A program made the position numbers and the translations under genes. A stretch of DNA of 41,891 bases from Fidelibacterota bacterium (GTDB lineage: Bacteria > Pseudomonadota > Alphaproteobacteria > Rhodospirillales > Rhodospirillaceae), in the NCBI GenBank assembly GCA_947472795.1, contig CANJBL010000021.1, positions 1 through 41,891 on the forward strand. The letters are read 5' to 3'. The notes below the pieces were generated by a model. That model was given only the letters and a program-made list of their open reading frames with translations. It had not been told where the DNA came from and searched no databases. This document shows positions 1 through 41,891 of this stretch, piece after piece. Numbering within the stretch: position 1 is the stretch's first letter; each line of letters begins with the position of its first letter.

Positions 1-80
1 GACTTGCCCTGCGCCATCAGCACCTCGATCTGCCTTAACTTGGAAACAATCTGCTCCGCGCCTAATCCACGTCTCGCCAT
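1..80 (-). CDS. IS3-family transposase OrfA, N-terminal fragment (cut by window edge)
   Basis: ATG at 78-80 (minus) opens a frame reading MARRGLGAEQIVSKLRQ..., 26 codons before the window ends. The AEQIVSKLRQIEVL segment is the start of the helix-turn-helix found at the N-terminus of IS3-family OrfA proteins, which bind the IS ends. A purine-rich stretch (AGGAGGAGC on the minus strand, about 87-95) is the ribosome binding site. It differs from the right-hand copy by one residue (R3 instead of K3). Only the N-terminus is visible, so integrity of the transposase cannot be judged. Confidence 0.75.
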   Translation of the reverse strand, partial: MARRGLGAEQIVSKLRQIEVLMAQGK

Positions 81-145
81 GTTCAGCTCCTCCTGTTGGG
101 GTCAATTCTCTCAAATCAACCGGTACAAAAAAAGCCGTCAGGTCA
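1..145 (-). mobile_element. IS3-family insertion sequence, left-flank copy (5' end only)
   Basis: The first 146 bases are the reverse complement of the last part of the window (41743-41888) with seven mismatches, at positions 60, 73, 81, 92, 97, 98 and 118; bases 1-59 are identical. The terminus on the minus strand begins TGACCTGACGGC, a TG-start expected for IS3-family ends, and is followed by a 7-T run and the start of a transposase orfA. The other end of the element lies outside the window, so target duplication cannot be checked. The IS tip overlaps the end of the small membrane protein gene and supplies its stop codon. Confidence 0.8.
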
Positions 146-410
146 CCCAGATGAAGCCGTAAAGCAATACGACAAGTGCCAGCGCCGTCGTCAGGATGCG
201 CATCGGCATCAGATAGACGTCGGGGAACACGATGACATCGAGAAACAGGAACAAATTGTTGAGCGTGAGGCCGACAAAACACAGCGCACTCCACAACAAG
301 AGCTTCACCCGCGTTTGCATGTACCCGCGCGCCAGAAGCACCAGGCAGATCGTGCTGCTTATGATGCACAACAGATAAACCAAGGCTGGCGTACTGAATG
401 TGGCTGACAT
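138..410 (-). CDS. Small three-helix membrane protein, DUF5985-like, 3' end replaced by IS
   Basis: The 90-residue product has three predicted membrane helices (about 8-27, 36-57 and 68-88). The pattern LLWSALCF...NNLFLFLDVI...LLYGFIW resembles the DUF5985 family of short inner-membrane proteins of unknown function. Family members usually continue with an acidic residue after the final GxIW; here the last codons GTG ACC TGA come from the IS terminus, so the native tail is lost, probably only a few residues. ATG at 408-410 lies 4 bases after the stop of the upstream minus-strand gene, indicating translational coupling. The protein is probably still inserted in the membrane. Family assignment is from pattern memory and is moderately sure. 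Confidence 0.7.
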   Translation of the reverse strand: MSATFSTPALVYLLCIISSTICLVLLARGYMQTRVKLLLWSALCFVGLTLNNLFLFLDVIVFPDVYLMPMRILTTALALVVLLYGFIWVT

Positions 411-414
411 GGGC

Positions 415-801
415 TTATTCCCTATCCTTCTTCAGGCGGAAGGCATCGACGAAGCTTTGTAATTTTTCGGCGGTGGTCATTTCTGTCGGGGTCTGCGCGA
501 TCAATTCGATCACGGCCACGGGTCGCTCGGTGTAGAGACGCAAAGTCTCCTCCACGGTCGCATCGAGGCCGCTCACGGCGGTATAGCGAAAACGCGCAGA
601 CGAGACCTCGGCTGCGAGTCCCCAACGCCCGAACTGCGCCAGAATGTTTTCAACCATCGCCATGGACCCGCGCAATTCGGCTGTCAGTTCGGCGGCGCTC
701 CAGGCGCGTTCAGGTGTGTTTTTGAGCAGACGCAGGAGATCGAGCGCCCAGGTGGACTTGATAGCGATGCGTAAAAAGTCGGCGATGTGTTGCGGTATCA
801 A
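415..801 (-). CDS. Winged-helix-like protein of unknown function, partner of the small membrane protein
   Basis: A 128-residue soluble protein. Residues about 15-75 have the character of a winged helix-turn-helix: STWALDLLRLLKN, then AWSAAELTAELRGSMAMVENILAQF as a candidate helix-turn-helix and a following FRYTA wing. The C-terminal third is helical and charged. The start is TTG at 799-801; no in-frame ATG lies upstream and only a weak AGG motif precedes it, so the start is uncertain. It is coupled (4-base gap) to the downstream membrane protein, suggesting a regulator or accessory factor that works with it. A perfect palindrome GGAACGTTCC lies 52-61 bases upstream. I do not recognise a named family. 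Confidence 0.7.
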   Translation of the reverse strand: MIPQHIADFLRIAIKSTWALDLLRLLKNTPERAWSAAELTAELRGSMAMVENILAQFGRWGLAAEVSSARFRYTAVSGLDATVEETLRLYTERPVAVIELIAQTPTEMTTAEKLQSFVDAFRLKKDRE

Positions 802-852
802 TAGCCTGCGCCCATCCGTGCGATTTTCCGATCACCCATTTTGCACAGAAGG

Positions 853-862
853 CGGAACGTTC
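853..862. promoter_or_regulatory. 10-bp palindrome upstream of the winged-helix gene
   Basis: GGAACGTTCC is a perfect dyad in the 80-base gap between the 3' end of hpnA and the start of the winged-helix-like gene, both on the minus strand. Its place upstream of a possible DNA-binding protein makes an autoregulatory operator conceivable, but a 10-bp palindrome alone is weak evidence. Confidence 0.25.
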
Positions 863-881
863 CAACCTTTTCGCGCCGGGC

Positions 882-1880
882 CTAACGCTTGGGCAGCATT
901 CCGTGAGCGCGAAACCACACGATGGCATCCAGCAACGCTTCGTCGACCGGACGCGCGGTATAGCCCAGGTCGCGGACGGCTTTCGCATGCGTGAAGAACA
1001 TGCGCTTCTTGGCGAGCTTCAATCCATCGACGGTAACGAAGGGCTCGCTGGTACGGAAGATCTTGGCCCAGAATTCAGCGAGATAGGCGATAGGCAGGAT
1101 GGCGCCATGAGGCAGCTTGATGGTGGCGGCCTTGCCACCGGTCAACGCGGCAATGCGCTGCAGGATTTGCTGGAGGGAGAGATTTTCGCCGCCCAGGATG
1201 TAGCGCTCGCCGATCACGCCTTTGTCATGTGCAAGCAGATGGCCTTGGGCCACGTCGTCCACGTGCACCAGATTGAGGCCGGTATCCACAAACGCCGGGA
1301 TGCGTCCCGCCGCCGCTTCCACAACTGTGCGCCCTGTCGGCGTCGGTTTGACGTCGCGCGGGCCCACGGGCGCGGTCGGATTGGTGATCACCACGGGCAA
1401 TTTCTCGTCCCGCACCAAGGCATGCACCGCTTCTTCAGCCATAAACTTCGAGCGCTTGTAGGGGCCCACCATATCGCTGAGAGAAATCGGCGTGTCTTCC
1501 GTCGCCAAGGACCCATCTGTGGGAATGCCGAGCGTCGCCACACTGCTCGTATAAACGAGGCGGCTAGCACCGCCCTCCGCCGCGCGCCGCAGGAGATCGG
1601 TGGTCGCATCGACATTGGTGGCATACATGGCGGCGGGATCGGGCACCCATAGACGATAATCGGCGGCCACATGATAGAGGCTGGTGATCTTGCGCGTCGC
1701 AGCTTCTCGCGCTGCGGCATCTCGCAGGTCGCCCTCGATGATTTCAACATCGAGCCCTTCGAGATTGCGCCGGTCGCCGCCAACCCGGGCCAGCACGCGC
1801 ACGATCTCGCCCCGCTTCAGCAGCGCGCGCGCCACCGCCGAGCCGATGAACCCCGTAGCGCCGGTCACCAGAGCCGTCAT
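882..1880 (-). CDS. hpnA: HpnA, hopanoid-associated NAD(P)-dependent sugar epimerase-like protein
   Basis: This 332-residue short-chain dehydrogenase/reductase of the extended type opens with MTALVTGATGFIGSA, a Rossmann GxxGxxG dinucleotide site. It carries the YxxxK catalytic pair in GPYKRSKFMAEE, preceded by a TSSVATLG segment. Its length matches HpnA, which is called a hopanoid-associated sugar epimerase although the exact reaction is unsettled. The reading frame stays open far upstream, but the Rossmann start fixes ATG at 1878-1880, preceded by AAGGGACAG on the minus strand. It is divergent from hpnK across a 64-base gap, so both promoters must sit in or beside that gap. Its neighbours support a hopanoid role. 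Confidence 0.88.
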   Translation of the reverse strand: MTALVTGATGFIGSAVARALLKRGEIVRVLARVGGDRRNLEGLDVEIIEGDLRDAAAREAATRKITSLYHVAADYRLWVPDPAAMYATNVDATTDLLRRAAEGGASRLVYTSSVATLGIPTDGSLATEDTPISLSDMVGPYKRSKFMAEEAVHALVRDEKLPVVITNPTAPVGPRDVKPTPTGRTVVEAAAGRIPAFVDTGLNLVHVDDVAQGHLLAHDKGVIGERYILGGENLSLQQILQRIAALTGGKAATIKLPHGAILPIAYLAEFWAKIFRTSEPFVTVDGLKLAKKRMFFTHAKAVRDLGYTARPVDEALLDAIVWFRAHGMLPKR

Positions 1881-1944
1881 ATTCCTAACTGTCCCTTTGC
1901 AAAGTCCGCCGCCGCCGGTGACAATACACAGGGGACGAACGCGC

Positions 1945-2745
1945 ATGAAGCAGGTCATTTTCACCGCCGACGATTTCGGGCTCTGCCCGGAAGTGAACGA
2001 GGCAGTGGAGTTGGGCCATACCAAAGGTGTGCTCAGCGCGGCGAGCCTGATGGTGGCCGCACCGTGGGCGGCAGATGCGGTGGAGCGTGCTCGCCGCCTG
2101 CCCGATCTCAAGGTTGGGTTACATCTCACGCTTGTCGACGGCACGGCGCTTCTGCCACCTGCGGAAATCCCTTCCCTTGTCGATGCCGCCGGCACATTTT
2201 CCAAGAATCTCGCCGCCAGCGGCGTGCACTGGTTTTTCTCAAGCGCTGCCCGGCGCGATTTGCGCAAGGAAATCCGCGCCCAGTTCGAAGCCTTCCGCGC
2301 CACCGGCCTCGCGCTCGATCACGTCAACACCCACAATCACATGCACCTTCACCCCACTGTGCTCAGCATGGTCCTGGACCTCGCGCGCGAGTTTGCGGTG
2401 CCGGGCATCCGTTTGCCCAGCGAACCGCCGAACGGCCTGCTCGCACCGTGGCTTGCTCTTATGAAGTCCCGCTTGCGCAACGCCGGCGTGAAATTTAACG
2501 GCACACTTGTCGGCTTGCACGCCAGCGGGCACGTCACCGAAGCCCGCGTACTCTCGGCGCTCGACAAACTTCAGGATGGCGTCACCGAGTTCTATTTTCA
2601 CCCCGCCACGGCGGCGACATCCCTGCTTGAAGCCAATGCGCCGGGTTATGACCGACGGGGCGAATTGCAAGCTCTCACCAGCCGGCCCGTGGCCCAGCGC
2701 CTGTCCGCCCTGGGCCTTAAAACCATTGGTTTCTCTGGGCTTTAG
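1945..2745 (+). CDS. hpnK: HpnK, YdjC/ChbG-family hopanoid deacetylase
   Basis: The 266-residue protein begins MKQVIFTADDFGLCPEVNEAV; the paired aspartates in TADDFG and the later VGLHLTLVDG and HVNTHNHMHLHP histidines are the metal-binding signature of the YdjC/ChbG carbohydrate deacetylase fold. In Burkholderia cenocepacia HpnK has been assigned to deacetylation of N-acetylglucosaminyl bacteriohopanetetrol, between HpnI and HpnJ. A long upstream extension of the frame is rejected because homology starts at ATG 1945, which follows AGGGGA with good spacing. It is the first gene of a rightward run. hpnI and hpnJ, which act before and after it, lie 6-9 kb away on the same strand. Confidence 0.88.
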   Translation: MKQVIFTADDFGLCPEVNEAVELGHTKGVLSAASLMVAAPWAADAVERARRLPDLKVGLHLTLVDGTALLPPAEIPSLVDAAGTFSKNLAASGVHWFFSSAARRDLRKEIRAQFEAFRATGLALDHVNTHNHMHLHPTVLSMVLDLAREFAVPGIRLPSEPPNGLLAPWLALMKSRLRNAGVKFNGTLVGLHASGHVTEARVLSALDKLQDGVTEFYFHPATAATSLLEANAPGYDRRGELQALTSRPVAQRLSALGLKTIGFSGL

Positions 2746-2833
2746 AAGCACCATTTTGGCTTGCGAAGGCGCCCCGCCTCTTGTTTCGCAATGCGGCAAA
2801 TAGTATGACAACTCGGTTAAAGCTCGGGGACTC

Positions 2834-3694
2834 ATGGCTGTCACACTCACCTCCAACGGGGCTGCGATCCCGTTCACCGAAAACTATTTCGGCGACCTTC
2901 AGGCGACCGATCGCCGCCTGGAAAGCGACGCTCTACGCGCGCGCTATGAAGCCGACGGCTACGTGCTCCTGCGTGATATCGTGCCGGTGGAGGACGTGCT
3001 CAATCTGCGCGAAGCCTACCTCGGCCGTTTTGCGCCCGGCTTCTGCAAGAACGGTGATACCCGGCACGGCGCTTTCGGTGGTCAGATTCCGGCGAACCTG
3101 CCGCGTCATGGTCTCAAGGGTCATCCGGCTTACGACTTCGTGCGTTCCGACGCTTTCCACGCTTTCGCCGATCAACCCATTTTCAAAATCCTCGCCGAAG
3201 CATTCTTCGACGGACCCGCCGAGCGCATCCGCCGCACGCCGTTGCGCCACTTCGTGCCGGGCCGCAAGGTTGCCTCGCGCGCGCACATGGACCGCACTTA
3301 TATCGAGGGCGTTGAAGCCGACATCGTGACCGTTTGGGTACCGCTGGGTGACGGCCCGCTCATGGCTGGCGGCCTCGTGTATCTGGAAGGCTCGCACCGC
3401 GACACCGCGCTGGAAGATAAAGTGCGCACGGGCGCGCCGTCCGACCGCGCCAACGATAACCGTCCTCTGACGCACGATCTGAAGTGGATCTCCGACCGCA
3501 CCGGCCGCCGCTGGTTGGCCACCGATTACAAGGCTGGCGACGTGGTGGTGCACTCGCCCACCATTGTGCATGCCTCCACCGATCCCGGTGACACGGATTA
3601 CATGCGCATTTCCACGGATATCCGTTTCCGCCGCAAAGACAGCCCCGCCGATCCGCGGTGGGCGACCGATTGGTCCGCCGACGACGGTTACTAA
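2834..3694 (+). CDS. Phytanoyl-CoA dioxygenase (PhyH) family Fe(II)/2-oxoglutarate oxygenase
   Basis: A 286-residue protein with the PhyH iron site: H151-x-D153 in SRAHMDRTY and distal H246 in TIVHAST, followed twelve residues later by R258 (YMRISTD), the expected 2-oxoglutarate-binding arginine. The N-terminal YEADGYVLLRDIVP segment is also typical. Such enzymes hydroxylate lipids, sterol-like and secondary-metabolite substrates. It has no signal peptide, so it is cytosolic. ATG 2834 follows GGGGA at 2826-2830. It sits 88 bases after hpnK and 72 before hpnN, all rightward, so it is probably co-transcribed with hopanoid genes. The substrate is unknown; hydroxylation of a hopanoid or its side chain is an inference from context. 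Confidence 0.85.
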   Translation: MAVTLTSNGAAIPFTENYFGDLQATDRRLESDALRARYEADGYVLLRDIVPVEDVLNLREAYLGRFAPGFCKNGDTRHGAFGGQIPANLPRHGLKGHPAYDFVRSDAFHAFADQPIFKILAEAFFDGPAERIRRTPLRHFVPGRKVASRAHMDRTYIEGVEADIVTVWVPLGDGPLMAGGLVYLEGSHRDTALEDKVRTGAPSDRANDNRPLTHDLKWISDRTGRRWLATDYKAGDVVVHSPTIVHASTDPGDTDYMRISTDIRFRRKDSPADPRWATDWSADDGY

Positions 3695-3766
3695 CCCGGT
3701 AACCTGCGCCGCACTTTCCCCATAAGGCTGCTTGCGTCCGCCCCTGCCCCAAGGCATCTCTTTGGC

Positions 3767-6376
3767 ATGTTGAATAGGCTTGCCCGTGTTCTCGTCCGCC
3801 GCTGCCGCCGTCGCCCGGCGGTAACGACGTCCTTGTTCCTGCTGCTGATCGTGGCCGCGGTCATGTTCGCCATGAGCACGCTCGGCATGAACACAGATTC
3901 CGAAGCCCTGTTCGACCCCGGCTTGCCCTTCCGCGAAGCCGAAGCCGCCTTCGACAAGCAATTCCCCGGCGAGGCCAATCTCACGGTCGCCGTCATCGAC
4001 GGTCCCTCCGTCGCCGAAGCCCAGCGCGCCGCCGACAAGCTGGCCGCTGATCTGGCACCACGCATCGACATCTTTAACAACGTGCAGAACCCGACGGGCG
4101 GCCCCTTTTTCGCTCAGAACGGTTTACTCTATTTGAGCAAGGACGAACTCGACACGCTATCGACGGAACTTGCGCGGGCACAGCCGTTCCTGGGAGCCAT
4201 TGCCACCGACCGTAATGCACGCGGCCTTTTCCGCCTGTTCGATCTTGCCTTCACCGCAGCCGCCGAGGGCGACAACGCCGCCGGGGCCATCGCGCCCGCG
4301 GCCATCCAGGCTGCCGATGTCATAGACAAGATCGCCACCGGCAAACCCGCCTCCATGAATTGGGGCAGTCTGTTTAATGGGCTCTCACCCGCCGGCCAAT
4401 CGTCCCGCGCCATGGTGCTTGCACAGCCGAAACTCGATCTCACGGCTCTGGAACAAGGCGGTGAAGCCAGCTTCCTCATTCGCGAACGCGCAGCAGCGCT
4501 GGGGATTACGCCAGAACATGGGTTCCGCTTGCGCCTCACGGGACAAGTCCCGCTCTCTGATGAAGAGTTCTCGACCGTCGCACAAGGCACTGGCCTCTCC
4601 GGCATCGTGTCGGTGGTGCTCGTGGGCATTCTGCTGTTCCTGGCCCTGGGCTCAGGGCGCGTGGTCGCCGCCACGCTGCTAACCCTTGTCGCCGGGCTTC
4701 TGCTCACGCTGGGTTGGGCCGCGTTGACCGTCGGTGAACTCAACCTCATCTCCGTCGCCTTCGCCGTTATGTTCGTGGGCATCGCCGTGGATTTCGGCAT
4801 CCAGTTCTGCATGCGCTACCGCGCCGAGCGCCACGCCCGTGGCAGCAGTTCCTCAAGTCTCGACGATTCCCTCGACGCCGCCGGCGAAACTATGGCGCGA
4901 CCATTAGCGCTGGCAGCGGCGACAACGGCGCTGGGGTTCTTCTCCTTCTTGCCCACAAGCTATCGCGGCGTTTCGCAGCTCGGCATTATAGCGGGTGGCG
5001 GCATGATCATTGCCGCGCTGTTGAGCTTTACGCTCTTGCCCGCCCTCCTGCGCCTGTTCCGCGCGCGCGGTGAGCAGAGCGAAGTTGGCTATCGCTGGGC
5101 CACGCCCTTCAATCGCTTGATCATTAACCGGCGAGCGCCCGTCCTGGCTTTCGCTGCCTTGCTCGCTATCAGCGCGCTGGCCGTCCTGCCCAATCTCACC
5201 TTCGACTTCGATCCCTTGAAGCTCAAGGACCCGCACACGGAATCCATGTCCACGGCGCTGGAGCTGATGGATGATCCGCTCGTGAATCCCAACGCGCTCA
5301 ATGTGCTGGTAAAGACCCCCGAAGAAGCAAAAGCAATTTCTGAAAAACTCGGTGCCTTGCCGGAAGTCAGCCACGCCATCACGATCTTCGACGTGGTGCC
5401 CGAGGATCAAGATGACAAGCTCACCGCCATCGAGGATTTATCTTTCCTGATGGGCCCTGTGTTCCAACCGGCGACAGACAAGCCTGCGCCAACCCCCGAC
5501 GACATCATCGCTGCCGCCAAAAGTGCCCGCGATCATGCCGATGCTTACCTGAAAATGCCGAATGCCGCCGAGCCCCTGCGCGGCGCAGCCGAGAAGCTGG
5601 TCTCGGCCATCGATGCGCTGGTGCAGAAATCCGATCCCGCCACACTCGACAAACTGTCGGCAACACTTCTCACGGGTTTCGATGACGCTCTGAAGCCGTT
5701 GGAAGACGGCCTTTCCCCTGGCACCGTCACGCTCGACACTCTGCCGCAGTCCTTGCGCAACACCTTCATCGCCAAGGATGGGCGCTACCGTGTGCAGGCT
5801 TTCCCAAAAGCCACAGGCGCCAGTGCCGCCGATCTCACGCGCTTCCTAAAAGCGGTTCAGATCGTCGCACCTGATGCTATCGGCACGCCCCTCGTGATCT
5901 ATGAAAGTGGGCGCATCGTCACGGGCGCTTTCCGCACGGCTGGCGCTCTCGCGCTCATTGCCATCACGTTGGTTCTTTTTGCGGTGTTCCGCCGTCCCGC
6001 CGATGTAGCGCGCGTGCTGGCGCCGCTCCTCCTGGCCGCGTTGCTCACGCTCGGCACCTGCGCTCTGATCGGCTTCCCGCTCAATTTCGCCAACATCATT
6101 GCGCTGCCTCTGCTGCTTGGCGTCGGCGTTACCTTCCCTATCTACTTCGTCTCCGCTTGGCGCGAGGGCGAGGCCGCGCTACTGGCCTCGCCTGCCGGGC
6201 GCGGCATGCTCTACAGCGCGCTGACGACGGGTGCTGCCTTCGGCAGCCTTGCCATTTCCACGCACACGGGCACCGCGAGCATGGGCATCCTTCTCACAAT
6301 GGCGTTGGGATATACGCTGCTGGCGACGCTGATCGTCCTGCCCGCATTGCTAGGCCCGCCACCGCAGCAGGCGTAA
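3767..6376 (+). CDS. hpnN: HpnN, hopanoid-associated RND transporter
   Basis: The 869-residue protein has RND/MMPL architecture. One N-terminal helix (about 18-38) precedes a large periplasmic domain, a membrane block starts near residue 279 (VSVVLVGILLFLALGSG, ending in VDFGIQFCMRYRAE), a second periplasmic domain follows from about 480, and a final membrane block occupies about 725-865. Length and order match HpnN, shown in other bacteria to move hopanoids from the inner to the outer membrane. ATG 3767 has only a distant AAGG upstream. The stop TAA abuts the ATG of the following Sel1-repeat gene, so translation of the two is coupled. Confidence 0.92.
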   Translation: MLNRLARVLVRRCRRRPAVTTSLFLLLIVAAVMFAMSTLGMNTDSEALFDPGLPFREAEAAFDKQFPGEANLTVAVIDGPSVAEAQRAADKLAADLAPRIDIFNNVQNPTGGPFFAQNGLLYLSKDELDTLSTELARAQPFLGAIATDRNARGLFRLFDLAFTAAAEGDNAAGAIAPAAIQAADVIDKIATGKPASMNWGSLFNGLSPAGQSSRAMVLAQPKLDLTALEQGGEASFLIRERAAALGITPEHGFRLRLTGQVPLSDEEFSTVAQGTGLSGIVSVVLVGILLFLALGSGRVVAATLLTLVAGLLLTLGWAALTVGELNLISVAFAVMFVGIAVDFGIQFCMRYRAERHARGSSSSSLDDSLDAAGETMARPLALAAATTALGFFSFLPTSYRGVSQLGIIAGGGMIIAALLSFTLLPALLRLFRARGEQSEVGYRWATPFNRLIINRRAPVLAFAALLAISALAVLPNLTFDFDPLKLKDPHTESMSTALELMDDPLVNPNALNVLVKTPEEAKAISEKLGALPEVSHAITIFDVVPEDQDDKLTAIEDLSFLMGPVFQPATDKPAPTPDDIIAAAKSARDHADAYLKMPNAAEPLRGAAEKLVSAIDALVQKSDPATLDKLSATLLTGFDDALKPLEDGLSPGTVTLDTLPQSLRNTFIAKDGRYRVQAFPKATGASAADLTRFLKAVQIVAPDAIGTPLVIYESGRIVTGAFRTAGALALIAITLVLFAVFRRPADVARVLAPLLLAALLTLGTCALIGFPLNFANIIALPLLLGVGVTFPIYFVSAWREGEAALLASPAGRGMLYSALTTGAAFGSLAISTHTGTASMGILLTMALGYTLLATLIVLPALLGPPPQQA

Positions 6377-6871
6377 ATGCTCCGCACGTTCGCGTTTCTT
6401 GTCCTGGTATTCGCCGCTGGCCTTCCCGCGCGGGCACACGCCGATCCTATTCGTGACGCCCTGGACGCCGTCGATCACGCCGACTTCACCACGGCCTTTC
6501 AACTTTTTCGTCCTTTGGCGGAAGCAGGCGATGCGGTAGCCGCCTACAATCTTGGCATACTCTATGGTTCAGGACGCGGCGTTGATCGGGATGATGTGGA
6601 AGCGATCAAGTGGTTCAAGCGCGCGGCCGGCCAAGGGCACACGGGCGCACTGTTCAATCTCGGCATTGCTTACGCGCAAGGACAGGGCACGCAGCGCGAT
6701 CTGGTGCACGCCTACGCATACTTTGACCTGGCCAGTGCGAGCAAAGATATCGCGGCCCCCCGCGCCGCCCGCGCCCGCGATACCCTGGTGAGCGCCATGA
6801 CGCCCATTGCTTTGGCTCAAGCCAAGGAGCTGGCGTCACGCTGCCAAGCTGATTTCCGCGCGTGTGAGTAG
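6377..6871 (+). CDS. Exported Sel1-repeat (TPR-like) protein
   Basis: A 164-residue protein with a signal peptide (MLRTFAFLVLVFAAGLPARA, cleavage near residue 22) and at least two Sel1-like repeats: AAYNLGILYGSGRGVDRDDVEA followed by IKWFKRAAGQG, then ALFNLGIAYAQGQGTQRDLVHA. Sel1 repeats form helical scaffolds for protein-protein contacts, here in the periplasm. Its ATG directly follows the hpnN stop, so it may be an accessory of the HpnN transporter, though nothing in the sequence proves this. It converges with hpnM, with 11 bases between the two stops and no room for a terminator. Confidence 0.85.
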   Translation: MLRTFAFLVLVFAAGLPARAHADPIRDALDAVDHADFTTAFQLFRPLAEAGDAVAAYNLGILYGSGRGVDRDDVEAIKWFKRAAGQGHTGALFNLGIAYAQGQGTQRDLVHAYAYFDLASASKDIAAPRAARARDTLVSAMTPIALAQAKELASRCQADFRACE

Positions 6872-6882
6872 CGCTCCGGGCA

Positions 6883-7494
6883 TTAGCCCTTCTTCGCATC
6901 TTCCGTCAGCTTGTTCATATGCGTGACGAGATCCGCCGGCGTACCGCGCGCCAGCACCGCTGAAAATTCCGCACGGCGCATGGCAAGCTGGCTGATGGCG
7001 CCGTCGAGATAAATGTCGAAGATCTTCCAGGCACCGTTCACTTTATGCAGCCGGTAATTGAGCAGCACCGGCGGTATGCCCTTCGGGTCAAGCCGCGTGT
7101 TCACCATCACATTGCCCTTGGCGTCTTCCTTTGACGTGTCCTTGGTGGTGAAAGTCTCTCCGCTAAAATCATCGAAGTTTCCGGCGTAGCTGGCCACGGT
7201 CCAGTCGCTGAAAGCCTTGATGACGTTGGCCTGATCGGTTTGTGGCATCTTCTGCCAGCCGGCCCCGGTCGAGATACGCGTCATGGATTCAAGGTCGAAG
7301 GCCTCTTTCACCACCGGATCGAGCTTGGCCCGGCGCCCTTCGAAGCCCAGGGCCTTACCGTTCTTCATATTGTCCAAGAGGGTGGCGTGCAGGCGCTCGA
7401 CCACCGCCGTCGGGCTATCCTCCGCAAGCACGGGCGCGCCCGCTCCGGCGACCAGGCCAAAAAACCACAATCCCATGAATAAGCTGCGAAACAT
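6883..7494 (-). CDS. hpnM: HpnM, MlaC/Ttg2-like periplasmic hopanoid-associated protein
   Basis: The 203-residue protein has a signal peptide (MFRSLFMGLWFFGLVAGAGA, cleavage after VLA near residue 24) and the MlaC/Ttg2D-like layout: AVVERLHATLLDNMK, a central ESMTRISTGAGW, a YRLHKVNGAWKIFDIYLDG motif and a helical tail. MlaC-type proteins ferry lipids across the periplasm, and HpnM is the version found in hopanoid loci. A GTG 15 bases upstream is in frame, but ATG 7492-7494 follows AGGGA at a better distance. It is encoded opposite to hpnN and divergent from the radical SAM gene, so it is regulated separately. Confidence 0.88.
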   Translation of the reverse strand: MFRSLFMGLWFFGLVAGAGAPVLAEDSPTAVVERLHATLLDNMKNGKALGFEGRRAKLDPVVKEAFDLESMTRISTGAGWQKMPQTDQANVIKAFSDWTVASYAGNFDDFSGETFTTKDTSKEDAKGNVMVNTRLDPKGIPPVLLNYRLHKVNGAWKIFDIYLDGAISQLAMRRAEFSAVLARGTPADLVTHMNKLTEDAKKG

Positions 7495-7674
7495 GGCGGT
7501 TTCCCTCACTTCGTCCTATACGGCCTCGGCATATATGTCATATACGAGACACCGCGCGATGCGGGGCGCATTTATACATCCAATCTGCGCGCGGTTGAAA
7601 TTCATCTGAAGACGTAACTTCCGGTATTGAGTTTCAGCCACAAGGGCTTAGCAAAAGAATCCGTCGGAATTGAG

Positions 7675-8835
7675 ATGGCCGAGATCGAACATACTGGCGC
7701 ACTGCGCGTTTTGACTAAACCGAGTGCCGCCAAGGCTAAAAGCGGCCAGAAATCCCCTGTCTCGCTGGATACGCTGCGCCTTGTCCTCGACAAAGGCGGG
7801 CCGGGCTTTTGCCAGATCGCCCTCAACAATGCCTGCAATGCCAATTGCGGCTTCTGCAATTTCGCCCGCGACAAATTTCCCAAGGCGCACTGGAAATACA
7901 TCGAACGCCAGGGCGGACTGGATGCCATCGACACCCTCTACAAAAACGGCGTGCGTTACGTCGTCTGGACCGGCGGCGAGCCGACGCTGCATCCCGACCT
8001 GATCGAATTCACGCAGCACGCCAGCGATCTCGGCATGAAGGTGATGCTCGTCTCCAACGCCGGCCTCTTCAAGCCCGACAAGGTCCGCGCGCTCTACGCC
8101 GCCGGCGTCTCCAGCTTCATCATTTCCGTCGATGCCGCCGACGTGGAAGCCCACGAGAACAATCGCGGCCTGCCCGGCGTGTGCGAGAAGATCAAAGAGA
8201 CCAACCGCGTGCTCGCCGAGCTCGGCGTGCAATCCACGGCGTCCGTCACCATGAGCCGCCTGCTCGACTACGACAAACTGCCGGCCTTCCTGAAGTCGCT
8301 GGGCTTCGGGGCTGTCACCTTCTCCTACCCGGTGACGGAACTTGGCTCGAACTTCATGGGCTTTTCCACCTCCGATCTCGTCAGCTACTCGAAAGAGGAA
8401 CTGCTGGAGGCCTTCGACAAGGTGAAGGCCATGAAGAAATCCGAAATCCACGTCCTTAACCCGACGGCGGGTCTCGACGAGATGAAGCGCTACATCGTCG
8501 GCGGCGAGCAAAAATTCCCCTGCCTCGGCGGCTACCGCTATTTCTATCTCGATTGGGATCTGATGCTCTGGCGCTGCCACTACTGGGCCGAGCCCATGTG
8601 CCACATCTCCGAGTTCGACGAGACCAAGACCGTGCGCGACGGCTGCACCAAATGCATGATCGACTGCTACCGGGACTCCTCGGTGATGCACCATGTCGGC
8701 GTCTCGGTGCACGACACCTATCAGGCGCTCAAGAAGGGTGACCTGGTCGGCGGCTTTAAGGCTTTGACCAAAAAAGGGAATTTAGGGTCACTAGGCTCGG
8801 TCATGGAAGAACTGCCCTGGCTCATCCGTTTCTGA
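7675..8835 (+). CDS. Uncharacterised radical SAM protein with SPASM-like C-terminal cysteines
   Basis: A 386-residue radical SAM enzyme. The [4Fe-4S]-SAM motif is C54-x3-C58-x2-C61 (NACNANCGFC), followed by WTGGEPTLHP, the GGE that contacts SAM. The C-terminal part has six more cysteines, C283, C301, C309, C324, C327 and C331, a spacing that suggests an auxiliary iron-sulfur cluster of SPASM/twitch type. It is neither HpnH nor HpnJ, both of which are present separately. An in-frame TTG lies 48 bases upstream, but ATG 7675 preceded by GGAA is preferred. hpnJ follows after 82 bases on the same strand, suggesting a joint role in side-chain chemistry. The reaction is unknown. Confidence 0.85.
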   Translation: MAEIEHTGALRVLTKPSAAKAKSGQKSPVSLDTLRLVLDKGGPGFCQIALNNACNANCGFCNFARDKFPKAHWKYIERQGGLDAIDTLYKNGVRYVVWTGGEPTLHPDLIEFTQHASDLGMKVMLVSNAGLFKPDKVRALYAAGVSSFIISVDAADVEAHENNRGLPGVCEKIKETNRVLAELGVQSTASVTMSRLLDYDKLPAFLKSLGFGAVTFSYPVTELGSNFMGFSTSDLVSYSKEELLEAFDKVKAMKKSEIHVLNPTAGLDEMKRYIVGGEQKFPCLGGYRYFYLDWDLMLWRCHYWAEPMCHISEFDETKTVRDGCTKCMIDCYRDSSVMHHVGVSVHDTYQALKKGDLVGGFKALTKKGNLGSLGSVMEELPWLIRF

Positions 8836-8917
8836 TATTTTTGAATCAAATGCGGGAAAAATGCCCGCCCCAAGAATTGCTTAGACGGCAAATGCTTAGA
8901 TCAAAGGAAGTCCGGCC

Positions 8918-10369
8918 ATGATGAAAACTTTGTTCCTCAATCCTCCGTCCTTCGAAGGCTTCGACGGCGGCGCCGGCTCCCGCTACCAGGCCAAACGCGA
9001 AATCCGCTCCTTCTGGTATCCCACATGGCTCGCACAGCCCGCCGCCCTCGTGCCCGGCTCCAAGCTTGTGGACGCGCCCGCCAGTGACAAGACGCTGGAC
9101 GACGTGCTGCCCATGGCCAACGACTATGAACTCCTGGTCATGCACACCTCGACGCCGTCTTTCCCGTCGGACATCCGCGTCGCTCAGGCCTTCAAGGAAA
9201 GAAATCCGAAATTGAAAATCGGCATGATCGGCGCGCACGTCGCTGTCGATCCCTATCAATCCATGAAGGCCTCGACGTCTCTGGATTGGGTCGCCGGCAG
9301 CGAATTCGATTTCACCTGCAAGGAAGTCGCCGAGGGCAAGGATTACGCCGCCATTGACGGCCTCACCTTCCGTAACAAGGCCGGTGAGATCATCCGCAAT
9401 AAGCCGCGCGAACTTCTGCACAACATGGATGAGCTGCCGCACGTGGTGGACGTCTATAAGCGCGACCTCAAAATTGAAGATTACTTCATCGGCTATCTGA
9501 ACCATCCATACCTCTCGGTCTATACGGGCCGCGGCTGCAAATCGCGCTGCACCTTCTGCCTCTGGCCGCAGACCATCGGCGGCCACGTTTACCGCACGCG
9601 CAGCGTCGAACATGTGGTCGATGAGATGCGCAAGGCCAAGGAATACTTCCCGCAAGTGAAGGAATTCTTCTTCGACGACGACACCTTCACCGACGATCTT
9701 CCGCGCGCCGAAGAGATTGCCAAGGGCCTGGGCAAGCTCGGTATCATGTGGTCGTGCAATGCCAAGGGAAACGTGCCGCGCAAGACGCTGGAAATCTTCA
9801 AGGCCAACGGCATGCGCCTGATGGTGTGTGGCTACGAGTCCGGCAACCAGCAGATCCTGCACAACATTAAGAAGGGCATGCGCGTCGAACAGCTGCGCGA
9901 GTTCTCCAAGAACTGCCGTGAACTGGGCCTGAAGATCCACGGCACATTCATCGTCGGCCTGCCCGGCGAAACCAAGGAAACCATCCGTGAGACCATCGAC
10001 TTCGCCAAGGAAGTGAATCCTTACACACTTCAGGTCTCTCTCGCCGCCGCCTATCCCGGCACCTATCTCTACAACCAGGCCAAGCAGAACGGCTGGCTGC
10101 TGGAAGAAGATAACGGCGGGCGCCTGGTGGCCGAACAGGGCATTCAGGTCAGCTCCATCTCCTATCCGCACCTGTCCCACGAAGACATCTTCAACTCCGT
10201 GGAACAGTTCTACTCGGAATATTACTTCCGCCCCGGCAAGATCTGGGAGATCGGCGCCGAGATGCTGACCGACTGGCAGATGATGAAGCGCCGCCTGCGC
10301 GAAGGCGTCGAATTCGTGAAATTCCTCAACAAGCGCGAAAACCGCGAGCAGAAGAAGTCCGCGGCCTAA
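8918..10369 (+). CDS. hpnJ: HpnJ, radical SAM enzyme forming the hopanoid cyclitol ether
   Basis: The 483-residue protein belongs to the B12-binding-type radical SAM class. An N-terminal Rossmann-like region (about 1-140) precedes C207-x3-C211-x2-C214 (GRGCKSRCTFC), FFFDDDTFTDD and a TIM-barrel C-terminus with GTFIVGLPGE. It matches HpnJ, assigned in Burkholderia to ring contraction of glucosaminyl-bacteriohopanetetrol into the cyclitol ether. I do not see the DxHxxG motif that supplies the lower cobalamin ligand; DAPASD stands where it might be expected. ATG 8918 follows AAGGAAG with seven bases between; a second ATG is adjacent. Part of the rightward run ending at hpnL. Confidence 0.92.
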   Translation: MMKTLFLNPPSFEGFDGGAGSRYQAKREIRSFWYPTWLAQPAALVPGSKLVDAPASDKTLDDVLPMANDYELLVMHTSTPSFPSDIRVAQAFKERNPKLKIGMIGAHVAVDPYQSMKASTSLDWVAGSEFDFTCKEVAEGKDYAAIDGLTFRNKAGEIIRNKPRELLHNMDELPHVVDVYKRDLKIEDYFIGYLNHPYLSVYTGRGCKSRCTFCLWPQTIGGHVYRTRSVEHVVDEMRKAKEYFPQVKEFFFDDDTFTDDLPRAEEIAKGLGKLGIMWSCNAKGNVPRKTLEIFKANGMRLMVCGYESGNQQILHNIKKGMRVEQLREFSKNCRELGLKIHGTFIVGLPGETKETIRETIDFAKEVNPYTLQVSLAAAYPGTYLYNQAKQNGWLLEEDNGGRLVAEQGIQVSSISYPHLSHEDIFNSVEQFYSEYYFRPGKIWEIGAEMLTDWQMMKRRLREGVEFVKFLNKRENREQKKSAA

Positions 10370-10450
10370 AGCGATGAGGGCTTGATGTGGGGCCTTGCCG
10401 CCGCTGCGGCATCTTCTCGCATGTGAAGTCTGTGAGAGGCGTCCACATCC

Positions 10451-11653
10451 GTGCTGTCAGTTCCTGACCTTTCTACCGTCGCGCAAGGCGCGCTGCTGCT
10501 GCCGGTTATCGGCGGCAGCGTGTTCAGCTGCCTTGGCCTACTGACGGCGGCCCGCTTTTTTGGACGCCCCGTTGCCACCGGCACATATCGCCCGCCGGTC
10601 ACGGTGCTCAAACCCATCTACGGTTTGGACAAAGGCCTGGAAGAGAGCCTCGAAGCGCTTCTAAGCCAGGACTACTCCGATTATCAAATCGTGCTCGCCG
10701 TGCAGCGCACCGACGATCCGGCATTACCGCTGCTGCGTCGCCTCGCCGCCGAACATCCGGCGCGCGTCACATTGGTTGTGAAACCCAGCGAGCCTGTTAT
10801 CAACGGCAAGGTGCAGAACCTCGTCAACGCGCTCACGGCCGCGCGTCATGACCTGCTCATCATCAGCGACAGCGATGTGCGTGTGGCGCCAGATTATCTC
10901 AGCACCATGGTCGCTCCGCTGGCCGACAATAAAGTTGGCTACACCTGCTCGCTCTACCGCTCCATGAATGCCGACAGCTGGTTCGAGAAGCTGGAGATGC
11001 TCAGCTTCAACGCCGACTTCGTACCCAGTCTGGTCTTCTCCTACATCACCGGCGCGGCGGAATTCTGCATTGGCGCCTCCGTCGCTTTTCGCCGCAGCGA
11101 TCTTGAGCACACGGGCGGCATGGCGGCTCTGGGCGATTATCTTGTCGAGGACTATGAATTGGGCCGCCGCTTAATGAAGCTTGGCAAATCCATGGTCCTG
11201 ATGCCGCACACCGTCGATATCCTGGCCGATTTCCCCAGCTACCTGCGCTGGTGGAACCATCAGGTCTATTGGGACCAGAATACACGTGCTGCCAATCCAT
11301 TTGGCTTCGCCTGCACGATCCTCACGCGCTCCGTGCCTTTTGCGTTGCTGTTCGCTGGCGTGCGCGGATTCGATTTCACCGGCCTCAACGTGTTAGTGAC
11401 GGCACTCGGCATCCGTCTTGTCACTGCCGCTTGGTTCCAGGGCGCTTACCTCAAGGACCGCGAAGGCTTGCGCGCCCTCTGGTTGCTTCCCGTGCGCGAC
11501 ATGATCGCGCTGGCCTCCTGGTACGTCGCCATCACGCGCCGCTCCTTTGAATGGCGCGGACTTCGCTTCGGCCTCACGCGGGATGGCCGCATCCTGCCGC
11601 GCGATCCCACCGCAATGGCGCAGTCTCCACAGATTTCATCGGTCAAACCATGA
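10451..11653 (+). CDS. hpnI: HpnI, hopanoid glycosyltransferase (GT2)
   Basis: A 400-residue family 2 glycosyltransferase, membrane anchored at its N-terminus (LPVIGGSVFSCLGLLTAARFF) and carrying further helices after residue 280. Catalytic features are D140-x-D142 (ISDSDV) for metal and nucleotide binding, LVEDYELGRRL, and HQVYWDQNTR as the Q/RxxRW-like acceptor motif. Resemblance to ceramide glucosyltransferases is typical of HpnI, which adds N-acetylglucosamine to bacteriohopanetetrol. The start is GTG 10451, because an in-frame TGA lies 18 bases upstream and no ATG precedes the conserved region. Its TGA overlaps the ATG of the next gene (ATGA). Confidence 0.92.
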   Translation: MLSVPDLSTVAQGALLLPVIGGSVFSCLGLLTAARFFGRPVATGTYRPPVTVLKPIYGLDKGLEESLEALLSQDYSDYQIVLAVQRTDDPALPLLRRLAAEHPARVTLVVKPSEPVINGKVQNLVNALTAARHDLLIISDSDVRVAPDYLSTMVAPLADNKVGYTCSLYRSMNADSWFEKLEMLSFNADFVPSLVFSYITGAAEFCIGASVAFRRSDLEHTGGMAALGDYLVEDYELGRRLMKLGKSMVLMPHTVDILADFPSYLRWWNHQVYWDQNTRAANPFGFACTILTRSVPFALLFAGVRGFDFTGLNVLVTALGIRLVTAAWFQGAYLKDREGLRALWLLPVRDMIALASWYVAITRRSFEWRGLRFGLTRDGRILPRDPTAMAQSPQISSVKP

Positions 11654-12648
11654 GCCACGTTCCCCATATCCTCGTCACCGGCGGCGCCGGCTTCATCGGC
11701 AGCCACACTGTCGATGTTCTCATGAACCGCGGTTACGCGGTCTCCGTGCTGGATAATCTCTCCACCGGCTACATGACGAACCTGGAACGCTGGGAAAAAC
11801 ATCCGCGCTTTCATTTCGTCAACGCCGACATCACCGGCGAGCTGACCAGCGCCTTCGCGCGCATCGTCGCGCATTCTGGGCGCATTGAACGCATCGCCCA
11901 CTTCGCGGCGCAGACCGCCGTGCCGGTGTCCATGGACGATCCCGTCGGCGACATTCAGGCTAACCTTTGCGGCACCGCGCGCATTCTGGAATACGCGCGG
12001 CACAATAAAGTGACCAAGGTGTTCTTTGCTTCTTCGTCCGCCATCTATGACGACGACGCGCCCGTACCCGTGAGCGAGGAATCTCGTGCACGGCCCATGT
12101 CGCCCTATGGCATCGACAAGTTGGCGGTGGAGTTCTACCTCGACTACTACGCCAAGCTTTACGGTCTCACCTACACGGCCTTGCGTTTCATGAATGTCTA
12201 TGGCCCACGCCAAGACCCCAAGAGCTGGTACTCGGGCGTCATCTCGATCTTTCTCGACCGCGCCGTAACGGGCCAGCCCATCACCATCTTCGATGATGGC
12301 GAGCAGACCCGCGATTTCGTCTACGTTACCGACGTAGCTGAAGCCGTGGCGGATACGCTCATGAGCCGTTCCGGCGACAACGCCATCATCAACATCGGCA
12401 CGGGCGTGGAAGTGACCATCAATCAGCTTACGCGCACCATCCTGGATCTCGCCGGTTCGGCCTCGACTTTACGCTACGAGCCGCCGCGCCCTGGCGATAT
12501 CCGCCGCTCCGTCACGACCATGGAGAAAGCCGTGGAACTTCTCAATTTTCACCCGCGTGTGGCTTTGCGCGACGGCCTGCACGCCACGCTGGCGTGGGTA
12601 CGCCAGGACAAAACCCGCTCCGCCGCCCGCTCGGGTTCGGCTGCCTGA
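11650..12648 (+). CDS. NAD-dependent sugar-nucleotide epimerase/dehydratase coupled to hpnI
   Basis: A 332-residue extended short-chain dehydrogenase of the UDP-sugar 4-epimerase kind. The Rossmann motif is TGGAGFIGSH, the active-site region has ASSSAIYDDD and SPYGIDK (YxxxK), and RFMNVYGPRQ plus DFVYVTDVAEAV are family blocks that contact the sugar nucleotide. The frame is open further upstream, but ATG 11650 overlaps the hpnI stop by four bases and precedes the Rossmann motif directly. Tight coupling to HpnI suggests it makes or interconverts the UDP-sugar that HpnI transfers, for example UDP-GlcNAc/UDP-GalNAc; the substrate is inferred from position only. It is distinct from HpnA at the other end of the block. 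Confidence 0.85.
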   Translation: MSHVPHILVTGGAGFIGSHTVDVLMNRGYAVSVLDNLSTGYMTNLERWEKHPRFHFVNADITGELTSAFARIVAHSGRIERIAHFAAQTAVPVSMDDPVGDIQANLCGTARILEYARHNKVTKVFFASSSAIYDDDAPVPVSEESRARPMSPYGIDKLAVEFYLDYYAKLYGLTYTALRFMNVYGPRQDPKSWYSGVISIFLDRAVTGQPITIFDDGEQTRDFVYVTDVAEAVADTLMSRSGDNAIINIGTGVEVTINQLTRTILDLAGSASTLRYEPPRPGDIRRSVTTMEKAVELLNFHPRVALRDGLHATLAWVRQDKTRSAARSGSAA

Positions 12649-12652
12649 AGCC

Positions 12653-13666
12653 ATGGCGGGAAAATTTCTGAAGCTGATCACCCTCGGCGGTGGCCTCGCG
12701 CTGTTCATCTGGCTCTTGAACGAGGCGGACCTCGGCAACGTCGGGCGTAATCTCGCAGCCGTGGGCTGGCTTGGCGTTAGCGCCATTGTCGTGACCTTCT
12801 CCGTTGGCTTCTTTTCCGATGTTGCCTCCTGGCTTCTGATGTTCCGTACCTTCCGCGCTTCGCCGCTGTGGGCATGGCGGCTGCTTCTAGTCCAAATGGT
12901 GGGCGAAGCCCTGAATGTGGTGACGCCCTTTGGATCGCTCGGCGGCGAACCCTTCAAGGCCATGTTGCTCAAGCGCCATTATGATGTGTCTTTACGCGAA
13001 GCCACGGCCTCACTCCTGCTGATCCAGACCGTCAACAGCCTCGCCATGGTGCCGTTCATCATCACCGGTGCGCTCTTGATCGCCGATCGCGGCATCCTGC
13101 CGCCGCTGATGTCCAAGATTGTGCTGTTCGCCGCCCTGTGGATCGGCACTTTCATGGTGCTGGTCTATGCCGCCCTTCACATGCGTGCCTTGGTCTTGCT
13201 CCAGCAGCGCCTGGGCCAAAGCCGTTTCGCCGCGCGGCTGGGTCGCGGACTTTCCATCATGCGCGATATCGAAGAACACCTCTTCACGTTCGTGCGCCAT
13301 ACGCCCGGACGTTTCGCGACGTCGTTCCTGTTCGCCTTCTTCAACTGGCTGTTCGGCGCCTTCGAGATGTTCCTCATCTTCCATTTCCTGGGCCACCCCA
13401 TCAGCCTCTCTGAAGCCTGGATGGTCGAGGCCACCGTCGTGCTCGTGCGCGCCGCGACTTTCTTCATCCCCGCCCATCTGGGTGTTCAGGACGGTGCCAT
13501 TGCGCTCATGGGCCAGGCCCTGGCCGGCTCGCCCGAGATCGGCCTATCGGTGGCGCTCTTACGCCGCGGGCGCGAACTGGCGTGGACGGCGGTGGGGCTT
13601 GCCATTGGCGGCTGGTTCAGCGTCAAGGACACCTCTGCCGGCACACCCGAGCGCGAAATCCCCTAA
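12653..13666 (+). CDS. hpnL: HpnL, UPF0104/lysyl-PG-synthetase-like membrane protein
   Basis: A 337-residue multi-helix inner-membrane protein. The block VGEALNVVTPFGSLGGEPFKAMLLKR is the hallmark of the UPF0104/AglD family (flippase-like domain of lysylphosphatidylglycerol synthases), and FIPAHLGVQDGAIALMGQAL is a second conserved block. HpnL members lie in hopanoid clusters and have been suggested to help membrane placement of modified hopanoids; the mechanism is not settled. ATG 12653 comes four bases after the epimerase stop. It closes the rightward hpnJ-hpnI-epimerase-hpnL run and is followed by a 246-base gap containing a GC-rich hairpin. Confidence 0.88.
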   Translation: MAGKFLKLITLGGGLALFIWLLNEADLGNVGRNLAAVGWLGVSAIVVTFSVGFFSDVASWLLMFRTFRASPLWAWRLLLVQMVGEALNVVTPFGSLGGEPFKAMLLKRHYDVSLREATASLLLIQTVNSLAMVPFIITGALLIADRGILPPLMSKIVLFAALWIGTFMVLVYAALHMRALVLLQQRLGQSRFAARLGRGLSIMRDIEEHLFTFVRHTPGRFATSFLFAFFNWLFGAFEMFLIFHFLGHPISLSEAWMVEATVVLVRAATFFIPAHLGVQDGAIALMGQALAGSPEIGLSVALLRRGRELAWTAVGLAIGGWFSVKDTSAGTPEREIP

Positions 13667-13767
13667 GCGACGGACCGCCAGCCCCTAAAGGCTTGAAGAA
13701 GCGCGGAGAACCGGGCTCCGGTGATCTACCGCACTGCAATAGACATTCGCTGGAGACACTGGCGGAC

Positions 13768-13787
13768 GGGCGGGCAAAGACCCGCCC
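13768..13787 (+). terminator. GC-rich hairpin after hpnL
   Basis: GGGCGGG and CCCGCCC form a perfect 7-bp stem around a 6-base loop (CAAAGA) in the 246-base gap between hpnL and the protease gene. There is no T run after it, so it is not a classic intrinsic terminator, but it could stop or process the hpn transcript. The rest of the gap shows no convincing gene. Confidence 0.35.
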
Positions 13788-13912
13788 TCTCCCGCCGGGT
13801 CTGCGGGTGCGGGGCCTCTGTTACAGCGGCCCAAAATGCGCTTTGTGTTCTATGAAATTTTGAATACGCTTGATGACTTAAGACCCCTTTTTTGCGCGGG
13901 AATGCCCCACTC

Positions 13913-14845
13913 ATGAAGCGCGCTCCGCTCTACAGCAACTCCCGCCGGCCGGCGCCTCCTAGCCCGGCTGTAACGCCCGTTGCCGAACCTTCCGTACCAA
14001 CCCCTTCAGCCGCTTCGGCCGCGCCCTTTAAACCGGGCGTTCGCGGCCGGGTGCAGCGTTTTTACAGACGCTATGAGAAGGTGTTTTCCGGCCTCGGCAG
14101 CGCTCTGGTGACCCTGGCCATTGTTGCGGCCTACAGCGCCTACACGGCCCCGCGCAAACTGACGCAGAACGACATCGACGGCGCCGTACTGCACACCCTC
14201 GAGAAGCAGCCGGCACCACCCTCCAAGGCTTCGGTGGCCTACGACCTCGTCCGTCCCTCGGTGGTGCGCGTGAACCAGGTCGGCCTCGATGAGACTGATA
14301 ACACCGAAAAAGCCGTGGGCACGGGCGTGGTCATCGACGAAAAGGGGACCATCCTTACCAATATCCACGTGGTCGCCGGCGCCGATCGCATTCTCGTCAC
14401 TTTCGCCGACGGCACCAAGTCCGACGCCAAGGTCATCGGCGTGCAGCCCAAGGACGACCTTGCCGTCCTGAAGCCCGACACCATTCCCGACGATCTGAAG
14501 CCCGCCACGCTGCGGTCCACGCGCGGCCTGCGGCCGGGCGATGAAGTCATTGCCGTCGGCAATCCCTTCGGCATTGGTCCTTCTGTCTCCTCCGGCATCA
14601 TCTCCGGCATGCGGCGCGACTATGTCTCGCCGAAGGATGGCAAGAAGACCATGACCAACCTCATTCAGTTTGACGCTGCCGCAAACCCCGGCAATTCGGG
14701 CGGGCCCTTGGTGACCACGGACGGCGAAGTCGTGGGCATCGTCACCGCCATCTTGAACCCCACAGAACAGCGGGTCTTCATCGGCATTGGTTTTGCCGTT
14801 CCCATCGAGAATGCGGCAGCCGCAGCTGGCATGTCGCCGTTTTAA
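13913..14845 (+). CDS. Membrane-anchored trypsin-like serine protease (HtrA-like, no PDZ)
   Basis: A 310-residue protein with a proline/alanine-rich cytoplasmic tail (1-45), one membrane helix (about 61-79) and a periplasmic trypsin-like domain. The triad is visible as H152 (TNIHVVAGA), D182 (KDDLAVLK) and S262 (NPGNSGGPL). HtrA/DegP proteins normally continue into PDZ domains; this one stops shortly after the protease fold, so it resembles short DegS-like proteases without PDZ. The frame can extend to TTG 13892, but ATG 13913 is preferred. It leads the MoxR-DUF58-VWA gene set by 24 bases, so it may cleave a substrate of that system. Alternative: an independent envelope quality-control protease. 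Confidence 0.85.
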   Translation: MKRAPLYSNSRRPAPPSPAVTPVAEPSVPTPSAASAAPFKPGVRGRVQRFYRRYEKVFSGLGSALVTLAIVAAYSAYTAPRKLTQNDIDGAVLHTLEKQPAPPSKASVAYDLVRPSVVRVNQVGLDETDNTEKAVGTGVVIDEKGTILTNIHVVAGADRILVTFADGTKSDAKVIGVQPKDDLAVLKPDTIPDDLKPATLRSTRGLRPGDEVIAVGNPFGIGPSVSSGIISGMRRDYVSPKDGKKTMTNLIQFDAAANPGNSGGPLVTTDGEVVGIVTAILNPTEQRVFIGIGFAVPIENAAAAAGMSPF

Positions 14846-14869
14846 CTGCTCTCAACCATCGGAAATCAT

Positions 14870-15886
14870 ATGACTGACAATGCACCGAACGGCGCCGAAG
14901 TGGCCACGCTGATGCAGCGCATTCTCTACGAAGTGAAGAAAGTCATTGTCGGTCAGGATCATTTCCTCGAGCGCGTGTTGGTGGCCATCCTTGCTGAAGG
15001 CCATCTGCTGGTGGAAGGCGTGCCTGGCCTTGCCAAGACGCTCACGGTCAACACGCTCGCCAAAACCATCCGCGGCAATTTCAAGCGCATCCAGTTCACG
15101 CCCGACCTGGTGCCCGCCGACTTGGTGGGCACGCGCATCTACAACCAAAAGACCGGCGAATTCGCCACGTCGCTGGGCCCTGTGTTCACCAACCTGCTGC
15201 TGGCCGACGAAATCAACCGCGCGCCCGCCAAGGTGCAGAGCGCGCTGCTGGAAGTCATGCAGGAGCGACAGGTCACCATCGCCGGCGAGACGCATAAAGT
15301 GCCCAAGCCTTTCCTCGTCATGGCGACCCAGAACCCCATCGAGACCGAGGGCACTTACCCGCTGCCGGAAGCCCAGGTTGACCGCTTCATGATGAAAGTT
15401 CTCGTCGGCTACCCGACGGAGGAAGAGGAATTCGTCATCGTCGGCCGTGTCACAGGCGTCGCCCATGCCGTGTCATCCGTCGCCACCACCGAACAACTCA
15501 TGGCGCTCCAGCGCGAATGTCAGATGTCTTATGTGGATCCTTCCCTGATCCAGTACGCCGTCAAACTTGCCGCCGCCTCGCGCAATCCCGACAAGTACGG
15601 CGTGCCCGATCTCGCGCGTTATCTGCAGTTCGGCGTATCCCCGCGCGCGCCTATCCACCTGATCGAGGGCGCTCGTGCGCTGGCCTTCCTGCGCGGCCGT
15701 TCCTACGTGCTGCCGGAAGATGTGACCGATCTCGTCGCCGACGTGTTCCGTCATCGCCTCGTGCTGTCCTATGAAGCGTTGTCCGACGGGATCACCGCCG
15801 ATCACGTTGTGCAGCGTGTGATGTCGCACATTTCGGCTCCCGACAAGCCGCTGGAGACGCATGTCAAATTCGCCGCAAACGCCTGA
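14870..15886 (+). CDS. MoxR-family AAA+ ATPase
   Basis: A 338-residue AAA+ ATPase with Walker A at residues 50-57 (GVPGLAKT), Walker B at 113-114 (LLADEIN) and the MoxR blocks NRAPAKVQSALLEVMQE and MATQNPIETEGTYPLPEAQ. MoxR proteins act as chaperones that mature or insert metal cofactors or assemble complexes together with VWA-domain partners. The start is ATG 14870. Its last 26 bases overlap the DUF58 gene, a sign of coupled translation. With DUF58 and the VWA protein it forms the conserved MoxR-Bat arrangement. Confidence 0.92.
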   Translation: MTDNAPNGAEVATLMQRILYEVKKVIVGQDHFLERVLVAILAEGHLLVEGVPGLAKTLTVNTLAKTIRGNFKRIQFTPDLVPADLVGTRIYNQKTGEFATSLGPVFTNLLLADEINRAPAKVQSALLEVMQERQVTIAGETHKVPKPFLVMATQNPIETEGTYPLPEAQVDRFMMKVLVGYPTEEEEFVIVGRVTGVAHAVSSVATTEQLMALQRECQMSYVDPSLIQYAVKLAAASRNPDKYGVPDLARYLQFGVSPRAPIHLIEGARALAFLRGRSYVLPEDVTDLVADVFRHRLVLSYEALSDGITADHVVQRVMSHISAPDKPLETHVKFAANA

Positions 15887-16826
15887 GGCCATCCTTCGCC
15901 GCTTGGAGTGGACCGTCATCCGCCGCCTGGATGGCGTGCTGCATGGCGACTACAAGACGCTGTTCCGTGGCTTTGGCCTGGACCTTGCCGGCTTGCGCGA
16001 GTACCAGCACTCGGACGACGTGCGCCACATCGACTGGAACGTAACGGCGCGCCTGCAACAGCCTTATGTGCGCCAGTTCAATGAGGATCGTGAGGTCACG
16101 GCCTGGTTCCTTTTGGATATTAGTCCGTCGGTGGACTTCGGCTCTGAATCCGTCAAGAAGCGTGCCGTGCTGGTGGAATTCGTCGCGGTGCTTGCGCGCC
16201 TGCTCACGCGCCACGGCAACCGTGTCGGCGCCCTGCTCTATAACGGTGAGATGGATTCCGTGATCCCGGCCCGTACGGGGCGGCGCCATGTATTGCACAT
16301 CATCAACCGGCTCATGGACCGGCCCGAATTACCGAAGGCGCCTGAGACCAACCTGCGCGACTTCCTCATCGCCTCTCAGCAGATCATACAGCGCCGCTCG
16401 CTGCTCTTTGTCGTCTCCGACTTCATCAGTGCGCCGGGCTGGCCCGAAGCGCTGGGCCATCTCGTCCAACGTCACGAAGCGCTGGCCGTGCGCCTGTTCG
16501 ATCCGCTGGAAATGGAATTGCCGGACCTTGGCCTGCTGGTGATGCAGGATGCCGAGACCGGCGAGCAGATTTTCGTCGATACCCACGACCGAGGCTTCCG
16601 CAAGCGCTTCGCCGCCATGGCACAAAAGCGCGAACAGACGCTGCGCACGGCTTTCGCCAATGCCGGCGTCGACGCCTTGGAACTGGCGACCGGCGACAAC
16701 CTGGTCGATGTAATTTCACGCTTCGCAGACCTGCGCAAGCGCCGCAGCCAGATTGCCAGCGGCGGCGGCGTGCCGGGTCACCTCGAAGCTTCCCGAAAAG
16801 CACAAACGGCGGAAACGCATTCATGA
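15861..16826 (+). CDS. DUF58 domain protein (Bat/Mox operon)
   Basis: A 321-residue protein with the DUF58 signature GLDLAGLREYQHSDDVRHID, then W, and a following VWA-like segment AWFLLDISPSVDFGS, whose MIDAS-like motif is degenerate (DISPS). DUF58 proteins accompany MoxR ATPases and VWA proteins and probably act as adaptors in envelope complex assembly. ATG 15861 lies within the 3' end of the MoxR gene and follows GGAG. Its TGA overlaps the ATG of the VWA gene. It has no membrane helix. Confidence 0.9.
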   Translation: MSNSPQTPEAILRRLEWTVIRRLDGVLHGDYKTLFRGFGLDLAGLREYQHSDDVRHIDWNVTARLQQPYVRQFNEDREVTAWFLLDISPSVDFGSESVKKRAVLVEFVAVLARLLTRHGNRVGALLYNGEMDSVIPARTGRRHVLHIINRLMDRPELPKAPETNLRDFLIASQQIIQRRSLLFVVSDFISAPGWPEALGHLVQRHEALAVRLFDPLEMELPDLGLLVMQDAETGEQIFVDTHDRGFRKRFAAMAQKREQTLRTAFANAGVDALELATGDNLVDVISRFADLRKRRSQIASGGGVPGHLEASRKAQTAETHS

Positions 16827-17887
16827 CTTTTATCTGGCCCTCACTCCTTTGGCTCCTGCTGGTCGTGCCGGCGCTGATCGGCCTTTACATCCTCATGCTG
16901 CGCCGGAAGAAGCGCGCCAATGTGCGCTATGCCAGCTTGGCCATTGTGAAGGATGCCATGGGCCGCGGCCCGGGTTTCCGCCGCCATGTGCCGCCGATCC
17001 TCTTCCTCATGGCGCTCACCGTCATGATCGCTGCTGTGGCACGCCCGGCTGCTGTGGTGACCCTGCCCTCGGAGCGCTCGGTGGTGCTCCTGGTGATGGA
17101 TGTCTCTGGCAGTATGCGTGCCGAGGACGTACAGCCGACCCGCATGGTGGCCGCGCAGAACGCCGCCAAACAGTTCATTACTGATCAACCCAAAGAAACG
17201 CGCATCGGCATCGTGGCTTTTGCTGCTACGGCCCTGCTGGTGCAAACACCTACGGATAATCGCGAGGATCTCAATGCCGCCATCGACCGCTTCACCGCTC
17301 AGCGCGGCACTGCGATCGGCAGCGGCATACTGGTAGGCTTGCAGACGCTTTTCCCCGGCGAAAACTTCGACACCAATAACCAGCGTGGCCAGCAGGGCTT
17401 CGACAATGGCGGACGCGCGCCACGCGGCGCGTCGCTGGATGAAGAAGCGCGCAGACCACAGCAGCAAGAAAAGAAGATCGTTCCGCCCGGCTCCTACCAG
17501 TCAGCGGTCATGATCCTCCTGACGGACGGCCAATCCACGACCGGAACCGACCCGATGGAGGCCGCCCGTATGGCCGCCGATCACGGCGTGCGTGTTTACA
17601 CCGTCGGCGTCGGCTCCAAAGAAGGCTCGATGTTGGGGTACGAAGGGCGCTCCATGCGCGTCCAGCTTGACGAAGAATCTCTGCAAAGCATCGCCGACCT
17701 TACGCGCGGCCAGTATTTCCGTGCAGGCAGCGCCGAAGAGCTGAAGAAAATTTATGGCGCGATGAACACGCAGCTTATCATGGAGAAGAAGAAGACCGAG
17801 ATCACCGCGGGTTTTGCGGCCGTAGCCGCTGCGCTGGCATTGATTTCAGCGACCCTGTCGATGCTCTGGTTCAGCCGGATTCTTTAG
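16823..17887 (+). CDS. Membrane VWA-domain protein (BatA-like)
   Basis: A 354-residue protein with two N-terminal helices (about 5-25 and 55-75), a von Willebrand factor A domain and one C-terminal helix (about 328-350). The MIDAS motif D93-x-S95-x-S97 (MDVSGSM) and ILLTDGQSTTG are intact, so it should bind a divalent metal and a partner protein. A low-complexity insert (about 185-220, rich in Q, G and R) interrupts the VWA domain. The ATG overlaps the DUF58 stop (ATGA). It closes the protease-MoxR-DUF58-VWA operon and is followed by a GC-rich hairpin at 17921-17936. Equivalent to BatA of Bacteroides aerotolerance operons, where the role is envelope stress tolerance. Confidence 0.9.
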   Translation: MTFIWPSLLWLLLVVPALIGLYILMLRRKKRANVRYASLAIVKDAMGRGPGFRRHVPPILFLMALTVMIAAVARPAAVVTLPSERSVVLLVMDVSGSMRAEDVQPTRMVAAQNAAKQFITDQPKETRIGIVAFAATALLVQTPTDNREDLNAAIDRFTAQRGTAIGSGILVGLQTLFPGENFDTNNQRGQQGFDNGGRAPRGASLDEEARRPQQQEKKIVPPGSYQSAVMILLTDGQSTTGTDPMEAARMAADHGVRVYTVGVGSKEGSMLGYEGRSMRVQLDEESLQSIADLTRGQYFRAGSAEELKKIYGAMNTQLIMEKKKTEITAGFAAVAAALALISATLSMLWFSRIL

Positions 17888-17920
17888 CCGGCGGATTAAT
17901 CTCGTTATCGGATGTGCGCG

Positions 17921-17936
17921 GGGCGCCGAGGCGCCC
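17921..17936. terminator. GC-rich hairpin between convergent genes
   Basis: GGGCGCC-GA-GGCGCCC is a perfect 7-bp inverted repeat between the stop of the VWA gene (plus) and the stop of the 36-residue gene (minus). The position suits a bidirectional terminator, although no T run follows on either strand. Confidence 0.4.
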
Positions 17937-17948
17937 GCCTCATCTGAT

Positions 17949-18059
17949 TTAAACGACCATCCAGACGAAAAACACCAGCACCACCGCCGCCAGCATGTCG
18001 CCAAAGCTGCGGGGCATCCAACGTTCATATGTCTCGAAAAAACGATCCAGGCTGTCCAT
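17949..18059 (-). CDS. 36-residue single-helix membrane protein
   Basis: A short minus-strand frame encodes 36 residues: an amphipathic start (MDSLDRFFETYERWMPRSF) followed by one hydrophobic helix (LAAVVLVFFVWMVV) that ends at the stop. ATG 18057-18059 is preceded by GGAGGGAG with seven bases between, one of the best ribosome binding sites in the window, which argues that it is a real gene despite its size. It lies 160 bases downstream of the ferritin-like gene on the same strand and converges with the VWA operon. I do not recognise a family; small one-helix proteins often bind a larger membrane complex. Confidence 0.65.
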   Translation of the reverse strand: MDSLDRFFETYERWMPRSFGDMLAAVVLVFFVWMVV

Positions 18060-18219
18060 AACGCGACTCCCTCCGGCCGAATTGCCGGCTGTGCATATAG
18101 AACGGGAAAAACACGGTCGAGTTGCGGCAAAGCGCGGGGTATTTCTGCGGCAAACGTGGCGCGATTGTGGCCACGCATGTCTTGGAAGCAGGCGACTCGT
18201 CAGGGAAATTGACGCCCGC

Positions 18220-19107
18220 CTACGAGCGGCAGTAACTGGGCACCCAGCTCTGGTCCATCATGTCGGATTCGATCATGGAATAGTCGAAGTCCTGGGCGTC
18301 TTTGATCATCTGCTCGATATCAAAGATCAACTCGCTACCCGCGATATCCTTGAAGAACGCCTTGAACAGCGGCCGCACGATAATCTTGGCAAACACAGTG
18401 CCCATGGGGCCGATGAAATTGCGGCGCTGACCGGCGTGGGCTACTTCGTCCACGGTGATCTCGCGCAAGAGCGCCCGCATACGGTCGCGGGCTTCAGGTT
18501 CGTCGGCAAAGTATTCGTCCAGCACACCGTCCAGGTGGCGGTAGAACACGATGCCCATCAGTTCCGTCACGAAAGCCGGCGCATCCATCATCCAGCCGGG
18601 GAAATAGGGGAACGTGCGGTAAACCGCCTGCATCACGGGGCCCAACGGCACCCATTCCACCTTATCCAGCTGCATGGTGCGGAACATTTCGTGGAACAGC
18701 CGCACATGGCAGAACTCTTCGGCCAGGTGATAACGGCTGATCTTATCTTCCAGGGTGCGGGCTTTGGCGATGGGCGGCGTGGCATCCCAGGCGCCAGTGA
18801 TCCCCACCCACTCATGGCGCGCGAACTTATAGACGCAGGTCAGCAGCAGCGTGCGCTTGTCCATGGCCTTGGGGTCGTCGTGCATTTCGACGTAATTGCG
18901 GTAAAAAACGTCCGGATTGGCCAAGGGTTTGTTTGAGCGGACCGGATTGTCCTGGAACCACTTCAGCTTCTCGCGCTTGCGGACAAGATCCTTGTCCGCT
19001 TCGATCAATTCACCGGAGTGACGAGTCGAGAAAGCGAAATAAGTCTCGAAGTTCTCAACGCGTTCCTGGGCTGTGCCCACGGCAAAGATCGAGCGATATG
19101 CGTTCAC
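18220..19107 (-). CDS. Ferritin-like di-iron protein of unknown function
   Basis: A 295-residue soluble protein with carboxylate-bridged di-iron motifs: E131-x-x-H134 (AEEFCHVRLFHE) and E221-x-x-H224 (VDEVAHAG), with E99 (RHEW) and E182...H191 (TELMGIVFYRH) as further candidate ligands. This four-helix arrangement is found in ferritin-like oxygenases, N-oxygenases and desaturases. The start is GTG 19105-19107, preceded by AGGGGAA; the frame runs on upstream without a better start. There is no signal peptide and no close partner. A redox or oxygenation role is likely, and the substrate cannot be read from the sequence. Confidence 0.8.
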   Translation of the reverse strand: MNAYRSIFAVGTAQERVENFETYFAFSTRHSGELIEADKDLVRKREKLKWFQDNPVRSNKPLANPDVFYRNYVEMHDDPKAMDKRTLLLTCVYKFARHEWVGITGAWDATPPIAKARTLEDKISRYHLAEEFCHVRLFHEMFRTMQLDKVEWVPLGPVMQAVYRTFPYFPGWMMDAPAFVTELMGIVFYRHLDGVLDEYFADEPEARDRMRALLREITVDEVAHAGQRRNFIGPMGTVFAKIIVRPLFKAFFKDIAGSELIFDIEQMIKDAQDFDYSMIESDMMDQSWVPSYCRS

Positions 19108-19242
19108 GGCTATTCCCCTTCGGGCACGGTCCCCTACCGCTCCCAACGATGGACACAGTAAGCCGCTCCCCTACTTAAAACGAGCGGGAAAAGCCAAAAA
19201 GGGCGTAAGAGCCTTACGGGAAGCAAAGAACGCCTATCTCCC

Positions 19243-19289
19243 GCCGGAAGAGCACGACAAAACGACAGGGGGTTCGGTGCTCTTCCGGC
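19243..19289. repeat. 13-bp inverted repeat in the gap upstream of the ferritin-like gene
   Basis: GCCGGAAGAGCAC (19243-19255) and GTGCTCTTCCGGC (19277-19289) are perfect complements separated by 21 bases. The element lies in the 202-base gap between the 3' end of the 84-residue gene and the start of the ferritin-like gene, both on the minus strand. It could fold in the leader of the latter or terminate the former; no T run follows it on the minus strand. Confidence 0.6.
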
Positions 19290-19309
19290 CTAGGAAAACT
19301 TTGAAATCT

Positions 19310-19564
19310 CTAACGCGACATCCAGGCGTTTAGGCGTTGGCGCGGCATCTGCAAGGCGCGCGCCGTCGCGCGTGGGGCGACGACTTCGCCAAGCGCCAGT
19401 GTTGCAGCGGCGGCCTTGGTGATCTTAGAGAGAATGCTGCTCCGCTGAGGTTTGCGCTTGCTCATCATGAGCCCAGCAGCACCCAACGCCGTAATGGCAG
19501 CCAGGGCGGCACCCAGCGTGCGGTGCGTGTTCTGCATTTTCACAACTTTAACTTTCCTGCGCAT
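19310..19564 (-). CDS. Small hypothetical membrane protein
   Basis: An 84-residue frame with a basic N-terminus, one hydrophobic alanine/glycine-rich helix (about 16-34, LGAALAAITALGAAGLMM) and a second weak hydrophobic stretch (about 46-62, ITKAAAATLALGEVVAP), then a basic tail. ATG 19562-19564 is preceded by AAGGACA. A second start at residue 10 (MQNTHRT) is possible. No family is recognised. It lies between the MOSC gene and the ferritin-like gene on the same strand, 81 bases after the former. It might be a chance frame, but codon composition and position make a small gene more likely than not. Confidence 0.5.
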   Translation of the reverse strand: MRRKVKVVKMQNTHRTLGAALAAITALGAAGLMMSKRKPQRSSILSKITKAAAATLALGEVVAPRATARALQMPRQRLNAWMSR

Positions 19565-19645
19565 CTGTCATTGTCCTTGTACCGTAACCGTTGACCTGCA
19601 GGCTCAACGCCACATGGTGCGAGAGAGTTCCACCGCAGAAACCGG

Positions 19646-20377
19646 CTAATAACGCTCCAACCACGCCTTCGCGCCAACTTCCAGAGGACCCGGCGCTTCC
19701 GGCGTGCAGTAAATTCCAATCTCGTTGTTGAACTCCTCCACCACCGTGCGCATGAGCTTTGGCGCGCGCTCCGCCGTCTCTGGATCAAGCGTGATCATGC
19801 TGCAGCGCTCGATAGGCCGGTCCGCGCGCAGGCGCAGCGCGCTATCGCCGAACGCTAATCGTCCACCCAACCACGCCCGCTCATGCCCCGCATCGATGAC
19901 GATGTTGGGCCGGAAGCGCAGAGCGGCGACAGGAACATCGGTCTTTGCCGCCAGATCATCCAGCGTCTCCTGACCCACAACGGAGACAGGCATGCTGTCG
20001 AAGCAGCCACGCCCTAAGTGCAAGAGCGCGACAGGCATCCCTACGTCCTGCGAAAGTCGTTGTACGAGTTCGGGTGCCGTTACGGCATGGATGGCACCAT
20101 CGTCGAGCGTGACGTTGACATGAGACTCGCGGGGCTTCTCGTCGATATCGTAACGCGCCGTCCACAACGTCATGTCCGAAAAGTTGCGGCCAGTAGCCCA
20201 TGGAAAGCGCGACGTGTCGGCGCTTTTCACGAAGGCATATTGTCGATCCCCATCGAGACCGTTCCAACGCACCTCGACACGCGGCAATGCCTGCCCGCGC
20301 ATGGATTTGACAGGATAACGATAGATCGCGGAGACCCGGCCGATTTCAACACGATTGCTTTCAATCAGGCCACCCAT
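19646..20377 (-). CDS. MOSC-domain protein (molybdenum-cofactor sulfurase C-terminal type)
   Basis: A 243-residue protein with the N-terminal beta-barrel (VSAIYRYPVKSMRGQAL, GLDGDRQYAFV) and the MOSC domain (RFRPNIVIDAG, AWLGGRLAFG, ERCSMITLDPETAERAP). The RC in the last block holds the conserved MOSC cysteine thought to carry sulfur to molybdenum-cofactor enzymes; in bacteria, stand-alone proteins of this type reduce N-hydroxylated compounds or handle sulfur. The frame is open upstream, but ATG 20375-20377 lies four bases after the stop of the DegT aminotransferase, so the two are translationally coupled. The exact substrate is unknown. Confidence 0.85.
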   Translation of the reverse strand: MGGLIESNRVEIGRVSAIYRYPVKSMRGQALPRVEVRWNGLDGDRQYAFVKSADTSRFPWATGRNFSDMTLWTARYDIDEKPRESHVNVTLDDGAIHAVTAPELVQRLSQDVGMPVALLHLGRGCFDSMPVSVVGQETLDDLAAKTDVPVAALRFRPNIVIDAGHERAWLGGRLAFGDSALRLRADRPIERCSMITLDPETAERAPKLMRTVVEEFNNEIGIYCTPEAPGPLEVGAKAWLERY

Positions 20378-20381
20378 GATC

Positions 20382-21524
20382 CTAGAACACGCCGGCGGCT
20401 TTGGCCGCCTTGACGCCGTCGATAACCTGCTGCGCTTGCGCATCCGTCATGCTGGCGAAGATCGGCAAACACATCTGGCGGCCACAAGCGATTTCCGACT
20501 GTTTGAGATCACCCGGATCGAGGTGACGCAGAACTTCATTTTTGTGCAGCGGCACTTCATAGACTTCGCCACTGCAGTTCACGCCACGCTCGTCGCGCAG
20601 CCAAGCCTTGGCCTTCTTGCGGTCAACACCTTCGGGCAGCATGACGACGTATTTGTAGTAGTTGGACACGCATCCTTTCGGTGCAGCCAGTGGCCGCACA
20701 CCGTTTGCACCGCCGCCTAGCGCCGCGTCGTACAGGGCCGCGATGCGCTGACGCGCTTTGATCATGGCCGGAAGATTCCGCAAGTGACGCAAGCCAATCA
20801 CCGCATGCGGTTCGGAAAGACGCCAGTTGTAGCCCATGCGGACGTGCGTGTTCTGCAAGAAGCTGGCCTTGCCTTGGTCGCGGTAGAGTTTGGCTTCCGT
20901 CGCCATGCGGTCGTCACCGGTAACAATGACCCCACCTTCGGCACTCGTCATCACCTTGGTGGGATAGAAGCTGAATGAGCCGGCGAGACCGAAAGAACCG
21001 GCGTGCGCGCCATTCAACGTCGAGCCTTGCGCGTGCGCGGCATCTTCCATCAGCCAAATGTTCTTGCTCTTGGCGTATGCGGCAATCGCCGGCATCTCGG
21101 CGGTGATGAAGCCGGCGATATGCACGATCATGATGCCAACAGTTTTAGGCGTCATGCGGCGCTCGATCTCGGCAAGGCTTGTCGATAGCGTGGCCACATC
21201 CGTATCCATCAATACGGGCCGTCCGCCGGCGGCAATCACAGCCGCGGCCGTCGCGAAGAAGGTATTGGCAGGCACCAGCACATCCTTCCCGGTGACGTCC
21301 ATGGCGCGCAGCATGATCTCGAGCGACGCCGTGCCGCTGTTCACCGTGATGGCGTGTTTCGCGCTTAGGCTCGCTGCCAGTTCGCGCTCGAATTCCTCGC
21401 CGAACGAGCCCAGCGTCAGGCGCCCGCTTTCCAGCACTTCTTTGATGCGCTCGGCGATCCACTCCCGGTCTTCGGGCGAGAAATCAATGCGCGTCGGCGG
21501 AACAGCGGGAAAAGCGTTGGGCAT
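20382..21524 (-). CDS. DegT/DnrJ/EryC1-family PLP aminotransferase
   Basis: A 380-residue sugar aminotransferase type. Visible family features are TVNSGTASLEIMLRA (cofactor phosphate), VPANTFFATAAAV, MEDAAHAQGS (D161 under the pyridine ring) and SFSFYPTKVMTSAEGG with K190 as the Schiff-base lysine. Enzymes of this family put an amino group on keto-sugars or cyclitols. ATG 21522-21524 follows GAAGGA. It is divergent from hpnC across a 111-base gap and coupled to the MOSC gene. A role in amino-sugar or aminocyclitol decoration of hopanoids is an inference from position; it is not HpnO, which belongs to the class III aminotransferases. Confidence 0.87.
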   Translation of the reverse strand: MPNAFPAVPPTRIDFSPEDREWIAERIKEVLESGRLTLGSFGEEFERELAASLSAKHAITVNSGTASLEIMLRAMDVTGKDVLVPANTFFATAAAVIAAGGRPVLMDTDVATLSTSLAEIERRMTPKTVGIMIVHIAGFITAEMPAIAAYAKSKNIWLMEDAAHAQGSTLNGAHAGSFGLAGSFSFYPTKVMTSAEGGVIVTGDDRMATEAKLYRDQGKASFLQNTHVRMGYNWRLSEPHAVIGLRHLRNLPAMIKARQRIAALYDAALGGGANGVRPLAAPKGCVSNYYKYVVMLPEGVDRKKAKAWLRDERGVNCSGEVYEVPLHKNEVLRHLDPGDLKQSEIACGRQMCLPIFASMTDAQAQQVIDGVKAAKAAGVF

Positions 21525-21599
21525 AGCGGGTCCTTCGGGTAGCGAAAAGCGTGGGCCGGTTATACTTTGATGCGAGGCACGGCGGAAGTACGCCCTTCC

Positions 21600-21628
21600 T
21601 TGAACTGGAGAGGGCCCTGGCGTATTGA
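21600..21628 (+). promoter_or_regulatory. Candidate hpnC promoter, possibly giving a leaderless mRNA
   Basis: TTGAAC (21600-21605), a 17-base spacer and TATTGA (21623-21628) fit a vegetative -35/-10 pair. Transcription would then start about seven bases on, at or beside the hpnC ATG (21636). No Shine-Dalgarno sequence precedes that ATG at the usual distance, which agrees with leaderless translation. Confidence 0.45.
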
Positions 21629-21635
21629 TCGGCCC

Positions 21636-22487
21636 ATGAATGTTCAGGCAGATGCAGCTATTGAAACGCCCTCGGGCAAAGGCTCGGGCGACGAGAATTT
21701 TCCCGTCGGCTCTTGGCTGATTCCCAAGCCCTTGCGGCCCCATGTGGCGACTTATTACGCCTTTGCCCGGGCCATCGACGACATCGCCGACAATCCCCGC
21801 CTGTCGCCCGAAGATAAAACCCAGCGCCTGATCGGCTTTGCTTCGGCCCTGACCGGCGGCAATCCCGATCCCGCCTACGCAAAGGCTCATGCCTTGCGCG
21901 CGACCTTTAAGGCCACGGGGATCTCGCCCATTCATGGTTTGGACCTGATCTCGGCCTTCAAACAAGACGCCGTGAAACCCCGCTACGAAAGCTGGGATGA
22001 ACTTATTGACTACTGTCTGCGTTCGGCGGCGCCGGTGGGTCGCTTCTTGTGCGACCTGCACGGCGAAGATAAAGCGCTCTATCCGCTGTCCGATGCCCTG
22101 TGCAATGCCTTGCAGGTGATCAATCACCTGCAGGACTGCGGCGATGATTATGCCGTCATGGACCGCGTCTATCTGCCGCTGGAGTGGATGCAGACCGAAG
22201 ACGCCTCGGTGATGGACTTGAAGAATGCATCTTCCTCGCCTGCTCTGCGCCGCGTACTTGATCGATGCATTGCCGGCGCTGAGGCTCTCTTGGTTGAAGC
22301 GCGCAAACTGCCGAAGGCCATGAAGCACAAAAGCCTGGCCGCCGAAACCGCCGTCATCGTTGGCGTCGCCGACGCGCTCACACGCCGCCTTGCGAAACAG
22401 GACCCTTTAGCGAAGCGCGTCGCTCTCGGTCCATTCGGTTTCTGCGGCGCTGCTGGCCGTGGCCTGATGCGCCTGTGGTTCGCATGA
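21636..22487 (+). CDS. hpnC: HpnC, squalene-pathway synthase (presqualene diphosphate to hydroxysqualene)
   Basis: A 283-residue all-helical isoprenoid synthase. The aspartate-rich first motif is D48-D49-I-A-D52 (ARAIDDIADNP) and the second region is NHLQDCGDD (163-171). Its overall form is that of the phytoene/squalene synthase family, HpnC type. In the three-enzyme route, HpnC turns presqualene diphosphate into hydroxysqualene. The frame extends upstream to 21567, but conservation starts at ENFPVGSWLIPKPLRPH and ATG 21636 is the natural start. The stop overlaps the hpnB ATG (ATGA). It heads the rightward hpnC-hpnB-dxs-hpnD-hpnE-shc run. Confidence 0.9.
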   Translation: MNVQADAAIETPSGKGSGDENFPVGSWLIPKPLRPHVATYYAFARAIDDIADNPRLSPEDKTQRLIGFASALTGGNPDPAYAKAHALRATFKATGISPIHGLDLISAFKQDAVKPRYESWDELIDYCLRSAAPVGRFLCDLHGEDKALYPLSDALCNALQVINHLQDCGDDYAVMDRVYLPLEWMQTEDASVMDLKNASSSPALRRVLDRCIAGAEALLVEARKLPKAMKHKSLAAETAVIVGVADALTRRLAKQDPLAKRVALGPFGFCGAAGRGLMRLWFA

Positions 22488-23656
22488 TCCTTGCCGCTGC
22501 GTCCTTGAGCCTCGCAGCCTGGATTTATCTGCTTTTCTTCCATCATCGATTCTGGCGCGGCGATCAGCGCTTGCCGTCTGTCTTCACGCCGCTCACGTCG
22601 TGGCCTTCCGTTGTCGCCGTCGTGCCGGCGCGCAACGAAGCCGAGACCATCGGCGCCGTCGTGTCCGCTCTGCGCGCGCAGGATTACGCCGGCGATCTCA
22701 GGATCGTCGTGGTGGATGACGCCAGCACCGACAGCACCGCCGATCTCGCGCGCAGCACTCCCGGTGTTCACAGCCTCGACGTCATCACCGCGCCCCCTCT
22801 GGAAGCCGGATGGACCGGTAAGCTATGGGCGCTCAACACCGGCCTCACATCCATCGCCAGCTATGCACCGGCTTACCTCTGGTTCACGGACGCCGACGTC
22901 GTTCACCCACCCGCGACCCTGTCGCGCCTCATGGCGAAGGCCATCACCGATCACCGTGATCTCGTTTCCCTCATGGTGCGCCTTCGCTGCGAAAGCTTCT
23001 GGGAACGCCGGTTGATCCCAGCTTTCATCTTCTTCTTCCAGATGCTGTATCCCTTCCCGGCTACCAACGACGACACGTCATCGGTCGCTGCTGCGGCAGG
23101 CGGGTGTGTCCTTTTGCGGTCCGAAGCGCTGAGCCGGGCCGGCGGGCTTGCAGCCATCCGGGGCCGGATCATCGACGACTGCGCCCTGGCAGCTGCAATC
23201 AAGAAGACGGGCGGGCGGCTCTGGCTGGGGCTGTCCGATGCCAGCCATTCCCTGCGCCGAGCGGATACCTTGGAGCCCCTCTGGAGCATGGTCCAGCGCA
23301 CTGCCTATACCCAGCTAAACCATTCTATTATATTGCTTTTTTTGACTGTATTGGCCCTGGCCGTCATATTTCTCGCCCCGCCGGTGGCACTTCTCGGTCT
23401 GCCTTGGCACCGAGACGTGATGACGGCCCTGGTGGGGCTGGCCGCTTGGGTCGGCATCACCATCGCATATGGCCCTACTTTGCGAGACTACGGGCGCAGC
23501 GCATGGGAGGGGGGTCTGCTGCCGGGGATCGCCCTGCTCTACACCGTCATGACCCTAGATTCGGGTGTGGCGCATTGGCGACAGAAAGGCGGGCAATGGA
23601 AAGGGCGGCACTATGGGCCTTCATCCAGTGCCGGGAATCTGTCAAAATCGCCTTAG
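22484..23656 (+). CDS. hpnB: HpnB, hopene-associated glycosyltransferase
   Basis: A 390-residue membrane glycosyltransferase of family 2. An N-terminal helix precedes VVPARNEAETIGAVVSAL, VVDDASTDST, D136-x-D138 (FTDADVVHPP), GGCVLLRSEALSRAGG and IIDDCALA, and three or four helices follow from about residue 275. It matches HpnB, which accompanies squalene/hopene genes but whose acceptor is not firmly established. ATG 22484 overlaps the hpnC stop. The first C-terminal helix is encoded by an unusually AT-rich stretch (about 23320-23350). It has no link to HpnI beyond the shared fold. Confidence 0.88.
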   Translation: MILAAASLSLAAWIYLLFFHHRFWRGDQRLPSVFTPLTSWPSVVAVVPARNEAETIGAVVSALRAQDYAGDLRIVVVDDASTDSTADLARSTPGVHSLDVITAPPLEAGWTGKLWALNTGLTSIASYAPAYLWFTDADVVHPPATLSRLMAKAITDHRDLVSLMVRLRCESFWERRLIPAFIFFFQMLYPFPATNDDTSSVAAAAGGCVLLRSEALSRAGGLAAIRGRIIDDCALAAAIKKTGGRLWLGLSDASHSLRRADTLEPLWSMVQRTAYTQLNHSIILLFLTVLALAVIFLAPPVALLGLPWHRDVMTALVGLAAWVGITIAYGPTLRDYGRSAWEGGLLPGIALLYTVMTLDSGVAHWRQKGGQWKGRHYGPSSSAGNLSKSP

Positions 23657-23659
23657 GAA

Positions 23660-23683
23660 ACAAGTCATTGTGGGATGACTTGT
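23660..23683 (+). terminator. Hairpin just after hpnB
   Basis: ACAAGTCAT and ATGACTTGT form a perfect 9-bp stem with a 6-base loop, four bases after the hpnB stop. No T run follows, so it may act as an attenuator or as an mRNA processing or stability element between hpnB and dxs rather than as a full terminator. Confidence 0.4.
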
Positions 23684-23727
23684 CGGTCTTGCGGGACGAG
23701 AAATTAAGAGTCGCAAACCGAGCCTTT

Positions 23728-23742
23728 AGGTTGTTACAACCT
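23728..23742. promoter_or_regulatory. Palindrome upstream of dxs, candidate operator
   Basis: AGGTTGTTACAACCT is a perfect 15-base dyad (7-bp half-sites, one central base) 44 bases before the dxs start, in the 129-base hpnB-dxs gap. The symmetry and position suit a dimeric regulator site; no regulator can be assigned. Confidence 0.4.
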
Positions 23743-23785
23743 GCCGCGTTTTGCGACCGCACACGGACAAACGAAAGCACGCAAC

Positions 23786-25675
23786 TTGGTACATCTCTCG
23801 ACACCTCTGCTCGATAGCGCCGATACCGTTGCCAAGGTGCGCAAGCTGACTCGCGCGCAGCTGCCGCAGCTCGCCGACGAATTGCGGGCCGAAACCATTG
23901 ACGCTGCTGCCGTCACCGGCGGCCATTTTGGCGCCGGCCTCGGCGTCGTCGAGCTGACCGTCGCGCTGCATTATGTCTTCAACACACCCGCCGACCGTCT
24001 GATCTGGGATGTGAGCCACCAGGCCTATCCCCACAAGATCCTCACGGGGCGGCGCAAGGGCATCCGCTCCATCCGCAAGAAGGGCGGGCTTTACGGCTTC
24101 ACGCTGCGCAGCGAGAGTGCGTTTGATCCCTTCGGCACAGCGCACAGCTCCACATCGATCTCGGCGGCGCTTGGCATGGCCGCGGCGCGCGACCTCAAGG
24201 GCAAGGACAACCACGTCGTCGCCGTCATCGGCGACGGCGCCATGAGCGCCGGCATGGCCTACGAGGCACTCAACAACGCCGGTACGCTGGGCAGCCGCAT
24301 GACTGTCATCCTCAACGACAATGGCATGTCCATCGCGCCGTCGGTCGGTGGGTTGACCGCGTATCTGAAAGACGTCGTCGCTGCGCGCCCCTTCCAGAGC
24401 GCCAAGGATATCGCAGCTCTCATGAGCGCCGAAGACAAGCGCCTTGCCGACAACGCCACCATGTTCGGCCAGCTGGGTTGCACATACATCGGACCCGTCG
24501 ACGGCCACGACGTGAACCTGTTGGTGCAGGTGCTGGATATCATTCGCAACGGCGAGCGTGGCGGGCCCGTCGTACTGCACGTGGTGACGGAGAAAGGCAA
24601 AGGCCATCCGTTCCAGGGCAAACATCCCGAGAACTATCACGCCGTCGATCGCTTCGATCCGGTGACACGCGAAGTTGCTAAATCGCAACCTGCCGCACCT
24701 ACGTACACCAAGGTCTTCGCGCAGAGCCTTATTGAGGAAGCCGAAGCGGATGAAGACGTGGTGGCCATCACCGCCGCCATGCCATCCGGCACGGGTCTCG
24801 ACCTTTTCCAGAAACGCTTTCCCAAGCGCTTCTATGACGTCGGTATCGCCGAGCAGCATGCGGTAACCTTCGCCGCCGGTCTCGCGACCGAAGGCTTGAA
24901 GCCGGTAACGGCCATTTATTCGTGCTTCCTGCAGCGCGCCTATGACCAGATCGTGCATGACGTGGCTTTGCAGCACCTGCCTGTGCGCTTTGCCATCGAC
25001 CGCGCCGGCCTCGTCGGCAATGACGGCCCGACACATGCTGGCAGCTACGATATCGCCTATCTCGCCTGCCTGCCGGATATGGTGGTCATGGCGGCATCCG
25101 ACGAAGCCGAACTCAAACACATGATCGCCACGTCACTCAGCATCGGCGACCGCCCATCAGCTTTCAGATTCCCGCGCGGCGAAGGTACCGGCATCCTGCT
25201 ACCGGTGCGCGGCCAAGTCCTGCCCATCGGCAAGGGCCGTGTCTTGCGCGAAGGCAGCAGCATTGCCCTGCTCTCGCTTGGCGCGCGCCTGAATGAATGC
25301 CTGAAAGCAGCTGATGAACTTGCCGCCCTTGGCCTGTCGACCACGGTGGCCGATGCACGCTTCGCCAAACCACTGGACGAAGCCCTCATCACGCAGCTCG
25401 CGCGTCATCATGAAGTGCTTATCACCGTCGAGGAAGGGTCCATTGGAGGCTTCGGCTCGCATGTGCTTGGTTATCTCGCGCAGAGCGGTCAACTGGATGC
25501 AGGTCTTAAAGTCCGCTGCATGACCCTGCCCGACCGTTTCGTCGCGCACGGCAAGCCCGACGAGCAGTATGACGATGCCGGCCTGCAAGCCCGTGACATT
25601 GTCTCTACCGCCGCGAATGCTTTAGGCCTGGGCTCAAGCAAGGCCAAGCTCATCCGGGAAGTGGGCGCGCGCTAA
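23786..25675 (+). CDS. dxs: 1-deoxy-D-xylulose-5-phosphate synthase
   Basis: This 629-residue protein is a full-length Dxs, the thiamine-diphosphate enzyme that condenses pyruvate and glyceraldehyde 3-phosphate in the first step of the MEP pathway. Visible blocks are [49 protein letters not shown] (149 on, cofactor binding) and [13 protein letters not shown] with catalytic E356. The start is TTG 23786: TPLLDS, the usual Dxs N-terminus, follows at once and no upstream ATG or GTG is in frame. Its place between hpnB and hpnD shows that isoprenoid precursor supply is built into the hopanoid operon. Confidence 0.95.
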
Positions 25676-25726
25676 GCGGTTTTCGCGGCGCGTGTTGATC
25701 GCTTTTCGATCTTAGGATTTGGTCCT

Positions 25727-26617
25727 ATGGGATTGACCTTGAGCACACCTGTGACAGCGTCGTCCGAACTCTCGGCGGAGGATTTCGATTTTGTCCGCGC
25801 CAAGGTGCAGGCGGCAGGCTCGTCCTTCTATTGGGCTATGCGTTTCCTGCCGCGGCCGAAGCGCGCCGCGCTCTTCGCCATTTATGCCTTCTGCCGCGAA
25901 GTGGACGATATCGCCGATGGCGATCTGCCCCGCGAAGGCAAGATCGTGGCGCTCGACCGCTGGCGCCAGAAAATCGAAGCTCTCTATGCCGGCAAACCAG
26001 ACGATGAGATCACGCGCGCGCTTGCGCCCGCTGTCGCGGTTTACAAGCTGCGCAAGAAGGACTTCATCGCCGTCATCGAAGGCATGGAGATGGATGCACG
26101 TGGACCCATCGTGGCCCCGCCGCTCGAAGAACTCGATCTTTACTGCGACCGGGTTGCTTCGGCTGTGGGCCGGCTCTGCATCCACGCCTTTGGTGAGCCT
26201 ACGCCTGCGGGCGAACGCGTCGCCGATCGTCTGGGCCGCGCCTTGCAGCTCACCAACATCTTGCGTGACGTGGAGGAGGATGCGGCTATTGGCCGGCTTT
26301 ATCTTCCCGCGGAATACCTTGCGGCGTCGCATATCGGCCTGACGACACCCGTCGCCGTGGCCGCCGATCCGCGTTTACCGGATGTCGTTGCCGCCGTCGG
26401 CGCGCTTGCTGAAAAAGCCTTCGCGGACTCTGAAGCCGCCATCAGGCAGTGCGACAAGGATGCGGTACGCCCCGCCGTCATCATGATGCGCGTCTATCGC
26501 CAGCATCTGGACCGGCTGCGCGCCAATGACTGGCACCCCTTGCCGCCTTTACGCGGGTTCGCGCGCCTGCGCGCCAAGGCGTCCAAACTGCTGACTGCCC
26601 TGCGCGGGCTTCTGTAG
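25727..26617 (+). CDS. hpnD: HpnD, presqualene diphosphate synthase
   Basis: A 296-residue phytoene/squalene-synthase family enzyme with both aspartate-rich motifs, D60-D61-I-A-D64 (REVDDIADGD) and D181-x3-D185 (NILRDVEEDAAIGRLYLP), which bind the magnesium-diphosphate groups. HpnD joins two farnesyl diphosphates into presqualene diphosphate, the first step of the HpnCDE squalene route. ATG 25727 lies ten bases after AGGA; the first 25 residues are less conserved, so a slightly later start is possible. It follows dxs by 51 bases and precedes hpnE by 6. Confidence 0.92.
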   Translation: MGLTLSTPVTASSELSAEDFDFVRAKVQAAGSSFYWAMRFLPRPKRAALFAIYAFCREVDDIADGDLPREGKIVALDRWRQKIEALYAGKPDDEITRALAPAVAVYKLRKKDFIAVIEGMEMDARGPIVAPPLEELDLYCDRVASAVGRLCIHAFGEPTPAGERVADRLGRALQLTNILRDVEEDAAIGRLYLPAEYLAASHIGLTTPVAVAADPRLPDVVAAVGALAEKAFADSEAAIRQCDKDAVRPAVIMMRVYRQHLDRLRANDWHPLPPLRGFARLRAKASKLLTALRGLL

Positions 26618-26623
26618 GCGCCC

Positions 26624-27919
26624 ATGCGTCCTCGCATTCATATCATCGGCGCGGGTATGGCCGGTTTGGCGGCGGCGGTGCGCCTGCGCCATCTGGGCGC
26701 TGACATCATAGTTTATGAATCCGCGCCGCGTGCCGGCGGACGCTGCCGCTCGTATCATGATCCGCAGTTAGACTGCGTGATCGACAATGGCAATCACCTT
26801 CTCCTCAGCGGCAACGAAGCCGCCATGAGCTTTCTTGACGAAATCGGCGCCCGCGACCGGCTCGCCGGTCCTGACAGCGCGGCCTTTCCCTTTGTCGATG
26901 TGAGCACCGGCCTGCGGTGGTGCATCGAGCCGAGCGCGGGTCTGATGCCCTGGTGGATTTTCCGCTCCAGCCGGCGCGTGCCTGGCACAGGCCTTTCGGA
27001 TTATTTCTCTGTGCTGCGCGTGCTAAACGCTTCCGACACCAGCACCATGAGCGCGTGTGTTAGCACCAAGAGCCCGATGTACCGCAATTTCTGGGAGCCG
27101 CTGACGGTCGCGGCCATCAATACCGCGCCCCACACCGCATCCGCCGCGCTCATGCGCCCCGTGCTGGAACAAACCTTCCTGAAGGGCGCCAAAGCGTGCC
27201 GGCCGCTGGTGGCGCGCGTAAGCCTCGCCGATACATTGATCGATCCTGCAGTGGATACTTTGAAGGCCGCTGGAATCGATGTCCTTTTCGGCACGCGCGT
27301 CGAAGGCCTCACATTGACCGAGGGCGCGGTGAGCAGCCTCGCCCTTGATGGCGCAGATATCCCCGTTCAATCGAGCGACACCGTGATCCTGGCAACGCCG
27401 CCATGGGTTGCGCAGTCACTGCTTCCCACACTTACGGCACCGCCTGCCGGAGAGCCCATTGTCAATGTGCACTACCGTCTCGCCCAGCCTGTCACGCCCG
27501 ACGGCACGGTGCGCATCATCGGCGTTGTGGGTGGTCTCGCGCAGTGGGTTTTTGTGCGCAATCACCAAGGTGTCGAATTGGCTTCAGTCACAATAAGCGC
27601 TGCCGCCGATGTGGTGGATCTTTCGGCTGACGAAATTTCCCGCCGCTGCTGGCGCGATGTGACCATTGCGCTCAACCTCGGCGATATGGCCGAGCCTTTG
27701 AGCCGCGTGGTCAAGGAACGCCGCGCCACATTTGCTCAGACGCCGGAAACACAGAGGCTTAGGCCTTCGCCGGTGACAGATGTGCCGAATCTCTTGCTCG
27801 CGGGCGATTGGACCGCTACAGGTTTGCCGGCGACCATAGAGGGGGCTCTGCGGTCGGGCTTCCGGGCCGCGGCCCTGGCCGCCCGGCGCATCACACCCTC
27901 CGCCGTCATAGCCGCCTGA
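26624..27919 (+). CDS. hpnE: HpnE, hydroxysqualene dehydroxylase (FAD)
   Basis: A 431-residue flavoprotein of the amine-oxidase/phytoene-desaturase superfamily. The N-terminal dinucleotide fold is IIGAGMAGLAAAVRLRHLGA (G9-x-G11-x-x-G14), with E32 ending the second strand, followed by the GGRC motif. The C-terminal block LLLAGDWTATGLPATIEGALRSG is the typical second FAD-contact motif. HpnE reduces hydroxysqualene to squalene. ATG 26624 follows the hpnD stop by six bases and its own stop is directly followed by the shc ATG, so the three genes are translated in series. Confidence 0.92.
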   Translation: MRPRIHIIGAGMAGLAAAVRLRHLGADIIVYESAPRAGGRCRSYHDPQLDCVIDNGNHLLLSGNEAAMSFLDEIGARDRLAGPDSAAFPFVDVSTGLRWCIEPSAGLMPWWIFRSSRRVPGTGLSDYFSVLRVLNASDTSTMSACVSTKSPMYRNFWEPLTVAAINTAPHTASAALMRPVLEQTFLKGAKACRPLVARVSLADTLIDPAVDTLKAAGIDVLFGTRVEGLTLTEGAVSSLALDGADIPVQSSDTVILATPPWVAQSLLPTLTAPPAGEPIVNVHYRLAQPVTPDGTVRIIGVVGGLAQWVFVRNHQGVELASVTISAAADVVDLSADEISRRCWRDVTIALNLGDMAEPLSRVVKERRATFAQTPETQRLRPSPVTDVPNLLLAGDWTATGLPATIEGALRSGFRAAALAARRITPSAVIAA

Positions 27920-29848
27920 ATGAACATCGACGTCAATTCCACCGTTTTGATTGACCGCGTCATCGCGGAAGCCGCCGGCGCGCTGAAGCAGCGCCAGCGC
28001 CCCGATGGCCATTGGGTATTTGATCTGGAAGCCGACGCCACCATTCCTTCCGAATACATCATGCTCAACCACTATCTGGATGAGCTGGAACCCGAGGTAG
28101 AGGCGAAACTCGCCGACTACATCCGCAGCATTCAGGAAGAATACGGCGGCTGGCCCTTGTTCCATCGCGGCGACTTCGACATGAGCGCGACGGTGAAAGC
28201 ATATCTGGCTCTGAAGCTTGTAGGCGACGATCCCGATGCACCGCACATGAAGCGCGCGCGGGATGCAATTCTCGCACGCGGCGGCGCTGCAAAGGCCAAC
28301 GTCTTCACACGCTATGCGCTGGCGCTATTCGGTGAAGTGCCATGGCGTGCGGTACCTGTGATGCCGGTGGAGCTGATGCTGGTGCCGCTATGGTTTCCTG
28401 TCACCATTTACCGGCTGTCCTACTGGTCACGCACAGTAGTAACGCCGCTGCTGGTATTGGCGGCATTGAAGCCAAGGGCGAAGAATCCGCGTCGCGTGCG
28501 CATCAAGGAACTCTTCATCACGCCGCCGTTGCAGGTGAAACGCTGGTTGAACAATCCCACGGGTCATTGGGGCGGCGCATTGTTCTTGGCGCTCGATAAG
28601 GTCTTGCGCGTTGTGGAACCTTTCGCGCCCGAGCGCATGCGCCAACGCGCCATTGAGAAGGCTGTGGCCTTCTTCACCGAACGTCTGAACGGCGAAGAAG
28701 GCCTGGGCGCCATTTTCCCAGCCATGGCCAACTCAGTCATGGCCATGGAGGCCCTGGGTTACGCCAAAGACGATCCACGCCTTGTCACCGCCAAGCGCTC
28801 GATCAAAAAATTGCTGACGCCGGGAGAAGGCAAAACTTTTTGCCAACCGTGCGTCTCGCCCATTTGGGATACAGGCCTTGCCGCGCTGGCCATGATGGAA
28901 ACCGGCGAGACCGCAGCCGGACAGTCCATTGGCGGCAGCTGCGATTGGCTGGTGAGCAAGCAAATCCTGGACGTAAAAGGCGACTGGGTCGTCAAACGCC
29001 CAAATTTGCGGCCCGGCGGTTGGGCCTTTCAGTATGAGAATGCGCACTATCCTGACGTGGACGACACGGCCGTCGTGGGAATGGCCCTGCACCGCGCCGA
29101 TGCTGCCCGCTACGCCGAGCCTATCAGCCGTGCCGCCGAGTGGATCGAAGGCATGCAGAGCGCCAACGGCGGCTGGGGTGCCTTCGACGTCGATAACAAC
29201 GACGCCTATCTCAACAACATTCCCTTCGCCGATCATGGCGCCTTGCTGGACCCGCCGACGGCGGACGTTTCGGCGCGTTGCATTAGCTTCCTGGCGCAGA
29301 TCGGGCATGAGCGGTCACACCCCGTGGTGGCGCGCGGTATCGGCTACCTGCGGCGCGAACAGGAAGCCGACGGCAGTTGGTTTGGGCGTTGGGGCACCAA
29401 TTACATCTACGGCACGTGGTCCGTGCTGAACGCTCTGAATGCCGCCGGCGAGGATATGCAGCAGCCATACATCCGCAAAGCTGTTGACTGGCTCTTGAAG
29501 CACCAGCGCAGCGACGGCGGTTGGGGCGAGGACGGCGCTACCTATTGGAAAGAACGTCGGTACGAAAGCAAGGACAGCACGCCGTCGCAGACAGCCTGGG
29601 CCGTGCTGGGGCTCATGGCTGCCGGCGAAGTGGAACACGTCGCGGTGAAGCGCGGCATCGACCACCTGCTCGCCGCGCCGCGCGAGGCCGACGGGCGCTG
29701 GAAAGAGCCCTGGTTTACGGCCGTGGGGTTCCCGCGTGTTTTCTACCTGCGTTATCACGGGTATGCCGCGATCTTCCCGCTGCAAGCCATCGCCCGCTAC
29801 CGCAGCTTGAAGACCAGCAACACCAAGACCGTACTTTTTGGCATGTAA
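27920..29848 (+). CDS. shc: Squalene-hopene cyclase (HpnF)
   Basis: A 642-residue class II triterpene cyclase of full length. The catalytic acid motif DXDD is D379-V-D381-D382 (YPDVDDTAVV). QW-type repeats are present, among them QSANGGWGAFD, QEADGSWFGRWG and QRSDGGWGEDG, as is QEEYGGWPLFHRGDFDMSA near the N-terminus. The enzyme is a monotopic membrane protein that cyclises squalene to hopene and hopanol. Its ATG abuts the hpnE stop. It ends the rightward squalene-hopene run; the 118-base gap after it has no obvious terminator hairpin. Confidence 0.96.
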   Translation: MNIDVNSTVLIDRVIAEAAGALKQRQRPDGHWVFDLEADATIPSEYIMLNHYLDELEPEVEAKLADYIRSIQEEYGGWPLFHRGDFDMSATVKAYLALKLVGDDPDAPHMKRARDAILARGGAAKANVFTRYALALFGEVPWRAVPVMPVELMLVPLWFPVTIYRLSYWSRTVVTPLLVLAALKPRAKNPRRVRIKELFITPPLQVKRWLNNPTGHWGGALFLALDKVLRVVEPFAPERMRQRAIEKAVAFFTERLNGEEGLGAIFPAMANSVMAMEALGYAKDDPRLVTAKRSIKKLLTPGEGKTFCQPCVSPIWDTGLAALAMMETGETAAGQSIGGSCDWLVSKQILDVKGDWVVKRPNLRPGGWAFQYENAHYPDVDDTAVVGMALHRADAARYAEPISRAAEWIEGMQSANGGWGAFDVDNNDAYLNNIPFADHGALLDPPTADVSARCISFLAQIGHERSHPVVARGIGYLRREQEADGSWFGRWGTNYIYGTWSVLNALNAAGEDMQQPYIRKAVDWLLKHQRSDGGWGEDGATYWKERRYESKDSTPSQTAWAVLGLMAAGEVEHVAVKRGIDHLLAAPREADGRWKEPWFTAVGFPRVFYLRYHGYAAIFPLQAIARYRSLKTSNTKTVLFGM

Positions 29849-29966
29849 GTCCGGCTTCATTTTGTCGTCATTTTCCTGGGATCATTCGCCCCGTTTCTCG
29901 CGTTGTAGTCGTGAGAGCGTGAGGAACGGCTGCCGCGCCCGTTTGCCCGGCCAAAGGAGACCCCCA

Positions 29967-30863
29967 ATGAATAAACTGACGAAAACCCTAATCACCGGCA
30001 CGGCCGCCGTGACCGCCCTGTTCGGCAGTGGCGGCGTGTTCGCACAACATGCCCCGGATTACCGCGAATCCCTGCCTTACCGGCAGGACTACCGTCGTGA
30101 AGTGCGCGGCCCCGTGTATTACAGCCGCGGGGACACCTTGCCCGAACAGTACCGCTCCGGCGAATTCGTGGTTTATGACTTGCGCGGCAACAATCTTCAC
30201 CCCGCAATGCGCGGCACCCGCTGGGTGCGCGTGAGCAACCAGTTCCTGCTGGTGAATCAGCGCAACGGCAATATCCGCGAGGTCATCAAGATTGAAGACC
30301 GACGCGACCGGGATTGGGGCAATGCGCGCCCCGACCGCGACTTCCCCGACCGTGGACCGCCGCCGCGCATCCATGACCGTGACGACCAGGACGCCAGGTG
30401 GCGCCAGCGCTACGGCAATGTCAGCTACAACAACGATTCCTATTACCAAGAATGCCGCAACCAGCCGGACCCTGCCGCCACGATTGTAGGCGCTGTGCTC
30501 GGCGGCTTGTTGGGCAACGCGGCGGGCGGGCGTCGTGACAGCGGCGGCGCGACGGTGGCCGGCGTCATCGCGGGCGGCGCCATCGGCGCGATGTTGAGCA
30601 GTAATCTCAGCTGTGAAGACCGCAGCTATGCCTATCGCACCTATTCCGACGGCTTCAATGCCGGGCGGTCCAATGCGACCTACCAATGGAAAAACCCAAG
30701 CGCCGATCATCGCGGCGAGTTGCGCGTCGGCACTTACTATGATGACCCGGACGGTTTCCGTTGCGCGAACTATACCCAGAAGATTTATGTCAACGGCCGT
30801 CCGCAGGAAGCTCAGGGGCGCGCTTGCCGCCAGCCCGACGGCTCATGGGCTATGTTGGATTAA
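29967..30863 (+). CDS. Exported RcnB-like protein with C-terminal glycine zipper
   Basis: A 298-residue protein with a signal peptide cleaved near residue 27 (GVFA-Q). An RcnB-like domain follows (about 54-108; RGDTLPEQYRSGEFVVYDLR and TRWVRVSNQFLLVNQ), then a very charged, arginine/aspartate-rich linker (110-150). A glycine-zipper segment (about 173-210; IVGAVLGGLLGNAAGG, VIAGGAIGAML) is typical of the 17-kDa surface-antigen family, and a cysteine-containing tail ends the protein. RcnB in enteric bacteria is a periplasmic metal-homeostasis factor; alphaproteobacterial homologues are of unclear function. ATG 29967 follows AAAGGAGA. It is probably an envelope protein and converges with the AraC gene through a strong hairpin. 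Confidence 0.85.
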   Translation: MNKLTKTLITGTAAVTALFGSGGVFAQHAPDYRESLPYRQDYRREVRGPVYYSRGDTLPEQYRSGEFVVYDLRGNNLHPAMRGTRWVRVSNQFLLVNQRNGNIREVIKIEDRRDRDWGNARPDRDFPDRGPPPRIHDRDDQDARWRQRYGNVSYNNDSYYQECRNQPDPAATIVGAVLGGLLGNAAGGRRDSGGATVAGVIAGGAIGAMLSSNLSCEDRSYAYRTYSDGFNAGRSNATYQWKNPSADHRGELRVGTYYDDPDGFRCANYTQKIYVNGRPQEAQGRACRQPDGSWAMLD

Positions 30864-30882
30864 TCGCAACATCTGCGAAGAG

Positions 30883-30912
30883 GAAACGGCGGTTCTCATG
30901 AGCCGCCGTTTC
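30883..30912. terminator. Bidirectional terminator between convergent genes
   Basis: GAAACGGCGG (30883-30892) and CCGCCGTTTC (30903-30912) form a 10-bp perfect stem with a 10-base loop that is itself partly self-complementary (CTCATGAG). It is followed by TATTT on the plus strand and TCTTC on the minus strand. It fills the gap between the RcnB-like gene and the AraC-type gene. Confidence 0.7.
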
Positions 30913-31802
30913 TATTTGAGCGGCAAAAACAGCTCCGCAACCGCCTCATACTCCGGCACCTCCGGGAAGAAGCTGAGCCGCTGGCAATAGATCGGGAAGT
31001 CGCGCGCTTCCTCTCCGCTGGCCGGAAGCCATTCGCGGTAAAGGTATAGCGCGGCGGGCTCCATATTGTCGGTGTTGCCAACGACACGCAGCACCGCGCA
31101 GCGTCCGCCGGGAATCTCGCCGGCCTTGATTTGCGCGCCATTCGGCTCGATCGGTTGGTCGGTGCCGACACAAAGGTCTACGCTATATTCGCCAGGCAAT
31201 GCGGGACGCCGCTCAGAACGCCAAATATTGAAGGTCGGACTCGTCTTGGGGTGCAGGCCCGCGGCTTTGCGCCACGCGATGAATCGCTGAATGGTGGCGG
31301 CAAGCGCCGCCGGATCACCCCTGTGCTCCATGATCGCCACTCGCGTGGGCAGCACATCGCGGATCGTTACGTCGTCGGCTGTGAAAGTCTTCTGCATGAG
31401 CGTGCTCCTGGCATGATCGAGAGGTCCGAAAGCCGTAAGCCACGGCTCCCAGTCGGGAGACTTTCTGAATGATGAAGGTGACTGCTCGAACCGTTGCCGA
31501 AAGGCACGGGCGAAGGCTTCGGGCCCTTCGTAGCCCGCCTCTAACGCCACATCCAGAACCGTATCGTCGCGGAAAGCGAGTTTGTAAGATGCCCGTTTCA
31601 TACGCGCGAGATGGACATAGGTGTGAGCACTCAGTCCGAAGCGCGCCGTGAACTGGCGCTGAAAATGGAACGGCGAAAAGGCCGCCACGGCGCTTAAAAC
31701 CACCACCGAAAGCTCGTCGTCCAAATGGGCGTCAATGTAAGCCAATGCCCGTTGCAGACGGGCGTCGTAGGCCCTGATGTTTGCGCTTTTGCTCATAGGC
31801 AT
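30912..31802 (-). CDS. AraC-family regulator with GyrI-like effector domain
   Basis: A 296-residue protein. Residues about 12-110 hold the two helix-turn-helices of the AraC/XylS family (LSVVVLSAVAAFSPFHFQRQF and VLDVALEAGYEGPEAFARAFRQRF); residues about 140-296 match the GyrI-like/BmrR effector-binding fold (VRDVLPTRVAIMEHRGD-like start, PGGRCAVLRVVG, and the ending of the SFF-PEVPEYEA type). This MarA/Rob-plus-GyrI layout senses small, often hydrophobic ligands. ATG 31800-31802 is used; a second ATG is two codons on. It is divergent from hpnG with a dyad between them, so it is a candidate regulator of hpnG. Target and ligand are inferred. Confidence 0.88.
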   Translation of the reverse strand: MPMSKSANIRAYDARLQRALAYIDAHLDDELSVVVLSAVAAFSPFHFQRQFTARFGLSAHTYVHLARMKRASYKLAFRDDTVLDVALEAGYEGPEAFARAFRQRFEQSPSSFRKSPDWEPWLTAFGPLDHARSTLMQKTFTADDVTIRDVLPTRVAIMEHRGDPAALAATIQRFIAWRKAAGLHPKTSPTFNIWRSERRPALPGEYSVDLCVGTDQPIEPNGAQIKAGEIPGGRCAVLRVVGNTDNMEPAALYLYREWLPASGEEARDFPIYCQRLSFFPEVPEYEAVAELFLPLK

Positions 31803-31840
31803 TGTTCTACCCGAGACAGTCGGTGCTGACCTGACGGAAA

Positions 31841-31870
31841 TTGCTCAATACGGTATTGCCGCGATAGACT
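31841..31870 (+). promoter_or_regulatory. Candidate hpnG promoter with overlapping palindrome
   Basis: TTGCTC (31841-31846), an 18-base spacer and TAGACT (31865-31870) resemble a -35/-10 pair that would start transcription at or next to the hpnG ATG (31879). Within it, CAATAC-G-GTATTG (31846-31858) is a perfect 13-base dyad between the -35 and -10 elements, where a bound regulator would block or reshape the promoter. The divergent AraC-type gene starts 44 bases away. Confidence 0.4.
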
Positions 31871-31878
31871 GACGCCAC

Positions 31879-32574
31879 ATGGCAAAAATCGGCATCATCA
31901 CCGGGCTACAATTCGAAGCGGATATTCTGCGCGCGGAAGCGAAGAGAATGCCCCACGGAGAGCGGCCTATCGTGGTCTGCCACGGCATGGGTCGCGCCCG
32001 GGCCCGGGCGGCTGCCGAGGCCGCCGCCGCTGAGGGGGCTACCGCTCTGCTCAGTTTCGGCATCGCTGCCGGGCTCGATCCGCGTCTTGAGGCCGGAGAT
32101 GTCATCGCCGCTGCCACGATCCATGACGGGCCCGCGACGCTTGCAGGAGACACGGCTTGGACCGCACGCCTGCACGAGGGCTACAAAGATGCGCTGCGCA
32201 TCACGCGCGGCATTATTGTTCGCTCAGACGTCATCATTGGAACAGCACTTGAGAAGACCAATGCCTTTAAGGCGACCGGCGCATCTGCAGCCGATATGGA
32301 AAGCTACGGCGTGGCGGAAGCAGCAGCAGCGCTGAATTTCCCCTTTGCCGCACTACGGGCAATCGCCGACACGGCCAGCGATGATTTGCCGCCGACGGCG
32401 ATGTCAGCAGCCACACCGGATGGACGCATCAGCATGATGAAGTCCGCGTTCGGTGCGCTGACGCATCCCGGCGAAACCCCAGCGCTTATGGCGCTGGGAC
32501 AGCGCACCAGCGCCGCGCGGCAGAGTCTAAAGCTGCTAGCCCGCCTTGGCTTGACGCGGCGCTTCTTCGTGTAG
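31879..32574 (+). CDS. hpnG: HpnG, adenosylhopane nucleosidase/phosphorylase
   Basis: A 231-residue protein of the nucleoside phosphorylase/nucleosidase fold. [13 protein letters not shown] (E13) opens the chain, [15 protein letters not shown] and [20 protein letters not shown] are purine nucleosidase blocks, and [12 protein letters not shown] (M140-E141-S142, ribose contact) precedes [10 protein letters not shown] (D164, base contact). HpnG releases adenine from adenosylhopane to give the ribosyl side chain. No Shine-Dalgarno sequence precedes ATG 31879. Its last 39 bases overlap the 3' end of hpnH on the other strand, an unusual convergent layout for two enzymes of consecutive steps. Confidence 0.9.
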
Positions 32575-33693
32575 AGCCGCCGTCAGAGTCTTCACCTGTT
32601 TCTCGAAGACGTATTGCGCCGGGCGCTGATTGGCGAGCGGGATCTCCGGTGCCATGGGCCCTTCGGTCGCGGGGCCAGTCAGCATGACCTTCAGCGCGCG
32701 CAACGGGTGATCGGTGGTCGCGATGACGGCCGTCGGCTCGAAACCCGAATGCACCATGCAGTTGGCGCACTTTTCATAATTGCCGACGCCGTACTCATCC
32801 CAAGCCGTGGTCTGCATCAGTTCCTTGAAGCTCTGGACGTAGCCTTCACCCACCAGATAGCAAGGCCGCTGCCAGCCGAAGACGTTGCGCGTGGGGTTAC
32901 CCCAGGGCGTGCACTTGTAGGTCTGATTGCCGGCGAGGAAATCGAGATAGAGGCTGGACTGGTTGAACACCCAGGGCTTCTTGCCGGCCTTCTTGCGTTC
33001 CTTGCCCAAGCGGAAGATGGAGCGGAAGAGTTCTTTCGTTTTGCCGCGCGAGAGGAAGTGATCCTGCACCGGCGCGCGTTCGTAGGCATAACCCGGCGCC
33101 ATGGTGACGCCCTCAACGCCCAGCTCCATGGCATAGTCCAGGAACTCAGCCACTTTCTCGGGCACCGCGTTGCTGGTGAATAGCGTGCAGTTAAGGGTGA
33201 CGCGGAAGCCGCGTTTCACCGCTTCCCGAATGGCTTCGACAGCGCGGTCGAAGGTACCTTCCTGCGAGACGGCATGATCGTGCTCTTCCTTGAGGCCGTC
33301 GAGATGCACCGACAGGGTCAGGTACGGGCTCGGCGTGAACTGATCGAGCTTCTTTTTCAAGAGCAGCGCGTTGGTGCAGAGATAGACGAACTTCTTGCGC
33401 GCAACGATGCCTTCCACGATTTGCACGATCTCCTTGTGCAGCAGGGGCTCGCCGCCGGGAATGGAGACGACCGGCGCGCCGCACTCGTCCACGGCCTGGA
33501 AGCACTCTTCCGGCGAGAGGCGCTTATTGAGAATGGAATCCGGATAGTCGATCTTGCCGCAACCGGAGCAAGCGAGGTTGCAGCGGAATAGGGGCTCCAA
33601 CATCAGCACCAGCGGATAGCGCGCATTGCCGGCGAGCTTCTGCTTCATAATGTAAGCGCCGACGCGGAACTGTTGGATCAAAGGTACGGCCAC
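32536..33693 (-). CDS. hpnH: HpnH, adenosyl-hopene transferase (radical SAM)
   Basis: A 385-residue radical SAM enzyme with C38-x3-C42-x2-C45 ([16 protein letters not shown]), [11 protein letters not shown] and the C-terminal [18 protein letters not shown] cysteine block typical of HpnH. It adds the 5'-deoxyadenosyl radical to diploptene to form adenosylhopane, the first step of side-chain building. The start is GTG 33691-33693, preceded by AAAGG; conservation begins at [10 protein letters not shown]. It follows ispH by 21 bases on the same strand and converges with hpnG. The product passes to HpnG. Confidence 0.95.
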
Positions 33694-33714
33694 GGGGTTT
33701 AGCCTTTCTTGTTC

Positions 33715-34659
33715 TTATTGGGCGGCCACAGCAGCGACGTCTTTCAGCTGCTTGGGCAGTTTGAAATGAATGTTCTCGGTAACGCCGTCGAGCATCTCCA
33801 CGTCAATCTCGGCTAGCGTGCGCAGCTTGGCGATGAGTTCCTCGACAAGCGCTTCCGGGGCCGAGGCACCGGCGGTGATGCCCACGGCTTTCTTGCCTTC
33901 GAGCCAGGACGGCTCCAGGCCGTCGGCGTCGTCGATGAGATAGCTCGGGATATTCATGTCTGCGCCGATCTCGCGCAGGCGGTTTGAGTTGGAGCTGTTC
34001 TTGGCGCCGAGCACCAGCAGCACGTCGGACTTCAGGGCCAAGTCGCGCACGGACTGCTGACGGTTTTGCGTCGCGTAACAGATGTCCTTCACGTCCGGGC
34101 CGTGGATCGCCGGGAAGCGAGTCTTGAGGGAACTGATGATCTCGCGCGTGTCGTCCACCGAAAGGGTCGTCTGCGTGACATAGGCCAGCTTTTCAGGGTC
34201 CTTCACGACGAGCTCGGCCACGTCAGCCACCGAGCCGACGAGATGCAGCGTACCGTCGATCTGGCCGAGGGTCCCTTCCACTTCGGCGTGACCGGCGTGG
34301 CCGATGAGCACCACGTCGAACCCGTCGGCGGCATAGCGTTGGCCTTCGGTGTGCACGCGCGCCACCAGCGGGCATGTGGCATCCAGCACTTCCAGGCCGC
34401 GCAGGCCGGCATCACTGACCACCTTGCGCGAGACGCCGTGCGCGGAGAACACCGTGATGGCGCCCTTGGGAATGTCGCTGACCTCATCGACGAAGACGGC
34501 ACCCTTGGCGCGCAGATCTTCGACCACGCGCTTGTTGTGCACGATTTCATGGCGTACGTAGACGGGAGGGCCGAATTTCTTCAGCGCCAACTCCACAATC
34601 TCCACCGCACGGACAACGCCTGCGCAAAACCCACGGGGCTGCGCGAGCAGAACCTTCAT
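33715..34659 (-). CDS. ispH: 4-hydroxy-3-methylbut-2-enyl diphosphate reductase
   Basis: A 314-residue IspH (LytB), the last enzyme of the MEP pathway, giving IPP and DMAPP. The iron-sulfur cysteines are C12 (PRGFCAGV), C96 (DATCPLV) and C194 (KDICYATQNRQ). The substrate-site histidines H41, H74 and H124 and the acid E126 (GHAEVEG) are present. GTG 34662 is in frame, but the adjacent ATG 34657-34659 preceded by GGGGACGAAG is chosen. It is upstream of hpnH in one transcription unit, pairing precursor supply with side-chain synthesis. Two hairpins occur in its leader. Confidence 0.95.
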   Translation of the reverse strand: MKVLLAQPRGFCAGVVRAVEIVELALKKFGPPVYVRHEIVHNKRVVEDLRAKGAVFVDEVSDIPKGAITVFSAHGVSRKVVSDAGLRGLEVLDATCPLVARVHTEGQRYAADGFDVVLIGHAGHAEVEGTLGQIDGTLHLVGSVADVAELVVKDPEKLAYVTQTTLSVDDTREIISSLKTRFPAIHGPDVKDICYATQNRQQSVRDLALKSDVLLVLGAKNSSNSNRLREIGADMNIPSYLIDDADGLEPSWLEGKKAVGITAGASAPEALVEELIAKLRTLAEIDVEMLDGVTENIHFKLPKQLKDVAAVAAQ

Positions 34660-34673
34660 CACTTCGTCCCCTA

Positions 34674-34724
34674 TCGCTAACGACTTAGCGAACCAATGAG
34701 CGTACTCATACCGCGTGTGCGGTA
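34674..34724 (-). promoter_or_regulatory. Two small hairpins in the ispH leader
   Basis: TCGCTAA-CGAC-TTAGCGA (34674-34691) is a 7-bp stem with a tetraloop that ends 15 bases before the ispH ATG. TACCGC-GTGT-GCGGTA (34709-34724) is a 6-bp stem with a tetraloop further upstream. Both are perfect. They could be operators or folded leader elements. The rest of the 212-base ispH-DUF1345 gap shows no gene. Confidence 0.4.
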
Positions 34725-34871
34725 CAGCGGCAAACCCCGGTCACCCGCGTTTAAGTCATTGCCATATCAGCAAATTTGCATTGCAGCGCGGGCTCTGGGC
34801 AAATATCCTTATTTCAGAGTGACTTAGAGCCAATGATGCAAATGTCGCAGCCCCGTCAATAGAGTAGGGCC

Positions 34872-35504
34872 ATGTTCACCCACCTGAGACACCGCCCGGG
34901 CCTTGTAACCGGCACCATCGCCGGGGTCGCTGCGAGCCTTATTGCCAGGTCTGTATTTCCGCCACTGTCGGCCACCTTGGTGGGCTGGTGTGCCGGGATC
35001 GTGGTGTATCTGGCCATGGACGTCTGGGTGGCCTCACGCGCTACGGTCCACACCATGCAGGCGCGCGCCGAGGCCGTGGACGAAGGCCGTCTCGCTGTTC
35101 TGGTCATCACCGTGGGCGCGGCCATCGCTTCGCTGGGCGCCATCGTTGCAAACCTGGCGCAGGCGCGCGGGGTGGGGGAATCGTCACCAGCGCTTACTCT
35201 CGCCGCCGTCACGGTTCTGCTGTCATGGATATTCATGCACACGGTGTTTGCCTTCACCTATGCGCACGACTTCTATAGAAGCGGGCGCGGCGGCGGGCTT
35301 GCCTTCCCCGAGACACCACAACCGAACTATTGGGACTTCGCCTATTTCTCGTTCGTGATTGGCGCGACGGCGCAAGTGTCCGATGTGTCCATCACATCGC
35401 AATCCATCCGCCGGATGGTTTTGGCGCACGGCATCATCTCGTTCTTCTTCAATACCGCCGTGCTGGCTTTGGGCGTGAACCTCGCCGCGGGTCTTGTCGG
35501 CTAG
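34872..35504 (+). CDS. DUF1345 family membrane protein
   Basis: A 210-residue inner-membrane protein with about five hydrophobic helices and the DUF1345 features: ARSVFPPLSATLVGWCAGIVVYLAMD, SWIFMHTVFAFTYAHDFY and GGLAFPETPQPNYWDFAYFSF, then IGATAQVSDVSITSQSIRR. The family is common in alphaproteobacteria and its function is unknown. ATG 34872 is weakly preceded by AGGG. The stop codon TAG (35502-35504) lies inside the first of two palindromic elements, so the C-terminus may have been altered by insertion of that element. Confidence 0.88.
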   Translation: MFTHLRHRPGLVTGTIAGVAASLIARSVFPPLSATLVGWCAGIVVYLAMDVWVASRATVHTMQARAEAVDEGRLAVLVITVGAAIASLGAIVANLAQARGVGESSPALTLAAVTVLLSWIFMHTVFAFTYAHDFYRSGRGGGLAFPETPQPNYWDFAYFSFVIGATAQVSDVSITSQSIRRMVLAHGIISFFFNTAVLALGVNLAAGLVG

Positions 35505-35579
35505 TGGAGCAGATTTGACATTCGCCATCTGGCCAGCGGAAAAACTGGGATGCGAATGTCAAATCTTAAGCTCCACTAG
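35501..35579. repeat. Long palindromic element, copy 1 of a tandem pair
   Basis: CTAGTGGAGC (35501-35510) pairs with GCTCCACTAG (35570-35579), and AGATTTGACATTCGC (35511-35525) pairs with GCGAATGTCAAATCT (35552-35566), giving a 25-bp stem with a 3-base bulge (567-569) and a 26-base loop. Its end supplies the stop codon of the DUF1345 gene. It lies 12 bases from a second, related palindrome with different but still fully paired stem bases. Confidence 0.9.
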
Positions 35580-35591
35580 ATTCATAGATTT

Positions 35592-35667
35592 CTAGTGGTC
35601 CTTTGATTCTAACATTCGCAAACTAGTCCTCGGAACTGGGATGCGAATGTTAGAATCGGACCACTAG
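35592..35667. repeat. Long palindromic element, copy 2 of a tandem pair
   Basis: CTAGTGGTCC (35592-35601) pairs with GGACCACTAG (35658-35667), and GATTCTAACATTCGC (35605-35619) pairs with GCGAATGTTAGAATC (35643-35657), giving a 25-bp stem with a 3-base bulge (602-604) and a 23-base loop ending, like copy 1, in ACTGGGAT. Its far end supplies the TAG stop (35664-35666) of the leftward ABC-F gene. Confidence 0.9.
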
Positions 35668-37475
35668 CCTTCCAACTCTTCGCGCAACATCTCCAGCGTC
35701 AGCCACTCCTCTTCGCCGGCGACGATGGCGGCTTCAGCGACTTGCAGATCGGTGGCGGTTTTCTTGAAACCTTCGGGGTCGCGCGCGAAAAGTGCGGGGT
35801 CCGCGAGCTTGGCTTGGAGCCGCGTGACATCGGCGCGAAGCGTGTCCAGTTTTGCAGGCAAGGTGGCGAGGGCGTGCTTCTCTTTGAAGCCCAGCTTCTT
35901 GCGCGGCGTGGCGGCGGCTTTCGGTGTTTCGTCTTTGGCTTTCTTCGGCGCGTCTTTGGCGGACGCGCGCTCGCGCGCTTTCACGCCATGCCCGCGCTGA
36001 GCGACCATGTCGGAATAACCACCGGCATAGGCGAGCCATCTGCCGTCGCCCTCGTAGGCGATGACAGACGTCACGACACGGTCGAGGAAATCGCGGTCGT
36101 GGCTGACGAGCAGCACTGTGCCCGCATAGTCGGCCAGCATTTCCTGTAACAAATCGAGCGTCTCAAGATCGAGGTCGTTGGTGGGCTCGTCGAGAACCAG
36201 AAGATTGGATGAACGCGCCATGGCACGCGCGAGCATGAGCCGCCCACGTTCGCCGCCGGAGAGGCGCGCGACAGGTGTGGGCGCCTGCTCAGGCCCGAAG
36301 AGGAAGTCCTTCATGTAACCGACAACGTGCTTGCGCGTGGTGCCGACTGTCACCATGTCACCGCCGCCTTGGGTGAGCACCTCAGCCAGCGTTGCCTGCG
36401 GGTCGAGGGATTCGCGCTTCTGGTCCAGCGTGACCATTTCAATGTTGGCGCCGAGTTTCGCCGTGCCGGAGTCAGGCGCCAGCACGCCGGTCAGCATATT
36501 GAGCAGCGTCGTCTTGCCGGAACCATTGGGCCCGACGATGCCGATGCGGTCGCCGCGCGCGACCCGCAGCGACACCTCTTTGACAATGGTGCGATCACCA
36601 TAGGATTTGGAAATCTGTTCGGCCTCGATAAGCAGCTTCGCCGCGCGGTCGGCTTCGGCCGCCACCATGGTGACATGGCCCGTGGCGGCGCGGTAATTGC
36701 GCCGGTCGTCACGCATCTCGTGAAGGATGGCGAGACGGCGCACGTTGCGCTTGCGCCGGCCCGAGACGCCGTAACGCACCCAGTCTTCCTCGCGCGCGAT
36801 CTTGCGGTCGAACTTGTGGCGCGCAATCTCTTCCTGCTCCAGCACCTCGTCACGCCAGGCTTCGAACTCACCGAAACCGCGGTCGATCTTGCGGATGAGC
36901 CCGCGGTCGAGCCACGCGGTCGAGCGGGTAAGATTGGTGAGAAAGCGCCGATCATGGCTGATGAGCACGAGCGCGGAGCGCAAGGATTTCAGCTCCCCTT
37001 CCAACCACTCGATGGCGGGAAGGTCGAGATGGTTGGTGGGCTCGTCCAAGAGAAGGATATCGGGGGCGGGCGCCAGCGTACGCGCAAGCGCCACGCGCCG
37101 CAGTTCGCCGCCAGAAAGGGTTTTGGGATCCTCGGCCCCGGTGAAGCCGAACTGCCCAAGGTAGTAAAGCCCGCGATGAACATCGCCTTCAGGACCCAAG
37201 CCGGCCTCGACATACGCGAGCGTGCTCTCAAAACCGGCGACATCCGGTTCCTGCGGCAGGTAACGGATAGATGTCCCCTGTTGCACAGCGCGCTCACCCT
37301 TGTCCGATTGCACCAATCCGGCGGCGATCTTGAGCAACGTCGATTTGCCCGAGCCGTTACGGCCCACAAGGCACAGCCGCTCGCCTTCAGATACAGACAG
37401 TTCGGCACCGTCCAAGAGGGTTGGTCCCCCGAAGGTCAGATGGATGTTGCGAAGGATGAGGAGCGGCGTGGCCAT
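35664..37475 (-). CDS. ABC-F family ATPase (Uup-like)
   Basis: A 603-residue protein with two ABC ATPase domains and no membrane helices. Domain 1 has GRNGSGKST (38-46), LSGGELRRVALARTL and LLLDEPTNHLD; domain 2 has GPNGSGKTT, LSGGERGRLMLARAM and LVLDEPTNDLD. The linker and the charged C-terminal coiled coil (about 500-603) point to the Uup subgroup, linked to ribosome function and DNA-repair phenotypes. ATG 37473-37475 is used. Its stop codon lies in the second palindrome, so the very C-terminus may be derived from the element. No link to hopanoids is apparent. Confidence 0.9.
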   Translation of the reverse strand: MATPLLILRNIHLTFGGPTLLDGAELSVSEGERLCLVGRNGSGKSTLLKIAAGLVQSDKGERAVQQGTSIRYLPQEPDVAGFESTLAYVEAGLGPEGDVHRGLYYLGQFGFTGAEDPKTLSGGELRRVALARTLAPAPDILLLDEPTNHLDLPAIEWLEGELKSLRSALVLISHDRRFLTNLTRSTAWLDRGLIRKIDRGFGEFEAWRDEVLEQEEIARHKFDRKIAREEDWVRYGVSGRRKRNVRRLAILHEMRDDRRNYRAATGHVTMVAAEADRAAKLLIEAEQISKSYGDRTIVKEVSLRVARGDRIGIVGPNGSGKTTLLNMLTGVLAPDSGTAKLGANIEMVTLDQKRESLDPQATLAEVLTQGGGDMVTVGTTRKHVVGYMKDFLFGPEQAPTPVARLSGGERGRLMLARAMARSSNLLVLDEPTNDLDLETLDLLQEMLADYAGTVLLVSHDRDFLDRVVTSVIAYEGDGRWLAYAGGYSDMVAQRGHGVKARERASAKDAPKKAKDETPKAAATPRKKLGFKEKHALATLPAKLDTLRADVTRLQAKLADPALFARDPEGFKKTATDLQVAEAAIVAGEEEWLTLEMLREELEG

Positions 37476-37602
37476 GGGCTCAAATCTGCGTCAAAAGGCG
37501 CATGGTCATAGCATTCGGCGCCGGAGACTTATATCGTCATTGTCGGCCGGAAGGCCCACGAGGCGGACGAAGACCCGCCACGCCACTTCACTGGGGAGAT
37601 TC

Positions 37603-38199
37603 ATGCAAAAGTTTGCCGTTCTGGGTGTGAGCTGCTGGTCGGGCTTTTTGCTCATGGCCCTGGAGTTGTTGTCGGGCCGTATCCTGGCACCCACCTTCGG
37701 CAGCAGCATTTATGTCTGGGGCGCCATCATCACCATTTTTATGCTGGCGCTGTCCTTCGGCTATCTGATCGGCGGGCGGATGTCGCTGAAACCACCGAAG
37801 GTGAGCACGCTGTGCGGCTTGCACCTTCTCTCTGGGCTGTTGGTGCTTCCAATCCTCGCCTTCGCCGATCCGGTGCTGAACAGCATCTTCGATTATACGC
37901 AAGATCCGCGCTTGGGCTCGTTGATCGCCAGCGTGATCCTGTTCTTCCTGCCTGCCTGCGTCTGCGGCACCGTGGCCCCCTATGCCGTGCGCCTTCTGGT
38001 GGACGACCCGGCGGCGGCCGGATTTTACGCCGGCTTACAGTTTTTCTTCTCCACGGCTTTCAGCGCTGCGGGTACGCTGCTGACCTCGTTCTACCTGGTG
38101 CTGATCCTGGAAGTGAATCAGATTCTCTATCTGCTGCTGGGGATCACCGCAGTTATGGCCGCAACGGCCTTCACACTGTCCCGACGGAGCGCGTCATGA
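37603..38199 (+). CDS. Membrane half of a split MFS/spermidine-synthase-like system
   Basis: A 198-residue protein with about six helices, opening with LGVSCWSGFLLMALELLSGRILAPTFGSS, the characteristic start of fused MFS/spermidine synthase proteins (ALE-x2-AGRxLAPxFG-like block). In those proteins the membrane part is followed by the methyltransferase-fold synthase domain; here the second half is a separate, overlapping gene. ATG 37603 follows GGGGAG. Its TGA overlaps the ATG of the next gene, so the two halves are made together. It probably anchors or feeds the exported synthase-like partner. Confidence 0.85.
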   Translation: MQKFAVLGVSCWSGFLLMALELLSGRILAPTFGSSIYVWGAIITIFMLALSFGYLIGGRMSLKPPKVSTLCGLHLLSGLLVLPILAFADPVLNSIFDYTQDPRLGSLIASVILFFLPACVCGTVAPYAVRLLVDDPAAAGFYAGLQFFFSTAFSAAGTLLTSFYLVLILEVNQILYLLLGITAVMAATAFTLSRRSAS

Positions 38200-39092
38200 T
38201 GAAGAACTTCTTCGCCGCCGCCACGCTGATCTTCGCGGCACTCTTGTGCCGTCCCGCCGCGGCGGAACTGAAAACGATCCATTCGGAGAAGTCGCTCTAC
38301 CGGAACATCTTTGTCACCGAGGAGGGCGATCTGCGTTGCCTCACTTTCAGGCGCGCGACCGCCGGCACGCGTCAGACCTGCAAGATGATGAGTAATCCCA
38401 ACCATCTCTATTTCCCCTATACGCGCATGATGATCGGTTCGCTGTTCATGAAGCCGCACCCGGGGCGCGTGCTTATTATCGGACTTGGCGGCGGCACGCT
38501 GCCTATGACCGTGCACGCCCTCGCGCCTGAAGCCGCCATCGATGTGGTGGAGATCGATCCTGCCGTGGTGAAAGCTGCGCGCAATTACTTTGGCTTTGTC
38601 ACCGACGACAAGATCAACGTGCATGAGGAAGATGGGCGCGTCTTCGTGAAGAAAGCCATCGCTCAGAAGGCGCAGTACGATCTGATCATGTTGGATGCCT
38701 TCGCCGATGACTACATCCCAGAGCACCTGCTGACCCGGGAATTCCTCGAGGAAGTGAAAACAGTTCTGGCACCGGACGGCGTGGTGGCGGCGAATACCTT
38801 CTCCTCGAGCGGGCTCTATCCCTATGAGTCCGTGACTTACGCGGCGGCCTTCGGGACCTTCTACAATCTGAAGCAAGCCAACCGCGTGATCTGGGCCCAG
38901 AAGAACAACACCCTGCCCTCCCTGGCGACGCTGCAGGAAAATGCCAAGGGATTGGACGCAGCCATGACGGAACGGGGGGTCAGTTCATCCGAACTGCTGT
39001 CCGAAGCCTCGACGAAGGTCGATTGGGCCACCAATACCCGACTTTTGACCGATCAGTACATGCCATCAAACCTTTTGAACGCTGCTAGATAG
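38196..39092 (+). CDS. Exported spermidine-synthase-like protein
   Basis: A 298-residue protein with a signal peptide (MMKNFFAAATLIFAALLCRP, cleavage near AAA-E24) and a Rossmann methyltransferase-type domain: LIIGLGGGTLPMTVHAL (95-109), VVEIDPAVVKAARNYF (E119, D121), EEDGRVFVKK (D146) and LIMLDAFADDYIPEHL (D167). These are the blocks that bind decarboxylated SAM in polyamine synthases. The signal peptide suggests the domain lies in the periplasm, where its substrate is unclear. It overlaps the membrane partner by four bases. An alternative start is the second ATG three bases on. Confidence 0.85.
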   Translation: MMKNFFAAATLIFAALLCRPAAAELKTIHSEKSLYRNIFVTEEGDLRCLTFRRATAGTRQTCKMMSNPNHLYFPYTRMMIGSLFMKPHPGRVLIIGLGGGTLPMTVHALAPEAAIDVVEIDPAVVKAARNYFGFVTDDKINVHEEDGRVFVKKAIAQKAQYDLIMLDAFADDYIPEHLLTREFLEEVKTVLAPDGVVAANTFSSSGLYPYESVTYAAAFGTFYNLKQANRVIWAQKNNTLPSLATLQENAKGLDAAMTERGVSSSELLSEASTKVDWATNTRLLTDQYMPSNLLNAAR

Positions 39093-39093
39093 C

Positions 39094-39106
39094 TGTAATT
39101 ATTACA
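39094..39106. promoter_or_regulatory. 13-base palindrome in an AT-rich upstream region
   Basis: TGTAAT-T-ATTACA is a perfect dyad 27 bases upstream of the promoter at 39133-39161, within an AT-rich patch that contrasts with the GC-rich surroundings. It could be an activator or repressor site or an UP-like element. Confidence 0.35.
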
Positions 39107-39132
39107 TTTTATATAAATTCTGGTCGGTGCAC

Positions 39133-39161
39133 TTGACGTTCATGTTGCGGCGCAATATCTA
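39133..39161 (+). promoter_or_regulatory. Vegetative-type promoter for the small secreted protein
   Basis: TTGACG (39133-39138), a 17-base spacer and TATCTA (39156-39161) are close to the consensus -35/-10 hexamers. Transcription would begin near 39168, leaving a short leader with AGGA (39083-offset 39183-39186) before the GTG start at 39196. Confidence 0.6.
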
Positions 39162-39195
39162 GCGCCCACGTGTTCACTTATCAGGATGTACCCCC

Positions 39196-39456
39196 GTGCG
39201 TTTTCTTCCCGTTTTGACTCTTCCTGTTGTGGCGGGCCTTGCCCTCGGCCTCTTTGCCGCTGCCGCGATGGCTGGCGCCCCCACCGAAATCCCGAACAAC
39301 GATCCGACGCGGATCTGCGAAAGCCCGCGCCTGACCGCTAACGAGCGCAAGGAATGCCATGCGCTCTTCAAGGCCGCGACAACCGATACCGCGCGGCAGG
39401 ATGCGTACCGCACGTTCGACGAACCCATTTACGGCCCGGCTGTCCCCAACCGCTAA
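39196..39456 (+). CDS. Small secreted protein with two cysteines
   Basis: An 86-residue protein with a clear signal peptide (LPVVAGLALGLFAAAAMA, cleavage near residue 26), leaving about 60 residues that contain C41 and C54 in ICESPRLTANERKECHALF, which may form a disulfide. The start is GTG 39196, preceded by AGGA and a good promoter. No family is recognised. It is monocistronic or followed by the DTW gene after a small hairpin. Confidence 0.7.
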   Translation: MRFLPVLTLPVVAGLALGLFAAAAMAGAPTEIPNNDPTRICESPRLTANERKECHALFKAATTDTARQDAYRTFDEPIYGPAVPNR

Positions 39457-39476
39457 GCTGATGTTGCAGACGGGCG

Positions 39477-39499
39477 TGGAAGCGCTTATGCCGCTTCCA
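39477..39499 (+). promoter_or_regulatory. Hairpin over the start of the DTW gene
   Basis: TGGAAGCG (39477-39484) and CGCTTCCA (39492-39499) form an 8-bp stem with a 7-base loop. The last paired base is the A of the DTW gene's ATG, and the stem includes the only purine-rich ribosome-binding-like stretch (GGAAG). It may stop transcripts from the small secreted gene or hold back translation of the DTW gene. Confidence 0.45.
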
Positions 39500-40158
39500 T
39501 GACCGATGCATCTTCTCCAGATTCCTGCCCACGCTGCCAGAAGGCACAGCGTCTTTGCGTCTGTGCTGATATTCCCGCGCCGATCGACAACAAGATCGCG
39601 CTCGTGATTCTGCAGCATCCGCAGGAGCAGGACGTGGACCTGGGCACCGCGCGCCTCGCCGCACTTCATTTCACCAACGCGGCCGTGAAGGTTGGTTTGT
39701 CATGGCCCAGCCTGAGCAAAGTCCTGGGCCGCGCCGCCGACCCAAAGCGCTGGGCAATACTTTATCTCGGATCAGTCAAAGCGAAGGACCTGGCGCCGGG
39801 GCGCGAGGTTGTCGCGCTCACCCGTAAGGGCAACGCCGCGCCCGATCAGGACGCCGCCTTCAAGGACATCGAGGGCATCATTCTGTTGGACGGCACCTGG
39901 AGCCAGGCCAAAGCATTGTGGTGGCGTAACGCATGGATGCTGAAGGCCCAGCGCGTGGCCCTCAATCCGCGCCACCCTTCCCGTTATGGCAATTTGCGCA
40001 AGGAACCACGGCGCGACGGGCTTTCCACGCTGGAAGCCGCGGGTCTGTTGCTCAGTCGTTTGGAAAATAAACCCGAGATGGAAACAGCGTTGCTTGCCAG
40101 CTTCGACAAGATGCTCAGCCGCTACCGCGCTTTCCGCGCGGAGTCCAAAGCTTCCTGA
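39499..40158 (+). CDS. DTW-domain tRNA-uridine aminocarboxypropyltransferase
   Basis: A 219-residue protein of the DTW family, which transfers the 3-amino-3-carboxypropyl group of SAM to a tRNA uridine (acp3U). It has the N-terminal cysteine cluster C10, C13, C20, C22 (CPRCQKAQRLCVC), LQHPQEQDVDLGTARL, and the name-giving motif as LLDGTWSQAKAL (D131-x-x-W134), then LNPRHPSRYGNLRKEP. ATG 39499 is preferred since the cysteine cluster follows at once. Its 3' end overlaps the convergent TPR-like gene by 37 bases. It is a housekeeping function not tied to hopanoids. Confidence 0.88.
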   Translation: MTDASSPDSCPRCQKAQRLCVCADIPAPIDNKIALVILQHPQEQDVDLGTARLAALHFTNAAVKVGLSWPSLSKVLGRAADPKRWAILYLGSVKAKDLAPGREVVALTRKGNAAPDQDAAFKDIEGIILLDGTWSQAKALWWRNAWMLKAQRVALNPRHPSRYGNLRKEPRRDGLSTLEAAGLLLSRLENKPEMETALLASFDKMLSRYRAFRAESKAS

Positions 40159-40787
40159 ATATCGATCTTGCGCCCTGCCGTGGCGCGTTCATGACCCGGT
40201 CGCACGAGGGCGGCCGCATGCATGGCGCGGTCCAAGTACGGAAGCGCCTCGCGTTTCCTGCCGCCTTGCAAAAGAAAATCACCGTAGAAGTAATTGCTGT
40301 CCATACCCTCGGGGTCTATGGCCAGTGCCTGCGTGAGGTAGACTTCGGCCTTTTTCTTGTCGCCAAAGCCAAGAGGCCAGGAGGGCATTTCGTAATACAG
40401 CATCCCGAGCGATGTCTGAATCAAGCCGTTGGCAGCGGCGGGATCGATGGCCTCCGCCTGGTGCAGAAGGTCACGCGCATTCCTGGCAAGACTGAGCGCT
40501 GAAAGATCACCGCGCAATTCGGCCTCGACCAGCAGCGCGAGCGCTTCCCACACGAGCGGCTCGGCCTTGCCGGGATGACGTTCCGCGAGTGCGGTGGCGT
40601 CCCGCATGAGATCGCGACCCGCCGCGAATTTTTCGCCCCTGCCCTTCATCTCGTAGCGGATTTCGGCCCAGCGGTTTTCAAGGGCCAGGACCTCGCGATG
40701 CATGACGACATCGCCGGTCTCCTGCGCGTGCGCGAGACCGCCCGTCAGCAGGGCTAGCAGGCACAAAGCAAAAACCGGCGTTTTCAT
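40122..40787 (-). CDS. Exported TPR-like protein
   Basis: A 221-residue protein with a signal peptide (MKTPVFALCLLALLTGGLAHA, cleavage near residue 21) and helical repeats that read as degenerate tetratricopeptide units (LVWEALALLVEAELRGD, LIQTSLGMLYYEMPSW, AEVYLTQALAIDPEGMDSNYFYG, ALPYLDRAMHAA). The combination suggests a periplasmic scaffold. ATG 40785-40787 is used. It is divergent from the DUF3095 gene across an 80-base gap and overlaps the DTW gene at the 3' end. No specific family is recognised. Confidence 0.8.
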   Translation of the reverse strand: MKTPVFALCLLALLTGGLAHAQETGDVVMHREVLALENRWAEIRYEMKGRGEKFAAGRDLMRDATALAERHPGKAEPLVWEALALLVEAELRGDLSALSLARNARDLLHQAEAIDPAAANGLIQTSLGMLYYEMPSWPLGFGDKKKAEVYLTQALAIDPEGMDSNYFYGDFLLQGGRKREALPYLDRAMHAAALVRPGHERATAGRKIDIQEALDSARKAR

Positions 40788-40867
40788 CGTCTATCCCGGG
40801 TAGGAAAATCCATGCATTGGCGTAATCTAACCTTCCGGCCATGGCGTAAAAGAGGCAGAGGGGGCGC

Positions 40868-41746
40868 ATGAGCGGTTCAGCCAGCTTTTACGACACTTTG
40901 ACGCCTATGCGCGAGCCGGGTCAGGTGTTCGACGCGCGGCATTATGTCTCCGTGCCCGAGGACTGGTTCCTGGCGGTTTCGGATATTCAAGGTTCAACCG
41001 CCGCGGTGGCCACCGGCCAGCATTCGGATGTGAACTTCGCCGCCGCCGCCATGATCGCATCCCTCAATAACCTGTGCGGCGGAGTGATCCCCTATCAATT
41101 CGGCGGCGATGGCGCGGTGGCTCTGGTGCCGCCGGAACATGCCGCCAAGGCGCGCACCTCCCTCGCCCAGATCCGACGTTTTGCCTTGCAGGAGTTCAAA
41201 CTCAACCTGCGTGTGGGTCTGGCGCCGGTATCCGAGATCGTGAAGCGCAACGCCGAGGTACGGGTGGGCCGTTATGAGCCGGCACCCAGCAGCGCCTATG
41301 CCGTATTTCTCGGCAACGGCGTCGAGTTGATGGAATCCTCGGTGAAGGGCCGCGGCGATCAAAGCCTCGCCGCTTTGGCCATGATTGGTGATGCCGATGA
41401 CAACAACGAGCCGCCCGACCTCACAGGACTTTCTTGCCGGTGGACGCCTTTAAGATCGGCTCGCGGCAAAATGCTCGCCCTTGTGATGCGCTGCAAGGAT
41501 CACGGCACACTGCATGCCGAGCTGACACGCCTCGCGGGCGTGCCAGCACTCAACGCTGCGTCCATGGAAAATTTGCAGGCAAAGTGGCCGCCAAAAGGCC
41601 TGCTGCGGGAAGCCAAGGCGCGGAAAAAGGAAAGACCTCTCGCGCTCATCTTCGTCGGCATCGCGCTCTACACACTTCTCAGCGTCATCTGCTTCAAGTT
41701 CAAGCTGCGACTGGGCCAGTTCAGCGCCGAGCAGTATCGCGAGTGA
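40868..41746 (+). CDS. DUF3095 (adenylate-cyclase-like) protein, C-terminus removed by IS insertion
   Basis: A 292-residue frame matching DUF3095, a family with a nucleotide-cyclase-like core: WFLAVSDIQGSTAAVATGQH (D39), YQFGGDGAVALVPP (79-82) and PSSAYAVFLGNGVELME. The frame ends LGQFSAEQYRE and then TGA, which is the first triplet of the IS terminus (41744-41746). DUF3095 proteins normally continue past this point for roughly 90 residues with a conserved NSDFRK-like start and an HFVDG-type ending, so this copy is truncated and probably non-functional. ATG 40868 follows AGAGGG. Family knowledge is used for the missing part. Confidence 0.85.
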   Translation: MSGSASFYDTLTPMREPGQVFDARHYVSVPEDWFLAVSDIQGSTAAVATGQHSDVNFAAAAMIASLNNLCGGVIPYQFGGDGAVALVPPEHAAKARTSLAQIRRFALQEFKLNLRVGLAPVSEIVKRNAEVRVGRYEPAPSSAYAVFLGNGVELMESSVKGRGDQSLAALAMIGDADDNNEPPDLTGLSCRWTPLRSARGKMLALVMRCKDHGTLHAELTRLAGVPALNAASMENLQAKWPPKGLLREAKARKKERPLALIFVGIALYTLLSVICFKFKLRLGQFSAEQYRE

Positions 41747-41891
41747 CCTGACGGCTTTTTTTGTACCGGTCGATTTGAGAGAATTGACCCTGACAGAAGG
41801 AGCTGAAGATGGCGAAACGTGGATTAGGTGCGGAGCAGATTGTTTCCAAGTTAAGGCAGATCGAGGTGCTGATGGCGCAGGGCAAGTCTGC
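41744..41891 (+). mobile_element. IS3-family insertion sequence, right-flank copy (5' end only)
   Basis: The terminus TGACCTGACGGC followed by seven T's and the orfA start is the inverted partner of the left-end copy, 95 percent identical over 146 bases. The element interrupts the DUF3095 gene and runs off the window, so its other end and target duplication are not visible. Confidence 0.8.
41809..41891 (+). CDS. IS3-family transposase OrfA, N-terminal fragment (cut by window edge)
   Basis: ATG 41809 follows GAAGGAG with six bases between and encodes MAKRGLGAEQIVSKLRQ..., 27 full codons to the window edge. This is the start of the OrfA helix-turn-helix domain. It is the mirror copy of the fragment at the left end. 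Confidence 0.75.
   Translation, partial: MAKRGLGAEQIVSKLRQIEVLMAQGKS

Follow-up and report, generated by a model that had tools for sequence, protein, structure and literature searches.

The window, that is, the whole 41,891-nucleotide stretch analysed, carried at 7675-8835 on the plus strand an open reading frame with an ATG start and zero internal stops, encoding a 386-residue radical SAM enzyme of an unnamed family; gene and protein are called X hereafter. X possessed both the CX3CX2C motif and the core domain of the radical SAM superfamily (PF04055, residues 51-189, 70.8 bits, cut-off 29.5). Each cysteine listed in an earlier note on this DNA was found in the sequence, namely C54, C58 and C61 of the motif and six towards the C-terminus (C283, C301, C309, C324, C327 and C331), together with a variable C46 and a nearly invariant C170. 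In an alignment of 49 sequences including the window's X, with identities down to 37%, C54, C58, C61, C283, C301, C324, C327 and C331 were present in all 49, C170 in 47 and C309 in 46. The divergent relatives in L086 and L152 (37-40% identity), which had neither C170 nor C309 and stood apart in the tree, may have another function; the relative in L087 (41% identity), with an in-frame TAG, was excluded from alignments and trees. X is under purifying selection and is an intact gene, more than a chance reading frame, with a pN/pS of 0.15-0.18 against four relatives and a GC3 of 0.82, and its relative in L005 begins at the same methionine in the alignment.

Based on profile matches, X headed the run proposed in the earlier note, in the same order. 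It was followed on the plus strand by hpnJ, encoding the cyclitol-ether-forming radical SAM enzyme (8918-10369; TIGR03471, 803.1 bits, cut-off 577.6), an hpnI-like glycosyltransferase gene assigned by tree to a separate clade (10451-11653; TIGR03472, 307.3 bits, cut-off 310), a GalE-type sugar epimerase gene (11650-12648; PF01370, 204.5 bits), and a gene for an hpnL-like flippase-type membrane protein (12557-13666; TIGR03476, 134.4 bits, cut-off 195.65; PF03706), the true start of which is probably closer to 12645. The epimerase start was placed at an internal methionine before the NAD-binding motif in a frame that opens at 11551, and its best solved relatives were UDP-glucose 4-epimerases. 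Upstream of X lay genes for the HpnK deacetylase (1945-2745, plus strand; TIGR03473, 346.9 bits, cut-off 232.6), a PhyH-type dioxygenase (2834-3694, plus; PF05721, 46.2 bits), the HpnN transporter (3767-6376, plus; TIGR03480, 949.7 bits), a Sel1 protein, and an MlaC-type protein (6883-7509, minus; PF05494, 118.2 bits) in the hpnM place, from which that name is taken. Beyond hpnL, the window contained a DegT/StrS-type aminotransferase gene linked to X in the window's lineage (20382-21524, minus, start inferred; PF01041), hpnC, a GT2/GT21 glycosyltransferase gene, dxs, a second squalene/phytoene-synthase-type gene in the hpnD place, a flavin amine-oxidase-type gene in the hpnE place, a squalene-hopene cyclase gene, and hpnH (32536-33693, minus; TIGR03470, 550.6 bits over 32617-33693, cut-off 225). 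As HpnH (at about 32.6-33.7 kb on the minus strand) and HpnJ are both encoded in the window, X is the third radical SAM gene of this hopanoid cluster, as the earlier note had it. Solved relatives of the window's DegT included scyllo-inosose-type aminotransferases, with perosamine synthase being closer.

The PhyH-type dioxygenase gene between hpnK and hpnN (2834-3694) was also found in seven related X loci. It is a candidate for the hydroxylase of penta- and hexahydroxylated hopanoids, the gene for which is stated as not known in section 32 of PMC12583986. None of the PhyH-type, epimerase and DegT genes was found in any of the 20 fetched HpnJ loci without X from the window's own class (stretches of 11-20 kb, from 20 of the 21 such genomes, all but G196).

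Family assignment and predicted fold of X

Among the best 25 of 46 NCBIfam matches and in Pfam, no family beyond the generic radical SAM core fitted X. The best NCBIfam match was the cytosylglucuronate decarboxylase BlsE (TIGR04466), with 71.8 bits against a cut-off of 400, which leaves X outside that family. HpnJ (TIGR03471, cut-off 577.6) was absent from the best 25 of 46 matches and, as the weakest of these scored 34 bits, any HpnJ score for X lies far under its cut-off. X and HpnJ are thus both radical SAM enzymes of the same branch, adjacent, and fused in two assemblies, but HpnJ has its own curated family and, in the fused copy, a detected B12-binding domain, whereas X has a C-terminal cysteine set.

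The earlier note had placed X among SPASM/twitch enzymes. The SPASM motif comprises seven cysteines (CX9-15GX4C-gap-CX2CX5CX3C-gap-C; PMC6231123), while the twitch domain is described in the same source as a beta-hairpin by cluster cysteines, a helix and a cysteine pair, holding one auxiliary cluster. X departed from the SPASM motif in having six C-terminal cysteines, a leucine instead of the glycine five residues before C301, and the spacing C324-X2-C327-X3-C331 with no later cysteine. Its AlphaFold2 model (44 sequences, mean pLDDT 84.0, pTM 0.84) contained a beta-hairpin at 289-300, flanked by C283 and C301 in the manner of twitch and SPASM domains, as well as the pair C324/C327; the helix after the hairpin was shorter than the canonical twitch helix, and the loop carrying C324, C327 and C331 was less certain, with pLDDT below 50 at 328-330. 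The SPASM part of the proposal was therefore given up, and twitch-like, in the sense of these features, is the most that can be claimed: cysteines and model together suggest a twitch-like C-terminal domain.

Structural searches with the model returned BlsE, SkfB, viperin, SuiB, DesII, PqqE and anSME among the best 50 Foldseek matches; BtrN was not among these 50. BlsE, which acts on a sugar substrate (PMC3715490), was the best match in both sequence and structure (PDB 7vob; phmmer 1.7e-16, Foldseek 1.7e-14), with the sequence match confined to the radical SAM core. SkfB, PqqE, anSME and SuiB shared the overall fold in Foldseek but act on peptides or proteins, and X lacks the seven-cysteine SPASM motif. 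BtrN, the twitch enzyme by which an aminocyclitol alcohol is oxidised in butirosin biosynthesis (PMC9012708), resembles X in the hairpin between two cysteines and in the later cysteine pair and, by analogy, would resemble it in acting on such an alcohol; X differs in two extra cysteines (C309 and C331) and in a supposed lipid-linked substrate. The SkfB paper warns that fold or function in the SPASM/twitch subfamily is hard to predict via similarity networks (PMC6231123).

Distribution of X and its linkage to HpnJ

X carriers were retrieved in one scan of species genomes by short exact peptide patterns, an approach by which some carriers will have been missed, and which yielded 49 loci at 43-89% identity. 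Their bins were titled, among others, Rhodospirillaceae, Marinimicrobia, Gammaproteobacteria, Deltaproteobacteria, Okeania, Hydrocoleum, Trichodesmium, Verrucomicrobia, Planctomycetota, Omnitrophota and Armatimonadetes, and such titles can be wrong. Those of the Marinimicrobia-titled bins (L004-L006, L008, L009, L012, L043 and L051) look so: their X was 71-89% identical to the window's and mostly intermixed with that of Rhodospirillaceae-titled bins in the tree.

HpnJ was found above its curated cut-off in 40 of the 49 carrier genomes and as long or partial pieces in seven others (G002, G024, G028, G032, G034, G042 and G043), leaving two without a proper HpnJ (G045, with a match at 1e-5 only, and G049, with none). 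At E<=1e-30, HpnI was present in 43 of the 49 carriers (missing in G020, G022, G026, G027, G032 and G049) and HpnK in 42 (missing in G012, G014-G017, G033 and G049); with that many carriers having an HpnK match, X was rejected as a general HpnK substitute. Plasmids gave zero X matches at E<=1e-20, and 17 plasmid-collection records carried HpnJ at 61-65% identity.

The earlier note had set co-occurrence of X with hpn genes beforehand as one point on which its proposal could fail. This was run in three samples without refutation, carriers nearly always possessing HpnJ. In the window's own class (289 genomes, taken to be Alphaproteobacteria), X was present in four genomes (>350 bits, next match 75 bits) and HpnJ in 24; three of the four had both (G000, G233 and G288, the last with a divergent X containing an in-frame stop), and G161 carried X but no HpnJ. 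Of 141 genomes in the class to which the verrucomicrobial locus G039 belongs, 11 had X and 19 had HpnJ above the cut-off, with all 11 carriers among the latter. For the phylum of the cyanobacterial locus G015, the counts were 7 and 26 of 194, with six of the seven carriers overlapping and G556 as the exception, without a proper HpnJ. Relatedness being ignored, Fisher p was 0.0019 for the own class (0.017 without the own genome) and, without the centre genome, 7.6e-11 for the class of G039 and 1.4e-4 for the phylum of G015. HpnJ occurred without X in 21 of 24, 8 of 19 and 20 of 26 genomes, respectively; with X thus missing from 49 of the 69 genomes that have HpnJ, it is an optional and not a general partner of HpnJ. 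A 100-row HpnJ tree, from which L145 and L178 (too short) and L109 (a copy of the window) were left out and in which L179-L181 (all three under the HpnJ cut-off) were kept, showed the X label as clustered (13 changes compared to a shuffled mean of 33.6) yet patchy.

HpnJ lay within the same fetched stretch (3-21 kb) in 23 of the 49 X loci. In L042, a single 830-residue reading frame comprised HpnJ at residues 1-469 and X at 471-827, and the same join was present in L045, from a different but related assembly, where the front of HpnJ was broken up. Runs of hpnH-hpnJ-X were found in L040, L041 and L046, as was the order hpnI-hpnJ-X-hpnK-like in L020, and L239 carried X, hpnI, an EamA-type gene and hpnK as one run. 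A GalE-type epimerase gene followed slightly downstream of hpnI in all 10 own-class-like X loci reaching that far.

A natural deletion of the cyclitol-ether branch was observed in L051 (genome G049, a single MAG), at about 5.1-6 kb and 10001-10408, where remnants of hpnK and X remained: X was cut at about residue 117, hpnK was a 25-residue remnant, and hpnI, hpnJ, the adjoining epimerase gene and hpnL were not found, with no runs of N in the stretch. This locus retained hpnA, hpnN, genes in the hpnM, hpnC and hpnD places, and a complete DegT gene (82% identity).

The aminotransferase-linked subset

The butirosin pathway of BtrN includes a DegT-type aminotransferase, and the distribution of the window's DegT was inspected across X carriers. 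Every one of the 16 distinct genomes in the alpha/gamma X clade had an ortholog (56-100% identity), among them G049, whose X is truncated, and G013, whose DegT copy is partial; G013 and G233 had identical match coordinates and were counted once, reducing 17 handles to 16 genomes. The 21 HpnJ genomes of the own class that lack X yielded no ortholog (best-scoring match 178 bits at 37% identity, maximum identity 38%), and neither did G161 and G288 with their divergent X. Outside the alpha/gamma/delta and Trichodesmium-type genomes, the search covered G018, G039 and G040 in addition to G161 and G288; G039, the one verrucomicrobial carrier searched, had only distant DegT proteins (33-34%) and no window-type DegT, so DegT cannot define the role of X. 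Moreover, as DegT is complete in L051 although X and HpnI/J/K are lost or remnant there, it may serve another step.

The aminotransferase of the Okeania/Trichodesmium-type genomes shared 49-51% identity with its counterpart in the deltaproteobacterial L014 and 37-40% with the window's DegT. It followed hpnI, directly or one reading frame away, in L266, L267 and L268, with one frame between hpnI and DegT in L268, where the contig end cuts DegT, and L014 showed the order hpnJ-DegT-FAD-hpnI-X. HpnK had no match at 1e-30 in the genomes of these four loci. A DAO-type FAD oxidoreductase gene accompanied DegT, hpnI or hpnJ in L014 (7265-8617) and L266 (9920-11482), in the latter directly after the aminotransferase gene.

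In the HpnI tree, from which L198 was left out (HpnI match <250 residues), 16 alpha/gamma/delta/Trichodesmium-type X carriers grouped in a single clade (100/100) that excluded 19 HpnI from own-class genomes lacking X, which were 28-37% identical to the window's HpnI. These lineages were likewise united in the X tree (100/97), where G619 and G556 joined them. Another 17 fetched HpnI, mostly from verrucomicrobial carriers, fell outside the HpnI clade and were 27-33% identical to the window's.

Proposed role of X in hopanoid biosynthesis

In the published scheme, the cyclitol ether is made by HpnI, HpnK and HpnJ (PMC12583986), with HpnJ forming the ether as the last of the three steps (Schmerk 2015 as cited in PMC12583986). 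A literature search over titles and abstract openings, with few subscription papers, found no description of an X-like hopanoid enzyme, and the association and fusion of X with HpnJ suggest an undescribed extra step in hopanoid synthesis. X very probably acts in this HpnI/J/K branch, in which HpnJ builds the amino-sugar-like headgroup. Among the two targets named in the earlier note, a hopanoid side chain or the cyclitol, the second is favoured by the recurring neighbours HpnI, HpnJ and HpnK and the first is less so. As HpnJ often occurs without X, the ordinary ether can probably be made without it, and X would be expected to alter the product or the route.

By analogy with BtrN, X would most likely be a dehydrogenase acting on the cyclitol-ether headgroup, the leading but tentative reading, to which we give slightly less than an even chance. 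A 5'-deoxyadenosyl radical generated on the C54/C58/C61 cluster would abstract hydrogen at a carbinol carbon, either of the cyclitol itself or of its glycosyl precursor, and the second electron would pass to an auxiliary cluster on C283, C301, C324 and C327, perhaps with C331, leaving a ketone. In the subset carrying DegT/StrS, this ketone would then be aminated, while carriers without DegT would retain it or a product formed later. Against this reading, the DAO-type FAD oxidoreductase of L014 and the Trichodesmium group could provide the ketone instead. Also against it stand the absence of BtrN from the best 50 Foldseek matches, the short helix and low-confidence loop of the model, the distant DegT proteins of G039, the complete DegT of L051, and the few X carriers with no proper HpnJ. 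A second, HpnK-independent route to amino-cyclitol hopanoids, in which the separate HpnI clade, HpnJ, X, DegT and sometimes the FAD oxidoreductase would introduce nitrogen by oxidation and transamination, and which Trichodesmium would use, appears rather unlikely at present. Such a DegT route would matter most in the Trichodesmium-titled genomes without an HpnK match at 1e-30 and, if true, would extend the logic of aminoglycoside biosynthesis to a membrane lipid.

Instead of oxidising its substrate, X might return the hydrogen on the other face of the cyclitol or sugar, perhaps from C170, as a radical epimerase for which NeoN is a comparison, and so give a stereoisomer of the cyclitol ether. 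The conservation of C170 in 47 of 49 aligned sequences agrees with this, as do the later-eluting isomers of the cyclitol-ether and glucosamine forms reported from cultured Alphaproteobacteria (PMC12583986 section 19), and an epimerase, requiring no DegT, would suit the carriers without one; it leaves DegT without a role, however, and we regard it as somewhat improbable. The HpnJ-X fusion, the separate HpnI clade of the DegT-linked carriers and the epimerase gene that comes after hpnI in all 10 own-class-like loci reaching it would also fit X and HpnJ jointly contracting the ring of a different glycoside made by that HpnI, rather than acting in sequence. Yet the HpnI of the 17 mostly verrucomicrobial carriers resembled the window's no more closely than did the HpnI of own-class genomes without X, and the published scheme has HpnJ make the ether as the final step, so that joint contraction is distinctly unlikely.

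Oxidation of the hopanoid side chain, for example at C-32 of bacteriohopanetetrol as a first step to penta- and hexahydroxylated forms, would supply the 32-oxo intermediate proposed, with no gene named, in section 32 of PMC12583986, but the recurring neighbours are HpnI, HpnJ and HpnK, and the PhyH-type dioxygenase encoded in this cluster is the simpler choice for a hydroxylase; we consider side-chain oxidation quite improbable. That X is a bystander of the cluster unrelated to hopanoids is hardly credible: the HpnJ genomes without X in all three samples and the 26 of 49 X loci with no HpnJ in the fetched stretch would be expected of one, but linkage recurs in several phyla, the two genes are fused, and they are lost together in L051.

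Inference also led us to reject two further roles. One was methylation of the cyclitol ether of Tistlia consotensis, from which a methylated form is reported (PMC12583986 section 19): Pfam gave no B12 domain in X, and no methylase family came near its cut-off. X as a general maker of hopanoid double bonds was set aside because unsaturated forms come from acetic acid bacteria and Burkholderia (PMC5516240).

Returning to a headgroup step by X, a widespread extra partner of HpnJ implies that some cyclitol ethers either undergo further modification or arise by a different route. This bears on their reading as biomarkers, some hopanoids serving as geological biomarkers; an unsaturated cyclitol ether attributed to Trichodesmium is used as a biomarker for marine nitrogen fixation (PMC5516240). 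The X family also provides a small set of genes to examine for hopanoids whose origin is not known, the isomers and the methylated form of the cyclitol ether (PMC12583986 section 19) being examples.

Small EamA-type membrane proteins, possibly lipid flippases, recurred beside X, hpnI or hpnK as single, paired or double-length genes (L042, 11097-11862; L045, 9008-9881; L017, 6089-6889; L239, 4895-5719).
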